A stretch of DNA of 64,000 nucleotides from Bradyrhizobium sp. CB1717. Its GTDB lineage: Bacteria > Pseudomonadota > Alphaproteobacteria > Rhizobiales > Xanthobacteraceae. This document shows, one piece after another, positions 1 through 64,000 of the stretch. The position numbers and the translations under genes are program-made. The notes beneath the pieces were generated by a model. That model was not told where the DNA came from and ran no database searches. It was given only the letters and a program-made list of their open reading frames with translations. The stretch covers positions 6,603,001-6,667,000 of the forward strand of contig NZ_CP121666.1 of assembly GCF_029714325.1 (NCBI RefSeq). Direction: 5' to 3'. Every line of letters begins with the position of its first letter. Positions within the stretch are counted from its first letter, which is position 1.

Positions 1-107
1 ATCTTGCGCCGTCCGCGAGCGGCCGCGGTCTGGCCATCGAGGTTCACGATGACAATGGCCTGATCTTCGGGCGGCATTTCAATTCGGGACCGCCGTCGAA
101 CGATTGA
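1..107 (+). CDS. C-terminal fragment of a small hypothetical protein
   Basis: The only frame that stays open from the left edge is the third: it gives about 34 residues, including GLAIEVHDDNGLIFGRHF, and ends at TGA 105-107. The gene begins outside the window. The 'EV.D..G' ending is reminiscent of small rhizobial proteins of the DUF6894 type, but the fragment is too short to assign. Confidence 0.45.
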   Translation, partial: LAPSASGRGLAIEVHDDNGLIFGRHFNSGPPSND

Positions 108-248
108 AATCGGCCCCGGACTTCGGCCTAAAGCGCGGTGAGATTAGGACGAATCGTCATCGCGCTTCAGGTTGTTGGTTACGCACGATCCTTTCGGAAA
201 ACCGCTTCGCACTTGCGCTAACGCGGCCCTCCGGGTCCGGATCATGCT

Positions 249-473
249 TCAGAGCATCGAGAGGACGACGACCCCGTCCTCGAGCTCGCCTGACTCAAGG
301 CGCGCCCGCGCGATACGCTCGAACTCCGTTCGATACTTCTGAAGATAGCTGAAGGCCTGCCTCTGCGTCTGAAACGTTGTTGCAAGACGGCATAGCTGTC
401 GGCCTGCGCCAAGCGCGAGAAAGAAGGTGATTGTGCCGCCGTCATCCGGCTTGATCCTAGGCACGGCCCGCAC
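249..473 (-). CDS. small hypothetical protein
   Basis: Encodes 74 aa with a plausible globular composition and a charged, helix-prone C-terminal half (residues about 38-65, FSYLQKYRTEFERIARARLE). No signal peptide or membrane segment is visible. The protein is typical of the small cytoplasmic hypotheticals that are common in Bradyrhizobium. No function can be assigned. The competing frame at 242-445 on the same strand is Arg/Ser-rich and looks like a shadow. Confidence 0.55.
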   Translation of the reverse strand: MRAVPRIKPDDGGTITFFLALGAGRQLCRLATTFQTQRQAFSYLQKYRTEFERIARARLESGELEDGVVVLSML

Positions 474-527
474 TCTCTGGCATGTGAACGGCCCCCTCGG
501 ATTGTTTGTCGACGCTATTGGACTCGA

Positions 528-782
528 CTAACCCAACGACTTCCTTGTGCGCTTCTTCGGTGCAGGCGCGGGCACCGATGCGCGAAGATTTGCCTCAGCC
601 GCTTGCTCGGCTGCTTCCTTGGCCTCACGCAGCTCGCGAAGCCGCGCCATGTTCTTGCGGATATCGACAGCGCGCCTTTCGACATCCGCGACCGCCCGCG
701 CGCCCTCTTCGGCGGCAAGGCGTTGACGCTCGGCCCGCGCGACGGATTCGGGTGACGGTTCGGCCGTTTTCTTCGCGCTCAT
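528..782 (-). CDS. small basic coiled-coil hypothetical protein
   Basis: Encodes 84 aa from the ATG at 782 (MSAKKTAEPSPES). An upstream extension in the same frame has a non-protein-like composition, so the internal ATG is preferred. The central part (about residues 12-62) is a long Ala/Glu/Arg heptad-rich helix, and the tail is Lys/Arg/Pro-rich (PAPKKRTRKS). This could be a nucleic-acid-associated or structural small protein, but no family is recognised. It lies 113 bp downstream of the cold-shock gene on the same strand and may be cotranscribed with it. Confidence 0.55.
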   Translation of the reverse strand: MSAKKTAEPSPESVARAERQRLAAEEGARAVADVERRAVDIRKNMARLRELREAKEAAEQAAEANLRASVPAPAPKKRTRKSLG

Positions 783-895
783 CTTTTGGCGCTCATCTTT
801 CACCCTGCCCGGCAACGGAGAAAGCCCGCTCAATCCCAGGGATCGAGCGGGTCGCATGGCCGTTTCAGTACATCCGTGAAACGGCGCTACAGAGT

Positions 896-1105
896 TCAAG
901 CCAGCGAGAGGTTCTCTGCGCTGACCTTGCCCCGCATCTTGTCGGCCTTGACCTCGAAGTTGACCTTCTGGCCCTCGGCGAGACCCGCAAGACCTGCCCG
1001 CTCGACCGCGCTGACGTGAACGAACACGTCATTGCCGCCGTCGTCGGGCTGAATGAATCCAAAACCCTTCTGGCCGTTGAACCACTTCACTGTACCTGTC
1101 GCCAT
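896..1105 (-). CDS. cspA: CspA-family cold-shock protein
   Basis: Encodes 69 aa, the normal length of a single cold-shock domain, beginning [19 protein letters not shown]. The two RNA-binding signatures are present: RNP1-like KGFGFI and RNP2-like VFVHVS. CspA proteins bind single-stranded RNA and DNA and act as RNA chaperones in the cytoplasm. The start at 1105 is fixed by conservation of the MA.GTVKWFN N-terminus and by a GGAGAAGA ribosome binding site just upstream. An in-frame extension to 1264 is not protein-like. About 400 bp without another confident gene lie upstream, leaving room for the long 5' leader usual for csp genes. Whether it is cold-inducible cannot be judged; rhizobia carry several paralogues. 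Confidence 0.93.
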
Positions 1106-1514
1106 TCTCTTCTCCAAAGCGCGCAAGCGCGCAGTCCGCGTGACGCTCACGCAGATCGTTTCAATTCGTCGATGTCTCTGGAAAAGGAGCCCGCGGGCGC
1201 ATTCAACAAGGCACAGCGGCTGAACGAATAAAGCGACGCTATACCTCGCCGTCGACATTAGCAAGGCTTCGGCCAGATTTAATCGCGCAGCTTTAATGGA
1301 ACCTTTGCAGGTTCAACGACTCGAGCCCGTGCGGACCTCGATCCGATATTTGCGCTCAATTCGTATCACCTCACGCGATCATGTCGGATTGGTGTCGCAA
1401 GCTCTGCGCATGTTTGAGAAGAACAAGAAGGCGCTGCTGACCGCAGCGCTCGTTGAAGGCCCGGACGAGACCTTCCGTTCCCCGCCTCGGTTCGTCTTGA
1501 TTTCAGCTCAGCGC
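1106..1514. other. cspA leader / intergenic region
   Basis: This 409-bp stretch holds no convincing gene. On the minus strand it would contain the promoter and a long 5' leader of the cold-shock gene. Short open frames here on either strand have skewed composition. Confidence 0.4.
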
Positions 1515-1733
1515 TCAGCGGCCTCGACCGCCAAGTTGCTCGCGAAAAAACTGCAACACTGCCGCGTTGAACTCGCGGTGAAAGGCCACCCGGTCGAAGC
1601 CCGCGGGCACGTCGGTGCAGATGCGTGGGATGGCGGCCGCAAGCTCGGCCGAACACGGGGCGAGGAAGGCAAAGAATGACGGCGAGGCCCAAAGCTTGCT
1701 GCGCAGCGAAAGTCCCCCGATGGCTTCGGTTGA
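1515..1733 (-). pseudogene. 3' remnant of a hydrolase-like gene
   Basis: A minus-strand frame open from a stop at 1734-1736 to TGA at 1515-1517 reads protein-like sequence, with FFAFLAPCSAELAAAIPRIC followed by FDRVAFHREFNAAVLQFF. The latter resembles the C-terminal end of dienelactone-hydrolase/alpha-beta-hydrolase proteins (FDR.AFH.EFN..V..FF). No ATG, GTG or usable start exists in the frame and no upstream part is present, so this is most likely a decayed gene end. Assignment is by eye only. Confidence 0.4.
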
Positions 1734-2005
1734 TCAAGGCTGCACGGCCGGCGCCTTGTTGCCGGATTCGATCTACGCCCCCGCAACGGTCCCCAGACTG
1801 ATGCGAACGACGACATCGTGCGATGACGTGTCGCACGAACTGCAACCGCCCCTCCGGCAAAGACACGTGTCGGGAGATTGCATTGCGGCGCGGGGTTGCT
1901 ACAATTTTAGCGTTTACGCTCCGAATATTATCCTCCAGATTGAACGTCTCATTTGCATCACCAACGAAGAACCGCGCCATCTGATTTGGCCGCCTGGGAG
2001 TTGAT

Positions 2006-3049
2006 ATGAAACAAGCGCTTCTTGGCCTGCTCCTCCTCTGCGTGCTCTCCTCTGCAACACACGGGCAAACCGCGATCTCGCCCGTTTGCTCCCGGCAGTC
2101 CTCGCCGACCGGATTAGGCATGTCCAGTCCCGTCGCGGAGGCTGCTACGGAAGGCGACGAGAAGGCCCCGGTTGCCCAGGCCGCGCTGAAGCTCGCCTTT
2201 GCGATCGAGAACAGCATTCCTGATCCCTATATCGGCGTGTCCGGAAACTTCGATGGGCAGGGCCTGTCGCTCGGACTGATCCAATTCAACCTTGGCGGCA
2301 GCATTCAGAAGACTTTCGGCCCCGTCGACGACGGCGTCTTTGCCTCGACGATGCCGAAATGGGGCGATGTCTTCCGCGCCGCTGTCAAGACAGCCTCCCC
2401 AAGCGCCGCGATCAAGCAGGTGCTTGTGATGCAAGACCACGTGGGCAAGCGCTGGATTGTAAAACCCGACGCAATCGCCGAGTTGCAGGCATTTCTGGGC
2501 AGCCGGGAAGCCAGAGCGGCTCAGGATCGAGCGGTTGCCCTCGAATACAAATCTGCTTATCGCCGGGCCGCACAATGGGCCCAGGAGCGGGGCGCAAAAA
2601 CTCCGACGCCGCGCGAAATCGCAACCTTTGTCGACAATCAGGTCTTTAGCGGCGGATTTCTTGGGCACATGTGGCTGAAGCAGGCCAAGCAGTTTCGCGA
2701 CAGCTTCAAGGGCGATGATGGCGCCATGATCGCCTTCGTGGGAAAATGGCTCAGATCCTGCCCTGCCTCAGGCTCAAGCCTCCTTTATGGGGCCGACGAG
2801 GGCAAGGCGAATGCGGATGTCTGGAGATCGCGTTTCCCGAGCGGCACGCAGCTATCCGACGAGCGGGCGTTGCTCTTTGTCTTTGGTTTTGTTCGTGCCC
2901 TGACCGCCAACGGGCCGCCCAAGGTTGCAGGGCAGCCGGACCAATCCGGTATTTTCAAGTCGCAGGTCGTCCAGCGGAGGGCTCTGATCGCGCTGGGAAC
3001 GGGCAAGGCCAACGGCATTCCGTGGCCAGGGGGCGTACTCGACGACTGA
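2006..3049 (+). CDS. secreted lysozyme-superfamily-like protein
   Basis: Encodes 347 aa with a clear Sec signal peptide (MKQALLGLLLLCVLSSATHG, cleavage near residue 20). Residues about 60-95 contain AIENSIPDPYIGVSGNFDGQ followed by GLSLGLIQFNLG. This pattern (a Glu, then V.G.FDGQG.S.G..Q.N.G) is shared with predicted peptidoglycan hydrolases and lysozyme-like muramidases. The catalytic role is inferred from that resemblance; the candidate acid is the Glu in AIENS. The exported protein would act on cell wall or another polysaccharide in the periplasm or outside. It is followed after 52 bp by another exported protein in the same orientation, possibly one transcript. The start is the first ATG before the signal sequence. 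Confidence 0.6.
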   Translation: MKQALLGLLLLCVLSSATHGQTAISPVCSRQSSPTGLGMSSPVAEAATEGDEKAPVAQAALKLAFAIENSIPDPYIGVSGNFDGQGLSLGLIQFNLGGSIQKTFGPVDDGVFASTMPKWGDVFRAAVKTASPSAAIKQVLVMQDHVGKRWIVKPDAIAELQAFLGSREARAAQDRAVALEYKSAYRRAAQWAQERGAKTPTPREIATFVDNQVFSGGFLGHMWLKQAKQFRDSFKGDDGAMIAFVGKWLRSCPASGSSLLYGADEGKANADVWRSRFPSGTQLSDERALLFVFGFVRALTANGPPKVAGQPDQSGIFKSQVVQRRALIALGTGKANGIPWPGGVLDD

Positions 3050-3101
3050 CAGATCGCCTTTCGATGGCCTGACATTGACCATTTCATGAACGGGGACCGC
3101 C

Positions 3102-3581
3102 ATGCGCATTTTTCTCATTCTTGGACTGATGCTGTTGCTGCAGCAGGGCAGCGCCTTTGCGTCTCCCCGGAACGACTGCGCGCAACCAGACGATTGGAGC
3201 ACGTCAGCCGACGCGGACCGGGCGAGGCTTTATGTCAATCGCAGCGACGAAGTCTTTTATTTCGAATTCAGGCCCGAAGGCGATGGAGGAAGCTTGCAAG
3301 GAAATCCCTACTGGGTCTCCATGCCTTCCGAACCGGGCAGAACCTACAATCTCGGGACCACTGTCAGAACCGGCAACGGAACGCGATTCCGTGTGGAGAT
3401 CAGAGGCGCGGTAGACGCCCGGACCGGCCAGCCGCTAAAGTTCGTGCTGGGTCCCCAGAAGACCAAGGCCGTTCGCTCCAGGGTCAAAGCCACCGCGCAG
3501 ACGATTGATGTTTACGTGCGCGGCGAACACTATATCAAGTTCTGGAGCTTCGTTGGCCCCACTAAGCTATGCAGACTTTGA
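3102..3581 (+). CDS. exported hypothetical protein
   Basis: Encodes 159 aa with a signal peptide (MRIFLILGLMLLLQQGSAFA). The mature part has two cysteines near its ends (NDCAQP and KLCRL), which probably form a disulphide, and a beta-rich composition. No known family is recognised. It starts 52 bp after the lysozyme-like gene on the same strand, which suggests they act together outside the cytoplasm. Confidence 0.6.
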   Translation: MRIFLILGLMLLLQQGSAFASPRNDCAQPDDWSTSADADRARLYVNRSDEVFYFEFRPEGDGGSLQGNPYWVSMPSEPGRTYNLGTTVRTGNGTRFRVEIRGAVDARTGQPLKFVLGPQKTKAVRSRVKATAQTIDVYVRGEHYIKFWSFVGPTKLCRL

Positions 3582-3659
3582 TATTGCCCATCTCGTCGTC
3601 ATCGCTGCTCTCAACAGCGCGAGCGAATTCCGGGCTTCCTTTCGGGTGGAGGAGTTGCC

Positions 3660-4349
3660 ATGTCACTGCTCGGCAAGGCCGCCGTCGCGATGTGGTGGAG
3701 CGTTCGCCCCGAGCAGCGCGCCGAGTTCGGCGACTGGCATTCCCATGAACACTTCCCGGAGCGGATGAGCATTGCCGGCTTCCGCCGCGGATCGCGCTGG
3801 AGCAGCACGACAGATGCCGAAGGCTTCTTCGTGCTCTATGAGCTCGAGCAGTACGACGTGCTGACGTCGAAGGGATATCTCGACCGCCTCAATGCGCCGA
3901 CGTCGTGGTCAACCAGGATGATGCCGCATCATCTCGGGATGATCCGCAGCCAGTGCCGCATCGTCGGCAGCTTTGGCGGTGGGGTCGCGGCCGCTCTCGC
4001 TACCTTTAGGCTTTCACCGCAGGCCGGCCGAGAGGCGGATTTGCAGGAACGTCTCTCGAAGACACTCGGCGTCCTGGCGCAGGAGCCCGGACTGACCGGC
4101 GCCCATCTCCTCCTCACCGACACGCCCCCGACGAGTTCGCCCACCACCGAACAGCAGATTCGAGGAAAGGACGGGGCCGCCGACTGGATCGTGCTGCTGT
4201 CCGGCTACGATGCCGATGCGGTCGAACACGTCGTCGCAGACCAGCTTTCGCCGGGGGTGCTTGGCACCCTGGGTGCGCAAAACAATCCGACGATCGGTCG
4301 CTATCGCCTCGCCTTCACGATGACGCCGCAGGATGTGGCAGCGATCTGA
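3660..4349 (+). CDS. hypothetical protein, dimeric alpha/beta-barrel-like
   Basis: Encodes 229 aa. The N-terminal half (MWWSVRPEQRAEFGDWHSHEHFPERM, residues about 11-36) has the look of the ferredoxin-like EthD/DUF4286 type of dimeric alpha/beta barrel, in which a W-H..EH..ER.. motif is common. A second similar half begins near residue 105. This suggests an internally duplicated barrel, but the family and substrate are unknown. No signal peptide. The GGAGGAG... ribosome binding site lies just before the ATG. It stands alone between exported proteins and the divergent XRE pair. Confidence 0.6.
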   Translation: MSLLGKAAVAMWWSVRPEQRAEFGDWHSHEHFPERMSIAGFRRGSRWSSTTDAEGFFVLYELEQYDVLTSKGYLDRLNAPTSWSTRMMPHHLGMIRSQCRIVGSFGGGVAAALATFRLSPQAGREADLQERLSKTLGVLAQEPGLTGAHLLLTDTPPTSSPTTEQQIRGKDGAADWIVLLSGYDADAVEHVVADQLSPGVLGTLGAQNNPTIGRYRLAFTMTPQDVAAI

Positions 4350-4433
4350 CGGATCGATCGTTCGGCCGGCGCGGTCGTCAGAGAGGCCTTTCCGTGGCGT
4401 CTTCCGTCATGAGTAACCGATCGAATTCAGCCC

Positions 4434-4682
4434 TCAGCTTCCCTCGCCGGCATCCCCATCGCTTCCCTCTTCGCCCGCGACATATTCGAGGATGTCTCCG
4501 GGCTGGCAGTCGAGCTCGCGGCAGATTGCGGCAAGCGTCGAGAAGCGCATCGCCCTGGCCTTGCCCGTCTTCAGGATCGACAGGTTCTGGATGGAAATGC
4601 CGATGGCGTCGGCGAGGTCACCGAGGCGGCGCTTCCGCTTCGCTAGCATGACATCGAGGTTCACGACGATCGGCACAGGCAT
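4434..4682 (-). CDS. XRE-family (YozG-like) transcriptional regulator
   Basis: Encodes 82 aa that are nearly all a Cro/C1-type helix-turn-helix: LGDLADAIGISIQNLSILKT followed by STLAAICRELDCQPGDILEY. This short class usually sits next to a DUF2975 membrane protein, and it does here, with 5 bp between the genes. It is therefore likely to be the repressor of its own operon. A perfect palindrome in the divergent promoter region (5348-5371) is the obvious candidate operator. Confidence 0.85.
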   Translation of the reverse strand: MPVPIVVNLDVMLAKRKRRLGDLADAIGISIQNLSILKTGKARAMRFSTLAAICRELDCQPGDILEYVAGEEGSDGDAGEGS

Positions 4683-4687
4683 TCACC

Positions 4688-5254
4688 TCAGATCGTCAGC
4701 TCGTTTTCGGACTGCAGCAGGATGGCGTGCTCGATGACGAATTTCAGTGCCATCAGGAACATCCCGCCCGCGATCGTGCCGATGTCGACATTGTAGGATG
4801 GCAGGAAGAACTTGACGTCGCCGATCTCGTGCAAGGCATAAGCCACCGCGTTGCTGGTGATCAGGTCGATGAACGGCCAGATCACCAGAATGATCCCCAT
4901 CCACCACACGCCCTGAAGCGTCTCCGACGCGAAAATCCGGCCGCGCGCGAATCGGTGCACCATACGATGCAGGATGCCGATCAACACGGCGAAGAACGAG
5001 AGCTGAAGCGCAAATAGCGCCCAGAACAACAGCTGTCCCGGGGGCGACATCTCGAGCGGATTGGCGACAAGGCCTGCGCATTTCACCTGGTCGGGACCAA
5101 GGCTGGCCGCGATCGAGGCGGAGGCGGTCGTGTTCCGCAGATAGGCGAGCCACACCACCACCGGCAGTGCGGCCCAGATCGCCCAGAACGCAAGATCGAG
5201 ACGTCGAAACCAGCGCTGCCGGGCCTCGCGAACCGATGTCCCCACCGCATCCAT
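4688..5254 (-). CDS. DUF2975 membrane protein
   Basis: Encodes 188 aa from the ATG at 5254 (MDAVGTSVREARQRW); earlier in-frame starts add Cys-rich, unlikely sequence. Four hydrophobic segments are visible, at roughly residues 22-42, 73-95, 115-140 and 155-178. The pattern matches DUF2975 proteins, which are inner-membrane proteins of unknown function paired with a small XRE regulator. The regulator follows immediately downstream. The pair is divergent from the DUF2147 gene. Confidence 0.75.
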   Translation of the reverse strand: MDAVGTSVREARQRWFRRLDLAFWAIWAALPVVVWLAYLRNTTASASIAASLGPDQVKCAGLVANPLEMSPPGQLLFWALFALQLSFFAVLIGILHRMVHRFARGRIFASETLQGVWWMGIILVIWPFIDLITSNAVAYALHEIGDVKFFLPSYNVDIGTIAGGMFLMALKFVIEHAILLQSENELTI

Positions 5255-5347
5255 CTCCAAGCACTCCGCAATTTCGAGGCAACCTGCCTCCCCCAATATG
5301 CATGTTCCGCGCGATTGACTCAACCCTAAGCGCGATATATTGATTGT

Positions 5348-5371
5348 TTATCATGAAATAATTCATGATAA
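5348..5371. promoter_or_regulatory. perfect palindrome in divergent promoter region
   Basis: TTATCATGAA, ATAA, TTCATGATAA form a perfect 10-bp inverted repeat with a 4-bp spacer. It lies in an AT-rich island 21 bp before the DUF2147 start and about 95 bp before the DUF2975 start. It has no T-run, so it is more likely a protein-binding site than a terminator. The adjacent XRE regulator is the most likely ligand (inference). Confidence 0.6.
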
Positions 5372-5392
5372 TTGATCCGATATGGAGCTTCC

Positions 5393-5830
5393 ATGCGTTC
5401 CACCCTCGTCCGGCACGTGCTCGCAGCCCTGTTGTCCATCTCGCCGCTTGGAAATGCCGAAGCCGCAACAGTCAGCGGTCCCGCCGGCGTCTGGCTGACA
5501 CAGTCGGGCGATGCGAAGATCAAGGTCAGCCGTTGCGGGACGGCGCTGTGCGGCCGGGTCGTCTGGCTGAAAGATCCGATCGACAAGAAGACGGGGAAGG
5601 CGCAGCTCGACGACCATAATTCCGATCCTGCGTTGCGCAGCCGGAAGATCGTCGGCATCTCCCTCTTCATCGACATGCAGGCGGCCGGCGCCAACAAATG
5701 GTCGGGCCGGATCTACAATGCCGATGACGGCAAGACCTATGCAAGCACGGTGACCCTGCTGCCGTCGGGCAATCTCAACGTCCGGGGCTGCATGGGAACG
5801 CTGTGCGCAGGTGAAGACTGGACGCGGTGA
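5393..5830 (+). CDS. DUF2147-family exported protein
   Basis: Encodes 145 aa with a signal peptide (MRSTLVRHVLAALLSISPLGNAEA). The core GVWLTQSGDAKIKVSRCGTA and LCGRVVWLKDP is characteristic of DUF2147, a small lipocalin-like beta-barrel domain of periplasmic proteins. Two CG/C-G cysteine pairs (SRCGTALCGR, RGCMGTLCAG) are conserved in the family. Function is unknown. The start at 5393 gives the better signal peptide than the upstream ATG at 5372. It is divergent from the DUF2975/XRE pair and followed by a terminator. Confidence 0.82.
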   Translation: MRSTLVRHVLAALLSISPLGNAEAATVSGPAGVWLTQSGDAKIKVSRCGTALCGRVVWLKDPIDKKTGKAQLDDHNSDPALRSRKIVGISLFIDMQAAGANKWSGRIYNADDGKTYASTVTLLPSGNLNVRGCMGTLCAGEDWTR

Positions 5831-5852
5831 GCCCGCAATCGACAAGGCTGAG

Positions 5853-5882
5853 GCCGCCGGTTCCGGCGGCTTCTCTTTATTT
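5853..5882 (+). terminator. rho-independent terminator after DUF2147 gene
   Basis: GCCGCCGG/CCGGCGGC forms an 8-bp GC-rich stem followed by TTCTCTTTATTT. It lies 22 bp after the stop codon. Confidence 0.7.
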
Positions 5883-5989
5883 GCGATGCTTGCGATGCCG
5901 TGTCGGATTGGAAGCGGTTCGTTCGTCCTCGGTGCATGAAGGGGCGACAGACGTTAATGTCGAGCCCCCAGTTCACAGGGATAACAACC

Positions 5990-6433
5990 ATGCCCAGCAC
6001 TGTTCGCCTGCACCGCGTTCTCGCCACCAGCCCGCAGAAAGTGTATCGCGCCTTCCTGGAGGCGGATGCGATGGCGAAATGGCTGCCGCCGAACGGCTTC
6101 ACGTGCACGGTGCATCATTTCGAGCCCAAGGTCGGCGGCACGTTCAAGATGTCGTTCCGGAATTTCACGACGGGCAACAGCCACTCCTTCGGCGGCGAAT
6201 ATCTCGAGCTCGTCCCCGGCGAACGCCTGCGCTACACCGACAGGTTCGACGATCCCAATCTGCCGGGCGAAATCCAGGTCACCGTGATCCTGAAGAAGGT
6301 CTCGGTCGGCACCGAAGTGGACATCACGCAGGCCGGCATCCCCGACGTCATCCCGCCGGAGGCCTGCTACCTCGGCTGGCAGGAGTCGCTGCGGAATCTG
6401 GCGCGGCTGGTGGAGCCGGAGATCAACCAATAG
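5990..6433 (+). CDS. SRPBCC/AHSA1-like protein
   Basis: Encodes 147 aa from the ATG at 5990 (MPSTVRLHRVLATSPQKVYR). The pattern of an N-terminal 'RV..ASPEKVYRAF...' strand-helix, the GG.F.....F motif and the C-terminal GWQESLRNLARLVEP helix is typical of the activator-of-Hsp90 C-terminal-like (AHSA1, SRPBCC) fold, which binds hydrophobic ligands. The ligand is unknown. An in-frame extension to 5900 is not conserved-looking. It is monocistronic, with repeat elements directly downstream. Confidence 0.8.
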   Translation: MPSTVRLHRVLATSPQKVYRAFLEADAMAKWLPPNGFTCTVHHFEPKVGGTFKMSFRNFTTGNSHSFGGEYLELVPGERLRYTDRFDDPNLPGEIQVTVILKKVSVGTEVDITQAGIPDVIPPEACYLGWQESLRNLARLVEPEINQ

Positions 6434-6449
6434 CGGCGACATCAGTATC

Positions 6450-6482
6450 GTAGGGTGGGCAAAGCGCAGCGTGCCCACCTAC
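6450..6482. repeat. intergenic palindromic repeat, family C (short form)
   Basis: GTAGGGTGGGCAAAGCGCAG continues into GTGCCCACCTAC, so the element folds on itself. Related longer copies are at 16183-16266 and 19855-19943. Confidence 0.75.
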
Positions 6483-6489
6483 GTCGTCA

Positions 6490-6559
6490 TTGCGAGCGCA
6501 GCGAAGCAATCCAGAGTCCCTCGGCAGAACGATTCTGGATTGCTTCGCTGCGCTCGCAA
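6490..6559. repeat. intergenic palindromic repeat, family A
   Basis: Arms at 6490-6515 and 6534-6559 are perfect 26-bp inverted repeats (TTGCGAGCGCAGCGAAGCAA and onward to CCAGA). The same element occurs at 17467-17538 and 52587-52666. It lies between convergent genes. Confidence 0.85.
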
Positions 6560-6674
6560 AGACGGAGAATGAGGAACTCTCCGAAAGAACAACTCGCATC
6601 GAGTCGGCAGGTGCTGCAGAGCCCTGTGAACTGCCAATGCCAGCAATGCAGATTCAACCGATTGCGAACGATCG

Positions 6675-8003
6675 TTACGCGCCCTTCGGCTTGAGCCCGC
6701 CATCCGCGGTCCAGCGGTCCGGCTCCGGACTGTGGCCGATCAGCGCGAGACCGTAGGCGATCGACTCGAACTGGTCGCCCGACATCAGGCGCTCGTTACC
6801 GAAGCGGTCGGCGAACAGCTTTCGGACCGCAGGCACGAAGGACGTGCCACCGGTCAAAAACACCTTCTCCACCTCGCGCGCGGTGATGCCGGCTTCATTC
6901 AGCACCTTGTCGACGGTCGCACCCAGACGGGCGATATCGTCGGCGATCCAGGATTCAAAATCCTTGCGGGTGATGGTCGCACCGATGTCGACGCCGCCGC
7001 CCTTGAAACGGAAGTCGGTCTGGTCCTGCCCCGACAGCGCGACCTTGGCGTCGGACACGGCGCGGTAGAGCGAGAAGCCGAGATCGAGGTCGACGATGGT
7101 GATGAAATCCTCGAGCAGCTTCGGCTTCAGCGCGGTGCGCGCCAGCTCGCGGAGCTCGCGCAGATCGCCGTTGCTCTTCATCATCGCAAGCTGATGCCAG
7201 CGCGCGAGGTTGGTGTAGTGGCCGCTCGGGACCGGCAGCACCTTGTCGAACGAGCGGAAGCTCGAGCCCTTGCCCAGCCGCGGCGAGACGACGTGGTCGA
7301 CGATGCGATAGTCGAACGTGTCGCCGGCAATGCCGATGCCGGCGTGTCCCAGCGGCTCGGCGCGGAGCGTGCCGCCCGCGCGGGAAAACCGCATTACCGA
7401 GAAGTCGCTGGTGCCGCCGCCGAAATCCGCAACCAGCACGGTGGCATCGCGCTCGAGCCTGCGGGCGAAGGAGAATGCCGCCCCCACGGGCTCGTAGACG
7501 TAGCGCGCGTGGCCGGCACCCAAGCGCTCGAACGCGGCCCGGTAGCGCTGCATCGCCAGCGCCTCGTCGGGATTGCCGCCGGCGAAGCGCACCGGGCGGC
7601 CGACCGTGATGTTGGAGGTCTCGAAGCCGAACTTCTCGCCGCCATGGCGCGCCAGCGTGCGCAGGAACGCCGCCAGGATGTCCTCGAACTTGAAGCGCTG
7701 CCGGAAGACTTGCGTGGTGTTGAAGCTGCTGCTCGCCGCGAATGTCTTGAACGACTGCAGGAAGCGGTGGACGTGGCGCCCCTCGAGGAACGTCTCGATC
7801 GCCCACGGGCCGCCTTCAGCCTGGGCGCCGGCACCCGGCCGGTCCTCCCAGAAACACAGCGCCGACACATAGGTGCTGTGGCGCTGTCCGCCGTGATCGA
7901 AGCGGATGGCCTCGACCCGGCGGTCGTCCGCCGCAAGCGCGACGACCGTGTTGCTGGTCCCAAAATCGATGCCGATCGAGACGGCGGGCGAGGCGCTCGA
8001 CAT
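6675..8003 (-). CDS. Hsp70-family (YegD-like) ATPase
   Basis: Encodes 442 aa with the actin-like ATPase fold of Hsp70 proteins. Phosphate-1 motif IGIDFGTSNTVVA is near the N-terminus, the phosphate-2 motif VADFGGGTSDFSV is in the middle, and an adenosine-type motif FLTGGTSFVPAVRK is near the C-terminus. The protein ends soon after the nucleotide-binding domain, so it lacks the DnaK substrate-binding domain. That is the layout of YegD-like chaperone relatives. Its client is unknown. It is transcribed away from the OxlT gene set. Confidence 0.88.
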   Translation of the reverse strand: MSSASPAVSIGIDFGTSNTVVALAADDRRVEAIRFDHGGQRHSTYVSALCFWEDRPGAGAQAEGGPWAIETFLEGRHVHRFLQSFKTFAASSSFNTTQVFRQRFKFEDILAAFLRTLARHGGEKFGFETSNITVGRPVRFAGGNPDEALAMQRYRAAFERLGAGHARYVYEPVGAAFSFARRLERDATVLVADFGGGTSDFSVMRFSRAGGTLRAEPLGHAGIGIAGDTFDYRIVDHVVSPRLGKGSSFRSFDKVLPVPSGHYTNLARWHQLAMMKSNGDLRELRELARTALKPKLLEDFITIVDLDLGFSLYRAVSDAKVALSGQDQTDFRFKGGGVDIGATITRKDFESWIADDIARLGATVDKVLNEAGITAREVEKVFLTGGTSFVPAVRKLFADRFGNERLMSGDQFESIAYGLALIGHSPEPDRWTADGGLKPKGA

Positions 8004-8350
8004 GAACCACTCTGACAGTTGATTGGAAAAGGGGGCAGAGCACTAACGGCTTTGGCCCGCCCTGCCAAGAGCCGGCTTGTTGCAGCGCGGTCGGAATTCG
8101 CAGCCCACCGGGCGCCGTGCCGGGTCGCGTGAACAGGGTTATTCTGCTCGCCGGAGGCCGTAATCCCTGTTTTTGTATCCACACCGGCAATTTTAAGTCC
8201 GGAACGGCCGCTTTAACGGGATATTATGTTGCAATGCGGCAGAGCGCGTGCTGCTATGCAATGGCATGCATAGACACTGGCATCTGGTATACGTAGATTG
8301 CCTTTCGAAATGAGACAGCAGTACTGACCGTCTCAAGAAAGGAATTACCG
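8004..8350. other. divergent intergenic region
   Basis: These 347 bp hold the promoters of the Hsp70-like gene (minus) and of the 46-aa gene (plus). One copy of the shared 31-bp motif is at 8268-8298. No further gene is evident. Confidence 0.6.
8268..8298 (+). promoter_or_regulatory. shared operator-like motif, copy 1
   Basis: Contains TGGCATCTGGTATACGTAGA. The core TGGTATAC is at 8285-8292, about 55 bp before the 46-aa gene. It aligns without gaps to copies at 8659, 10156 and 11723. This is the most divergent copy, as it lacks the CTTG at the left end. Confidence 0.6.
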
Positions 8351-8491
8351 ATGTCCAAGACCGCCACCGTCGCTCTCGCCCCCTCCTCCTCCTCGCTGTT
8401 CGCCCGCTTCCTGGCCGCGGTCGACCGCTTCCTGATGGCGAGCGCCGAGATCTCGAATCACAACGGCGACCTGCCGCGCTTCGGCCTCTAA
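8351..8491 (+). CDS. 46-aa protein of the OxlT operator set
   Basis: Encodes MSKTATVALAPSSSSLFARF and ends GDLPRFGL. A Ser-rich N-terminus precedes an amphipathic helix (LFARFLAAVDRFLMASAEIS). A strong AAGAAAGGAA ribosome binding site precedes the ATG, and a terminator follows downstream, so it is a complete single-gene unit. No family is recognised. The shared upstream motif ties its expression to the two OxlT-type transporters and the CBS protein. Confidence 0.65.
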   Translation: MSKTATVALAPSSSSLFARFLAAVDRFLMASAEISNHNGDLPRFGL

Positions 8492-8557
8492 GCCCGTGCT
8501 TTTGCGCTGCCGAGGCAGCGCGCCGGCTTCGGAACTTTCAACATTCGACTTTTGAAG

Positions 8558-8583
8558 AATGGCCCCGCAGGACGGGGCCATTT
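8558..8583 (+). terminator. rho-independent terminator after 46-aa gene
   Basis: AATGGCCCCG, CAGGA, CGGGGCCATT form a perfect 10-bp stem with a 5-nt loop, and T's follow. It lies 66 bp after the stop codon and separates this gene from the first transporter. Confidence 0.8.
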
Positions 8584-8658
8584 CTACTTGTGCTGTCCTG
8601 AGTCACAGCCGCACCCGGACAAGGCCCTGCGGCATTTGCGCACGGTGACCGGACCAGC

Positions 8659-8689
8659 GCTTGAAGCTTGGCATAATGCATACAAGAAT
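8659..8689 (+). promoter_or_regulatory. shared operator-like motif, copy 2
   Basis: GCTTGAAGCTTGGCATAATG continues into CATACAAGAAT, 47 bp before the first OxlT-type gene. It contains a possible -35 (TTGAAG) with the conserved TGGCAT..TG.ATAC inside the spacer. Confidence 0.65.
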
Positions 8690-8735
8690 GCCCCTCCAGC
8701 GCTCGCAGAAAATTAGAGGCGCCACGGGAGGCTTT

Positions 8736-10022
8736 ATGACGGACATGGTGCAGGCAACGGCCCCTACAGCCGCGCGCGTTAGCGACACGTATCGCTGGGC
8801 GCAATTGGCGATCGGTGTAGCGGCCATGGTGATGATCGCCAACTACCAATACGGCTGGACGTTCTTCGTCCCCGACATCCAGAAGAAGTTCGGCTGGGAT
8901 CGCGCTTCGATCCAATGGGCGTTCACACTGTTCGTGCTGTTCGAGACATGGCTCGTGCCGATCGAAGGATGGTTCGTCGACAAATACGGTCCGCGCATCG
9001 TGGTTCTCGTCGGCGGTGTGCTCTGCGCCATCGGCTGGGCGATCAACGCACAGGCCACCTCGCTCAACGGCTACTACCTCGGCATGATCATCGCGGGCAT
9101 CGGCGCCGGTGGCGTCTACGGCACCTGCGTCGGCAACGCGCTGAAGTGGTTTCCGGACAAGCGCGGTCTTGCCGCCGGCATCACCGCCGCGGGCTTCGGT
9201 GCGGGCTCCGCGCTGACCGTCGCGCCGATCCAGGCCATGATCAAGGACAGTGGATTCCAGACCACCTTCCTCTATTTCGGCCTCGGACAAGGCATCATCA
9301 TCTGCATCCTCGCCTTCTTCCTGCTCGCGCCGAAAGCGGGTCAGGTGCCGAGCGTGGTGGCGAATGCCAATATCATCCAGACCCGGCGCAACTATCAGCC
9401 GACCGAAGTGCTGCGCCAGCCGATCTTCTGGCTGATGTACTTCATGTTCGTGATCGTCGGCGCGGGTGGACTGATGGTCACCGCGAACCTGAAGCCGATC
9501 GCGGTTGACTGGAAGGTCGACAGCGTGCCGGTGACGCTGATGGCGGTGACGATGACCGCGGTGACCTTCGCAGCGACCATCGACCGCGTGCTCAACGGCC
9601 TGACGCGTCCGTTCTTCGGCTGGATCTCCGACATGATCGGCCGCGAGAACACGATGTTCATCGCCTTCGGCATGGAAGGCTTCGGCATCTGGATGCTCTA
9701 CCTCTGGGGCCACGATCCGGTCTGGTTCGTGCTGCTCTCGGGCTTCGTGTTCTTCGCCTGGGGCGAGATCTACTCGCTGTTCCCCTCGACCTGCACCGAC
9801 ACGTTCGGCGCCAAGTTCGCGACCACCAATGCCGGCCTGCTCTACACCGCGAAGGGCACCGCCGCGCTGCTCGTCCCGGTCGCAAACCTGATGCAGCAGT
9901 CGTCGGGCACCTGGGACAGCGTGTTCATCATCGCGGCTGGCGCCAACATCCTGGCGTCGCTGCTGGCGATCGCGGTGCTGAAACCCTGGCGCAAGGTCGT
10001 GGTCGCGAAATCGACCCTCTGA
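8736..10022 (+). CDS. oxlT: OxlT-type oxalate/formate antiporter family MFS transporter
   Basis: Encodes 428 aa of a 12-segment major facilitator. It has the OFA-family features: an N-terminal IANYQYGWTFFV first helix, the cytoplasmic motif WFVDKYGPRIV after helix 2, and the GTCVGNALKWFPDKRGLAAG loop. The founding member OxlT exchanges oxalate for formate across the inner membrane. The start at 8736 (MTDMVQATAP) follows a CGGGAGG ribosome binding site; upstream in-frame ATGs would extend over the operator. It is flanked by its own operator and a strong terminator, so it is transcribed alone. The substrate is inferred from family only; OFA members also carry other small carboxylates. Confidence 0.87.
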   Translation: MTDMVQATAPTAARVSDTYRWAQLAIGVAAMVMIANYQYGWTFFVPDIQKKFGWDRASIQWAFTLFVLFETWLVPIEGWFVDKYGPRIVVLVGGVLCAIGWAINAQATSLNGYYLGMIIAGIGAGGVYGTCVGNALKWFPDKRGLAAGITAAGFGAGSALTVAPIQAMIKDSGFQTTFLYFGLGQGIIICILAFFLLAPKAGQVPSVVANANIIQTRRNYQPTEVLRQPIFWLMYFMFVIVGAGGLMVTANLKPIAVDWKVDSVPVTLMAVTMTAVTFAATIDRVLNGLTRPFFGWISDMIGRENTMFIAFGMEGFGIWMLYLWGHDPVWFVLLSGFVFFAWGEIYSLFPSTCTDTFGAKFATTNAGLLYTAKGTAALLVPVANLMQQSSGTWDSVFIIAAGANILASLLAIAVLKPWRKVVVAKSTL

Positions 10023-10051
10023 CACACTCCAACACAGCTGATCCAAACACG

Positions 10052-10084
10052 ACGCCCGGCCTCACGGCCGGGCGTTTTCGTTTT
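10052..10084 (+). terminator. rho-independent terminator after first OxlT-type gene
   Basis: ACGCCCGGCC, TCAC, GGCCGGGCGT form a perfect 10-bp stem followed by TTTCGTTTT. Confidence 0.92.
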
Positions 10085-10155
10085 GAGCAGGGCTTTCGGC
10101 ATTCCGTAAAACCCGAAAGGAACTCGTAATTTCTTGATGCAGGGACCAAGTTAGG

Positions 10156-10186
10156 ACTTGCATTCTGGAATATGGTATACCAAGCT
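10156..10186 (+). promoter_or_regulatory. shared operator-like motif, copy 3
   Basis: The core TGGTATACCA (10173-10182) is a perfect 10-bp palindrome. The left part ACTTGCATTCTGGAATA matches copies 2 and 4. It lies about 100 bp before the second OxlT-type gene. An even-spaced TGGTATACCA site would suit a dimeric GntR/FCD-type regulator (inference). Confidence 0.7.
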
Positions 10187-10283
10187 GCCGGCCGCGCTTG
10201 CGACGATAAGCCACAACATTTGCGACACTGGGTCATCTTGCAATCCCAGGTCGCAATCAATCAGGCGCGTTGGGAGGTTCTTG

Positions 10284-11606
10284 ATGATTTCCAGCACGGA
10301 CGGCGCCGTCACGGCCGCCCCTCTTCGCACCGGTTTCCGCTGGCTTCAGCTCGTCATGGGCATCGTCTGCATGGCGATGATCGCCAACCTGCAATATGGC
10401 TGGACGCTGTTCGTCGATCCGATCGATGCCGCGCACCATTGGGGACGCGCCGCGATCCAGCTCGCCTTCACCATCTTCGTCGTCACCGAGACCTGGCTGG
10501 TGCCGGTGGAGGCCTGGTTCGTCGACAAATACGGCCCGCGCATCGTCATCATGTTCGGCGGCGTGATGATCGCGCTGTCCTGGGTGCTCAACTCCTACGC
10601 CGACTCGCTCACTTTGCTCTACGCGGCCGCGATCGTCGGCGGCATGGGCGCGGGCGCCGTGTACGGCACCTGCGTCGGCAACGCGCTGAAATGGTTTCCC
10701 GACCGCCGCGGCCTTGCCGCCGGCGCGACCGCCGCGGGCTTCGGCGCGGGCGCAGCCCTCACCATCGTGCCGATCGCGACCATGATCGCATCGAGCGGCT
10801 ATCAACAGGCATTCCTCACCTTCGGCATCGGCCAGGGCCTGATCGTGTTCGTGCTCGCCTTCTTCATCCAGCCGCCGCGGATATCGATCCCGCCGCGGAA
10901 GAAGCAGCTCAATTTGCCGCAGACCAAGATCGACTTCACCCCGCCGCAAGTGCTGCGCAGCCCTATTTTCTGGGTGATGTACCTCGTCTTCGTCATGGTC
11001 GCCTCCGGCGGCCTGATGACCGCGGCGCAGATCGGCCCGATCGCGCACGACTACAAGATCGCCGACACGCCGGTGACGCTCGCCGGCTTCCAGATGGCGG
11101 CGCTGACCTTCGCGATCTCGCTCGACCGCATCTTCGACGGCTTCGGACGCCCCTTCTTCGGCTGGGTCTCCGACACGATCGGCCGCGAGCACACCATGTT
11201 CATCGCCTTCGGCACCGCCGCGGTGATGCTCCTGGCGCTGTCGGCCTATGGCCAGAATCCTGTTGTCTTCGTGCTCGCGACGGCGGTGTATTTCGGCGTG
11301 TTCGGCGAGATCTACTCGCTGTTCCCCGCGACCTGCGGCGACACCTTCGGCTCGAAGTTCGCAACGACCAACAACGGCATGCTCTACACCGCCAAGGGCA
11401 CCGCCTCCCTGCTCGTTCCGCTCGCAAGCGTGATCTCGGCAACGTACGGCTGGAAGGCCGTGTTCGTGGTGGCGGTGGCGCTGAACGCAACGGCCGCGCT
11501 GATGGCGCTGTTCGTGATCAAGCCGCTGCGCCGCTCCTTCATCCTCGGCAAGGAAGCCGAGACCGCCGACACGGCGACCGGCAGCGCCAAGACCGAGACG
11601 GCGTAA
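10284..11606 (+). CDS. oxlT: second OxlT-type MFS transporter
   Basis: Encodes 440 aa and is closely similar along its whole length to the upstream transporter: MIANLQYGWTLFVDPI, WFVDKYGPRIVIM and GNALKWFPDRRGLAAG correspond one to one. The pair is a tandem duplication. The sequences have diverged mainly in the central loop (about residues 215-235) and at the ends. The start ATG at 10284 follows a GGGAGG ribosome binding site. It is transcribed alone between its own operator and terminator. It may differ from the first copy in substrate or expression rather than be a redundant copy. Confidence 0.87.
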   Translation: MISSTDGAVTAAPLRTGFRWLQLVMGIVCMAMIANLQYGWTLFVDPIDAAHHWGRAAIQLAFTIFVVTETWLVPVEAWFVDKYGPRIVIMFGGVMIALSWVLNSYADSLTLLYAAAIVGGMGAGAVYGTCVGNALKWFPDRRGLAAGATAAGFGAGAALTIVPIATMIASSGYQQAFLTFGIGQGLIVFVLAFFIQPPRISIPPRKKQLNLPQTKIDFTPPQVLRSPIFWVMYLVFVMVASGGLMTAAQIGPIAHDYKIADTPVTLAGFQMAALTFAISLDRIFDGFGRPFFGWVSDTIGREHTMFIAFGTAAVMLLALSAYGQNPVVFVLATAVYFGVFGEIYSLFPATCGDTFGSKFATTNNGMLYTAKGTASLLVPLASVISATYGWKAVFVVAVALNATAALMALFVIKPLRRSFILGKEAETADTATGSAKTETA

Positions 11607-11628
11607 GCAGCCACACACGAGAGCTTTC

Positions 11629-11662
11629 AAAAGGGGCGCAGCGATGCGCCCCTTTTCTTTTT
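11629..11662 (+). terminator. rho-independent terminator after second OxlT-type gene
   Basis: AAAAGGGGCGCA, GCGA, TGCGCCCCTTTT form a perfect 12-bp stem followed by CTTTTT. Confidence 0.93.
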
Positions 11663-11722
11663 GGCCTGCCGACAAACGTCAGTATTGCTGCCGCAAGATT
11701 TTTCGGATCAGCCAAATCCAGC

Positions 11723-11753
11723 GCTTGACGATTGGCATTATGTATACCACACT
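11723..11753 (+). promoter_or_regulatory. shared operator-like motif, copy 4
   Basis: GCTTGACGATTGGCATTATG continues into TATACCACACT, 30 bp before the CBS-domain gene. It includes a near-consensus -35 (TTGACG), with the conserved core in the spacer. Confidence 0.65.
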
Positions 11754-11783
11754 TCCTCCTGTCATTCACCCAGGGAGGTCGCA

Positions 11784-12212
11784 ATGCTGGTCGGAGACAT
11801 TCTGCGCAAGAAGACGCCGCGCGTTGTCACGGTGCGAATGAACGAAACGGTGGGTATCGCCGCCAAGCTGATGCGCGCCAACAATATCAGCGCGCTGGTA
11901 GTCAAGGACGTGGTCCGCTCCGAGGGCAACACCGCGGTCGGCATGTTCACCGAGCGCGACGTGGTGCGCGCCGTCGCCGAGCACGGCGCCAATGCCGTCA
12001 ACGTCAAGGTCTCGCAGCTCGTGTCGGTGCAGCAGCTCGTCTCCTGCACCTCCTCGGACACGATCGAGCACGTTCGCCATCTGATGAACCGGCATCATAT
12101 CCGCCACCTGCCGGTCATCGACGATTACAGCCTCGTCTCCGTGATCAGCATGCGCGACATCGCCGCTGCCATGGACGAGGCCATCAACGGCACGCCGCAA
12201 GCGGCAGCCTAA
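11784..12212 (+). CDS. tandem CBS-domain protein
   Basis: Encodes 142 aa made of two CBS motifs: VVTVRMNETVGIAAKLMRAN...GMFTERDVVRAV in the first half, and LVSCTSSDTIEHVRHLMNRH...HIRHLPVIDD...VISMRDIAAAM in the second. A CBS pair forms a Bateman module that binds adenosyl ligands and usually senses energy or cofactor state. No catalytic or DNA-binding domain is attached. The ATG at 11784 follows CAGGGAGG. The shared upstream motif links it to the OxlT-type genes. Stand-alone CBS proteins are common near oxalate/formate genes in rhizobia, but its target is unknown. Confidence 0.9.
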   Translation: MLVGDILRKKTPRVVTVRMNETVGIAAKLMRANNISALVVKDVVRSEGNTAVGMFTERDVVRAVAEHGANAVNVKVSQLVSVQQLVSCTSSDTIEHVRHLMNRHHIRHLPVIDDYSLVSVISMRDIAAAMDEAINGTPQAAA

Positions 12213-12245
12213 CAAGCGGCAACTCTTCCCCTGCGACTACCGGCC

Positions 12246-12279
12246 CCGGCTCGGATCCTTCCGAGCCGGACCGGATCTT
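12246..12279 (+). terminator. terminator-like hairpin after CBS gene
   Basis: CCGGCTCGGA, TCCT, TCCGAGCCGG form a perfect 10-bp stem. Only a short T-run (ATCTTT) follows, so strength is uncertain. Confidence 0.55.
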
Positions 12280-12315
12280 TCGTCCCAAATTCCGGTCTCT
12301 GCTCGCGAGGATTTC

Positions 12316-13335
12316 ATGAAGATCTGCATCTACGGCGCCGGCGCGATCGGCGGATATCTCGGAGTTCAGCTCGCGCGCGCGGGCGCCGACGTCAGCCTGG
12401 TCGCACGCGGCGCGCACCTCGCCGCCATGCGCGAGCGCGGCCTGACGCTGCTCGCCGGCGAGGAGACGCACACCGTGCATCCGCGCTGCACCGACGATCC
12501 CGCCGAACTCGGCGTGCAGGACTACATCATCATCACGCTGAAGGCGCATTCGATCACCGGCGTGATCGAGAAGATGCAGCCGCTGCTGGGGCCCCACACC
12601 CGCATCGTCACCGCCGTCAACGGCATCCCCTATTGGTACTTCTACAAGCACGGCGGCCAATACGAGAACTCGACGCTGGAGAGCATCGACCCCGGCGGCC
12701 GGCAATGGCGCGAGATCGGCGCCGAGCGCGCCATCGGCTGCATCGTCTATCCCGCCACCGAGATCGAGGCGCCGGGCGTGATCCGCCACGTCTACGGCAA
12801 TAATTTCCCGCTCGGCGAGCCCTCCGGCGAGATCACGTCCGACGTGCAGCGCCTCGCCGATCTCTTCGTCGCCGCCGGCCTGAAGGCGCCGGTGCTCGAC
12901 CGCATACGCGACGAGATCTGGCTGAAGCTGTGGGGCAATGTCTGCTTCAACCCGATCAGCGCGCTGACCCACGCCACGCTCGACGTGATCTGCACCGATC
13001 CCGCCACGCGCGCGCTGTCGCGCGCGATCATGGTGGAGACGCAAGGCATCGCCGAGACCTTCGGCGTCAAATTCCGCGTCGACGTCGAGCGTCGCATCGA
13101 GGGCGCCCGCAAGGTCGGCGCGCACAAGACCTCGATGCTGCAGGATCTCGAGCGCGGCCGCCCGATGGAGATCGACCCGCTCGTCACCGTGGTGCAGGAG
13201 ATGGGCCGCCTCACCGGCATTCCGACGCCCGCGCTCGACTCGGTGCTGGCGATGGTGAGCCAGCGCGCCCGCATCGCCGGCCTCTATGACGGCACCTCCG
13301 CGCCATCAGATCCTCGCGCACTGGCGGTGGCGTGA
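12316..13335 (+). CDS. 2-dehydropantoate 2-reductase-like oxidoreductase
   Basis: Encodes 339 aa. The N-terminal Rossmann fold reads MKICIYGAGAIGGYLGVQLA, with the GxGxxG nucleotide-binding motif. The C-terminal ApbA/PanE domain contains IWLKLWGNVCFNPISALTHA, with the family lysine and asparagine. PanE reduces ketopantoate to pantoate with NADPH in pantothenate synthesis. In this context, coupled to an FAH hydrolase, it may act on another 2-keto or hydroxy acid. Its stop overlaps the next start (TGATG), so the two genes are translationally coupled. The symbol is withheld because paralogues of this family are numerous in rhizobia. Confidence 0.82.
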   Translation: MKICIYGAGAIGGYLGVQLARAGADVSLVARGAHLAAMRERGLTLLAGEETHTVHPRCTDDPAELGVQDYIIITLKAHSITGVIEKMQPLLGPHTRIVTAVNGIPYWYFYKHGGQYENSTLESIDPGGRQWREIGAERAIGCIVYPATEIEAPGVIRHVYGNNFPLGEPSGEITSDVQRLADLFVAAGLKAPVLDRIRDEIWLKLWGNVCFNPISALTHATLDVICTDPATRALSRAIMVETQGIAETFGVKFRVDVERRIEGARKVGAHKTSMLQDLERGRPMEIDPLVTVVQEMGRLTGIPTPALDSVLAMVSQRARIAGLYDGTSAPSDPRALAVA

Positions 13336-14120
13336 TGGCGGGCGAGATCAAGCACTGGCTGCGCTTTCGCCATGGCGGCACGACCGGCTTCGGCACGCTG
13401 ACATCCTCCGGCATCAGCGTGCACGAGGGCGAGCTGTTCGGCCGCAATGCCGCGACCGGCAGGTCGCTGGCGCTGTCGGAGGTCGAGCTGCTCGCGCCCT
13501 GCGTGCCCAGCAAGATCGTTGCGCTCTGGAATAATTTCCACGCGCTCGCGGCCAAGCTGAACCAGCCCGAGCCGCCGGAGCCGCTATATCTGCTGAAGGC
13601 CACCACCAGCATCACGACGCCGGGCGCCGTGATCCGCCGCCCCTCCTATTACGACGGCAAGACGACTTACGAGGGCGAGCTCGGCATCGTCATCGGCAAG
13701 ACCTGCGCCCGCGTGTCGCCGGCTGAGGCCGACAGCTTCATCTTCGGCTACACCTGCGTCAACGACATCACCGCCAACGACATCCTGACCAGCGATCCCA
13801 CCTTCCCGCAATGGGCGCGCGCCAAGGGCATCGACGATTACGGCCCGTTCGGCCCGGTGATCGCGACCGGCCTCGATCCCGCAAAGCTTACGGTGCGCAC
13901 CATCCTCAACGGCGCCGAGCGGCAGAACTATCCGATCTCGGACATGATCTTCACCGCGCAGGAGCTGGTGAGCAGGATCTCCCACGACATGACCCTGCTC
14001 CCCGGCGACCTCATCGCCGTCGGCACCTCGGTCGGCGTCGGCGTGATGAAGGAGCCGGTGAACACGGTCACCGTTGCGATCGACGGCATCGGCGAACTCA
14101 CCAACGAGTTTCGGCTGTAG
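13335..14120 (+). CDS. fumarylacetoacetate hydrolase family protein
   Basis: Encodes 261 aa. The C-terminal FAH domain carries the metal-binding acid motif YEGELGIVIGK and a further DIT.ND region (YTCVNDITANDI), and ends with LLPGDLIAVGTSVGVG. Members cleave C-C bonds in ring-fission or keto-acid products using a divalent metal. The ATG at 13335 overlaps the preceding stop by one base; a GTG at 13332 is an alternative. It is coupled to the reductase upstream. The substrate is not evident. Confidence 0.87.
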   Translation: MAGEIKHWLRFRHGGTTGFGTLTSSGISVHEGELFGRNAATGRSLALSEVELLAPCVPSKIVALWNNFHALAAKLNQPEPPEPLYLLKATTSITTPGAVIRRPSYYDGKTTYEGELGIVIGKTCARVSPAEADSFIFGYTCVNDITANDILTSDPTFPQWARAKGIDDYGPFGPVIATGLDPAKLTVRTILNGAERQNYPISDMIFTAQELVSRISHDMTLLPGDLIAVGTSVGVGVMKEPVNTVTVAIDGIGELTNEFRL

Positions 14121-14137
14121 CGGCAGACGCAGTGCCG

Positions 14138-14219
14138 TAGCCCGGATGGAGCGAAGCGTAATCCGGGGCCTTCGCATGACGATGGACAGACGGATTGCGC
14201 TTCGCCCCATCCGGGCTAC
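14138..14219. repeat. intergenic palindromic repeat, family B
   Basis: GTAGCCCGGATGGAGCGAAG (arm 14138-14167) is answered by an inverted arm at 14191-14219 ending CCATCCGGGCTAC. Related copies are at 14511-14593, 17355-17441 and 56361-56392. Confidence 0.8.
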
Positions 14220-14377
14220 AGGCTACGGCCGGCGCAGCCGCATCGTGCTCCGGAATGAAGGCTCGGCGGCTATTCTCGCCGCAGCGCGGCAATATTGATC
14301 CTGCGCAAATCGCGCCGTCGCGGCCGCCATTATCCTTCCCAGCAACAGATCGGTTTTCTGATGCCAGGGAGGACGCC

Positions 14378-14494
14378 ATGTCGAATGCCGCCAATGCACT
14401 TTTGTGGACGGCTCTGTACTTTGCTCTCTCATTCGCTGCGATCTTCGTGGTCTGGTTCGCCGACAAGATGCGCTCGAACTTCCTCGGCAAGTGA
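14378..14494 (+). CDS. 38-aa single-span membrane protein
   Basis: Encodes MSNAANALLWTALYFALSFA followed by AIFVVWFADKMRSNFLGK. One transmembrane helix (about residues 8-27) is followed by a short positively charged tail. AGGGAGG ribosome binding site lies 5 bp before the ATG. It sits between two repeat elements. No family is recognised; small one-span proteins of this kind often bind larger membrane complexes. Confidence 0.6.
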   Translation: MSNAANALLWTALYFALSFAAIFVVWFADKMRSNFLGK

Positions 14495-14510
14495 GAGCGA
14501 GCACGACGCC

Positions 14511-14593
14511 GTAGCCCGGATGATGAGCGGAGCGACATACGGGACAGACCGTGACGCGGTCCCGCACATCGCTGCGCTCATGTGGTCTACGGG
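14511..14593. repeat. degenerate family B palindromic repeat
   Basis: Begins GTAGCCCGGATGATGAGCGG; the right arm (about 14559-14593) ends GTGGTCTACGGG. The arms are imperfect. No gene is seen between here and 14768. Confidence 0.6.
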
Positions 14594-14768
14594 CCCTCGC
14601 GCCTTCGGGAAAACTCGGCAACTCCAGCAGACCCTTCCACCGTCAGTTGGCGCAACCAGTCGTGGATTCGCGCGACCAAGCGCATCCGGCAAGCCCCGCG
14701 CCCCTTGATCTCGGTTCCGCTCTCCAATAGCAAATATGGCGACAATGTGCCGGCGTGAGGAATTCACG

Positions 14769-16175
14769 ATGTGGCTGTTTTTTCTGGTTGCCTGGTTTGC
14801 CCTGCTCGCCGTCATCGCGATCCTCGCCCAGCAGGCGTTCGGTTACGACGTCGGTCACCTGCCGGCGTGGTTCGCGGCCCTTTCCGTGCCGCAGCGCATC
14901 GCGGCCGGCGCGATCCTGGCTGCAGGTCTGGCGCTGATCGGCGCAACCGCCTGGCGGCTCTCGCGCCAGGACCGGCGGCTCGACACGCTGCGCGACCGCC
15001 TGAAGAAGACCCGGGAAGACGTCGTCGTCGCCCATGCCCTGCAAAACCACCTCGACGCCACCGTCCAGCACCTGATCGAGAGCGATCCACGGGAGGCCGT
15101 CTCCGCCCTTCACGACAAGCTCGGCGAGACCGAGCAGCGCGCGCTGCTGCAGCAGGGCCGCAACGAAGCCGCCGACATGCACGACCAGCTCGCCGAGATC
15201 CGCCGCCGCCAGCAGGCGCTGCGCGAGATGGTCGGCAAGGTCGCCGATCAGCGCCGCGCGGTCGAGCCCGTCTTCACCGAGATTCGCGACCGCCAGAACC
15301 AGGTCGAACGCTCCCTGCACGACCTCGAGACCGACGACCGCAAGAACAACCTCGCCGATCGCCTGAAGGACATCGCGCGCGACGTGTCGGCGCTGCTGAC
15401 GCGGGTGAGCGCGGTCCAGGACACGTTCGCGACCCTCAACCAGTACAAGGAGGATCTGGCGAAATCCCATGCCGAGCTGGCGCCGCTACGATCAAACGAC
15501 GCCGGCATCAACGCCCTGATCGGCGAGCTCAGCCTCAGCCATGACCGCCTCGAAAAAAGCATCGACGAGCTCGAGACCGGCGGCGAGGCGCCGCTCGGCA
15601 GCCGCGTCGAGACGCTGTCGAAGAACAAGATCGAGATCGAGCAGCGCCTCGCCCGCATCGACGACGGCTTCAACATCCTGAAAGGCATCAGGCTCGACTT
15701 CGAGGAGCTCGGCCAGCGCCGGGGCCAGCTCGAACGCGCGATCGCGGAGGTCGAGACCGACGGCGACGGCAAGAGCCTCACCGAGCGCCAGAATGCGCTG
15801 AACGATTTCGTCCTCCAGTCGCGCCAGCGCCTCGGCGCCTTGCAGGAGACGCTGGCGACGCTGAACGCTTTCAAGACCGAGCTGTCGAAGTCACAGGCCG
15901 ACCTCGTCCCGCTGAAAGCTCCGGTGTTCGGCATCGAGGCGATGATCGCCGAGGTCAGCACCACCCGCGACCTGCTCGCCAAGACCGTCGGCGAGATCGA
16001 GGCGAACGCCGGCGTCACCCTCGACTCGCGCGTCGATGCGCTGACGAAAAGCAAGCGCGAGGTCGAAGACCGCCTCGCCCGCGTCTTCGACAATTTCAAC
16101 GCGCTCGATGCCTTGCGCAAGGACATCGGCGGCATCTTCGCGACGATCCGGAATAGTTTGAACCGGATCGGGTGA
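14769..16175 (+). CDS. membrane-anchored coiled-coil protein with internal duplication
   Basis: Encodes 468 aa. Two N-terminal transmembrane segments (about residues 1-20 and 38-62) are followed by some 400 residues of nearly continuous coiled coil. Two segments, about residues 215-314 and 357-455, are clearly homologous: AVQDTFATLNQYKEDLAKSH versus ALQETLATLNAFKTELSKSQ, later KIEIEQRLARIDDGFN versus KREVEDRLARVFDNFN. The protein resembles no family I can name; the plan is similar to structural or tethering proteins of the inner membrane. The ATG at 14769 follows GTGAGGAA. It is apparently monocistronic, with a palindromic repeat directly downstream. Confidence 0.7.
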   Translation: MWLFFLVAWFALLAVIAILAQQAFGYDVGHLPAWFAALSVPQRIAAGAILAAGLALIGATAWRLSRQDRRLDTLRDRLKKTREDVVVAHALQNHLDATVQHLIESDPREAVSALHDKLGETEQRALLQQGRNEAADMHDQLAEIRRRQQALREMVGKVADQRRAVEPVFTEIRDRQNQVERSLHDLETDDRKNNLADRLKDIARDVSALLTRVSAVQDTFATLNQYKEDLAKSHAELAPLRSNDAGINALIGELSLSHDRLEKSIDELETGGEAPLGSRVETLSKNKIEIEQRLARIDDGFNILKGIRLDFEELGQRRGQLERAIAEVETDGDGKSLTERQNALNDFVLQSRQRLGALQETLATLNAFKTELSKSQADLVPLKAPVFGIEAMIAEVSTTRDLLAKTVGEIEANAGVTLDSRVDALTKSKREVEDRLARVFDNFNALDALRKDIGGIFATIRNSLNRIG

Positions 16176-16182
16176 TCTTCTC

Positions 16183-16266
16183 GTAGGATGGGTAGAGCGC
16201 AGCGAAACCCATCATATCTCCCCAAGCAGATGGCCGATGGGTTTCGCTGCGCTCTACCCATCCTAC
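16183..16266. repeat. intergenic palindromic repeat, family C
   Basis: Arms at 16183-16213 and 16236-16266 are perfect 31-bp inverted repeats starting GTAGGATGGGTAGAGCGCAG, with a 22-bp loop. The element begins 8 bp after the preceding stop codon and could also serve as a transcript end. Confidence 0.88.
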
Positions 16267-16448
16267 AGGCCACAGCGCCGATCGCCCCCCCGAAACGTCC
16301 AGACACATCACATCTGCGCGGGGCCGATCAATGCCGCCAACATGTCCCGTGCGCGCCGCAACTTGGACGCATTCGGCCGCCCTTCTGTGAGGCGTGTCTG
16401 GGGGCACGGCATGGCCGTGTTTGGACCAAACCTTCTAGGGGAATGACT

Positions 16449-16646
16449 GTGAAGAAGATTGTATTTGCTCTCGGTGCGACGCTTGCTCTGGTGACGGCTG
16501 CGAATGCCGCGGATTTGCCGCGCCGCCAGCCCGTACCTGTCTATCCGGCGGAGCAGGCCCCGATCGGCAAGATGCCGATTGGCAAGAGCCCGGTCGGCAA
16601 GGCCCCGATCGGCAAGGCGCCCGGCCCGGTGGCGGCGCGCTACTGA
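16449..16646 (+). CDS. small exported protein with pentapeptide PIGK-type repeats
   Basis: Encodes about 65 aa: a signal peptide (KKIVFALGATLALVTAANA) and a short mature part ending in tandem PIGKM, PIGKS, PVGKA, PIGKA units. AGGGGA (16437-16442) abuts the ATG at 16443 but is correctly spaced, 6 bp, from an in-frame GTG at 16449, which is therefore preferred; the difference is two residues. The mature peptide is basic and Pro/Gly-rich, suggesting an extended secreted or cell-surface peptide. No known family. Confidence 0.6.
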   Translation: MKKIVFALGATLALVTAANAADLPRRQPVPVYPAEQAPIGKMPIGKSPVGKAPIGKAPGPVAARY

Positions 16647-16691
16647 CGCGCAGACTCTAGCGTAAGCGGCCGACAGTCCAGGGGGTAGAGC

Positions 16692-17342
16692 GTGACGAAC
16701 AAAGCTGATCGATCGGGATCCTGCATCCTCGCGGGGCTCGCCCTCGCGGCGATGATCGCATGCACGACGCCCACGGCCTCGGCCCACGAAGCGAACAAGC
16801 GCGTTGCCGATGCCAACGCGCTTGCTACGACCGAGACCGCATCGCGACCTCAACCGCAGGCGACGCGGCGTCCGGTCGCGCGTACGGAGAAAGGTCCCTA
16901 CTATGTCGACTTCCGCGCCCGTACGGCGGCGAGCTGGGGCCATGCCTTCGTCTGGTACGGCAAGACCAGCGAGAAGGCGGTCGAGGTCGCGGGCCTGACG
17001 CCGGCCGGCGACACGCTCGCCTACGTGCTCGGTCACCTCACATTCGTGCCCTCCGAGACCGGTGCGAGCTACGGCGATCTCGATCCGGAATATCTGACCG
17101 CGAACTACCGGGTCTACCTGAACGAGGCGGACGCCAAGCGCGTGTTCGCCTATATCAAGAAACTGCAGGCGGACTCGCCGGTGTGGAACGCCGAGACCGC
17201 CAACTGCACCGGCTTCATCGGCGACATTGCCGAATTCATGGGCCTAGAGGTCCCCAATCGCTGGCAACGCCCGGAAAAGTTCGTCAACCGCCTCAAGGAA
17301 ATGAACGGCGGCCGGCAGATGGTGCGGCTGTCGGCGGAGTAG
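16692..17342 (+). CDS. exported hypothetical protein with conserved Cys/Trp motifs
   Basis: Encodes 216 aa starting at a GTG behind GGGGGTAGAGC. A signal sequence (LAGLALAAMIACTTPTASA) is followed by a low-complexity stretch and then a domain from about residue 68: YYVDFRARTAASWGHAFVWY ... TANCTGFIGDIAEFMGLEVP. The spacing of an early His and a late Asn-Cys recalls permuted papain-like hydrolases, but this is only a resemblance. It lies 45 bp after the small PIGK protein, in the same orientation. Confidence 0.62.
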   Translation: MTNKADRSGSCILAGLALAAMIACTTPTASAHEANKRVADANALATTETASRPQPQATRRPVARTEKGPYYVDFRARTAASWGHAFVWYGKTSEKAVEVAGLTPAGDTLAYVLGHLTFVPSETGASYGDLDPEYLTANYRVYLNEADAKRVFAYIKKLQADSPVWNAETANCTGFIGDIAEFMGLEVPNRWQRPEKFVNRLKEMNGGRQMVRLSAE

Positions 17343-17354
17343 CCGCGCAATCCC

Positions 17355-17441
17355 GTAGCCCGGATGAAGCGCAGCGGAATTCGGGACTGCTGTTGCCTCG
17401 TTGCGACCGTCCCGGATTGCGCTTCGCTCCATCCGGGCTAC
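17355..17441. repeat. intergenic palindromic repeat, family B
   Basis: Arms 17355-17386 (GTAGCCCGGATGAAGCGCAG...) and 17410-17441 (...CTCCATCCGGGCTAC). Confidence 0.8.
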
Positions 17442-17466
17442 GAACTTCAATAATTACCCTCGCCGT

Positions 17467-17538
17467 CATTGCGAACGTAGCGAAGCAATCCAGAATCCCG
17501 CCGGAGAGAGTCTGGATTGCTTCGCTACGCTCGCAATG
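17467..17538. repeat. intergenic palindromic repeat, family A
   Basis: Arms 17467-17494 and 17511-17538. They differ by one base from perfect inversion and are the same element as at 6490 and 52587. Confidence 0.85.
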
Positions 17539-17829
17539 AGGGGGTTGAAGCAGCGAGCACCTATCTGTGACCGTCAGCCTGAGGTGCGCGCTCCGCGGCG
17601 CATCGCGCCGCTGAGCAAGCCTCGAAGGGCGATGCCCGGCTCTCACAGCGTGGCCGCTCATCCTTCGAGGCTCCCCATGGGACGCGTTACGTCCCATGCC
17701 TCGTGCCTCCAGCGACAACCGCTTCGCGGTTGCGCGGGGATGACGGAGTGAGGCCCCAATTATCCGCCCGGCGGAATCCCCCTCACTCCCCGCATGACAC
17801 CCCGCCCGCACCGCACACCCCCGCAATAG

Positions 17830-18906
<1,077 letters not shown>

Positions 18907-18931
18907 TCACTGCAAGAAGCGAGAGCAATTT

Positions 18932-19836
18932 ATGAAGGCTTATGTCTACGGCCCTGAAGGCGCTCGGATTTCCGACGTCGCTCAACCAAAGCCGAAAGGC
19001 ACGCAGGTGCTGGTAAAGGTCCGCGCCTGCGGCCTCAATCGCGCCGACACCGGCATGCGCAAGGGGCACGCCCATGGCGCGGCCGGCGGCGTCGGCACCG
19101 TGCTCGGGATGGAATGGGCCGGCGAGGTTGCCGAGCTAGGGCCCGATGCGAAGGGCGTCAAAGTCGGCGACCGCATCATGGGATCCGGCGGCGCGGCGTT
19201 CGCTGAATACACCCTGGCCGATCACGGCCGGCTGTTCCGCGCGCCCTCGAACATGAATTTCGAAGAGGCCGCCACCCTCCCCGTCGCGCTCGCGACCATG
19301 CACAACGCCGTGGTCACGGTCGGCGGTGTGCAGCCCGGGCAAGCCGTGCTGATCCAGGGGGCCAGCTCCGGCGTCGGCCTGATGGCGATGCAGATCGCAA
19401 AACTCAAGGGAGCGAGGCTCGTGATCACTCCGACCCCAAATGGGTCGATGAGGTGCTGAAGGCGACGAACGGCGAAGGCGTCGATCTCATCGTCGACCAG
19501 GTTTCAGGCAAGGTCGCCAACCAGAACCTTGCCGCGACCAAGGTCCTCGGCCGCATCGTCAATGTCGGCCGGCTCGGCGGCACCCATGCCGACTTCAACT
19601 TCGACCTGCATGCGGCCCGCCGCATCAGCTATATCGGCGTCACCTTCCGCACCCGCACCATCGAGGAGGTCCGCGAGATCTTTGAGGAGGTCCGCAAGGA
19701 CATCTGGGGCGCGGTGGAATCGCGCAAGCTGCAGCTACCGATCGACAAGGTCTATGCGTTCGACGACATCGACCAGGCGTTCGAGCACATGGAGGCGAAC
19801 AAGCACCTGGGGAAGATCGTGGTGACGCTGCCGTAG
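18932..19836 (+). pseudogene. zinc-independent quinone oxidoreductase (MDR family), broken by internal deletion
   Basis: The first frame (18932 to about 19420) encodes the N-terminal two thirds of a medium-chain reductase, ending GASSGVGLMAMQIAKLKGAR then LVI. The sequence then runs out of frame to TGA 19459. The C-terminal third continues in another frame from about 19415 to 19836 (DPKWVDEVLKATNGEGVDLI through LGKIVVTLP). Family members are about 325 aa; here the two parts total about 302 codons. The segment that normally links the Rossmann beta-2 region to the DP.W motif, some 20-25 residues, is missing. A deletion not divisible by three near 19415-19430 explains this. The cofactor-site glycines are intact upstream, but the product cannot be functional as one chain. 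An assembly error is the alternative. Confidence 0.8.
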
Positions 19837-19854
19837 CGCGCAGACACCGGTCTC

Positions 19855-19943
19855 GTAGGGTGGGCAAAGCGGAGCGTGCCCACCATCCGTCAGTGATCGC
19901 GGAAGAACGTGGGCACGGCGCTTCGCGCCTTTGCCCACCCTAC
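19855..19943. repeat. intergenic palindromic repeat, family C
   Basis: Arms 19855-19884 (GTAGGGTGGGCAAAGCGGAG...) and 19909-19943 (...CCTTTGCCCACCCTAC). The outer CTCGTAGGG/CCCTACGAG bases also pair. Confidence 0.82.
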
Positions 19944-20075
19944 GAGACTGAGCTAGTGGCATAAGCCACCATTCAATTCAGAAGCATTCGCAATGGCTTC
20001 GCTCCTGCAACTCACTTGCGACTACAGCTGTGGATCGCCGCTTGATGTTCAGCCTCAGGCTGCTAAATCCCCGCC

Positions 20076-21449
20076 ATGAGCGCACAGCACAACAAGACCT
20101 CGGTCGCGGCCATCTCGATCTTCGCCAGCGGCGGCATGGCGGCGGCCAAGTTCGTGGTCGGGATCGCGATCGGCTCGCTGGCGCTGATCTCCGAGGCGCT
20201 GCACTCCTCAATCGACCTGGTCGCGACCATCATCACCTGGGCGGTGGTGCGGGTGTCCGACAAGCCGGCGGACGAGGAGCACCATTACGGCCATGGCAAG
20301 CTGGAAAGCATCTCGGCGCTGGGCGTCACCGCCCTGCTCTACGTGCTCGCCGGCGGCATCCTGGTCGAAGCCTATAGCCGGCTGCGCGAGGGAACGCCGC
20401 CGCCGACCATCTCGGCCGTGCCGTTCGTCGTGCTGGTGATCGACATCGTCGTCAATCTCTGGCGCGCCCGCGCCCTGCACCGCGCCGCGCGCGAGACCCG
20501 AAGCCAGGCGCTCGCCGCGGATGCGCTCCACTTCGCCTCCGACGTGATGGGCTCCTGCGCCGTGATCGTCGGCCTGATCCTCGCCGCCCTCGGCTTCTGG
20601 TGGGGTGATGCCGCGGCCGCCGCCGCAGTCGCCGTGATGATCGCCGCGCTCGGCCTGCGCATGGCCGGCTCGACCGTGCAGACGCTGCTCGACCGCGCGC
20701 CGGAGGGCGCCCAGGAGAAGGCCACGGCCGCGATCCGCAGCGTGCCCGGCGTGATCGACGTCGAGCGCCTGCGCGTGCGCATGGTCGGGGCGACCACCTT
20801 CATCGACACCATCGCCAAGGTGCCGCGCACCTACCCGATCGACCGCGTCGAGGAGATCAAGCGCAAGGCGCAGGCCGCCCTCGACAAGGCGTTCGGCGAT
20901 GCCGACCTCACCTTCACCCCGGTCCCGGTCGCGCGCAACAACGAGACCGTCCGCGACCGCATCATGGTGATCGCCCGCAATTCGAGCCTCGCCATCCACC
21001 ACGTCACGGTGCACGACCTTGGTGCCAAGCTGATCGTCGGCATCGATCTCGAGGTCGATGCCGGGATGCGGCTCGACGCGGCCCATGACATCGCCAATAC
21101 GCTGGAGCGCAACATCAAGGAGGAGTTCGGCGAGGACGTCGAGGTCGACGTCCATATCGAGCCGCTGGAACCGGAACTGCCGTTCGGCGTCGACGCCGCG
21201 CCGGAGAGGGTACAGACCATCGCCGCCGCGCTGGCCGAGTTCGCCGGCGAAGGCGAGATCCACGACATCCATAATGTGCGCGTCCGCAACACCGACGCCG
21301 GCGAGATCGTCAACTTCCACTGCCGCGCTGCGCCGTCGATGAGCGTGATCAGGGTGCACGAGCATGTCGATGCGATCGAGCGCGCGTTGCGCCGCGCCTT
21401 CCCGAGCGTGAAGCGCGTCATCAGTCACGCCGAGCCGCCGCGCGTGTGA
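20076..21449 (+). CDS. cation diffusion facilitator (CDF) metal transporter
   Basis: Encodes 457 aa. The N-terminal about 200 residues form the CDF membrane domain, with the metal-site helices ISEALHSSIDLVAT (helix 2) and AADALHFASDVMGS (helix 5). A His-rich loop DEEHHYGHGKLE follows helix 2. The C-terminal half is unusually long, about 250 residues, and seems to hold two ZT-dimer-type domains: one from about residue 210, and a second from about 390 (EIHDIHNVRVRNTDAGEIVN). CDF proteins export Zn, Fe, Mn, Co or Ni in exchange for protons. The metal cannot be named from the helix-2 motif alone. The gene is monocistronic. Confidence 0.9.
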   Translation: MSAQHNKTSVAAISIFASGGMAAAKFVVGIAIGSLALISEALHSSIDLVATIITWAVVRVSDKPADEEHHYGHGKLESISALGVTALLYVLAGGILVEAYSRLREGTPPPTISAVPFVVLVIDIVVNLWRARALHRAARETRSQALAADALHFASDVMGSCAVIVGLILAALGFWWGDAAAAAAVAVMIAALGLRMAGSTVQTLLDRAPEGAQEKATAAIRSVPGVIDVERLRVRMVGATTFIDTIAKVPRTYPIDRVEEIKRKAQAALDKAFGDADLTFTPVPVARNNETVRDRIMVIARNSSLAIHHVTVHDLGAKLIVGIDLEVDAGMRLDAAHDIANTLERNIKEEFGEDVEVDVHIEPLEPELPFGVDAAPERVQTIAAALAEFAGEGEIHDIHNVRVRNTDAGEIVNFHCRAAPSMSVIRVHEHVDAIERALRRAFPSVKRVISHAEPPRV

Positions 21450-21674
21450 CGCGGATTGCGCGAGGAGTCACACGTTCTCGTTTCGGACTCCTGCACCCGT
21501 TGGTTTGCGGACGCGTGATGCATAAACTGCGCGTTGGATAAGAATAATTTCGCGTTAACGATTCGTTGACTCTCGACAGCCCGGCAAAACTGGATTCAAA
21601 TCGGTCTGATTCGGAAGCGACGTGGGGCTGCCTCCGAACTCAAGTTGCAAGCAGGGTTTCAGGGGGCCGAAGGC

Positions 21675-24002
<2,328 letters not shown>

Positions 24003-24005
24003 GCT

Positions 24006-24899
24006 CTATAATTGCAGCGTCGGCGCGACTTCCCGCGCCACATTGACCAGCGCCGCGATCAGCGGCGTCATGGGATCACGCTGCGGGATCACCATGCCGA
24101 TGCTGTAATTGACCTCGGGGTCGACGATCGGGATCGACCGCACCGTATCGGACAGGCCGAGCGTCTCGGCGAGCTTGGCCGGCATCACGCTGGCCCAGCG
24201 TCCCGTCTTCACATGCGTGAACAGCACCAGGAGCGAGTTCGAGGTCAGGGTCGGCGTCGCCTCCGCGCCGACCGAGCGCAGCGCGCGGTCGATGATACGG
24301 CGGTTCTGCATGTCGGGCGTCAAGAGGCACAGCGGCACCTGCCCGACCTCGGTCCAGGTCACGGTCTCGCGATCGCCGAACATCGCATCCGGCGCGGTGA
24401 GCAGGCGATAGCTCTCGTTGTAGAGCGGAATGGTGCGCACCTTGCCGATCGGCTCGTTCTCGATATAGGTCAGCCCCGCATCCACCTCGAGATTTTCGAG
24501 CAGGCCCAGCACCTCCGATGACGTCGTGGACCGGATGCTGAACCGCACCTCGGGATGTCTGGCGCGGAACGGCGTCGTCAGCTGGGCGACCATGCCGAGG
24601 ACGGTCGGGATCGCCGCGATGCGGATCTCGCCGGAGAGCTGGTGCTTCAGCCCGTTGATCTCGTCACGCATGGCACGGGCGTCGCCCACGATCCGCCGCG
24701 CCCAGTCCAGCGCCCGCTCGCCCTCGGGGGTGAAACCCTGGAAGCGGGAGCCGCGTTGGACCAGCATCACGCCGAGGATCTCCTCGAGTTGCTTCAGCCC
24801 GGTCGACATGGTCGGCTGCGTGACCCCGCAGGCCTCTGCCGCGCGTCCGAAATGCCGCTCCTTCGCCAGCGCCAGCAGCAGTTCAAGCTTGTCGATCAA
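24006..24899 (-). CDS. LysR-type regulator, probable regulator of the fds operon
   Basis: Encodes 297 aa. The N-terminal winged HTH reads ELLLALAKERHFGRAAEACG followed by VTQPTMSTGLKQLEE. The effector-binding domain begins near residue 90 (GEIRIAAIPTVLGMVAQLTT). It is divergent from fdsG across 224 bp. LysR-family FdsR regulators are known for soluble formate dehydrogenase operons in other proteobacteria, so the same role is likely. A palindrome lies 27-46 bp before its start. The stop is 3 bp from the stop of the convergent kinase gene. Confidence 0.87.
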   Translation of the reverse strand: MIDKLELLLALAKERHFGRAAEACGVTQPTMSTGLKQLEEILGVMLVQRGSRFQGFTPEGERALDWARRIVGDARAMRDEINGLKHQLSGEIRIAAIPTVLGMVAQLTTPFRARHPEVRFSIRSTTSSEVLGLLENLEVDAGLTYIENEPIGKVRTIPLYNESYRLLTAPDAMFGDRETVTWTEVGQVPLCLLTPDMQNRRIIDRALRSVGAEATPTLTSNSLLVLFTHVKTGRWASVMPAKLAETLGLSDTVRSIPIVDPEVNYSIGMVIPQRDPMTPLIAALVNVAREVAPTLQL

Positions 24900-24925
24900 C
24901 CGGTCGTCCCCTCGGATTCTGTGTT

Positions 24926-24945
24926 GGCATGCAAGCTAGCATGCC
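24926..24945. promoter_or_regulatory. palindrome in LysR/fds intergenic region
   Basis: GGCATGC, AAGCTA, GCATGCC is a perfect 7-bp inverted repeat located 27 bp upstream of the LysR start. It is a candidate autoregulatory site. Closer to fdsG, ATTGCG (25010-25015) and CGCAAT (25038-25043) form a wider dyad that could be the activation site. Confidence 0.5.
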
Positions 24946-25123
24946 GGGCCTGCACCAACACGCAAAAACCGGCAGCCGATACAATCTTCATTACCATTCC
25001 GTATCGACCGATTGCGGTTGCAAATCGATCTGAATTCGCAATCGCAGCATGAGACAGCTTTATTGATCTTCGAATGATTCCAAATACTTTGCGCTGAAGG
25101 AACGCTCAGGTTGAGAACGAACA

Positions 25124-25624
25124 ATGACAACGCTTTACGAACCTCGTTACGAGCCTTGTTACGAGCCTTGGGACGAAGCGCGCGGCGCTGAGATCATCGC
25201 CGAACATGCCGGGCAGGAAGGCGCAACGCTCGTCATCCTGCATGCGCTTCAGGAGGCGTTCGGCTACGTGCCGGAGGCGGCGATTCCCATGGTTGCGCAG
25301 GCGCTGAACTTGTCGCGCGCCGAGGTGCACGGCGTCTTCACCTTCTACCATGATTTCCGCCACAAGCCGGCCGGCCGCCACGTGCTGAAGCTGTGCCGCG
25401 CGGAAGCCTGCCAGGCTGCGGGCGGCGATGCACTGGCCGCGCGCGCCGAGACGAAGCTCGGTGTGTCGCTCGGCAACACGACGGCCGATGATCGCGTCAC
25501 GCTGGAGCCGATCTACTGCCTCGGCCTGTGCGCGACCGCGCCATCCGCGATGCTCGACGGCCGCCTCATCGGCCGGCTCGACGAGAAGCGCCTCGATGCA
25601 CTGGTTGCGGAGGCACAGCGATGA
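25124..25624 (+). CDS. fdsG: NAD-dependent formate dehydrogenase gamma subunit
   Basis: Encodes 166 aa and is homologous to NuoE: a helical N-terminal domain (ILHALQEAFGYVPEAAIPMV) and a thioredoxin-like [2Fe-2S] domain. The four cluster cysteines are visible in CRAEACQA and CLGLCATAPS. It passes electrons between FdsA and FdsB in the soluble formate dehydrogenase. The N-terminus carries an unusual YEPRYEPCYEPW tandem, encoded by a short DNA repeat (GTTACGAGCCTT). The stop overlaps the fdsB start by ATGA. First gene of fdsGBA-fdhD-fdsD. Confidence 0.95.
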   Translation: MTTLYEPRYEPCYEPWDEARGAEIIAEHAGQEGATLVILHALQEAFGYVPEAAIPMVAQALNLSRAEVHGVFTFYHDFRHKPAGRHVLKLCRAEACQAAGGDALAARAETKLGVSLGNTTADDRVTLEPIYCLGLCATAPSAMLDGRLIGRLDEKRLDALVAEAQR

Positions 25625-27177
25625 GCATGCGTCTCTTCGTTTCCCGCGATGCGGGCGCGGTCGCCGTCGGCGCCGATGAGGTTGCGCTGGCGCTGGAGCA
25701 GGCTGCGGCCAAGCGTGGTGTCAAGGTCGAGATCGTCAGGACCGGCTCGCGCGGCATGTACTGGCTGGAACCGCTGGTCGAGGTTGCGACCCCGAAGGGC
25801 CGGATCGCCTTCGGCCCGGTGACCGAGGCCGACGTCCCCTCCCTGCTCGATGCGCTCGCCACCAACACGCCGCATCTGTTGCGGCTCGGCGCCACCGACG
25901 AGATCCCCTGGCTGAAGCGCCAGACCCGCCTCACCTTCGCCCGCTGCGGCGTGATCGATCCGCGCTCGCTCGACGACTACCGCGCCCATGGCGGCTACAA
26001 GGGCCTGGAGCGCGCATTGTCGCTCGGCTCGGAAGCGATCCTCGCTGAGGTCACCGCATCCGGCCTGCGCGGCCGCGGCGGCGCGGGCTTCCCGACCGGG
26101 ATCAAGTGGAAGACCGTCGCGCAGGCCAAGGCCGACCGCAAGTTCATCGTCTGCAACGCCGACGAAGGCGACAGCGGCACCTTTGCCGACCGCATGATCA
26201 TGGAAGGCGACCCCTTCCTGGTGATCGAGGGCATGACCACCGCCGGCATCACCGTCGGCGCGACCAAGGGCTACATCTACATCCGCAGCGAATATCCGCA
26301 TGCGGTCGAGGCGATGAATGCCGCGATCGCGGCGGCCAGGCGCGGCGGCTATCTCGGCGACAAGATCGGCGGCTCGACCACCAGCTTCGATATGGAAGTG
26401 CGCGTCGGCGCCGGCGCCTATGTCTGCGGCGAGGAGACCTCGCTGCTGGAGAGTCTGGAAGGCCGCCGCGGCATCGTGCGCGCCAAGCCGCCGCTACCGG
26501 CCCATCACGGCCTGTTCGGCAAGCCCACCGTCATCAACAACGTGCTGTCGTTCGCCGCCATCCCCTTCATCCTCGCCGAGGGCGCCAAGGCCTATGCCGA
26601 TTTCGGCATGGGCCGCTCCCGCGGCACGATGCCGATCCAGCTCGCCGGCAATATCCGCCACGGCGGGCTGTTCGAGACCGCATTCGGCGTGACGCTCGGC
26701 GAACTCGTCGACGACATCGGCGGCGGCACCTTCACCGGCCGGCCGGTTCGTGCGGTGCAGGTCGGCGGCCCGCTCGGCGCCTACTTCCCCCGCGCCCTGT
26801 TCGACACGCCGTTCGACTACGAGGCCTTTGCCGCGCGCGACGGGTTGATCGGCCATGGCGGCATCGTCGTGTTCGACGACAGCGTCGACATGCGCAGGCA
26901 GGCGCGTTTCGCGATGGAATTCTGCGCCGTCGAATCCTGCGGCAAGTGCACGCCGTGCCGGATCGGCTCCACCCGCGGCGTCGAGACCATCGAGAAGATC
27001 ATCAACGGCGAGCGCGTCCATGAAAACCTCGCGCTGGTCGAAGACCTCTGCAACACCATGAAATTCGGCTCGCTCTGCGCACTCGGCGGCTTCACGCCCT
27101 ACCCCGTCCTCAGCGCGTTGAAGCACTTCCGGGAGGATTTCGCACCCGTCCCGACCACGCTTCAGGCCGCGGAATAG
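25621..27177 (+). CDS. fdsB: NAD-dependent formate dehydrogenase beta subunit
   Basis: Encodes 518 aa. An N-terminal thioredoxin-like region of about 120 residues is fused to a NuoF-type domain. Visible are the NADH/FMN-binding GLRGRGGAGFPTGIKWK, the NADEGDSGTFADR loop, and the [4Fe-4S] ligands in ESCGKCTPCRIGSTRG. This subunit hands formate electrons to NAD+. The start at 25621 overlaps fdsG by 4 bp. fdsA follows after 10 bp. Confidence 0.96.
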   Translation: MSMRLFVSRDAGAVAVGADEVALALEQAAAKRGVKVEIVRTGSRGMYWLEPLVEVATPKGRIAFGPVTEADVPSLLDALATNTPHLLRLGATDEIPWLKRQTRLTFARCGVIDPRSLDDYRAHGGYKGLERALSLGSEAILAEVTASGLRGRGGAGFPTGIKWKTVAQAKADRKFIVCNADEGDSGTFADRMIMEGDPFLVIEGMTTAGITVGATKGYIYIRSEYPHAVEAMNAAIAAARRGGYLGDKIGGSTTSFDMEVRVGAGAYVCGEETSLLESLEGRRGIVRAKPPLPAHHGLFGKPTVINNVLSFAAIPFILAEGAKAYADFGMGRSRGTMPIQLAGNIRHGGLFETAFGVTLGELVDDIGGGTFTGRPVRAVQVGGPLGAYFPRALFDTPFDYEAFAARDGLIGHGGIVVFDDSVDMRRQARFAMEFCAVESCGKCTPCRIGSTRGVETIEKIINGERVHENLALVEDLCNTMKFGSLCALGGFTPYPVLSALKHFREDFAPVPTTLQAAE

Positions 27178-27187
27178 GAGAACGACA

Positions 27188-30061
27188 ATGTCTCTGATCG
27201 AAGAAATCGACTACGGCACGCCGCGCTCCAAATCGACGACGATGGTGACGCTGACCATCGACGGCAACCAGGTCACCGTGCCCGAGGGCACCTCGATCAT
27301 GCGCGCCGCGATGGACGCCGGCCACCAGATCCCGAAGCTGTGCGCGACCGACATGGTCGATGCGTTCGGCTCCTGCCGTCTCTGCCTCGTCGAGATCGAG
27401 GGCCGCGCCGGCACGCCGGCCTCCTGCACCACGCCTGTGATGAACGGCCTCGTCGTGCACACCCAGACCGAGCGGCTGAAGAAGCTGCGCAAGGGCGTGA
27501 TGGAGCTCTACATCTCCGACCATCCGCTCGACTGCCTCACCTGCGGCGCCAATGGCGATTGTGAATTGCAGGACATGGCCGGCGCGGTCGGCCTGCGCGA
27601 CGTGCGCTACGGCTATGAGGGCGAGAACCACGTCTTCGCCAAGACCCACGGCTGCGACAACGACCACTGGATGCCGAAGGACGAGTCCAACCCGTACTTC
27701 ACCTACGATCCCTCCAAGTGCATCGTCTGCTCGCGCTGCGTCCGCGCCTGCGAGGAGGTGCAGGGCACCTTCGCGCTGACCATCTCCGGCCGCGGCTTCG
27801 ACAGCCGGGTCTCGCCGGGCATGAGCGAAAGCTTCCTCGGCTCCGAATGCGTCTCCTGCGGCGCCTGCGTGCAGGCCTGCCCGACCGCGACGCTGACGGA
27901 AAAATCCGTGATCGAGATCGGCCAGCCCGAGCACTCGGTGGTCACCACCTGCGCCTATTGCGGCGTCGGCTGCGCCTTCAAGGCCGAGATGCGCGGCGAG
28001 GAAGTCGTGCGCATGGTGCCCTACAAGGACGGCAAGGCCAATCGCGGCCATTCCTGCGTCAAGGGCCGCTTCGCCTGGGGCTACACCAATCACAAGGAAC
28101 GCATCCTTAAACCCATGATCCGCGACCGGATCGAGGATCCCTGGAAGGAAGTCTCCTGGGACGAGGCGTTCTCGTTTGCCGCCGCCAAGATGCGCGGCAT
28201 CCAGAAGAAGTACGGCCGCGACGCCATCGGCGGCATCACCTCGTCCCGCTGCACCAATGAAGAGACCTATCTGGTGCAGAAGCTGATCCGCGCCGGCTTC
28301 GGCAACAACAATGTCGACACCTGCGCCCGCGTCTGCCATTCGCCGACCGGCTATGGCCTCGCCACCACCTTCGGCACCTCTGCCGGCACGCAGGATTTCG
28401 ATTCGGTCGAGGACACCGACGTCGTCGTCGTGATCGGCGCCAACCCGGCGTCCGCCCACCCGGTGTTCGCCTCGCGCCTGAAGAAGCGGCTGCGCCAGGG
28501 TGCCAAGCTGATCGTGATCGATCCGCGCCGCACCGAGATGGTGGAATCTCCGCATGTGAAGGCGCTGCACCTGCCGCTGATGCCCGGCACCAACGTCGCG
28601 GTCATGACCGCGCTGGCGCATGTCATCGTCACCGAGGGTCTCGTCAACGAAGCCTTCGTGCGCGAGCGCTGCGACTGGAGCGAGTTCGAGGAATGGGCCG
28701 CCTTCGTCGCCCAGCCGAGCAACAGCCCGGAAGCCACCGCCATCCTCACCGGCGTCGATCCGAAGGATCTGCGCGAAGCAGCCCGCACTTACGCCACCGG
28801 CGGCAACGGCGCGATCTATTACGGTCTCGGCGTCACCGAGCACAGCCAGGGCTCGACCACCGTGATCGCGATCGCGAACCTTGCGATGGTAACAGGCAAT
28901 ATCGGCCGCCCCGGCGTCGGCGTGAACCCGCTGCGCGGCCAGAACAACGTGCAGGGCTCCTGCGACATGGGTTCGTTCCCGCACGAGCTGCCCGGCTACC
29001 GCCACATCTCCGGCGATGCCGTCCGCGACCAGTTCGAGGCGCTCTGGAACGTCAAGCTCAACCCGGAACCGGGCCTGCGCATTCCCAACATGTTCGACGC
29101 CGCGGTCGAAGGCACGTTCATGGGCATCTACGTGCAGGGCGAGGACATCCTGCAGTCCGATCCCAACACCAGCCACGTCGTGGCGGCGCTGTCGGCGATG
29201 GAATGCGTCATCGTCCACGACCTGTTCCTGAACGAGACCGCCAACTACGCCCACGTCTTCCTGCCCGGCTCGAGCTTCCTCGAGAAGGACGGCACCTTCA
29301 CCAACGCCGAGCGCCGCATCCAGCGCGTGCGCAAGGTGATGACGCCGAAGAACGGCCTCGCCGACTGGGAGGTCACCATCGGTCTTGCCAAGGCCATGGG
29401 CTTCGAGATGAACTACAGCCACCCCTCGGAGATCATGGACGAGATCGCGGCGCTGACCCCGACCTTCGCCGGCGTCTCCTACGCCAGGCTGGACGAGCTC
29501 GGCTCGGTGCAGTGGCCCTGCAACGAGAAGGCGCCCGAGGGCACGCCGGTGATGCATATCGACGGCTTCGTCCGCGGTAAGGGCAAGTTCGTCGTGACCG
29601 AATATGTCGCGACCGATGAGCGCACCGGCCCGCGCTATCCCCTGCTGCTCACCACGGGCCGCATCCTCAGCCAGTACAATGTCGGCGCGCAGACGCGGCG
29701 CACCGACAACGTGGTCTGGCATGCCGAGGATCGCCTCGAGATCCATCCGCACGATGCCGAGCAGCGCGGCGTGCGCGACGGCGACTGGGTGCGGCTGAAG
29801 AGCCGTGCCGGCGAGACCACGCTGCGCGCGGAGATCACCGACCGCGTCGCGCCCGGCGTCGTCTACACCACCTTCCACCACCCGGACACGCAGGCCAACG
29901 TCATCACCACCGAATATTCGGACTGGGCGACCAACTGTCCCGAATACAAGGTGACGGCGGTGCAGGTCTCGCCCTCGAACGGCCCGTCCGACTGGCAGAA
30001 GGCCTATGACGCGCAGGCGCGGCAATCCCGCCGCATCGTCCCCGCCGAAGCCGCGGAGTAA
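27188..30061 (+). CDS. fdsA: formate dehydrogenase alpha (Mo/W catalytic) subunit
   Basis: Encodes 957 aa. The order is: N-terminal [2Fe-2S] domain (about 18-95; GSCRLCLVEI), a His-Cys [4Fe-4S] motif (HPLDCLTCGANGDCEL), two ferredoxin [4Fe-4S] clusters (CIVCSRCVRACEE and CVSCGACVQACPT), and a further cluster before the molybdopterin domain (CAYCGVGC...SCVKGRF). The bis-MGD catalytic domain contains DTCARVCHSPT, in which the second Cys is the expected metal ligand and the following His is catalytic. Oxidises formate to CO2. The operon also encodes its sulfur-transfer factor FdhD and small subunit FdsD. Confidence 0.97.
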   Translation: MSLIEEIDYGTPRSKSTTMVTLTIDGNQVTVPEGTSIMRAAMDAGHQIPKLCATDMVDAFGSCRLCLVEIEGRAGTPASCTTPVMNGLVVHTQTERLKKLRKGVMELYISDHPLDCLTCGANGDCELQDMAGAVGLRDVRYGYEGENHVFAKTHGCDNDHWMPKDESNPYFTYDPSKCIVCSRCVRACEEVQGTFALTISGRGFDSRVSPGMSESFLGSECVSCGACVQACPTATLTEKSVIEIGQPEHSVVTTCAYCGVGCAFKAEMRGEEVVRMVPYKDGKANRGHSCVKGRFAWGYTNHKERILKPMIRDRIEDPWKEVSWDEAFSFAAAKMRGIQKKYGRDAIGGITSSRCTNEETYLVQKLIRAGFGNNNVDTCARVCHSPTGYGLATTFGTSAGTQDFDSVEDTDVVVVIGANPASAHPVFASRLKKRLRQGAKLIVIDPRRTEMVESPHVKALHLPLMPGTNVAVMTALAHVIVTEGLVNEAFVRERCDWSEFEEWAAFVAQPSNSPEATAILTGVDPKDLREAARTYATGGNGAIYYGLGVTEHSQGSTTVIAIANLAMVTGNIGRPGVGVNPLRGQNNVQGSCDMGSFPHELPGYRHISGDAVRDQFEALWNVKLNPEPGLRIPNMFDAAVEGTFMGIYVQGEDILQSDPNTSHVVAALSAMECVIVHDLFLNETANYAHVFLPGSSFLEKDGTFTNAERRIQRVRKVMTPKNGLADWEVTIGLAKAMGFEMNYSHPSEIMDEIAALTPTFAGVSYARLDELGSVQWPCNEKAPEGTPVMHIDGFVRGKGKFVVTEYVATDERTGPRYPLLLTTGRILSQYNVGAQTRRTDNVVWHAEDRLEIHPHDAEQRGVRDGDWVRLKSRAGETTLRAEITDRVAPGVVYTTFHHPDTQANVITTEYSDWATNCPEYKVTAVQVSPSNGPSDWQKAYDAQARQSRRIVPAEAAE

Positions 30062-30065
30062 CGGC

Positions 30066-30893
30066 ATGCACGTGCCCGTCCAGGCCATCGACCGCGAGAT
30101 ATGGCGCGACGGTGTCGCGTCCGAAGGCACACGGCTGATCCCCGAGGAGACGCCGTTGGCGCTGACCTATAATGGCGGCACCTATGCCGTCATGATGGGG
30201 ACGCCGCAGAACCTCGAGGATTTCGCCGTCGGCTTCAGCCTGGACGAAGGCATCATCAAGTCGGTCGACGACATCAAGTCGCTCGAGGTGGTTCGCCTCG
30301 ACGACGGCATCGAGCTCAGGATGTGGCTGGCAGCGGAAGATGCGGCACTCATCAGCGAGCGCCGCCGCCACGTCGCAGGTCCCACCGGCTGCGGCATCTG
30401 CGGCATCGAGTCCATTGCCGAGGCGGTGCGACCCGCGGCGGTCGTGCCGCAGGGGCAGACCTTCACGCCGGAAGAAATCATGGCGGCGATGCAGGCGATC
30501 GCACCGCTGCAATCGATCAATCTACAGACCCGCGCCGTTCACGCCGCTGCGTTCTGGTCTCCTAGCGGCAACATCGTCGCCCTGCGCGAGGACGTCGGCC
30601 GCCACAATGCGCTGGACAAGCTCGCCGGCGCACTGGCGCGCAGCCGTACCGATGCAAGTGGCGGCATGGTGCTGCTGACCAGCCGGGTCTCGGTCGAGAT
30701 GGTGCAGAAGACCGCCGCGATCGGCGCGCCAGTGATGGTCGCCGTCTCCGCGCCGACCGCGCTTGCGGTGCGCACCGCGGAAGCCGCGGGCATCACCCTG
30801 ATCGCCATTGCCCGCCAGGACGGGTTCGAAGTGTTCTCGCATGGTGGCCGGATTGTCGCCCGCCATGCCACGGAGGTTGCCGATGTCGCCTGA
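30066..30893 (+). CDS. fdhD: formate dehydrogenase accessory sulfurtransferase FdhD (FdsC)
   Basis: Encodes 275 aa from the ATG at 30066 behind GCGGAG. The family Cys pair is in GPTGCGICGIESIAEA near residue 115. The conserved REDVGRHNALDKLAGAL and LLTSRVSVEMVQKTA motifs are present. FdhD transfers sulfur to the molybdenum cofactor, which is required for FdsA activity; in soluble FDH operons it is called FdsC. It overlaps fdsD by 11 bp. Confidence 0.95.
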   Translation: MHVPVQAIDREIWRDGVASEGTRLIPEETPLALTYNGGTYAVMMGTPQNLEDFAVGFSLDEGIIKSVDDIKSLEVVRLDDGIELRMWLAAEDAALISERRRHVAGPTGCGICGIESIAEAVRPAAVVPQGQTFTPEEIMAAMQAIAPLQSINLQTRAVHAAAFWSPSGNIVALREDVGRHNALDKLAGALARSRTDASGGMVLLTSRVSVEMVQKTAAIGAPVMVAVSAPTALAVRTAEAAGITLIAIARQDGFEVFSHGGRIVARHATEVADVA

Positions 30894-31116
30894 CCGCCTG
30901 ATCTACATGGCCAACCAGATCGGCAAGTTCTTCAGGAGCCAGGGCCATGACAAGGCCGTGCCGGGGATCGCCGAGCACATCAAGAAGTTCTGGGATCCCC
31001 GGATGAAGCGCGCTATCTTCGCCCATCTCGATGCCGGCGGCGCGGGCCTCGAGCCTGACGTGCGTGAGGCCCTCACCGCGCTGAAGCTGGCGACGCCCCT
31101 TCCAGCAGCGCCCTGA
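30883..31116 (+). CDS. fdsD: formate dehydrogenase delta subunit
   Basis: Encodes 77 aa: LIYMANQIGKFFRSQGHDKA and HIKKFWDPRMKRAIFAHLD are diagnostic of the small FdsD subunit, which binds near FdsA and FdhD and is needed for an active enzyme. The start follows GGAGG inside the end of fdhD. The 3' end overlaps the convergent glnE by 44 bp. Confidence 0.92.
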   Translation: MSPDRLIYMANQIGKFFRSQGHDKAVPGIAEHIKKFWDPRMKRAIFAHLDAGGAGLEPDVREALTALKLATPLPAAP

Positions 31117-34060
31117 ACACGCGCCGCACCTCGCTCTGCGTTTCCTTCACCCGCGCCTCCAGCGACGAGAAGTCCGGCGCATCGCCGGCGCGCGCCATGA
31201 CGCGCTGCAGATCGGTGCCGGCGGTTTCCGGCTTGAAGCGGTCGCTGACGCACAGGCGCAGGATTTGCGTCAGATCGTGATAGAGCCGTGCCGCGGCACG
31301 CAGGATCTCGGTCTCCGATTGTGCGAGCACGCCGAGCCTACAGGCATTATCCAGCACCTGCAGAGTGCTGACGTCGAGGATCTCGGGCTTGTCGTGGGCA
31401 TGCACGAGCTGGAGATATTGCGCGATGAAGTCGATGTCGATCATGCCGCCGGCGGCATATTTGAGATCCCAATAATCGGTCTCGCCCTTCTCCTGGCCGA
31501 TGGCGCTGCGCATATCGGCGACGTCATTGGCGATGACCGCGCGATCGCGGCGGCGGGTCAGGACATCGCGGATGACGCGCTCGATGCGTTCCCGGAATGC
31601 AGGCGAAGCCGACACCACGCGCGCGCGCGTCAGCGCCATGTGCTCCCAGGTCCAGGCCTCGTTGGCCTGGTAGTCCGCGAAGGAGGCGAGGCTCGAGGCC
31701 ACCGGGCCGGCGCGCCCTGAGGGACGGAGCCGCATGTCGATCTCGTAGAGCACGCCGTAATTGGTGCGGGTCGTGAAGGCGCTGATCAGGCGCTGGGTGA
31801 AGCGGGCGAAATAATGCGCGCCCTGTAACGACTTCGTCCCATCCGAGTCCGGGTTCTCGGCGTCGAAATCGTAGAGCAGGATCAGGTCGAGATCGGACGA
31901 TGCCGTCATCTCGCGGCTGCCGAGGCGGCCCATCGCGATGATCGCGGTCTCCTGGCCGTTGATCCGGCCGTGCTGCGCGGCAAAGCGGTCGGCGACCAGG
32001 CCATGCACGGTGTGAACGATTCCCTCGGCGACATCGGCAAAGGCGGTGCTCGCCTGCTGCGCCGAGACGGTGCCGGACAGGATGCGCGTGCCGATCAGGA
32101 ACAGGCTCTCCTGCCCGAACAGACGCAGGCGATCGAGGAACTCCTCGTAGGAGGCGGCGTCCTGCACGGTCGTCGCGAGCCGCCCCGACAGTTCCTGCCT
32201 GTCCGGCATCGCGCCGAAGAAGCGCGGATCGATCAGGCCGTCCATGAGCTGCGGCTGCCGCGCCAGCATCTCGCCGAGCCGCGGCGCAGCTCCCAGCACC
32301 AGCGCCACCAGCGCGACGAGATCGCGGTTCTGGCCGAGCAGCGTGATCAGCCGGCCGCCACGCTGCAGCGCCCCGAGGAACTGATCGAACGCCACGACCG
32401 CGCGGTCCGGCTCCTCGCCATGTGCGAGACCGTCGATCAGGGCCGGCACGAACTCGATGAAGGCGCTGCGCGTCGCCTCATTGCGGAACACACGATAGTC
32501 GCCGGTGATCCAGTCCCGCACGGTTTGCGCGACGGCAGCGGGCTTCTTGAAGCCGAGCGTCGCCAGGTGGTGGAGCAGGCGCGGGTCGTCGGGACCTGCA
32601 CTGTAGTCCAGAGCCGGCAGACCTGCCGTGCCGGTCGGATCATCGCCCTCGAACAGCTTTTCGTAGTGGCCCTGGACGATCTCGAGCTGCTGCAGCAGGT
32701 CGCGCGCGAAGGCTTCGCGATCGGGATAGCCGAAGAAGCGGGCAAAACGCTCGACCGCCTCCTTGTCGTCGGGCAGCGCATGGGTCTGCTCGTCCGCGAT
32801 CATCTGGAGGCGGTGCTCGACCCGGCGCAGGAATTCGTATGCGGTGGTGAGTTCGTCGCGCGCAGCGAAGGTGATCCAATTGCTGGTGGCGAGCACGTCG
32901 AGCGCGCTAAGCGTCGGCCGCACCCGTAATTCCGGATGGCGGCCGCCGGCGATCAGCTGCTGGGTCTGCGCGAAGAACTCGATCTCACGAATGCCGCCGC
33001 GGCCGACCTTGACGTTGTGGCCCTCGACCGCGACCTCGCTCTGGCCGCGATAGGTCTGCATCTGCCGCTTCATGTCGTGGACATCGGCAAGCGCGGCAAA
33101 ATCGAGGTGCTTGCGCCAGACGAAGGGTGCGATCTCGGCGAGCAGCGCCTCGCCTGCCCTGGCATCGCCGGCACAGGCGCGCGCCTTGATCATCGCGGCG
33201 CGCTCCCAGGTGCGCCCTTCCCGCTCGTAATAATGCAGCGCGGCGTCTCGCGAGATTGCCACCTGCGTCGAGGATGGATCAGGACGCAGCCGCAGATCGA
33301 CGCGGAAGACGTAGCCGTCATAAGTGCGCTGCTGCAGGATGCGCGCCATGCCCTGCGTCACCCGGACAAAGAACGGCTGCGGCTCGATATCGGGCGCGAG
33401 CGTCGTCGCATCGGGATCGAAGAACACGATGAGATCGATGTCGCTGGAATAGTTCAGCTCGCCTGCCCCCATCTTGCCCATCGCGAGCACGATCAGGCCG
33501 CAGCCCTCTTCCGGTGCCTCCGGATTGGGCGGCACGATCTTTCCGCGTGCGGCTTCCTGCCGCAGCTGATACTGCAGCGCCGCCTGCACCGAGGAGACTG
33601 CGACGTCGGTGAGCGCCGCCGTCACTTGCATCACCGGCCAGACCCCGCCGATGTCGCACAGCGCGGTCAGCAGCGCGGCCTCGGCCTTCATGCGGCGAAG
33701 CAGTCGCATCACCTCGGCATCGTCGGGTGCCGCGAACACCGCGCCCCTTGTCTCAGCGATCAGTGCGGCGAGATGCGTATCCGGATCGCATTCGAGCAGC
33801 CGGATCAGGCGCAGCGCATCGGCGCGCACCAGATCGAACAGATAGGGCGAGAATTCCGCGATGCCGACCAAGATATTCCGGGCGAAGGGATGAACCAGCA
33901 ACGCTCCGAGACGGGCCGATTGTGCCGGCTCGAGCTCGGCCAGCCAGTTTTCAAGTCGGCGTTCGTCGGTTGTGGAAGCGACAATATGGGGAGCCTCCGC
34001 GAAGCGTGCGGCCAGACTCTCACCATGCTTGTCCGCGTTTCCCGGCGCGGAGTGGTTCAT
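31073..34060 (-). CDS. glnE: bifunctional glutamine synthetase adenylyltransferase/adenylyl-removing enzyme
   Basis: Encodes 995 aa, full length for GlnE. Two nucleotidyltransferase domains are visible. The N-terminal AR domain has AMGKMGAGELNYSSDIDLIV (about residue 193) and the C-terminal AT domain has AMGRLGSREMTASSDLDLIL (about residue 715); both carry the G.(S)-D-D signature. The enzyme attaches AMP to, or removes it from, glutamine synthetase in response to PII. It starts with 4-bp overlap on the preceding kinase gene, so the two are translationally coupled, and its 3' end overlaps fdsD. Confidence 0.96.
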   Translation of the reverse strand: MNHSAPGNADKHGESLAARFAEAPHIVASTTDERRLENWLAELEPAQSARLGALLVHPFARNILVGIAEFSPYLFDLVRADALRLIRLLECDPDTHLAALIAETRGAVFAAPDDAEVMRLLRRMKAEAALLTALCDIGGVWPVMQVTAALTDVAVSSVQAALQYQLRQEAARGKIVPPNPEAPEEGCGLIVLAMGKMGAGELNYSSDIDLIVFFDPDATTLAPDIEPQPFFVRVTQGMARILQQRTYDGYVFRVDLRLRPDPSSTQVAISRDAALHYYEREGRTWERAAMIKARACAGDARAGEALLAEIAPFVWRKHLDFAALADVHDMKRQMQTYRGQSEVAVEGHNVKVGRGGIREIEFFAQTQQLIAGGRHPELRVRPTLSALDVLATSNWITFAARDELTTAYEFLRRVEHRLQMIADEQTHALPDDKEAVERFARFFGYPDREAFARDLLQQLEIVQGHYEKLFEGDDPTGTAGLPALDYSAGPDDPRLLHHLATLGFKKPAAVAQTVRDWITGDYRVFRNEATRSAFIEFVPALIDGLAHGEEPDRAVVAFDQFLGALQRGGRLITLLGQNRDLVALVALVLGAAPRLGEMLARQPQLMDGLIDPRFFGAMPDRQELSGRLATTVQDAASYEEFLDRLRLFGQESLFLIGTRILSGTVSAQQASTAFADVAEGIVHTVHGLVADRFAAQHGRINGQETAIIAMGRLGSREMTASSDLDLILLYDFDAENPDSDGTKSLQGAHYFARFTQRLISAFTTRTNYGVLYEIDMRLRPSGRAGPVASSLASFADYQANEAWTWEHMALTRARVVSASPAFRERIERVIRDVLTRRRDRAVIANDVADMRSAIGQEKGETDYWDLKYAAGGMIDIDFIAQYLQLVHAHDKPEILDVSTLQVLDNACRLGVLAQSETEILRAAARLYHDLTQILRLCVSDRFKPETAGTDLQRVMARAGDAPDFSSLEARVKETQSEVRRVFRALLEGASPASAR

Positions 34061-35517
34061 GCCACCTTCTGTGGCACATCCGGTATTGGCGGAGCAACCC
34101 TGTCGCCCGCACCCGTGCGCGCCGGCAGCACCAGCGTGGCGACGAGGCCCGGATGCGCATCGCCCAGCCGCAATTCTCCGCCATGCAGCGTCGCAACGGC
34201 GGAAGCGAGGCTGAGGCCGAGGCCGGAGCCCGGCAGCGTGCGGCTCGCCTCGAGCCGGACGAATCGTTCGACGGCATGCTTGCGGTCGGCTTCGGGAATG
34301 CCGGGGCCACGATCGGTGACGCTGAGCAGCACCTGGTCACCCTCGCGCTTCGCCTCGATCATGATCTGCCGGCTGTCCATGCTGACCACGGTTCCGCCGG
34401 CCTGCGCGACCGGCTTGCCGTATTTGATGGCATTCTCGACCAGATTGGCGAGCGCCTGGCTGATCAGTTCGCGATTGCCGTGAACCGGCGTCGGATCGGC
34501 CTTCACCTTCAAGGTCATGCCGTCGTCCTCGGCGAGCGGCTCGTAGAGCTCGTGGATGCCGCCCGCGACCTCGGCGGCATCGAAATCATCCATGTTGCCG
34601 CGCGCCTGTCCGGACTCGGCCCGCGCGATCATCAGCAATGCGTTGAAGGTGCGGATCAGCCCGTCGGATTCCTCGATGGTCCGCTCCAGCGCCGCACGGT
34701 AATCGGCCTCGCAACCCGATTTCGCCAGCGCCTCCTCGGCGCGGTTGCGCAGGCGCGTCAGCGGCGTCTTGAGATCGTGGGCGATGTTGTCGGAGACTTC
34801 CTTCAGCCCCGCCATCAAGGCCTCGATCCGCTCCAGCATGGCGTTGAGGTTTTCCGCGAGGCGATCGAGCTCGTCGCCGCTGCGCCCCACTGGCAGGCGC
34901 CCGCTGAGATCGCCGGTCATGATGCGCTGCGCGGTGCCGGTCATCGCGTCGATGCGCCTCAGCACCCTGCGCGCCACGAAGATGCCGCCGCCGAGGCCGA
35001 GCACGACGACGATCAGGACCGACCATTGCGCCGCCTTCGCGACGATGCCGAACAGGCGCCGCCGCTCGGCGAGGTCGCGGCCGATCAGCAGCCGGAAGCC
35101 GTTTTCGAGTTCGGTGACGCGCACCAATGCGCGATGATCGCGGTCATCTGCGTCCTCGATGCGCCGGTAGGCGGTCTCGGACCAGCCGCGCGTCGCCATC
35201 ACGCCGGGTGCGAGCGAGCCGACATTGCCGGCAACCGCCTGCCCGGTCGGTGTGGTCACGAGGTAGAGGTTGGCGCCCGGCCGGAGCGCGCGGTACTCGA
35301 TCGTTCGCACCAGGCCGACCAAGCCGCGGCGATCATAGATCGCGTTGATCTCCGAGGTCTCGGAATTCACCGTCTGCGTGATTTCCTCGGTGATCAGCCG
35401 CCGCGTGTTCCAGGCGAAATAGCCGAGCAGCGAGGCCGCGAACATCGCGAACAGCAGCAGATAGACCAGCGTCAGCCGGAAGGCCGTGGTGCGGACGAGT
35501 TTACCGAATGCCGTCAC
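34057..35517 (-). CDS. two-component sensor histidine kinase (partner of the regulator at 37389)
   Basis: Encodes 486 aa starting at GTG 35517. Two transmembrane helices (about 13-33 and 163-182) flank a periplasmic domain. A HAMP domain (about 184-236) precedes the HisKA box SDNIAHDLKTPLTRLRNRAE (H247). The HATPase motifs NLVENAIKYGK, DRGPGIPE and GSGLGLSLASAV follow. The start codon lies within a 23-bp direct repeat whose other copy ends the response regulator gene at 37390. Without the insert, regulator stop and kinase start would overlap, so this was one operon. An in-frame TGA lies two codons before the GTG. It now has no obvious ribosome binding site, so its expression may have changed. 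Confidence 0.9.
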   Translation of the reverse strand: MTAFGKLVRTTAFRLTLVYLLLFAMFAASLLGYFAWNTRRLITEEITQTVNSETSEINAIYDRRGLVGLVRTIEYRALRPGANLYLVTTPTGQAVAGNVGSLAPGVMATRGWSETAYRRIEDADDRDHRALVRVTELENGFRLLIGRDLAERRRLFGIVAKAAQWSVLIVVVLGLGGGIFVARRVLRRIDAMTGTAQRIMTGDLSGRLPVGRSGDELDRLAENLNAMLERIEALMAGLKEVSDNIAHDLKTPLTRLRNRAEEALAKSGCEADYRAALERTIEESDGLIRTFNALLMIARAESGQARGNMDDFDAAEVAGGIHELYEPLAEDDGMTLKVKADPTPVHGNRELISQALANLVENAIKYGKPVAQAGGTVVSMDSRQIMIEAKREGDQVLLSVTDRGPGIPEADRKHAVERFVRLEASRTLPGSGLGLSLASAVATLHGGELRLGDAHPGLVATLVLPARTGAGDRVAPPIPDVPQKVA

Positions 35518-35524
35518 GGATCAT
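35502..35524. repeat. 23-bp direct repeat, left copy
   Basis: TACCGAATGCCGTCACGGAT plus CAT is identical to 37390-37412 and in the same orientation. On the minus strand it encodes the last residues of the response regulator (MIRDGIR) and, in another frame, the first codons of the kinase. Confidence 0.95.
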
Positions 35525-35948
35525 TTACGGCACTGGCAGAACGGTAAATTCAAAACCATTTTCCTTGCCGTCCTCTCAGGGGGTGGTCCTTTTGGCAAGC
35601 GGCCACAATGCCTTATCGAGCTATCGCGGACCGCACCGTCTCGCCATGATAAAGGCAGAAGGGGCCCCTCTCTACTTAATTCTGTGCAATCTCGCGGGCT
35701 GCCTGGGGTCTGCTTCCGGAGCTGGAGCAGACCTTCGGACGGCGGATTGCTTGATCTCCGTTTTTCACCCTTCGCGGGCGTCCATTGATGTAGATCAACC
35801 AGACCGCGGCGCTTCGCTTCTTGGCTGGCTCGTCCACTGTCCATTCTCCGCCCTTAAGGGAAATGGGGAAAATATTCCGCAGCAGGAAAGCAATATGACA
35901 TCCACGGGATCATTGCTCGCCACTGCAGGGATAACGAGGAGGAAGATC
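35518..35948. other. leader region of the inserted segment
   Basis: These 431 bp between the kinase and the DUF1254 gene have no convincing gene. They hold the left edge of the insert and a FixK/FNR-type site at 35785-35798. An ATG at 35895 in frame with the DUF1254 gene is a possible but less likely start. Confidence 0.6.
35785..35798. promoter_or_regulatory. perfect FixK/FNR-type box
   Basis: TTGATGTAGATCAA matches the FNR/FixK consensus TTGAT-N4-ATCAA at every defined base. It lies 151 bp upstream of the DUF1254 start. In Bradyrhizobium such boxes bind FixK2 and activate genes under low oxygen. Placed about 41 bp before a transcript start, it would put the start near 35833. Confidence 0.7.
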
Positions 35949-37379
35949 ATGACGAAGCATTTGTCATCGCTGGCTGCGGTCTTGTCGGGTCTGATTTTCA
36001 TGGTCTCGACATCGGTGCCCAGCGCGGCTCAATCAATTTCTGCCGACGAGGCACAGGCCATCGCCGCGGAAGCGTATGTCTACTTCTATCCGCTCGTGAC
36101 GATGGACGTGACACGCAAGCAGCTCATCAATTCCGATCCCAAAACCAGCGGAATAGGCGGCCCGCCCAACACGTTCGACAATATCCAGGCCTACCCGACC
36201 GCGGACATGAGGGCGGTGGTGCGGCCCAATTTCGACACGTTGTATTCGAGCGCCTGGCTGGACCTTACGCAGGAGCCCTTGGTCGTTTCGGTTCCTGATA
36301 CCGGTGGTCGCTACTACCTGCTGCCGATGCTCGACATGTGGTCCGATGTGTTTGCATCGCCGGGAATGCGCACGACAGGCACCAAGGCGGCCAATTTCCT
36401 GGTCGTGCCGCCGGGCTGGAATGGAGACGTGCCGGCGGGCTTCACGCGAATCAATGCGCCGACACCCCATGTCTGGATCATCGGTCGCACCAAGACCGAT
36501 GGCCCCGCCGACTATGCCGCAGTTCACGAGGTGCAGAAGGGCTACAAGATCACGCCGCTGTCTGGATGGGGCAAGCCCCCGGTCGCCGTTACACAAACCA
36601 TCGATCCCAGCGTCGACGTCAAAACGCCGCCAAAGACGCAAGTCGACACGATGGCGGGGGATAAGTACTTCGCTTATGCTGCGGAGCTGCTCAAGATCAA
36701 CCCGCCACACATCACCGATGAGCCGATCCTCGCGCGCATGAAGCGGATCGGTTTCGAGCAGGGCAAGAGCTTCGACATAGCCAAGGTTGACGCAACGGTA
36801 CGGAAGGCCATCGACGACGCGCCGGCGCAGGCGCGAAAGCTGATGGCATGGAAAGTCCCGACCTTGGCGCGCGTCGCAAACAACTGGTCCATGAATACAG
36901 ACACGATGGGCGTTTACGGGACCTATTATTTGAAGCGCGCGATTGTCGCCCAGCTCGGCCTCGGCGCCAATCTGCCGGAGGATGCGATCTACCCGGGCAG
37001 CATTGGCGATGAAAGCGGGAAGCCGCTCGATGGCGCAAACAAATACATCATCCGCTTTACCAAGGACGGACTGCCACCGGTCGATGCATTCTGGTCGATC
37101 ACCCTGTATGACGACGAAGGCTTCCAGGTCGCCAATCCGCTCAACCGCTTTGCGGTGAGCAGCTGGATGCCGTTCAAGCGCGACGCCGACGGCTCGCTGA
37201 CTCTCTATTTCCAGAATGAAAATCCCGGCAGCGATCGTGAAGCCAACTGGCTGCCCGCACCTAAAGGTCCGTTCAATCTCACCATGCGTCTCTATGCGCC
37301 GAAATCGGAGGCGCTGACCGGCGTGTGGAATCCCCCGGCCATCCACCGGATCGACAGCGACACCGTTGGCCGGAATTAA
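35949..37379 (+). CDS. DUF1254/DUF1214 exported protein carried by the insert
   Basis: Encodes 476 aa with a signal peptide (MTKHLSSLAAVLSGLIFMVS then TSVPSAAQ). The N-terminal DUF1254 region includes AYVYFYPLVTMDVTRKQLIN and NFDTLYSSAWLDLTQEPLVV. The C-terminal DUF1214 region includes FWSITLYDDEGFQVANPLNR and ends NLTMRLYAPK. The family is widespread, exported and of unknown function. The ATG at 35949 follows a very strong GAGGAGGAAG site, making it more likely than the ATG at 35895. The gene faces opposite to the surrounding operon and fills the 1.87-kb insert between two 23-bp direct repeats. A FixK-type box upstream suggests low-oxygen control. Confidence 0.88.
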   Translation: MTKHLSSLAAVLSGLIFMVSTSVPSAAQSISADEAQAIAAEAYVYFYPLVTMDVTRKQLINSDPKTSGIGGPPNTFDNIQAYPTADMRAVVRPNFDTLYSSAWLDLTQEPLVVSVPDTGGRYYLLPMLDMWSDVFASPGMRTTGTKAANFLVVPPGWNGDVPAGFTRINAPTPHVWIIGRTKTDGPADYAAVHEVQKGYKITPLSGWGKPPVAVTQTIDPSVDVKTPPKTQVDTMAGDKYFAYAAELLKINPPHITDEPILARMKRIGFEQGKSFDIAKVDATVRKAIDDAPAQARKLMAWKVPTLARVANNWSMNTDTMGVYGTYYLKRAIVAQLGLGANLPEDAIYPGSIGDESGKPLDGANKYIIRFTKDGLPPVDAFWSITLYDDEGFQVANPLNRFAVSSWMPFKRDADGSLTLYFQNENPGSDREANWLPAPKGPFNLTMRLYAPKSEALTGVWNPPAIHRIDSDTVGRN

Positions 37380-37388
37380 CCCGCGTCT

Positions 37389-38069
37389 CTACCGAATGCC
37401 GTCACGGATCATGTACCCGGCGCCGCGGATCGTGTGCAGCAGCGGCCGATCGAAGCCCTTGTCGATCTTGGAGCGCAGCCGCGAAATGTGCACGTCGATC
37501 ACGTTGGTCTGCGGATCGAAATGATAGTCCCAGACGTTCTCCAGGAGCATGGTGCGGGTCACCACCTGGCCGGCATGCTTCATGAGGTATTCGAGCAGGC
37601 GGAATTCGCGCGGCTGCAGCGTCAGCTCGTCCTTGCCGCGGGCGACGCGATGGGAGAGTCGGTCGAGCTCGAGATCGCCGACGCGATAGAGGGTGTCCTC
37701 GGCGGGGCCGCCGCGGCGGCGCGACAGCACCTCGACGCGGGCGAGCAACTCGGCGAAGGAATAGGGCTTTGGCAGATAGTCGTCGCCGCCGGCGCGCAGG
37801 CCCTTGATGCGGTCGTCGACCTGTCCCAGCGCGGAGAGGATCAGCACCGGCGTCACGTTGTCCTTGTCGCGCAGCGCGCCGATCAGCGACAGGCCGTCGC
37901 GCTTGGGCAGCATGCGGTCGACCACCAGCACGTCGTAGTCGCCGTTCTCGGCCATGGCGAGGCCTTCCTCGCCGTCCGCGGCGTGGTCGGCAATGTGTCC
38001 GACCTCGCGAAACGCCTTCACGAGGTAATCGGCGGATTCGCGATCGTCTTCAATGATGAGGAGGCGCAT
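37389..38069 (-). CDS. OmpR-family response regulator
   Basis: Encodes 226 aa from the ATG at 38069. The receiver domain has acidic residues EDD near the N-terminus, D51 (VLVVDRMLPKRDG) as phosphoacceptor, and K near residue 101 (DDYLPKPYSF). The winged-helix output domain contains LTLQPREFRLLEYLMKHAGQ and IDVHISRLRSKIDKG. It ends GYMIRDGIR with TAG lying at the right insert border; the undisturbed sequence would end TAA and overlap the kinase start. Its partner kinase is now 1.9 kb away at 34057-35517. DegP is encoded upstream, so envelope stress is a plausible theme. Confidence 0.93.
   Translation of the reverse strand: MRLLIIEDDRESADYLVKAFREVGHIADHAADGEEGLAMAENGDYDVLVVDRMLPKRDGLSLIGALRDKDNVTPVLILSALGQVDDRIKGLRAGGDDYLPKPYSFAELLARVEVLSRRRGGPAEDTLYRVGDLELDRLSHRVARGKDELTLQPREFRLLEYLMKHAGQVVTRTMLLENVWDYHFDPQTNVIDVHISRLRSKIDKGFDRPLLHTIRGAGYMIRDGIR
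37390..37412. repeat. 23-bp direct repeat, right copy
   Basis: Identical to 35502-35524. It is the original 3' end of the regulator gene. Confidence 0.95.
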
Positions 38070-38171
38070 CGTGCGTTCGGCGGCGGTCAAGGGAGTCAAC
38101 CTTCTCTAAACATGGCGCGAGCGGCAATCGCATGCAAGCCGAGCGGGAGAGTGTCGAAGCGAGAAAAAGGC

Positions 38172-38203
38172 GGGCGGTGAAGCTGGGGGGACCTCACCGC
38201 CCT
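38172..38203. terminator. hairpin between degP and regulator
   Basis: GGGCGGTGA and TCACCGCCC form a 9-bp stem around a 13-nt G-rich loop. There is no clear T-run on either strand, so it may be an attenuator or RNA-processing hairpin rather than a terminator. Confidence 0.4.
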
Positions 38204-38342
38204 ATGCCTTCCGACGGAGGGGGGCGTAATTCCACCGGAAGGTAGGCTGGGGAAGCGAAATTTACGCTGCTCCCCCGAAGGGCGCCGACGGCGGGGGCGA
38301 CTGATGCCGGCGACACCCTTCATTTCGCAAGCCTCCTGAGGC

Positions 38343-39923
38343 TTACCCCTTGGCAATGGGGATCGCGACGAAGCGCGACTGGCCGCCGCTCTTCACGCGC
38401 ATCAGGACGCTGTTCTTGTTGTCGGTCCGCGCCGCGTTGATGGCGTCACGGACTTCGCCGGCGGTGGCCACGCTCTTGCCGCCGACTTCGAGAATCACGT
38501 CGCCTTCCTTGAAGCCGCGTTCGGCCGCGGCGCTCTTCGGATCGACTTCGGTAACCACGACGCCTTCCTTGCCGGCGCCGGCCACGGAGTTCGCAGGGGC
38601 AACGGTCATGCCGAGCTTCGGCACGTCGGTGCCCTTGCTGGCACCCTTGCCGCTGTCCTGATCGACGTCGGCCTTGGCCTCGACCGTGTTCGGCAGCTGG
38701 CCGAGGGTGAGGTTCACGACCTTGTCCTGGCCCTTGTGCAGCACGTTGAGCTTCACGGTCGCACCGGGCGCCATGCCGCCGATGGTGCGGGCGAGTTCGC
38801 GGGCGTCCTTGACGGATTCACCGTTGACCGCGGTGATCACGTCGCCGGATTCGATGCCGGCCTTCGCCGCCGGACCGTTCGCCTGCGGTTCCGCGACCAG
38901 CGCGCCTTCGGCCTTCTTCATGCCGAGGCTGTCGGCGATATCGGACGTCACGGGCTGGATCTGAACGCCGATCCAGCCGCGGCTGACCGAGCCCTTGTCC
39001 TTGAGCTGGGCCACCACGCTCTTGACGGTGTTGGCCGGGATCGAGAACGCGATGCCGACGCTGCCGCCGGAGGGCGAGTAGATCGCGGTGTTGACGCCCA
39101 TCACCTCGCCATTGGTGTCGAAGGCCGGACCGCCGGAATTACCCTTGTTCACGGGCGCGTCGATCTGGATGAAATCGTCATAGGGGCCATTGCCGATGTC
39201 GCGGCCGCTGGCCGAGACGATGCCGGCGGTCACGGTGCCGCCGAGACCGAAGGGATTGCCGACCGCGAGCACCCAGTCGCCGATCCGCGGCTTGGCGTCG
39301 GCGAGCTTGGCGAACGGGAAGCTCGAGCCACCCTCGACCTTGATCAGCGCGAGGTCGGTGCGCTGGTCGGTGCCGATCACCTTGGCGGTGTAGGTCTTGC
39401 CGTCGTCGGTGGTGACCTCGACCTTGTCGGCGCCGTCGACCACGTGGTTGTTGGTCACGGCAAAGCCGTCAGCCGAGATGAAGAAGCCGGAGCCCTGGCC
39501 CTGCACGACGCGGCCACGGCCGCCACCCTTCAAACCGGGAATGCCGTCCGGACCGCCGAAGCGGCGGAAGAAGCGCTCCATCGGCGAGCCCGGCTGGAAC
39601 GGCGACTGTGCGTCGTCGCCATCATCGTTGCTCGCGGTCTTCTCCTTGATGTTGACCTTCACCGAGATCACCGACGGCTTCACGCGCTCGACGATGTCGG
39701 CGAAACCGACCGGACGTTCGACCTTGCGGACCTCGTTATTGACCTGCGCATGCGCCGGGCTCGAGAACAGGTCAGCCGGCGACACCGACGGGCTGAAGCC
39801 GTAAACGGCGGCGCCGAGGCCGGCGACGACCGAGGCCATCAGCGCGACCTTGCGCGCAGAGAAAACCGACCGGCGCGGCTGCCGGTAGGACGGAAGGTTC
39901 GAGAGGTCGGGACGTTCGGTCAT
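38343..39923 (-). CDS. degP: DegP/HtrA-type periplasmic serine protease
   Basis: Encodes 526 aa. An N-terminal membrane anchor or signal (about residues 24-60, ending AHAQ) precedes the trypsin-like domain. The catalytic triad is H160 (VTNNHVVDG), D190 (QRTDLALIKV) and S263 (NKGNSGGPAF). Two PDZ domains follow (about 295-390 and 420-520). DegP degrades or refolds misfolded envelope proteins. It stands upstream of an OmpR-type regulator on the same strand. A hairpin AAGCCTC/GAGGCTT overlaps the stop codon. Confidence 0.95.
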   Translation of the reverse strand: MTERPDLSNLPSYRQPRRSVFSARKVALMASVVAGLGAAVYGFSPSVSPADLFSSPAHAQVNNEVRKVERPVGFADIVERVKPSVISVKVNIKEKTASNDDGDDAQSPFQPGSPMERFFRRFGGPDGIPGLKGGGRGRVVQGQGSGFFISADGFAVTNNHVVDGADKVEVTTDDGKTYTAKVIGTDQRTDLALIKVEGGSSFPFAKLADAKPRIGDWVLAVGNPFGLGGTVTAGIVSASGRDIGNGPYDDFIQIDAPVNKGNSGGPAFDTNGEVMGVNTAIYSPSGGSVGIAFSIPANTVKSVVAQLKDKGSVSRGWIGVQIQPVTSDIADSLGMKKAEGALVAEPQANGPAAKAGIESGDVITAVNGESVKDARELARTIGGMAPGATVKLNVLHKGQDKVVNLTLGQLPNTVEAKADVDQDSGKGASKGTDVPKLGMTVAPANSVAGAGKEGVVVTEVDPKSAAAERGFKEGDVILEVGGKSVATAGEVRDAINAARTDNKNSVLMRVKSGGQSRFVAIPIAKG

Positions 39924-40095
39924 GCAGAGATCTCCAGGGCCTTGAATTCCTTTTGGTGCCGGATGTCGGGCACCTTGCGAACCTGAAGATGGGGACTCCC
40001 GCCTTACCGTGCGCTGGCGGCGGGGTTAAACTTTTGTAATGATGCCGAGCTACGGATGCGGCAGTTTAGCGCAGGCCGAAAATCGTGCCCCGACA

Positions 40096-40113
40096 GGAAC
40101 TTAGTCGAGTTCC
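40096..40113. promoter_or_regulatory. palindrome in degP/chemoreceptor intergenic region
   Basis: GGAACT, TAGTCG, AGTTCC is a perfect 6-bp inverted repeat in the 223-bp gap between the chemoreceptor stop and the degP start. It is a possible binding site for a regulator of degP (inference). Confidence 0.35.
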
Positions 40114-40146
40114 CGCGACGGACACCGCGCGAGATTTTGGCTGGCC

Positions 40147-41490
40147 TTAGCTGGCCCGGACGCTGACGATGAACTCGTCGACTTCGCGCTTCAACGTCTC
40201 GGCCTGCTGCGACAGATCGACGGCGGAATCCCGCGCCTCGGCCGCCATGCGCCCGGTCTCCGCCGAGGTCGAGGTGATCTGGGCGATGTGATTGGAGACG
40301 TCCAGGGTTCCCTGCGCGGCGTCCTGTGCGCTGCGGGTGATGTCCTGCGTGGCGGTGCGCTGCTGGGCGGTGTCGACCTCGATGCCGGACATGATCGACG
40401 AGATCTCCGACAGCGTCTTCGAGATGCCGTCGATCGCGCCGCGTGTCTCCGCGGTGATGCCCTGGATGCTGGCGACATGGGAGGTGATCTCCTCCGTCGC
40501 CTTGCTGGTCTGGTGCGCCAGATTCTTCACCTCGGAGGCCACCACGGCAAAGCCCTTGCCGGCTTCGCCCGCGCGCGCCGCCTCGATGGTGGCGTTGAGC
40601 GCAAGCAGATTGGTCTGCGAGGCGATCGCCTGCACGAGCTGCACGACCTCGCCGATCTTGTCGGCGGCGTCCGACAGCGTGTGGATGGTGTCGCGGCTCT
40701 TCTCGGCCTGGCTTGCGGCGCCTTCGGCGCGCTGGGTCGCATCGGTGACGCGGCGGCTGATCGTGCCGATCGAATTCGTCATCTCCTCGGCGGAGCCCGC
40801 AACCGTCTGCACGCTGGCGCTGGCCTGGCTCGCGCCGCTCGCCACCGCATTGGCCTTGGTGCTGGTGTCGTTGGCCGTCCGCGACAACGTCTCGGCGTTG
40901 CGCTTCAGATGCACGGCCGACGAGGCCACGCTGTCGACCACGCTGGCAACGAGATCGTTGAAACGCTTGATCCGCGCGTCCAGGAATTTCGACCGCTCGG
41001 CCTGGTGCTGCGCCTCATGCAATTGCCGCTCGGTGAGGCGACGCCGCTCGAGCCCGTTGGTCTTGAAGACCTCGAGCGCGCCGGCAAGCAGACCGATCTC
41101 GTTGGTGCCACCGAGCCCAGGAACTTTTGTCTCGAACTTCTGGTCGGCGACCTCTCGCATGGCATGCACGATCGCCGCCAGGGGATTGAGGATGCCGTTG
41201 CGCACGGCGAACCAGGTGGTGAGGCAGATCGCGAAAGCTATGACTGCGATCACGCCGCAGGCGATCAGGAAATAAGAGAACGCGGTCTGCGCCTGCTGGT
41301 AGATCTGCATCGCATGGTCACGCGCAGGGCCGCTCAACGCGGCAAAGTCCGACGACAGGCTGGTGATCTCGTTGTTGAGATAGAGCACCGCGACGAAGCC
41401 GGTGCCGCCGCCGATGCCCAGCAAGAACAATAGTGCAGCGACGACGGCGCCGACCAGGAAGCGGATCGTCAGATTGCTGTTCGCGAACAT
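40147..41490 (-). CDS. methyl-accepting chemotaxis protein
   Basis: Encodes 447 aa. Two transmembrane helices (about 10-40 and 70-95) enclose a short periplasmic loop of only about 30 residues. A HAMP domain follows (about 96-150), then the cytoplasmic signalling domain with the highly conserved hairpin tip [20 protein letters not shown] followed by [12 protein letters not shown]. The small periplasmic loop suggests it senses through the membrane or HAMP region or via a partner rather than binding a ligand directly. No chemotaxis genes are adjacent. Confidence 0.93.
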
Positions 41491-41595
41491 GGCAGGACTC
41501 GGAGGCTGGAATCGAATCTCGCGACAAGCTTCCAGACAAAGGTCAATAGAGGATGAAACGCTCAGCGCCCGACAGGTTACGTATCATTACGTAGG

Positions 41596-42078
41596 TCAGG
41601 ACGACTTCGTATCATCGGACATCAGGGCGGCGAGCCGCGCCTCCTCCTCCGCAGTGAGCGGCGGAGCTGGTACGTCTGCACCGCTCCGCGCGCGACGGCG
41701 GATTTGCAGCCAGAGCGCCGTGCCGCCGCCGATCAGCAGCAGCGGCGCGAGCAGCCACAGCAGCAGGGTCTGACGCTCGAACCGGGGCTTGAGCAACACG
41801 AACTCGCCGTAGCGCGCGACCAGGAAATCGAGCACCTGCGAATTGCTGTCGCCGGCCGCGATGCGCTCGCGCACGAGGAGGCGCAGGTCGCGTGCCAGCG
41901 GCGCATCGGAATCATCGATCGACTGATTCTGGCAGACCATGCAGCGCAGCTCGCGCGACAATTCGCGCGCGCGCCCCTCCTTCACGGGATCCGACATGAT
42001 CTCGTCCGGCTGCACGGCATACGCCGCAGGCGAAGCCAGCAGCATCAACGCGATGAACGCAGCCATCATCCGGCGCAT
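41596..42078 (-). CDS. ccmH: cytochrome c maturation protein CcmH (CycL)
   Basis: Encodes 160 aa with a signal peptide (MMAAFIALMLLASPAAYA), the thiol motif LRCMVCQNQSIDDSDAPLAR (Cys46, Cys49) and a C-terminal transmembrane helix (about 106-124). CcmH keeps apocytochrome CXXCH cysteines reduced for haem attachment. It is the last gene of the cycHJKL operon and starts 5 bp after the ccmF stop. Confidence 0.95.
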   Translation of the reverse strand: MRRMMAAFIALMLLASPAAYAVQPDEIMSDPVKEGRARELSRELRCMVCQNQSIDDSDAPLARDLRLLVRERIAAGDSNSQVLDFLVARYGEFVLLKPRFERQTLLLWLLAPLLLIGGGTALWLQIRRRARSGADVPAPPLTAEEEARLAALMSDDTKSS

Positions 42079-42083
42079 CAAAA

Positions 42084-44066
42084 TCACTCCGCCGGCTGCA
42101 GGCGCTGCTTGGCCCGCGCCGGCTTCGGCGCGCCGACCCGCAGGCGCCGATCGGACAGCGACAGCACGCCGCCGAACGCCATCAGCACCGGTCCCCACCA
42201 GATCAGCAGCACCAGCGGCTTGTGATAGATGCGCACGGCGATCGCCCCTTCCGCGGTCGCGTCGCCGAGCGAGATGTAGAGCTGGCTTGCACCGCGCGTC
42301 AGCAGCGCGGCCTCGGTGGTCGACGAGCCGCGTGTCGTGAAGCTGCGCTTGGACGGCGTCATGACGCTCAGCGTCTCGCCGTCGCGGCTGACGTTGAACT
42401 CGGCGATCATCTCGCGGTAATTCGGTCCCTGACGCTGAAACAGTCCGTCGAGCTTCACGTCGTAGCCGGCGATATGGGCGACCTCGTTCTGCTTCATGGT
42501 CGCGATATATTCGCTGTTCCAGGTGGTCTCGCAGACGATGCCGATCAGCGCGACGCCGAGGCCGGCATGCGCGAACGCCGTGCCCCACGCCGAACGCGGC
42601 AGGCCGCGCGCCCGGTGCAGCACCGTCGCGAACGGCAGCCGAACGAGGCCCGTTCGTTCGACGAGGTCGGTGACGGCGCCGGCAATGACGAAGACGCCCA
42701 GTCCGATCGCGAGCGGCGCCAGCGTAGCGCCGCCGCTCGCCCAGCCCCAGGCAATGGCGACGGCGACGAGGCCAGCGATACCGGCTGCGAGCAGCCGCTG
42801 CGTCACGCCGAGCAGGTCGCCGCGCTTCCACGCCAGCATCGGACCGAACGGCACGGCGAGCAGCAGCAGAGCAAACAGCGGGGCGAAGGTGAGGTTGTAG
42901 AAGGGTGCGCCGACCGACATCTTGAAGTCGGCGAGCATCTCCATCGCCAGCGGATAGAGTGTGCCGAACAGCACCACTGCGCAGGCGACCGTGAGCAAGA
43001 GATTGTTCAACACCAGCGCGCCCTCGCGCGAGATCGGCGCGAACAGGCCGCCCTGCTTCAGCGACGTGGCGCGGCCCGCGAACAGCGACAGGCTGCCGCC
43101 GATGAACAGGCAGAGGATCAAGAGGATGAACACGCCGCGGGTCGGATCGGTGGCGAAGGCGTGCACGGAGGTGATGACGCCGGAGCGGACCAGGAAGGTG
43201 CCGAGCAACGACAGCGAGAAGGTCAGGATCGAGAGCAGGATGGTCCAGACCTTCAGCGCGTTGCGCTTCTCCATCACCAGCGCCGAATGCAATAGCGCGG
43301 TGCCAGCGAGCCACGGCATCAGCGAGGCGTTCTCGACCGGATCCCAGAACCACCAGCCGCCCCAGCCGAGCTCGTAATAGGCCCAGTACGAGCCCATGGC
43401 GATGCCGAGCGTCAGGAAGATCCAGGCGACCAGCGTCCACGGCCGCACCCAGCGCGCCCAGGCCGCATCGATCCGGCCTTCCATCAACGCCGCGATGGCG
43501 AAGGAGAACGAGATCGAGAAGCCGACATAGCCGAGATAGAGCATCGGCGGATGCACGGCGAGGCCGATATCCTGAAGCACCGGATTGAGATCGCGTCCCT
43601 CGATCGGCGGGTTGGCGATGCGCAGGAACGGGTTCGAGGTCACCAGGATGAAGAGATAGAAGGCGCTGGCGATCCAGGCCTGCACGGCAAGCACATGCGC
43701 GCGCAGCGACAGCGGCAGGTTGTTGCCGAACGCAGCGACCAATCCGCCGAACAGCGCCAGGATCGACACCCACAGCAGCATCGAGCCTTCGTGGTTTCCC
43801 CACACGCCGGTGATCTTGTAGAGCAGCGGCTTCATGGAGTGGGAATTCTCGTAGACATTGGCGACGGAGAAGTCCGAATTCACGTGCAGCATCACCAGCG
43901 CCACGAACGAGGCGCCGACGAACAAGAGCTGCGCCAGCGCGGTGGAACGCGCCACGTTCATCAGCGCGGCATCGCGCAGGCGCGCGCCGATCAGCGGCAC
44001 GATGGACTGGATCAGCGCCAGCCCGAGCGCCAGCACCAGCGCGTAATGTCCTGACTCTGCGATCAC
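42084..44066 (-). CDS. ccmF: haem lyase CcmF (CycK)
   Basis: Encodes 660 aa with about 14-15 hydrophobic helices and the haem-handling tryptophan-rich motif [19 protein letters not shown]. It ligates haem from CcmE to apocytochromes c, with CcmH and CcmI. The start overlaps the ccmE stop by ATGA. Confidence 0.96.
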
Positions 44067-44572
44067 CGCATAGCTCCCTGCGGGTTGCCCTGCGCGGTCG
44101 TCGCCGCCGGCTTGGCGCCACCGGACGCTTGGGCGCCGTAATCGTCCTTCCAGTGTCCCTGCTTCTTCAGGGCATCGGCGACGTCCTTGGGCATGTAGGT
44201 TTCATCATGCTTGGCGAGCACGGTGTCGGCCTTGAACACGCCGTTGGCGTCGAGCGCGCCTTCGGCGACGACGCCCTGCCCTTCGCGGAACAGATCGGGC
44301 AGGATGCCCTTGTAGGCAACCGGCAGCTTCGCGCCGCCGTCCGCGACCTCGAAGGTCACGGCGAGATTATCGCCGCGCTGGAGCGAGCCGGGCTGCACCA
44401 GGCCGCCGAGACGAAACCGCTTGCCGGGTGCGACGTGCTTCTCGGCGACCATGGTCGGGGTCGAGAAGAACACGATGGAGTCGCGCAATGCGTTGAGCAC
44501 CAGCGCGGCCGCGAGCGCGAGCACGGCGAGCGAGCCGCCGATGATGGTCATACGTCGCTGCTTGCGCGTCAT
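44063..44572 (-). CDS. ccmE: haem chaperone CcmE (CycJ)
   Basis: Encodes 169 aa: a short cytoplasmic N-terminus MTRKQRR, one membrane anchor (about 9-29) and the periplasmic OB-fold. The haem-binding His is in [10 protein letters not shown] (H122). It carries haem covalently from CcmC to CcmF. The start at 44572 matches the conserved MTRKQRR N-terminus. Confidence 0.95.
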
Positions 44573-44609
44573 GGCGTATCCGTTCTCCGCTCGTCTCGCC
44601 CCGAAATCA

Positions 44610-45725
44610 TCATCCGTCGAGCCCGAGAGTCTTGAGGCCTTCGTTGAGCTGGCGGAGCCGCTCGGCATCCTTGGCGACCGCCTGACGGGCGTCGGTCGAC
44701 GCGCCCATCGCCTTGTCACGATCACCCATCACGAGATAGGCGCGCACCAGGCGCAGCCAGCCCTCGACGTCGTCGCCGTTCTGCTTCAAGCGCGTCGCAA
44801 GACGCTCGACCATGCCGCGCACCATCGCGTTGCGGTCGCCTTCGGCCATGTCCTTGGACGCCGCAATGGTCTCGTCCGACAGCGCCGGCATCGTACCGCC
44901 GCCGACCCGGGCCAGCGAGGATTGCACCAGCGGCCGCCACGGTGCATCCGCCGGGGCCTTGGCCAGCAGCGCGCGCCAGATGGTGACGGCATCGTCCTTG
45001 CGGCCATCCTGCTCGGCGGCGAGCCCGAGGAAGTAGTTCGCCTTGGGATCGTCGGCGTCGAGCGCATGCGCTCGCTCGAACTCGGCCTTGGCCTCGGCGG
45101 TCACGACGCCGCCGGCGGCGGCGGAGATCGCTTCGCCCAGATCGGACCGGCGCTCAGCGCTCTCGCCATTGTAGGTAAGCGAGTTGCGATAGGCCCGCAC
45201 CGCATCGTCGAAGCGGCCGAGCCGCTGCAGCACCGGCGCGAGCACGTTCCAGCCGCGTCCGTCGGTCGGGTTCTTTTCCAGATGTTGTTCGACCTGCACC
45301 ACGAGATTCTCGAGCGATCGGGCCATGCCGGACCCGGCCCCGCGCTCCCGCTGCGCCAGCGGAAAGTCCTGGAGCCGGGGCGAGCCGAGCGGCATGTAGA
45401 CGCCGATCGCGACGAGCGGCAGGCCAACGAGCGCCAGCACCGCGCCCGCGCGGCGCCATTTGAGGCTCGGCGCCGACTTGAGGTCCGACGAGGACTCGCT
45501 TCCTGCCGCGGCGAGCAGCCTGCGGCTGATCTCGACGCGCGCCGCCTCGGCTTCGGGGGCCGCGATCAAGCCTGCGGCAAGATCACGCTCGATCTCGGCC
45601 AGCTGATCCTTGTAGACCGCGACCTCACTGCCCTGATCCTGCGCGCGTCCGCTGCGGCCGAGCGGCCAGAGCACGGCGAAAATCGCCGCGACCGTCATCA
45701 GCGCGAACACGAACCATAAAGTCAT
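44610..45725 (-). CDS. ccmI: cytochrome c maturation protein CcmI (CycH)
   Basis: Encodes 371 aa from the ATG at 45725 ([20 protein letters not shown]). Two transmembrane helices (about 1-20 and 95-113) border a cytoplasmic loop with the conserved [15 protein letters not shown] motif. The periplasmic part holds TPR repeats ([39 protein letters not shown]). CcmI presents apocytochrome c to the CcmF/H ligase. It is the first gene of the operon; a perfect palindrome lies about 70 bp upstream. Confidence 0.93.
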
Positions 45726-45794
45726 CTGGCAAGCTTCCGGCAGCGCGCCACCCGCGCCCATAGGTGGCTTTACACCACGGCCGGACGATGCGGC

Positions 45795-45812
45795 AATTGA
45801 CAATTGTCAATT
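45795..45812. promoter_or_regulatory. 18-bp perfect palindrome upstream of the ccm operon
   Basis: AATTGACAATTGTCAATT reads the same on both strands. It is 70 bp upstream of ccmI and 46 bp downstream of the stop of the next gene. TTGACAATTGTCAA sites of this type suit MarR- or LysR-type dimers. No regulator gene is adjacent. Confidence 0.55.
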
Positions 45813-45857
45813 CGGCGCGACCGCGCTCTGTCCTGAAACGGTCAATATCCCAACAGT

Positions 45858-46127
45858 TTAGCCGATCTCGAAGTCGGCACTCCGAGCGGCATCCTCGCCA
45901 TGACCGTTGAAGGCCTTCAGGAAGTAGGTTCCCGGCGGAATCGCATCCGGCAACCTGATGCGCACCGCCCCGACCGGAACCGGAGAAGCAACCCGGGTCG
46001 CTGTCTCAGGCAGTTGCCGGCCGCTCGCCTTCTCGACGAGCACGACCTTCGCCCCGACCATCAGCCTTTGATATTTGGCGACGATGACACGGTTCTCGAT
46101 CTCGATGGAGCTGATAATGGATTTCAT
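45858..46127 (-). CDS. small hypothetical protein
   Basis: Encodes 89 aa from the ATG at 46127 (MKSIISSIEIENRVIVAKYQ). The beta-rich sequence with GAVRIRLPDAIPPGTYFLKA suggests a small immunoglobulin-like or carboxypeptidase-regulatory-like beta sandwich. No signal peptide is evident. It lies between the large hypothetical gene and the ccm operon. Function unknown. Confidence 0.55.
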   Translation of the reverse strand: MKSIISSIEIENRVIVAKYQRLMVGAKVVLVEKASGRQLPETATRVASPVPVGAVRIRLPDAIPPGTYFLKAFNGHGEDAARSADFEIG

Positions 46128-46227
46128 GCGCCCACAGGTAGAAATTCCAAAAGCTTGCGCAGCGACCGTAGGGCCCGCCACCGGCAGCGTCAACCACAAA
46201 TTGTGATCACGAAAATATGCGCCTGAA

Positions 46228-47628
46228 TCAGCTCGCGCGCGACGATTTGCGCTCGCCGGTTGCAGCGTTCTCCGCAGCGCGACTCATCAGCGACGCATAG
46301 TCATCGCCGAACAGCACCTGGCAGAAGCGAATCGCGGCCTGCACCTGCTGCTGGCGATAGGTGCGGACCTTGTGATCGGCGCCGCGCAGCGACTGCACCA
46401 GCTGCTCGGTCGAACGTTCGACATATTGCTGAAGGTCGGAATAGGTGCGCAGCGTCACCTCGTTGATCGCGAGCTCGCTCGCATAGTTGCGGCAGGTCGC
46501 GACGAAATCGATCAGCGCCGCGGTTTCCTCCACCTCGGTGCTGTCGATCCGCGCTCCCGGCGGAATGTCCTTCTCGGGCCGCTGGCGCAGGATGCGCCGC
46601 ACGCGGCCGGGAACGCTGTCGATCTCCGATTGCAGAGCATTGGAGATGTCGGCCCGGATCGAGGTCAGCTGCTTGCCCCAGACGGAATCGTTGCGCAGGT
46701 CGAGCTCGGTGCGCAGGCCGCGCACGCCATCGTGCAGCGCCTTGAGGTTGTCAGCGACATTGTCGAAATGGCCGCGCTTGATGTCCATGCGCAGGATCGC
46801 CGCGACGCAGGACAAATCATGCAGGGCGATCGTGACGCCGACGCCATAAGGCGTTGCCGCGACGCGGATCTCGTCGTCGGAGGCCGCGATCTTGATGGCG
46901 AGGCGGATGATCTGCCACGGCGCGGTCATGCGCTGCACGACGATCGACAGCGCGAAGGGCAGCATCTGCGGCGTCTGCAGGGCCGGAATGTTGAGCGCCG
47001 AGGTCACCGAGGCGATCTGGGGATCGCCGAAGGCGCGCAAGGTGCGCGGCAGCTTCTCGTTCAGTGTGGCGATGGCCTCGCGGACCCCAAGCACCGCTCC
47101 GATCGAATAGAGGTCCTCGATCACGTTGGGCGGCCCGACCCGGGCGAGCGCGCGCGACTTGTCACCACCGCCCGGCCCCGTCAGCGCGAAGATCGCGTCC
47201 GCGGTGACCGTCTGCAGCTTCTGGGCGAGAGCCTCGACCTGCCCCGCACTGTCAGCTGGCATGCGCGCCAGCGCCGCCTCGAATTCGTTCAGCCTGTCCG
47301 GGGCGCCGTCCCGGCCGAGCCATTGCCAGATCGGCTGCAGCGAGGAGCGGCGGATCTGGCCAACGCGGATCGGGGCGCCCGCCTCGACCAGGAATGGTTC
47401 CAGCGCCTGGAACAGCAGCCGCGACAGATCGTCGGTCCGTGGCGGCGGGGCTTCGTCGGCTTCGGACTTGCGGACGATCTTGCGGAGCTGCTCGAGCACG
47501 AGGGTGGCCACAGCCGTGTCTTGGCCGCGCTCGAGCGCGCGCTCGAACTCCCGCATCAGCAGCGCCTGCGACTGCGGCGGGAGCTGCGCGAGATATTCCC
47601 TCAGCCGCTCGATCGATGTTTGGCTCAT
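46228..47628 (-). CDS. conserved hypothetical protein
   Basis: Encodes 466 aa from the ATG at 47628 (MSQTSIERLREYLAQLPPQS). It is predominantly helical with no membrane segment or signal peptide. Recognisable stretches are LPPQSQALLMREFERALERG near the N-terminus and a C-terminal helical domain with TYRQQQVQAAIRFCQVLFGD. I recognise it only as a protein found in Bradyrhizobium and relatives; function unknown. It is downstream of the FeuQ-like kinase on the same strand with a 161-bp gap. Confidence 0.75.
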   Translation of the reverse strand: MSQTSIERLREYLAQLPPQSQALLMREFERALERGQDTAVATLVLEQLRKIVRKSEADEAPPPRTDDLSRLLFQALEPFLVEAGAPIRVGQIRRSSLQPIWQWLGRDGAPDRLNEFEAALARMPADSAGQVEALAQKLQTVTADAIFALTGPGGGDKSRALARVGPPNVIEDLYSIGAVLGVREAIATLNEKLPRTLRAFGDPQIASVTSALNIPALQTPQMLPFALSIVVQRMTAPWQIIRLAIKIAASDDEIRVAATPYGVGVTIALHDLSCVAAILRMDIKRGHFDNVADNLKALHDGVRGLRTELDLRNDSVWGKQLTSIRADISNALQSEIDSVPGRVRRILRQRPEKDIPPGARIDSTEVEETAALIDFVATCRNYASELAINEVTLRTYSDLQQYVERSTEQLVQSLRGADHKVRTYRQQQVQAAIRFCQVLFGDDYASLMSRAAENAATGERKSSRAS

Positions 47629-47789
47629 GCGCCCGGGTAATGCACGGTAAAATGGCAGACGTGAGATGCGTCCGGGCGCGATCATAGGTGGCTGCGCCTT
47701 AAGAAGCCGTTGAGGACGTTGGCTCCAATGCCTCCGTTTTGCTCCGGATCGGCGCCCGGCAGACCAAATAACCCCTTGGGAACAGAGGA

Positions 47790-49166
47790 TTATATTCCCG
47801 GAAGCACCAGCTCGGCCCGCAAGCCCCCGGTCGGCGCCCCGCCGAGGGAGAGGTTACCGCCATAGAGGGCGGCAAGGTCGGTCACGATCGATAGACCCAG
47901 CCCCGAACCGGGCTTGGATTCGTCGAGCCGCTGGCCGCGCCGGGAGACCTGGGCCCGCTCCGCCTCCGACAGGCCGCGGCCGTCGTCATCGACGATGATC
48001 CGCAGCCGCGGCCCCGCGCCCGCCTGCTGCGGCGCCTCGACCAGCACCTCGATGAAGACGCGGGAGGCTGCCCATTTGCAGGCATTGTCGACGAGATTGC
48101 CGACCATCTCCTCCAGATCCTGCCGCTCGCCGCGGAATTTGGCCGACGGATCGGCCTTGGCCTCGACGATGATGTCGCGGTCGCGGTGGATTTTCTCCAT
48201 GGTCCGCCGCAGCGCCTCGATCGCGGGCGCAACCTCCGTCACGGTCGCGACCACCGAGACTCGCGCCGCGATGCGCGCACGCTCCAGATGATGGGCGACC
48301 TGGTCACGCATCACGTCCGCCTGCTCCATCACCTTGGCCGCGAACGGCTCCGCGGCGTGGGCGCCGGCCTCGTTGACGATGACCGACAGCGGCGTCTTGA
48401 TCGCGTGGGCGAGATTGCCGACATGGGTGCGGGCGCGCTCGACGATCTCGCGATTGGCTTCGATCAGCGCATTGGTCTCGCGTGCCAGCGGCGCAATCTC
48501 GACCGGGAATTCGCCCTCGAGCCGCTCGGCCCGCCCCGAGCGGATGTCGGCGATCGATTCCGAGATGCGCTTGAGCGGCGCGAGGCCGAAGCGGACCTGG
48601 AACACCGTGGTCAAGAGCAGCACGATGCCGAGCGCGGTGAAGGTGCCGCCGAGATAGTAGTCGAAGCTCCGTGTCTCGTCGAAGATCTCGGTGTCGTCAC
48701 CGGCGACGCTGACCAGATATTTGCCGTCGGCGCCGAGATCCACCGGCCGCTCCACCATCCGCAAATTCTGCCCTTCGGGCCCGTCGACATAGCCGAGCCG
48801 GATGCCGGCGGCGGTGAGCTCGGCGCCCTGCTCCTCCAGCTTCGGCAGCTTCTTGTCCCACAGCGAGCGCGAGGAGCGCACCTCCGGCTTCTCCGTGTCG
48901 GTGCGCGTGATCTGCCAGTACCAGCCGGACAGCGGCAGCTCGAACAGCGGCTCGCCAAGCGACTGAAACTGGCGGTCCGGCGGCTCGTCCGGGGTGGCGA
49001 CTTCAGCAATGAGGGTGCGCAGATAGAGATTGAGCCGGCGGTCGAAAGCGCGCTCGGTGGCGTTCTTGTAGACCGACGACAGCACCACGCCGGTGATGGC
49101 CAGGATCACCACGAGCCAGGCGGTCGCCGACAGGAACAGGCGATTGGCAAGTGAGCTAGCAGCCAT
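47790..49166 (-). CDS. feuQ: sensor histidine kinase, FeuQ-like
   Basis: Encodes 458 aa with transmembrane helices at about 10-31 and 171-190, a periplasmic sensor between them, and a HAMP region. The phospho-His box is VGNLAHAIKTPLSVIVNEAG (H254). HATPase motifs NLVDNACKWA, DDDGRGLS and GSGLGLSIVTDL follow. The short 'HAIKTPL' box and the context with a FeuP-like regulator place it in the PhoQ/FeuQ group. In rhizobia FeuPQ controls osmoadaptive and envelope genes. The gene is 88 bp downstream of the regulator. Confidence 0.85.
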   Translation of the reverse strand: MAASSLANRLFLSATAWLVVILAITGVVLSSVYKNATERAFDRRLNLYLRTLIAEVATPDEPPDRQFQSLGEPLFELPLSGWYWQITRTDTEKPEVRSSRSLWDKKLPKLEEQGAELTAAGIRLGYVDGPEGQNLRMVERPVDLGADGKYLVSVAGDDTEIFDETRSFDYYLGGTFTALGIVLLLTTVFQVRFGLAPLKRISESIADIRSGRAERLEGEFPVEIAPLARETNALIEANREIVERARTHVGNLAHAIKTPLSVIVNEAGAHAAEPFAAKVMEQADVMRDQVAHHLERARIAARVSVVATVTEVAPAIEALRRTMEKIHRDRDIIVEAKADPSAKFRGERQDLEEMVGNLVDNACKWAASRVFIEVLVEAPQQAGAGPRLRIIVDDDGRGLSEAERAQVSRRGQRLDESKPGSGLGLSIVTDLAALYGGNLSLGGAPTGGLRAELVLPGI

Positions 49167-49254
49167 CGGCAGGGTCCCGGCGGGCGCAGGATATCAGGGC
49201 GTCGGAGGTCATGACCGGACCAAGGGCCCTGTTCGGCCTCCCGTCAAGCCCGCT

Positions 49255-49929
49255 TCAAGCGCCGGGTGCGGGCGGTGGGGTCAGGAGATAGCCGAGGCCG
49301 CGGACGGTCTGGATGATGTCGACGTCGAGCTTCTTGCGGATGCGGCCGACGAACACCTCGATCGTATTCGAGTCGCGGTCGAAGTCCTGGTCGTAGAGGT
49401 GCTCGACCAGCTCGGTGCGCGAAACGACGCGTCCGGAATGGTGCATCAGGTAGGCCAGAAGCCGATATTCGTGCGACGTCATCTTGACGGGATTGCCCGA
49501 GACGCTGACCCGGCCGGTCCTTGTGTCGAGGGTAACAGGGCCGCAGCTCAGCTCGCTCTGGGCATGACCGGTGGAGCGGCGCAGCAGCGCGCGGATGCGG
49601 GCCAGCACCTCCTCCAGATGGAACGGCTTCGGGACATAGTCGTCGGCGCCGGCGTCGAAGCCCTGCACCTTGTCGCTCCAGCGGTCGCGTGCGGTCAGGA
49701 TCAGGACCGGCATGGTGCGGCCGTTGCGGCGCCAGGCCTCCAGCACCGAGATGCCGTCCTTCTTCGGCAGGCCGATGTCGAGCACGACGGCATCGTACGG
49801 CTCGTTGTCGCCGAGATAGTGCCCCTCCTCCCCGTCGAAGGCGCGGTCGACGACATAGCCGGCGTCCGTCAGCGCTTTGGTGAGCTGGCGATTGAGATCG
49901 GGGTCGTCCTCAACAACGAGCAGGCGCAC
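49255..49929 (-). CDS. feuP: OmpR-family response regulator, FeuP-like
   Basis: Encodes 224 aa. The receiver domain has EDDPDLN acidic residues, D51 (AVVLDIGLPKKDG) and K about 101 (DDYVPKPFHLEE). The DNA-binding domain reads KMTSHEYRLLAYLMHHSGRV and IEVFVGRIRKKLDVD. The ELVEHLYDQDFDRDSNTIEV segment is strongly characteristic of rhizobial FeuP and its relatives. It is cotranscribed with the kinase. Confidence 0.88.
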   Translation of the reverse strand: MRLLVVEDDPDLNRQLTKALTDAGYVVDRAFDGEEGHYLGDNEPYDAVVLDIGLPKKDGISVLEAWRRNGRTMPVLILTARDRWSDKVQGFDAGADDYVPKPFHLEEVLARIRALLRRSTGHAQSELSCGPVTLDTRTGRVSVSGNPVKMTSHEYRLLAYLMHHSGRVVSRTELVEHLYDQDFDRDSNTIEVFVGRIRKKLDVDIIQTVRGLGYLLTPPPAPGA

Positions 49930-50159
49930 GCTTCTCTCCAGAAATAGACCGCATGAACACCGCTCCAGATGAGCAATTCCGGCGTGAACTGAATATGAAC
50001 GCTGGGAACCGCCGACGTTACTTTTTGGTCATATACGACCTGTTGTCCGCCAACGCGACTGCGCCCGCCAGTCAACCGGACGAGCCGGCGGCCTGGCGGG
50101 CGCAATGTGCCGCGTTGCGCGGCGCTTAGGAAGGGCCCGGAGCGTTCCGGTCGGGGCCG

Positions 50160-50315
50160 TCAGGTCCGGAAGAACACGAACCAGATGACGGCGAGGATCA
50201 GGATCGCCAGCCCGGTCGAGATGGCGAGCAGCGCCGCCACCGAAGGGCCGGGCTCGCCCTGACGCGCCTCGGTCGGAGTTTCGACGATCTGGCGCTGCTG
50301 TCGCGTGGTTGCCAT
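50160..50315 (-). CDS. 51-aa single-span membrane protein
   Basis: Encodes MATTRQQRQIVETPTEARQG followed by a C-terminal transmembrane helix (VAALLAISTGLAILILAVIW) ending FVFFRT. The N-terminal half is polar and cytoplasmic. No family is recognised. It is monocistronic, upstream of and divergent from ku. Confidence 0.6.
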   Translation of the reverse strand: MATTRQQRQIVETPTEARQGEPGPSVAALLAISTGLAILILAVIWFVFFRT

Positions 50316-50550
50316 GATGCCCTCAATCTCTGGATGCTGCCCCGGTGGCCGCGACCTCCTCGCAGCCTTGTGTCCTAAGCCAACGCCCGATCCGATATGA
50401 TGTTCCGGCTTTTGCCATCCGATCGGGCAGCAACCACGCGCCCGGCGATCGGTTAACGCAGTTGCAAGATTCCGCGCCGAGCCGTGTATGATTCGGTGTT
50501 CCCCGATGGTATTCTCATAAGTCTGTCCCCTGTTGCGTTTGGAGTAGCCC

Positions 50551-51534
50551 ATGGCCCCCCGCGCCAATTGGAAGGGTTTTCTGCGTTTGTCGCTCGTGAC
50601 CTGCCCGGTCGCGCTCTATCCGGCCACTTCGGATACCGAGAAGGTCTCGTTCAACCAGATCAACCGCAAGACCGGTCACCGGATCAAGTACCTCAAGGTC
50701 GACGCCGAGACCGGTGACGAGGTCACGTCCGAGGACATCGTCAAGGGCTACAAGGTCGACACCGACACCTATATCGAGGTCACCAAGGACGAGCTCGACG
50801 ACATCGCGCTCGACTCCACGCACACGATCGAGATCGACGAGTTCGTGCCGAGAACCGACATCGACAGCCGCTACCTGATCCGCCCCTACTACCTCGTGCC
50901 GGACGGAAAGGTCGGCCACGACGCCTTTGCGGTGATCCGCGAGACCATCCGCAGCATGGACAAGGTCGCGATCGGCCGCGTGGTGCTGACCAACCGCGAG
51001 CACATCATCGCGCTGGAGCCGCTCGAGAGCGGCCTGATGGGCACGCTGCTGCGCTACCCCTACGAGGTGCGCAGCGAGCAGGAATACTTCGACGACATCC
51101 AGGACGTGAAGCTGACCAAGGACATGCTCGACCTTGCAAAGCACATCGTCGAGAAGAAGTCCGGCGCGTTCGAGCCCGAGCTGTTCGAGGATCACTACGA
51201 GACCGCGCTGATCGATCTCATCAACAAGAAGCGCAGCGGCATGCCCATCACCGCGAAGGCGGCGCCGAAGACGGGCGGCAACGTCATCAACCTGATGGAC
51301 GCTCTGAAGAAGAGCCTCGCGAGCGAGAAGGAAGCGGCGCCTGTGGCGAGGGTCGCCAAGGAGGCCGTCAAGGGCAAGAAGCCGAAGAAGCGCGTCGAGG
51401 GCCAGCGCGAGATGCTGCTGCCTATCGCCGGCAAGGGCGGCAAGGACGCCGCGGCCAAGGCGGCTCCCAAGGACGCCCCGAAGAAGGCCGAGAAGCCGGT
51501 GCGCGCACCTGCGCGGGCGAAGAAGGCCAGCTAG
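50551..51534 (+). CDS. ku: Ku protein for non-homologous end joining
   Basis: Encodes 327 aa. The Ku core runs from the N-terminus (MAPRANWKGFLRLSLVTCPV) through ALEPLESGLMGTLLRYPYEV. The C-terminal region after about residue 245 is Lys/Ala-rich (KKSLASEKEAAPVARVAKEA...). Bacterial Ku is a homodimer that threads on DNA ends and recruits the ligase LigD; basic tails aid DNA binding. No ligD is in the window. Rhizobia carry several ku copies, so this one could be a stress- or stage-specific paralogue. Confidence 0.94.
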   Translation: MAPRANWKGFLRLSLVTCPVALYPATSDTEKVSFNQINRKTGHRIKYLKVDAETGDEVTSEDIVKGYKVDTDTYIEVTKDELDDIALDSTHTIEIDEFVPRTDIDSRYLIRPYYLVPDGKVGHDAFAVIRETIRSMDKVAIGRVVLTNREHIIALEPLESGLMGTLLRYPYEVRSEQEYFDDIQDVKLTKDMLDLAKHIVEKKSGAFEPELFEDHYETALIDLINKKRSGMPITAKAAPKTGGNVINLMDALKKSLASEKEAAPVARVAKEAVKGKKPKKRVEGQREMLLPIAGKGGKDAAAKAAPKDAPKKAEKPVRAPARAKKAS

Positions 51535-51593
51535 CAGCACCAGACCTGTCGATCGCGCCGTGATGTCCCTCCCCTCCGGTCGGCCGGCCTGAC

Positions 51594-51830
51594 ATGCCCT
51601 GGTCGGCGGCGTTCGACGATCCGATTCCGCTCTCCAATGGGCGCAGGCTGCGGACGCTGCAGGAAGCGGCCGACCACATCATGCAGCTGCCCGAGGATGC
51701 GCAGCACGCCAGCCACTGGCAAACCGCGATCGAGACTCTGATCAACGCGGCAGAAACGGGCGGCGGCTGGATGATGTTCGCCCGCATCGCGATGCTGCGG
51801 GCACTGAATGCGGACGCACGCCGTAAATAG
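51594..51830 (+). CDS. small hypothetical protein
   Basis: Encodes 78 aa (MPWSAAFDDPIPLSNGRRLR, then TLQEAADHIMQLPEDAQHAS). It is soluble and helical, and resembles small conserved rhizobial proteins with the 'TL.EA..HI..LP..E....W..A' pattern. It is downstream of ku in the same orientation with a 59-bp gap. Function unknown. Confidence 0.65.
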   Translation: MPWSAAFDDPIPLSNGRRLRTLQEAADHIMQLPEDAQHASHWQTAIETLINAAETGGGWMMFARIAMLRALNADARRK

Positions 51831-51968
51831 CCTCAACAATCCGTTAAGCCGCGCCGGTCTTTCCGGCACGCTTGCGCGCCGCCACGTAGTCCTACGGAAG
51901 ACAAAATTAACCGTCGATTCCCGTTGCGCAGGACAAGGTCGCGCCGTCGATGGAAGCAGGGTTTGCGC

Positions 51969-52154
51969 GTGGTGCAGCAACCAGACGCCAGCAAGAACTA
52001 TATCGGCCTCGTGAACGACGCGACCGAGGACAAGCGCCTTGCCGACAGCGCGGCGCGGGCGCAGCCGCGCGTCATGGGCAATCTGATCGGGCGCCTCGCA
52101 GCCGCGCTGAGACGCCCCGGCAAGGCCGCGTCCGGATGCGCGGTCAAATCCTGA
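51969..52154 (+). CDS. small hypothetical protein (GTG start)
   Basis: A possible 61-aa product starting at GTG 51969 or 51972: VQQPDASKNYIGLVNDATED, then LADSAARAQPRVMGNLIGRL and a basic tail. GAAGCAGGG precedes at a usable distance. Overlapping frames are Arg-rich and unlikely. Evidence is only composition and the ribosome binding site. Confidence 0.4.
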   Translation: MVQQPDASKNYIGLVNDATEDKRLADSAARAQPRVMGNLIGRLAAALRRPGKAASGCAVKS

Positions 52155-52350
52155 GACGGCGGCGACACGGGCGAATGCACCCGCATTGGGTGACGAAACC
52201 TTAAATCAAGGAAGGCAGTATATGAGGCCCGAGGCCGGGATCATCCGACCTTGCGCTTTGGCGTGCGCGCGCCGCGAAAAACTTAGTGAATCAATTTACC
52301 ATTCCGAAAACGGCACCAGCCTAAATTAGACGGATGAACAGGAGTTGACG

Positions 52351-52515
52351 ATGGCTTTGCTCAGGTCCTTTCTTGCCGATGAAAGTGCAGCCACCGCTAT
52401 CGAGTACTGCCTGATCGCCGCCGGCATCGCGCTCGCGATCGTCGCTGTCGTGAACAACACGGGCAGTGCGCTGCTGAACAACAAGTTCAATTCGATCGAC
52501 GCAGCCACGAAGTAG
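52351..52515 (+). CDS. Flp/Fap-type pilin
   Basis: Encodes 54 aa: MALLRSFLADESAATAIEYC then LIAAGIALAIVAVV. This is the typical Flp pilin layout, with a short polar leader ending before the processing site and the conserved Glu-Tyr that starts the hydrophobic helix. Tad/Flp pili mediate tight adherence. The usual Gly before the processed residue is replaced here by Ala-Thr-Ala, with Cys after Tyr where Gly is common. CAGGAG precedes the ATG. No tad/cpa assembly genes are in the window, so it is an isolated pilin gene. Confidence 0.88.
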   Translation: MALLRSFLADESAATAIEYCLIAAGIALAIVAVVNNTGSALLNNKFNSIDAATK

Positions 52516-52960
52516 GCGCGGACCCGGCCCGGTGCGGCCTCCCAAGATTCGGCGATAGCGTCGAAGGCATAGCGCCTTCACAAGCTCGTCATTGCGAGCG
52601 CAGCGAAGCAATCCAGAGTCCCTCCGCGGCAACGGTCTGGATTGCTTCGCTGCGCTCGCAATGACGGAGCAAGCTGGCGGCTGCGCCCTTCGCGTTGCGG
52701 CACAAAACCTCCAGCGCTTCCCCGACCCCCCGCCACCGACAACGCCTCTTCGGCTCTCCGTTTCGCGCGTCTGTGATCGGCTTCCTAAAAATCAAGCTGC
52801 CCTCAAGAAAATCAGGAGCCGGCCCCAAGGCTTCCGTCAAGCCGGAACTGGCATCTCGGCCTACAGACGAGGTCATTTGCCGTTCACCCCCGGGCATCGC
52901 GAAAAAGCGTCGCGATGCCGCCGCGGTCCGTTTCGGCGATCACGCAAGCGAGAAGCACAC
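52516..52960. other. intergenic region between pilin and RTX-like gene
   Basis: This 445-bp stretch holds a family A palindromic element (52587-52666) and the likely promoter and leader of the RTX-like gene. The frame of that gene is open upstream of its ATG but reads non-protein-like sequence. Confidence 0.6.
52587..52666. repeat. intergenic palindromic repeat, family A
   Basis: Arms at 52587-52617 and 52636-52666 are perfect 31-bp inverted repeats beginning CGTCATTGCGAGCGCAGCGA, with an 18-bp loop. Confidence 0.9.
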
Positions 52961-55714
52961 ATGGCTATCACAGCAAATTTTTCCTCCGGAATTCTCACCG
53001 TTCTTGGCAACGGCCTGAACAATACGATCGCACTCGGCCGCAACGCGGCCGGAACGATCATCGTCAACGGCGGCGCAGTCGCGATCAAGGGCGGCCCCGC
53101 GACGGTCGCCAACACCAAGTTGATCCAGGCCTTCGGCCAGGATGGCAACGACATCATCACCATCGACGAGAGCAACGGCGCGATGCCCGCAGCGAACCTT
53201 TTCGGCGGCGCCGGCAATGATACGCTGACGGGCGGGTCCGGCGGCGACATGCTGTTCGGCCAGTCCGGCAACGACTCGCTGTTCGGCAAGGGCGGCAACG
53301 ACCTGCTGTTCGGCGGCTCCGGCAATGACGTGCTGGTCGGCGGCGACGGCAACGACCAGATGTTCGGCGAGGCCGGCGACGACCGCATGATCTGGAATCC
53401 CGGCGACGGCAGCGACCTGATGGAAGGCGGCGAAGGCACCGACACCGCCGACGTGAACGGCGGCAACGGCGGCGAGACCTTCGCCATCACCGCCAACGGC
53501 ACGCGCGTCCGCTTCGACCGCGTCGATCCGGCGCCGTTCTCGCTGGACATCGGCACCACCGAAAACCTCGTGGTCCATGCCGGCGGCGGCGACGACCTCA
53601 TCACCGCCACCGGCAATCTCGCCGCGCTCATCGCGCTGACGCTCGACGGCGGGGCCGGCAACGACACGATCCTCGGCGGCAATGGTGCGGACCGCCTGCT
53701 GGGCGGCGACGGCAACGATTTCATCGACGGCAACCAGGGCAACGACACCGCCTTGCTGGGCGCCGGCAACGACACCTTCCAGTGGGATCCGGGCGACGGC
53801 AGCGACAAGGTGGACGGACAGGCCGGAGCCGACACCCTGCTGTTCAACGGCTCGAACATCGGCGAGAACATCGCCCTCTCCGCCGCCAGTGGCGGACGCG
53901 TGCTGCTGACCCGCGATGTCGGCAACATCACGATGGACCTCGACGGCATCGAGACCATCACCATCAACGCGCGCGGCGGCAGCGACAACATCGTTGTCAA
54001 CAACCTCGCCGGAACCGATGTCAAGCAGGTCAATGTCGATCTCGGCTCGGCCGGGACCGGCGACGGTGCGGCCGATACGGTGACGCTCGAGGGCACGGGC
54101 CGCGCCGATACGATCCAGGTGTCCGGCTCGGGCACGTCGGTTGCGGTCGCGGGATTACCCGCCGCTCTTGCCATCACCAACGCGGAAGGCGCGAGCGATG
54201 CGCTCGTCATCGAAGGCCTCGGCGGCAACGACACGATCTCGGCGGCCATGCTTGCCGCGGGGGTCGTGCACCTCACGATCGACGGCGGTGCCGGCAACGA
54301 TACGATCACTGGCAGCGCCGGCAACGACACGCTGATCGGCGGCGACGGCAATGATTTCGTCGTCGGCGGCCGCGGCGATGATCTCGTGCAGCTCGGCGAC
54401 GGCCGCGACATCTTCCAGTGGAATCCGGGTGACGGCAGCGACACCGTCGACGGCGGTGCCGGCGTCGACACGCTGCGGTTCTTCGGTGCCAACATTGCCG
54501 AGAATATGGTCCTTGCGGCGAACGGCGATCATGCCCGGCTCGCGCGCGACGTCGGGAACGTCACGATGGACCTGCACGGGGTCGAGCATGTCGACGTCCA
54601 CGCGCTGGGCGGCGCCGACCATATCGCGGTGGGAGATCTGACCGCGACCGACGTGACGCAGGTGAACATCGACCTCGGCGGTTCGACTGGTACGCCCGAC
54701 GGCGCCCTCGATACCGTCTCCGTCGACGCGACCCAGGGCGCCGACACGTTCGGCGTCTCCGGCAATGCCGGCGGCGTGACGGTGTTCGGTCTGCATACGA
54801 CCACCAGCCTGAGCGGCATGGACGCAACCGACCAGCTGACGCTCAACGGCCTCGGCGGCGACGACGTCATCGATGCGAGCGGGCTTGCTGCCGGCGTGCT
54901 GCAGCTCACGATCAATGGCGGGCTCGGCAACGACACCATCCGCGGCAGCCAGGGCGATGACGTGATCAACGGCGGCGACGGCAACGACGTCGCGCTGATG
55001 GGCGCGGGCAACGACACCTTCGTCTGGAATCCGGGCGACGACAACGACACGGTCGAGGGCCAGGCCGGCAGCGACACGCTGCTGTTCAACGGCGCCAACA
55101 TCGCCGAAACCATCAACATCTTCGCGAACGGCTCCCGTGCCGAGCTGACACGGGACGTCGCCTCGATCACGATGGATACGCACGGCGTCGAGACGATCGC
55201 GTTCAATGCTCGCGGCGGCGCCGATACGATCAATGTCGGCGATATGAGCGGGACCGACGTGACGGAGGTCAAGGTCGACCTCGGCGGCGTTCCCGGCAAC
55301 CCGGGCGGCGATGGCGCCGCCGACAAGATCGTGATCAACGGCACCGGCGGCGACGACGTCATCACGCTTTCGCTCAACAGCAATGGCGCGCTGGTGATCG
55401 ACGGTCTGGCAAGCCAGGTCGTGATCGAGAATTTCGACTTCAACGACACCATCACCATCAATGGCCTCGGCGGCGACGACGTGATCGAGGCATCAGGCGT
55501 CGGCTCCGGCGGGCCGCACCTGGTGTTCGACGGCGGTGCCGGCGACGACGTGCTCATCGGCAGCGCCGGCAACGACACGCTGCTCGGCGGGCTCGGCGAC
55601 GATGTGCTGATCGGCGGCGGCGGAACCGACGTGCTGGATGGAGGTCCCGGCGACAACGTCGTGATCCAGTCGTTGCTCGCCCATGCAAGCTTCCACGCCG
55701 GCACGCTGGTTTGA
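52961..55714 (+). CDS. Ca-binding repeat (RTX-like) protein of repeated modules
   Basis: Encodes 917 aa without a Sec signal peptide. Glycine- and Asp-rich nonapeptide repeats (GGAGNDTL, GGDGNDFI, GGSGNDVL) occur in clusters at about 85-140, 230-270, 440-480, 650-685 and 860-900. Between them are larger repeated modules, each opening with W(N/D)PGD(G/D)(S/N)D (Trp at about 145, 275, 487 and 689) and continuing ADTLLFNG..IGENI...R..LTRDVGNITMD. The last three modules are about 205 residues each. RTX proteins are normally exported by a type I system and fold on binding calcium outside. No secretion genes are adjacent. The C-terminus (HASFHAGTLV) ends in hydrophobic residues, as type I signals often do. 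Confidence 0.88.
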   Translation: MAITANFSSGILTVLGNGLNNTIALGRNAAGTIIVNGGAVAIKGGPATVANTKLIQAFGQDGNDIITIDESNGAMPAANLFGGAGNDTLTGGSGGDMLFGQSGNDSLFGKGGNDLLFGGSGNDVLVGGDGNDQMFGEAGDDRMIWNPGDGSDLMEGGEGTDTADVNGGNGGETFAITANGTRVRFDRVDPAPFSLDIGTTENLVVHAGGGDDLITATGNLAALIALTLDGGAGNDTILGGNGADRLLGGDGNDFIDGNQGNDTALLGAGNDTFQWDPGDGSDKVDGQAGADTLLFNGSNIGENIALSAASGGRVLLTRDVGNITMDLDGIETITINARGGSDNIVVNNLAGTDVKQVNVDLGSAGTGDGAADTVTLEGTGRADTIQVSGSGTSVAVAGLPAALAITNAEGASDALVIEGLGGNDTISAAMLAAGVVHLTIDGGAGNDTITGSAGNDTLIGGDGNDFVVGGRGDDLVQLGDGRDIFQWNPGDGSDTVDGGAGVDTLRFFGANIAENMVLAANGDHARLARDVGNVTMDLHGVEHVDVHALGGADHIAVGDLTATDVTQVNIDLGGSTGTPDGALDTVSVDATQGADTFGVSGNAGGVTVFGLHTTTSLSGMDATDQLTLNGLGGDDVIDASGLAAGVLQLTINGGLGNDTIRGSQGDDVINGGDGNDVALMGAGNDTFVWNPGDDNDTVEGQAGSDTLLFNGANIAETINIFANGSRAELTRDVASITMDTHGVETIAFNARGGADTINVGDMSGTDVTEVKVDLGGVPGNPGGDGAADKIVINGTGGDDVITLSLNSNGALVIDGLASQVVIENFDFNDTITINGLGGDDVIEASGVGSGGPHLVFDGGAGDDVLIGSAGNDTLLGGLGDDVLIGGGGTDVLDGGPGDNVVIQSLLAHASFHAGTLV

Positions 55715-55885
55715 GCCGGCGGTCGCGCTTCGCCCGGTTGTGGCGTGTTTTGCCCGCCGGGCGATGCAACCGACCGTAGTCCGGATGGAGCTTTGACGGC
55801 CATGTGAGTCCTGATACTCTACCCCCGTCGTGGCTCGGCGCGCCATGCCGTCAATCGTTGAACCAAAGCTGCCGAGAGGATGCGG

Positions 55886-56308
55886 ATGAGAAGCGTGACG
55901 CTCGTGGCTCTCAGCCTCATGTTTGTCGGCGCATGGTCGCACGACAGCGCGAGAGGCCAGACGTCGGCCGCGCCGCCGGTTTCGCTTGCTCCGCCCGATG
56001 CATCGCCGCCGCGCCCGAGTGCCACCAAGCCCGCACGGGCGACAACAAATAGAGCTGCGCCGGCGGCGTCCGGCAGAGAGCCCTCGACATCCGTGACTGG
56101 CTTGCCTCAACCGGTGCCGAATCCGGCCGCCGACTACGACGGTTTCAGCGTCGGCGCCGCCGACGACAATGACGCGCCGAGCCAGGCGAGGCCGCCTGCG
56201 AGGTCACGCGCCGCAAAGGACGCCAGGCCCACTCCGGATGCAAATGACCTCGATCAGGAAGATGGGGCGTTGAAGCGAAAGCTGATGATCTGCCAGAACT
56301 GCAAATAG
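55886..56308 (+). CDS. exported Pro/Ala-rich hypothetical protein
   Basis: Encodes 140 aa: a signal peptide (MRSVTLVALSLMFVGAWSHD), a long disordered Pro/Ala/Ser region, and a short C-terminal motif LKRKLMICQNCK with two cysteines. GAGAGG is better spaced for the ATG at 55886 than for the ATG at 55880. Function unknown. Confidence 0.55.
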   Translation: MRSVTLVALSLMFVGAWSHDSARGQTSAAPPVSLAPPDASPPRPSATKPARATTNRAAPAASGREPSTSVTGLPQPVPNPAADYDGFSVGAADDNDAPSQARPPARSRAAKDARPTPDANDLDQEDGALKRKLMICQNCK

Positions 56309-56360
56309 GATGTTTGTCCATGGGACAACTCCAACTGCGGCTCTCGCAGTTAGCAAGCTC

Positions 56361-56392
56361 GTAGCCCGGATGGAGCGCAGCGAAATCCGGAG
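56361..56392. repeat. family B repeat, single arm
   Basis: GTAGCCCGGATGGAGCGCAG and following bases match one arm of the family B element. No inverted partner follows. Confidence 0.65.
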
Positions 56393-56431
56393 AGCGGATG
56401 CGGTTGCTTCGACCGTTTTCTGACGCCGGTC

Positions 56432-57100
56432 CTATCTCTTGAGGGCGGACAGCAACTCTTTTCCCAGCGGTCCGGCCGAAGCGGGGTTCTGCCCCGTGAT
56501 GAGCCGGCCATCGACGACGACGTGAGGCTGCCAGTTGGCTGCAGACGAATACTCGGCACCCTCCGCCCTCAACGCGTCCTCGAGCTCGTAAGGCACATCA
56601 TCGCGGGCGTAGTCGTATTCTTCCTTCTTCGAGAAGGACGTGAGCTTCTTGCCGCGCACGAACGGGGTGCCATCACCAAGGTTGACGCCAAGCAGCGCGC
56701 ACGGCCCGTGACAAACAGCGGCGACGAGCTTGCCAGTGCTCCAGGCGCGCACGATGGCATTCTGGACCGTTGCATTGCGCTGGATGTCCACCATGGGCCC
56801 AAGACCGCCGGGCACCAGGATGGCGTCGTAGTCGGCGGCGTCCACCTCGGACAATTTGCGACTGTGATTTAGGCGACGAAACGCCTTGCTCGCCAGAAAA
56901 TCCTTCTGAGCGGGATCTTTCTCGTCGTACGCATCGTAAGGCGTCCATCCCCCGGCCGGGGACGCGAACTCCACGGCGACCCCAGCCTTGTCGAGCACTT
57001 CGAAGGGATGGGCGACCTCGGCGAAAAAGAAGCCGGTCTTGCGATTATGCGGACCGAGCACGGCTGCGTTGGTGACGATGAAGAGGACATGTTGGGTCAA
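56432..57100 (-). CDS. DJ-1/PfpI family protein (Hsp31-like)
   Basis: Encodes 222 aa with the class I glutamine-amidotransferase-like fold. The nucleophile elbow is AAVCHGPCALLGV (Cys130), and the oxyanion region YDAILVPGGLGPMVDIQRN precedes it. Proteins of this type act as glyoxalase III or chaperone-like enzymes on methylglyoxal. The N-terminus (VLFIVTNAAVLGPHNRKTGF) matches that subgroup. It is upstream of the ior cluster in the direction away from it. Confidence 0.87.
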   Translation of the reverse strand: MTQHVLFIVTNAAVLGPHNRKTGFFFAEVAHPFEVLDKAGVAVEFASPAGGWTPYDAYDEKDPAQKDFLASKAFRRLNHSRKLSEVDAADYDAILVPGGLGPMVDIQRNATVQNAIVRAWSTGKLVAAVCHGPCALLGVNLGDGTPFVRGKKLTSFSKKEEYDYARDDVPYELEDALRAEGAEYSSAANWQPHVVVDGRLITGQNPASAGPLGKELLSALKR

Positions 57101-57163
57101 GGTTTTCTCCTTCCGATAACGCTGTTCATTCAGGCGGCCAGTTGGCGCGACGCGGAGTACGGA

Positions 57164-57796
57164 TCAGTTCGGACAGGGTTGCCCGGCCGCGCCCCACATC
57201 GCCATGTCCTTGACGTGATCCTCGAAGGTGCCCGGCGGCGTCGAGCGGCCTGCGCCGGGAGCCCAGCCCCTGGGAATGAAGCCATTCAAGGATGCATCGT
57301 GCCGCAAATGGTCGACGAGGCCGGCGGCGTCGCGTCCACCATTGCGCTTGGGATCCTTCAGCTGCGCGCAGATCTCGGCGCCGCTCTTGCCGAACCAGAT
57401 GAAAGCCACCGGAGCGAGTTGCCAGTCGATGCCGGCGCGCGGCGGAGACGGTGCCGGCTCGTTCGCCTGGGTCGAGGTCATGTGACAGGTCGAGCACGGA
57501 ATCGCCTCCGCGCCGATGCGGCTCTCGCCGCCGTGGATGTTCATGCCGTGCACGCGCGGCCTGGTTTCGCCTGCGGGCGTCCATATCGGGATGGCCTTGG
57601 CATCGACATGGCAGTTGGCACACCGCGGATGCGTCACGACGGCTTCGATCCGCTTCCAAGCCTCCAGCCCCTCCGCCCGGCTGACGCTGGCGGTCCGCAG
57701 CACGTCCTTGGCGGTTTCGTCCTTGGCCACGACGATCCCGGTGAGGGCCGCGACGGCAGAAGCTGCGAAGACGACCGCAATCAGAGATCTCTTCAT
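57164..57796 (-). CDS. di-haem cytochrome c of the iorAB operon
   Basis: Encodes 210 aa with a signal peptide (MKRSLIAVVFAASAVAALTG). Two haem c sites are visible: CANCH (C59, C62, H63) and CSTCH (C101, C104, H105). The surrounding RVHGMNIHGG supplies candidate distal ligands. It starts 8 bp after the large molybdenum subunit, so it is very likely the periplasmic electron acceptor for that enzyme. Many iorAB-type operons carry such a cytochrome. Confidence 0.88.
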   Translation of the reverse strand: MKRSLIAVVFAASAVAALTGIVVAKDETAKDVLRTASVSRAEGLEAWKRIEAVVTHPRCANCHVDAKAIPIWTPAGETRPRVHGMNIHGGESRIGAEAIPCSTCHMTSTQANEPAPSPPRAGIDWQLAPVAFIWFGKSGAEICAQLKDPKRNGGRDAAGLVDHLRHDASLNGFIPRGWAPGAGRSTPPGTFEDHVKDMAMWGAAGQPCPN

Positions 57797-57804
57797 GGCT
57801 CGCC

Positions 57805-60060
57805 TCACACGAAATCGATGAACTTGTTGAAGGGCATCTCGCGGATGCGCTTCCCGGTCGCCGCAAAGATCGCGTTGGCGAGCGCAGGCGCGGCCGGCGG
57901 AACCGGCGGCTCGCCGACCCCCCTCACCTTCGGATCGTTCTCGAGCCCGCGAACCTCGATGACCGGGCATTGATAGATCCGCATCGCTTCGTGGTGATTG
58001 TAGTTGGTCTGCTGCACCGCGCCCTTGGCGTAAGTGAGCTCGCAGTTGATGGCGTGGCCTAGTCCCCAGATCACGCCGCCCTGCACCTGGTTCTCGAAAT
58101 TCACGGGATCGACGACCTTGCCGACGTCGACCGCGACCCAGACCTTGTCGATCCTGATGCCCTCCGGCGTCGCCGTCACCTCGACGACTTCCGCGGTCGG
58201 CGTCCCGAAGGACTCCACGAAGGCGACGCCGCGCCCTCGGCCGTTGCCGAGCGGTCCCTTCCAGTCCGACATCTCCGCGACCGTCTCCAGCACCTTGCGA
58301 TAGTGCGGCACGGTACACATCGCGATGCGCGCCTTCATCGGATCGAGCCCCGCGGCATGGATCAGCTCGTCGATGAAGCTTTCGGTGAAGAAGCCCGAAG
58401 TCGAGGCGCCGACCGAACGCCACGTGGTGCTTGGCGAAAGCCCCCGCGCCTCGTAGCTCGTGGCCCGGAAATTGGGGATGTCGTAATAGACGTTCCAAAG
58501 CCCAGCGGCCAATTGCCCGTCGGGATCCTTCGAGGGCGTGCCCGAACGTTCGAGCAGCCCCTTGAGCGGAGCAGTCGAAGCCAGTTGCAGATCGGCCGCG
58601 ACGATCTTGCTCTTGTCGACGCTGCCCCGGTGCCTGGCAATCGCAATCTGCCGCGGAATGTCCTGGAGGAAATCCTCCTCGCGCGAGAACACCAGCTTGA
58701 TCGGCGTTCCCTTCATCTGGTTGGCGATCTCGGCAAGAACGCGGACGTTCTCGTATTCGAGACGGTGGCCGAAACTTCCACCGGTCCACTGATTGTGGAA
58801 GGTGACCTGCTCGGGTTTGAGGCCGATCGCCGTCGCCGCGACATATTGCACGAAGCGCGGGCTCTGATGGCCGACCCAGATCTCCATCCCCTTGTCGGTG
58901 ACGAGGCCGATCCCGTTCAGCGGCTCGAGCGGCTGATGTGCCACATAGGGCGCGCGATATTCGGCTTCGACGCGCGTCCCGGCCTTCAGCCCGGCTTCGA
59001 TGTCACCGATCTTCCGCCACTCCTTGCCGAGGAACTCGGGCTTGAACGAGGATTCCAGAACCTTCCAATGGTCGGCCTGCTCGGCAGGATAGGCTGAAGG
59101 CGCCCACTCGCAAGCGATGGCGTCGACCGCCTTCATCGCGTACCAACTGTTCGTCGCGATCACCGCGACGCCATTCTTGATCTCGAGGATGTTCTTGACC
59201 CCCGGCATCACGCGCGCCTTGCTCGCGTCGTATGATTTCAGCGGCTGCCCCTTGGCGGGGTTCAGCTTGACGGAGGCATAGAGCATGCCATCCATTTTCA
59301 TGTCGATGCCGAACTTCAGCTCGCCCATCACTTTCGAGCGGACGTCCAGCCGCATCATCGGCTTGCCGAGCATGCGCCATTTGGACGGGTCGCGCGGCTG
59401 CGCATCGAGCACCGGCGGAATTTTCGACGCCTCGGCCGCGAGTGCGACATAGGCGATCTTGCTTCCGTCGGGCAGGATCACATGGCCTGATTGCGTGCGA
59501 AGGTCGGCCACCGCGACGCCCGAACGTTTGGCCGCAGCGGCCTTGAGCGTTTCGCGCGCGACCGCACCGGCTACACGCAGCTTCTCGTAGGTGTCCGGGA
59601 TTGTGCTCGATCCACCGGTCATTTGCAGGCCAGATTGCCTCAGCCACTCGAGCGTCTTGGCGCGGGCTTCCTCCGCGGCCGGACTTTGGTCCGCAGCCAC
59701 GAACGGCGCAAACTCGTCGGCAAAGCCGGTGTTGAAATAGGCGGGACTGGGACCGGCGAAGCGGATCTCGAACTGGCCGGGATCGAGGTCCATTTCTTCG
59801 GCGATCATGATCGGCTGCACCGATCCGACACCCTGGCCGATATCGGCGTGCTGCGCGATCAGCGTGATTTTCTCCGGGCTGATTTCGACCCAGGGATTGA
59901 AGCTCACGGAATTCGGTCCGAGGCCGGCAGCCAATGGATTGTCGCCGGCGGCCGGTGCGGCCGCTTCGACGCGGCCGTAGGCGCCGAACGCGACGCCGCC
60001 GGCGACAGCCGCGGAGCCGAAAACGAAGGCGCGGCGGGAAAGGCGCTGCATGTGGCCCAT
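57805..60060 (-). CDS. iorB: isoquinoline 1-oxidoreductase-type molybdopterin subunit
   Basis: Encodes 751 aa of the xanthine dehydrogenase/aldehyde oxidase large-subunit class. The N-terminus has a Tat signal (QRLSRRAFVFGSAAVAGGVA). Conserved cofactor motifs include FHNQWTGGSFGHRLEYENVR and the C-terminal GVGEPPVPPAAPALANAIF, in which the Glu of GVGE is the catalytic base. With IorA it hydroxylates N-heterocycles or oxidises aldehydes in the periplasm. The actual substrate is unknown. The start is at 60060 (an ATG 9 bp later is possible), 1 bp after the iorA stop. Confidence 0.92.
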   Translation of the reverse strand: MGHMQRLSRRAFVFGSAAVAGGVAFGAYGRVEAAAPAAGDNPLAAGLGPNSVSFNPWVEISPEKITLIAQHADIGQGVGSVQPIMIAEEMDLDPGQFEIRFAGPSPAYFNTGFADEFAPFVAADQSPAAEEARAKTLEWLRQSGLQMTGGSSTIPDTYEKLRVAGAVARETLKAAAAKRSGVAVADLRTQSGHVILPDGSKIAYVALAAEASKIPPVLDAQPRDPSKWRMLGKPMMRLDVRSKVMGELKFGIDMKMDGMLYASVKLNPAKGQPLKSYDASKARVMPGVKNILEIKNGVAVIATNSWYAMKAVDAIACEWAPSAYPAEQADHWKVLESSFKPEFLGKEWRKIGDIEAGLKAGTRVEAEYRAPYVAHQPLEPLNGIGLVTDKGMEIWVGHQSPRFVQYVAATAIGLKPEQVTFHNQWTGGSFGHRLEYENVRVLAEIANQMKGTPIKLVFSREEDFLQDIPRQIAIARHRGSVDKSKIVAADLQLASTAPLKGLLERSGTPSKDPDGQLAAGLWNVYYDIPNFRATSYEARGLSPSTTWRSVGASTSGFFTESFIDELIHAAGLDPMKARIAMCTVPHYRKVLETVAEMSDWKGPLGNGRGRGVAFVESFGTPTAEVVEVTATPEGIRIDKVWVAVDVGKVVDPVNFENQVQGGVIWGLGHAINCELTYAKGAVQQTNYNHHEAMRIYQCPVIEVRGLENDPKVRGVGEPPVPPAAPALANAIFAATGKRIREMPFNKFIDFV

Positions 60061-60061
60061 C

Positions 60062-60526
60062 TCACTTCTCCGCTATCTTGTGTGCAGCGGCCGCATGAAT
60101 TGCCGCGCGGATGCGCGGATAGGTGCCGCAGCGGCAGAGATTGCCGGACATCACCTGATTGATCTGCTCGTCGGTTGGTTTGGAGATCAATGCAAGAAGC
60201 GAGATGGCCTGCATGATCTGTCCGGTCTGGCAGTAGCCGCATTGCGGGACCTGATGCTCGATCCAGGCCTGCAGGACCGGGTGCTGGTCCTTGTTGTCCA
60301 GCCCTTCGAGCGTGACGACCGATTTGCCCGCGACCTCGCCGATATGCGCCTGACAGGACCGCACCGCCTTGCCGTCGATGTGAACGGTGCAGGCGCCGCA
60401 TTGTGCGACCCCGCAGCCATATTTGGCACTGGTGAGGCCGAGCTCGTCGCGCAGCACCCACAAGAGTGGCATCTCGGGAACGACGTCGACCTGATGCTTG
60501 ATCCCGTTCACCGTGAGCTCGATCAT
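60062..60526 (-). CDS. iorA: isoquinoline 1-oxidoreductase-type [2Fe-2S] subunit
   Basis: Encodes 154 aa from the ATG at 60526 behind GGAGAT. It has the plant-type [2Fe-2S] site (C38, C43, C46, C58 in [20 protein letters not shown] and after) and the second four-helix [2Fe-2S] site (C96, C99, C131, C133 in [13 protein letters not shown] and [11 protein letters not shown]). It passes electrons from IorB to the cytochrome c. First gene of iorA-iorB-cytc. It lacks a signal peptide and would be co-exported with the Tat-targeted IorB. Confidence 0.94.
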
Positions 60527-60608
60527 GTCGGTACATCTCCTTGCGGATCTGGTCGGCACAACAGCACTGCCTGATGGACGCTGAGCCGTATTTCCGATTC
60601 CTGCGGGA

Positions 60609-61544
60609 TCATGCGCAATCCCTGCGCAATGCCGCATCGACGCGATCGGTTTTCACGTCGGCCTGGCCGCAGCACAATTCGCGATACTGCCCGGGCGTGA
60701 GACTTGCGGCCTTGCGGAACACGCGCGTGAAATTGGCTTGCGAGCCGAAACCGAACTCGAGCGCGATTTCGACCAGGGACAAACGGTTGCGCGCGAGTTC
60801 TTGCCGCGCGGCCTGAACGCGGCGATCGGTCACGTAACGGTGCGGCGACAATCCGGTCGCCTCGCGAAACAGCCGGGAGAAATGATAGGGGCTGAGGCAG
60901 GCCTGGGCCGCCAGATCCTCAAGCCTGACGTCGCTGCCAAGAGAAGCCTCGATATAGTCCAGCACGCGCTGCAGGCGCCGTGGATCGAGCGACGGCAACT
61001 TGTCGGGCGCGCGCCAGCGGTCGATCGTGTAATTCCCCAGAAGATGCGCCGCGAGCGCAACCTGGATTCCCTCCACGAACAGCGCGTCGGTCGGCTGGCG
61101 CGGACGATGGAGCAGGTCGCGCAGCGGCGAGCAGATGTGGAAGAGTACCTGGTCCGCCAGACCGTGGGCGTAGGCGATCTCGACTTTCGCCGGATCGATA
61201 TCGAAGTCCGCAAGCGCGCTGTGGTCCAGCAGCGCCGGCGGAAGATAGAGATGAAGACACTCCATCCGGTCGGACAGTTCGAGATGGCTCTCCTGCGTCC
61301 CCACGGGAACGAGGTAGCTCATGCCCGGCCGGGCGAAGCTCTTCTGGACTTCGCCGTTGCCGACCCGGCACACCATGCCGCCGCCTGACAGCACCATGAC
61401 GATTTCGGTGCAGATGGGAACGGGCGTTGCCTGGCGCCCCGCCTCGAACTTGCGATGCTCGATGCTCAGCCCCGGCCAGTCGTTGGCCGCCGCGAGCTTC
61501 TCGCTGTTCTGATACTTTTCGTCTCCATGCGTCACGAGCGCCAT
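60609..61544 (-). CDS. AraC-family transcriptional regulator
   Basis: Encodes 311 aa from the ATG at 61544, which has GGAGG upstream; a GTG at 61658 would add 38 residues. The cupin-like N-terminal sensor ([20 protein letters not shown]) is followed by the C-terminal double [23 protein letters not shown] and [20 protein letters not shown]. It is 82 bp upstream of iorA on the same strand, so it probably regulates the ior operon, perhaps in response to its substrate. Confidence 0.88.
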
Positions 61545-61880
61545 CACGACCTCCGCGAGTTGCGGCGAATCCCGGCCCCATATCGCAAGCGAGCGATCAT
61601 TCCATCCGGTGGTGAGTTGCAGCCCCGGCTGCTGCCACGCCGATCCCGAATTTCTCACAAGCGGCGATGGCGAAGTCCAGAGGCGGCGCGGTTAAAAGAG
61701 GTAAAAGGCAGGCAAAGCAAAGACTTGGAGCCGGATGCGATTGGCTTCGCAAGCCGGTCTCGCAACGGATGAGCAAGATGCGTCGGTCATCGCGCAGGAA
61801 TCGGAAATACCGCAGTGCTCGCGAACGCTAGTGGAGGGCTCATCAACGGCAATGCCGCCGTAACGAGGTTGGAGCCTGGT

Positions 61881-62636
61881 ATGAAGACGCTCATCTCTGC
61901 GCTTGCCGCAATGTCGATCGCAACGGTCTCCCCCGCGATCGCGGCCGAGAGGACCGTTTCCATCGTCCTCGTCCACGGCGCATTCGTCGACGGCTCGGGC
62001 TGGAAGGACACCTACAACATCCTCTCGGACGCGGGCTATGAGGTTCTCGTGGTCCAGCAGCCGACGATCACGCTTCGCGACGATGTCGCGGAGACCGAAC
62101 GCGTGATCGCCAAGGCGCGGCATCCGGTCATCCTCGTCGGGCATTCCTATGGAGGAATGATCATCACCGAAGCAGGCGACAATCCGAAGGTTCGCAGCCT
62201 CGTCTATCTCGCGGCATTCGCGCCCGATGCCGGGGAGTCGGTCAGCACGCTGGCGGAAGCCCCAGTGCCGGCGGGCGAGCACAAGGCTCCGCTGGTCACT
62301 GAGGGCAATTATCTCCTGGTCGACCGCGAGAAATTCCCGACCTCTTTCGCGGCCGATGTCGACGCGGCAACGACCCGCTTCATGGGCGCCGCGCAGCTAC
62401 CCTGGGGATTGCAGGCGGTGCAGACCAAGGTCGATCGCGTGGCCTGGAAGACGAAGCCGACCCATTACATGGTGACGAGCGAGGATCACATGATCCCGCC
62501 GACGGCACAGCGCACCATGGCCAAGCGGTCAGGCGCGAAGGTGACGGAGATGAAGAGCAGCCACGCGGTGATGCTGTCGCATCCGCGCGAGGTCGCAGCC
62601 TTCATCAGAAGCGCAGACACGTCCGCCGCCGACTGA
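61881..62636 (+). CDS. exported alpha/beta hydrolase
   Basis: Encodes 251 aa with a signal peptide (MKTLISALAAMSIATVSPAIAA). The oxyanion motif VLVHGAFVDGSGW and nucleophile elbow ILVGHSYGGMIIT (catalytic Ser) are present, with the acid and His in YMVTSEDHMIPP and MKSSHAVMLSHP. It belongs to the esterase/hydroxynitrile-lyase-like class. The ATG at 61881 follows GGAGCCTGGT. Divergent from the AraC gene; first of three plus-strand genes that may form an operon. Confidence 0.87.
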   Translation: MKTLISALAAMSIATVSPAIAAERTVSIVLVHGAFVDGSGWKDTYNILSDAGYEVLVVQQPTITLRDDVAETERVIAKARHPVILVGHSYGGMIITEAGDNPKVRSLVYLAAFAPDAGESVSTLAEAPVPAGEHKAPLVTEGNYLLVDREKFPTSFAADVDAATTRFMGAAQLPWGLQAVQTKVDRVAWKTKPTHYMVTSEDHMIPPTAQRTMAKRSGAKVTEMKSSHAVMLSHPREVAAFIRSADTSAAD

Positions 62637-62687
62637 GTTCGGCCGCGCGGAGCACGGGTGGTCTTCTGTCACACAAGGACTCGCAAC

Positions 62688-63701
62688 ATGGCCCTCAAGG
62701 ATATTCTGCCGGGAAAACTGGGTTTCGGTGCGGCGCCGCTCGGCAACATGTTCCGCGACATCCCGGAGCAGGAAGCCCTCGCGACGGTAAATGCGGCCTG
62801 GGACGACGGCATCCGCTATTTCGACACGGCGCCCTTCTACGGCGCAGGTCTTGCCGAGATCCGCATGGGCGCTGCGCTCGCCGGCCGGCCGCGCAGCGAC
62901 TATGTCGTCAGCACCAAGGTCGGACGCCTGATTCTTGACGAGATCGAGGATGTCAGCGCCCGCGACCTCGGCGAGAAGGGCGGGGTCTTCCAATACGGGC
63001 GCCCGAACAGGATCGTGAACGACTATTCCCGGGACGGGACGTTGCGCTCGATCGAGGACAGCCTGAAGCGGCTCGGCACCTCCCACATCGACATCGCGTT
63101 CGTGCATGACGTCGCGCAGGATTTTTACGGCGACGAGTGGCTTTCGGTCTTCGAAAGCGCGCGCAAGGGCGCGTTCAAGGCGCTCGACCGGCTGCGCGAC
63201 GAAGGCGTGATCAAGGCGTGGGGCCTCGGCGTCAACCGGGTCGAGCCGATCGAGCTGCTGCTCGCGCTCGAAGAGCCGCGCCCCGACGGCTTCCTGCTCG
63301 CGGGCCGTTACACGCTGCTCGACCATGCAAGGGCGCTTCAACGGGTGATGCCGATGGTTGCGGAACACGAGCTCGCGATCGTCGTCGGCGGCCCCTACAG
63401 TTCGGGCGCGCTCGTCGGCGGCCCCAACTTCGAATATGCGCCGGCGCCGCCGGAAATCCTCAACAAGGTGGCGCGGATCAAGGCCATCGCCGGCCGCTAC
63501 GGCATCAGCATGAAGGCGGCAGGCTTGCAGTTTGCGCTCGCCAACCCGGTGGTCGCGGCCGTCATTCCCGGCGCGAGCCGCCCGGGCCGCATCGCCGAGG
63601 ATCGCGCTGCGCTTGAGGAGGCCATCCCCGCCGATTTCTGGCGCGAGCTCCGTTCGGAGGGGCTCGTCAACCCCGCAGCTCCGCTTCCCGCGGCCGCTTG
63701 A
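62688..63701 (+). CDS. aldo/keto reductase
   Basis: Encodes 337 aa. It has the TIM-barrel signatures: IRYFDTAPFYGAGLAEIRMG (catalytic Tyr/Asp region), DYVVSTKVGRLI (Lys) and RLGTSHIDIAFVHDVA (His). The NADP-binding end reads VVAAVIPGASRPGRIAED. The closest class is the D-threo-aldose 1-dehydrogenase/pyridoxal reductase-like group. It follows the hydrolase by 51 bp. Confidence 0.9.
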   Translation: MALKDILPGKLGFGAAPLGNMFRDIPEQEALATVNAAWDDGIRYFDTAPFYGAGLAEIRMGAALAGRPRSDYVVSTKVGRLILDEIEDVSARDLGEKGGVFQYGRPNRIVNDYSRDGTLRSIEDSLKRLGTSHIDIAFVHDVAQDFYGDEWLSVFESARKGAFKALDRLRDEGVIKAWGLGVNRVEPIELLLALEEPRPDGFLLAGRYTLLDHARALQRVMPMVAEHELAIVVGGPYSSGALVGGPNFEYAPAPPEILNKVARIKAIAGRYGISMKAAGLQFALANPVVAAVIPGASRPGRIAEDRAALEEAIPADFWRELRSEGLVNPAAPLPAAA

Positions 63702-63796
63702 GGCGCCGAGGCACAAGCAGGTTCATCCCGGCCGAGCGCTGCTGCGGCCGGCAGGATAACGCACACAAAATCCGTCGAACGACCAAGGAGAGCGAC

Positions 63797-64000
63797 ATGA
63801 CAGATGAAGCAGACAACGCCACCGACATGGGCCGCCGCGCCCTGCTCCAGAGCGCCGGCGCAGCCGTCGTCACCGGCCTCGTCGCCGGCACGACCGACGC
63901 GCGGGCCGCGACGCAAGACGGCATGTCGTCAGCGGCGCGCGACGAGGCGCCGCTCGGTGCGCGGCTTCAGGGCGTCCAGCATTTCGGGCTGACGGTCCAG
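63797..64000 (+). CDS. Tat-exported VOC-like protein, N-terminal part
   Basis: The first 68 codons lie in the window and the frame runs off the right edge. A twin-arginine signal (MGRRALLQSAGAAVVTGLVA) ends near ARA. The mature start has LQGVQHFGLTVQ, which is how glyoxalase/bleomycin-resistance (VOC) domains often begin. AAGGAGAG precedes the ATG. It follows the aldo/keto reductase in the same orientation. Confidence 0.7.
   Translation, partial: MTDEADNATDMGRRALLQSAGAAVVTGLVAGTTDARAATQDGMSSAARDEAPLGARLQGVQHFGLTVQ

Follow-up and report, generated by a model that had tools for sequence, protein, structure and literature searches.

Inverted-repeat sites in the promoters of oxalate transport genes point to a probable oxalate-utilisation regulon under a GntR-FCD protein in Bradyrhizobium

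The stretch of DNA analysed here (hereafter the window; 64 kb, contig positions 6603001-6667000 of the 9.23-Mb genome of Bradyrhizobium sp. CB1717) carries on its forward strand an open reading frame for a 46-aa protein (8351..8491, +). Across 17 orthologues, substitutions in this gene fall 142/60/259 over the three codon positions, a bias by which it looks protein-coding; the protein matched no Pfam or NCBIfam family, and among its 85 relatives every row that names an organism names Bradyrhizobium. It is followed by oxlT1 (8736..10022, +) and oxlT2 (10284..11606, +), two paralogues about 56% identical that encode MFS proteins of the oxalate/formate antiporter family (TIGR04259 at 647 and 650 bits, respectively, with a cut-off of 335). 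Further downstream lie genes for a CBS-domain protein of 142 aa (PF00571; 11784..12212, +), for an apbA/panE-family reductase recognised by family profiles (12316..13335, +) and for an FAA-hydrolase-family protein (PF01557; 13332..14120, +), the last of which overlaps apbA. An Rfam search of positions 8000-12400 returned no match.

A scan for terminators identified one after oxlT1 (10051..10076, +) and one after oxlT2 (11629..11656, +). The 46-aa gene is followed by a strong hairpin (8559..8581, +), a possible terminator with a weak T tail, which the scan did not pick up, its tail being less T-rich. An earlier note on this DNA had assigned strong terminators to the first three units; this holds for the two transporter genes, and at the 46-aa gene the hairpin is strong but fails the terminator scan. 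Its view that the genes form separate transcripts under one apparent regulator, and not an operon, appears to hold. The hairpin after the CBS gene has no T run, so that CBS-apbA-FAA are probably a single transcription unit headed by the CBS gene. The reductase encoded in this probable unit is 59% identical to that of an apbA near the regulator gene (gntR, described below) in another family, and an ApbA/PanE-type protein of Cupriavidus necator (ApbA2) is described as acting between glyoxylate and oxalyl-CoA (PMC7486775), which together make apbA a candidate gene for an oxalyl-CoA reductase.

Four sites of 31 bp had been placed in front of these genes (8268-8298, 8659-8689, 10156-10186 and 11723-11753), aligning without gaps and lying about 30-100 bp from the start codons, and both their positions and their distances proved right. 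As for the letters said to be shared, TGG(C/A)AT was confirmed, but (A/T)TG(C/G/T)ATAC does not fit site 1; the invariant letters of the four sites are TGG(C/A)AT-N3-G(C/T)ATAC. Within the 64-kb window, TGGMATNNNGYATAC has four exact matches, all at these four sites, and no one-mismatch match, the next best having two mismatches. With up to three mismatches allowed there are 71 matches as compared with 71.4 in shuffled sequences, so that only the exact matches and their conservation carry weight. The generic 31-bp box can be refined to a core within the promoter spacer, a 17-bp inverted repeat of the form TGG(C/A/T)AT-N5-AT(A/G)CCA, with half-site centres 11 bp apart. This core reads TGGCATCTGGTATACGT at site 1 (8278..8294, +), where the right half is degenerate, TGGCATAATGCATACAA at site 2 (8669..8685, +), TGGAATATGGTATACCA at site 3 (10166..10182, +) and TGGCATTATGTATACCA at site 4 (11733..11749, +), the last being a perfect inverted repeat if C/T is allowed.

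A symmetric matrix built from 26 sites outside the window (four from this genome and 22 from regulator loci in relatives) placed the four sites in the top four ranks of the window, with scores of 24.3, 20.8, 16.5 and 11.2, the fifth-ranked sequence scoring 10.1. Among 60 random windows, none had a fourth-best site above 8.0, and 21 contained at least one site scoring 11.2 or more; by these scores site 1, which is weak as a palindrome, is unexceptional alone, and the four sites together are exceptional. Support for site 1 comes from its conservation upstream of all 34 orthologues of the 46-aa gene, in which the left half and the inner TGGTATAC are kept, with 1-2 mismatches to the repeat. The core occurred with 0-1 mismatch upstream of 31/31 oxlT1, 24/26 oxlT2 and 32/32 CBS-gene orthologues, and the two oxlT2 misses were paralogous loci (L182 and L183). 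For these upstream counts orthologues were taken at identity limits of 50% for the 46-aa protein, 60% for OxlT1, 80% for OxlT2 and 70% for the CBS protein, the last limit excluding two 55% paralogues that both carry an operator site. Measured as identity to the commonest letter in orthologous promoters, the core is conserved at 0.88-0.97 and the flanks at 0.61-0.78.

The regulator was expected to lie outside the window and was guessed to be a GntR/FCD-type factor. About 4 kb to the left of the window there is indeed a GntR-FCD gene (gntR; contig positions 6598349-6599044, with an alternative GTG start possible at 6598313), and the guess is well supported, as this gene adjoins oxc-frc and is preceded by two perfect copies of the site. 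Both domains of its product score above their cut-offs (PF00392, 47 bits; PF07729, 77 bits). One-mismatch matches to the motif are concentrated some 4.8 kb to the left of the window, in a stretch (L033) where a gene for an NDP-forming-type acyl-CoA ligase on the minus strand is followed by a divergent gntR-oxc-frc array; downstream of gntR come oxc, for oxalyl-CoA decarboxylase (TIGR03254, 1052 bits), and frc, for formyl-CoA transferase (TIGR03253, 756 bits). Between the ligase gene and gntR stand two perfect inverted repeats, TGGCATTTGGTATGCCA and TGGCATGTGGTATGCCA, in both orientations, and the TGGCATGTGGTATGCCA repeat is preceded by CTTGACA at the same spacing as the window sites. At two mismatches the stretch holds five matches, a count unexceptional alone (16 of 200 shuffles reach five).

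This pair of operators was present before gntR in all 80 loci retrieved through their similarity to the regulator, which are close relatives and not independent of one another. In 35 of 36 genomes of the same genus the regulator shows 93% identity or more, and its next FCD relative in this genome is only 34% identical, which makes a confusing close paralogue unlikely. In an alignment of ten rows (that of L225 ignored) the residues N144, H148, H192 and H214 are invariant or nearly so, and these may correspond to the metal/acid pocket of the FCD domain (one Asp/Asn and three His). When the regulator was compared with the NCBIfam equivalogs, none reached its cut-off, the best being phnR_burk with 94 bits of the 271.5 required.

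Our main reading, to which we give a probability of about 0.85, is that these four sites serve as the operators of a regulon for oxalate utilisation, and that the GntR-FCD protein encoded beside oxc-frc most likely represses this regulon until a pathway metabolite releases it. The placement of the sites bears on how such control would work. Each window site coincides with a proposed promoter that has a 17-bp spacer: at the 46-aa gene (8271..8299, +) between TAGACA (-35, 8271-8276) and TAGATT (-10, 8294-8299), at oxlT1 (8661..8689, +) between TTGAAG (8661-8666) and AAGAAT (8684-8689), at oxlT2 (10158..10186, +) between TTGCAT (10158-10163) and CAAGCT (10181-10186), and at the CBS gene (11725..11753, +) between TTGACG (11725-11730) and CACACT (11748-11753). 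In the orthologues of oxlT1, oxlT2 and the CBS gene, TTG occurs 8 bp upstream of the core and xAxxxT follows the 17-bp spacer, both in register in 28/28 distinct oxlT1, 24/26 oxlT2 and 32/32 CBS promoters; in those of the 46-aa gene the register is displaced by one base, with xAxxxT in 27/34 and TTG in 13/34. The operator thus fills the spacer of what looks to be a sigma-70-like promoter, and its right end runs into the putative -10 box. The right half of the core is also the more variable one, possibly because of this overlap. According to a start-site map of B. japonicum, promoters there have the pattern TTG-N(16-18)-TATA (PMC4842269); the -10 boxes proposed here are not TATA and fit this mapped RpoD pattern only partly.

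In the mechanism we propose, a GntR-FCD dimer would bind TGGCAT-N5-ATRCCA, and because the repeat fills the spacer and overlaps the -10 box, the bound protein should exclude RNA polymerase and so repress transcription. Most FCD proteins repress, and an operator in the spacer fits this mode; repression until release by a metabolite is the most likely one for the regulon. The same operator and regulator could instead work by activation, with the protein binding in the spacer and remodelling the promoter together with a metabolite, as MerR does; this would agree with an operator held in the spacer at a fixed register and with the poor match of some -10 boxes to TATAAT. However, MerR promoters have spacers of 19-20 bp as compared with the 17 bp seen here, the regulator belongs to the GntR-FCD and not to the MerR family, and the repeat overlaps the -10 box. 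We consider activation of this kind unlikely, though its probability is not negligible.

The repeat TGGHATNNNNNATRCCA has six exact forward matches in this genome and none in the reversed control, and over 18 genomes it has 114 forward matches as compared with four in the control. From this count, together with the six exact sites read in individual stretches, the repeats in this genome were placed at gntR (two) and at oxlT2, the CBS gene, the formate dehydrogenase operon and sucC (one each). A genome scan with attention to frc/oxc and the formate genes, as the earlier note had suggested, accordingly finds the motif preceding both the gntR-oxc-frc unit and the formate dehydrogenase operon. Of the exact repeats listed for other genomes, some were not assigned to pathway genes. 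At one mismatch the whole-genome scan gave no enrichment (45 matches versus 41 in the control), and weak sites were therefore not used for extending the regulon.

Among further genes inspected across genomes, formate dehydrogenase (fdhBA) has an upstream site with at most two mismatches in 28 of 28 genomes (15 exact, seven with one and six with two). The motif was found upstream of the acyl-CoA ligase gene in 10/23 cases, counted from a start set too far upstream, and upstream of an HSP70-like gene, which is divergent from the 46-aa gene and shares its intergenic region, in 13/18. No operator of their own was found upstream of oxc (0/26), frc (0/27), apbA (0/24) or FAA (0/22), which fits transcription of these genes from the gntR and CBS promoters.

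Across the order, 66 of 249 genomes have the regulator at E <= 1e-40. Of 18 regulator loci retrieved from beyond the genus and scanned (L248-L265, with L248 from the same family), 13 contain the exact operator, which mostly lies close to gntR, oxc, frc, oxlT, the ligase gene, sucC or fdh; the other five have weaker sites upstream of gntR. For L253, L254, L259, L263 and L264, the 350 bp upstream of the respective gntR contain no good site. Loci of other families such as these, several of which have no good site directly upstream of gntR, would suit a scenario in which a different transcription factor reads the operator and gntR is merely its neighbour. This scenario has to contend with the site pair that precedes gntR in 80/80 close-relative loci, with the operator at 13/18 regulator loci elsewhere in the order and with the 34% identity of the nearest FCD paralogue in this genome; an IclR gene near gntR has the motif in only 2/18 of its upstream regions. 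A different reader of the operator is, in our judgement, quite improbable.

The fixed distance to the start codons and the position in the promoter would also be expected if the motif served not as an operator but as the recognition element of an alternative sigma factor such as sigma-54 or an ECF factor. The motif is, however, an inverted repeat, of which the stretch between the ligase gene and gntR holds two copies, with both orientations represented, and it is accompanied by its own TTG/xAxxxT in sigma-70 register. As to sigma-54 itself, whose consensus places a GG box at -24 and a GC box at -12, the four sites share no GG-N10-GC (consensus according to PMC4842269), and we regard this explanation as very improbable. 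That the similarity is a remnant of duplicated promoters, as the paralogy of oxlT1 and oxlT2 (about 56% identity) might suggest, or chance is hardly credible, since unrelated genes (CBS, gntR, fdhBA, sucC and the 46-aa gene) share the site, and it is kept while the flanks diverge.

Under repression by the GntR-FCD protein, the reading we favour, a metabolite of the pathway, for which oxalate, oxalyl-CoA, formyl-CoA and formate are candidates, would release the regulator from its operators. Its release would switch on transport (oxlT1 and oxlT2), CoA activation and decarboxylation (the acyl-CoA ligase, frc and oxc) and formate oxidation (fdhBA), and with them the CBS-apbA-FAA unit, the 46-aa protein and the suc operon.

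At the suc operon, a perfect repeat, TGGTATATGGTATGCCA, starts 75 bp upstream of sucC, between mdh and sucC-sucD-sucA, in a genome that has one sucC. This operator is exact in 21/23 same-genus loci and in 0/7 other-family loci. One of the two same-genus misses (L209) has a single mismatch; the other (L202) comes from a genome with two sucC genes (G015), of which it is the mdh-linked one. In G015 the extra sucCD pair, which lacks sucA, bears two operators, and the mdh-sucC-sucD-sucA copy bears none. Five genomes of other families were examined, and four of these (G241, G176, G232 and G104) have two close sucC copies, one of them within the gntR cluster and with an exact operator near it in three of the four (not G104); G269 has one close sucC copy, which lies outside the gntR cluster.

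Our reading of this distribution is that the housekeeping suc operon has been captured by the oxalate operator where no spare copy exists. In the fuller form of this proposal, on which we are evenly divided, a single oxalate-sensing GntR regulator would also control a step of the TCA cycle, and succinyl-CoA synthetase would belong to the oxalate programme, perhaps supplying the succinyl-CoA that may prime the activation of oxalate through CoA transfer. Lineages that possess a spare sucCD would then hold this spare under the operator or within the oxalate cluster, with the housekeeping copy left outside such control, whereas single-copy Bradyrhizobium would have put the housekeeping sucC, sucD and sucA under the operator.

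In combining a GntR winged helix with an FCD domain, in its short palindromic operators at promoters and in its local catabolic regulon, the proposed system resembles those of UxuR/ExuR, NanR and LldR, regulators of the FadR (FCD) subfamily of GntR proteins that recognize TGGTATACCA-like palindromes. It differs from them in its half-sites, here TGGCAT with N5 between them, and in its targets, which are oxalate genes. A further likeness, drawn by description alone, is to GlcR of Paracoccus denitrificans, a repressor of the GntR type whose gene adjoins a C2-acid operon, likewise in an alphaproteobacterium; unlike the regulator proposed here, GlcR controls glycolate oxidase, and P. denitrificans is reported in the same account not to have grown on oxalate (PMC11323563).

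The same enzymes are encoded within the genus by frc-oxc of B. diazoefficiens (bll3156-bll3157), for which the passages of the two reports that deal with these genes name no regulator or operator (PMC5996035, PMC4926349). In that organism Frc and Oxc are described as more abundant on arabinose in the cytoplasmic fraction and as present on mannitol too, and on arabinose the oxalate is thought to arise from glyoxylate (PMC5996035); frc and oxc are reported to be expressed in nodules, oxalate to be found in soybean nodules and Bradyrhizobium to degrade it (PMC4926349). C. necator likewise has a frc-oxc operon plus an ApbA/PanE-type protein, and the main text of that paper does not use the term GntR; its passages on these genes name no operator (PMC7486775). 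Our search of the literature found no GntR regulator or operator for oxalate genes.

The type of control proposed here is thus an ordinary one, a GntR-FCD regulon; its setting is new to the literature searched, and sucC is its one unusual member. The analysis provides a candidate regulator, an operator and a list of targets that covers transport, activation, decarboxylation, formate oxidation, a CBS protein and a small protein. The operator at sucC would tie this side pathway to central carbon flow, and genomes with one as compared with two sucC copies would form a natural experiment on how a catabolic regulon captures a housekeeping operon.

In the window, the fifth-best operator-like site, AGGCATAGAGCATGCCA (59274-59290), is probably a chance match, and its matrix score of 10.1 falls inside the range of random windows. 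A long hairpin (14118-14240; -79.8 kcal/mol) lies 3' of the FAA gene and looks like a dispersed intergenic repeat. Elsewhere in the CB1717 genome, a site with one mismatch to the operator, TGGGATAATGCATAC, was observed at contig position 2641885 (L034:9886-9900), ~100 bp 5' of a gene with weak similarity to ApbA. Among the matches listed for the relatives, an identical exact 17-mer, TGGAATGAGATATGCCA, occurs at both G005:C1:7069486 and G021:C1:7560996.

Some relatives carry, between the 46-aa gene and oxlT1, an additional transporter (regions L151:10396-13929 and L247:11694-15174), which looks like one of the tripartite tricarboxylate type and has an exact operator of its own, at about 10509 in L151 and at 11694 in L247. 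The CB1717 genome contains a TctC-family gene near the acyl-CoA ligase, in the stretch left of the window (L033:10806-11771), and this gene is without an exact operator site.

In two further genomes (G004, locus L182; G010, locus L183), we observed an additional cluster comprising a CBS gene, apbA, FAA and an oxlT2-like gene. The neighbouring genes encode IclR and, as identified in L182, glyoxylate carboligase (gcl). The CBS gene of this cluster is distant (55% identity) and has the operator upstream.
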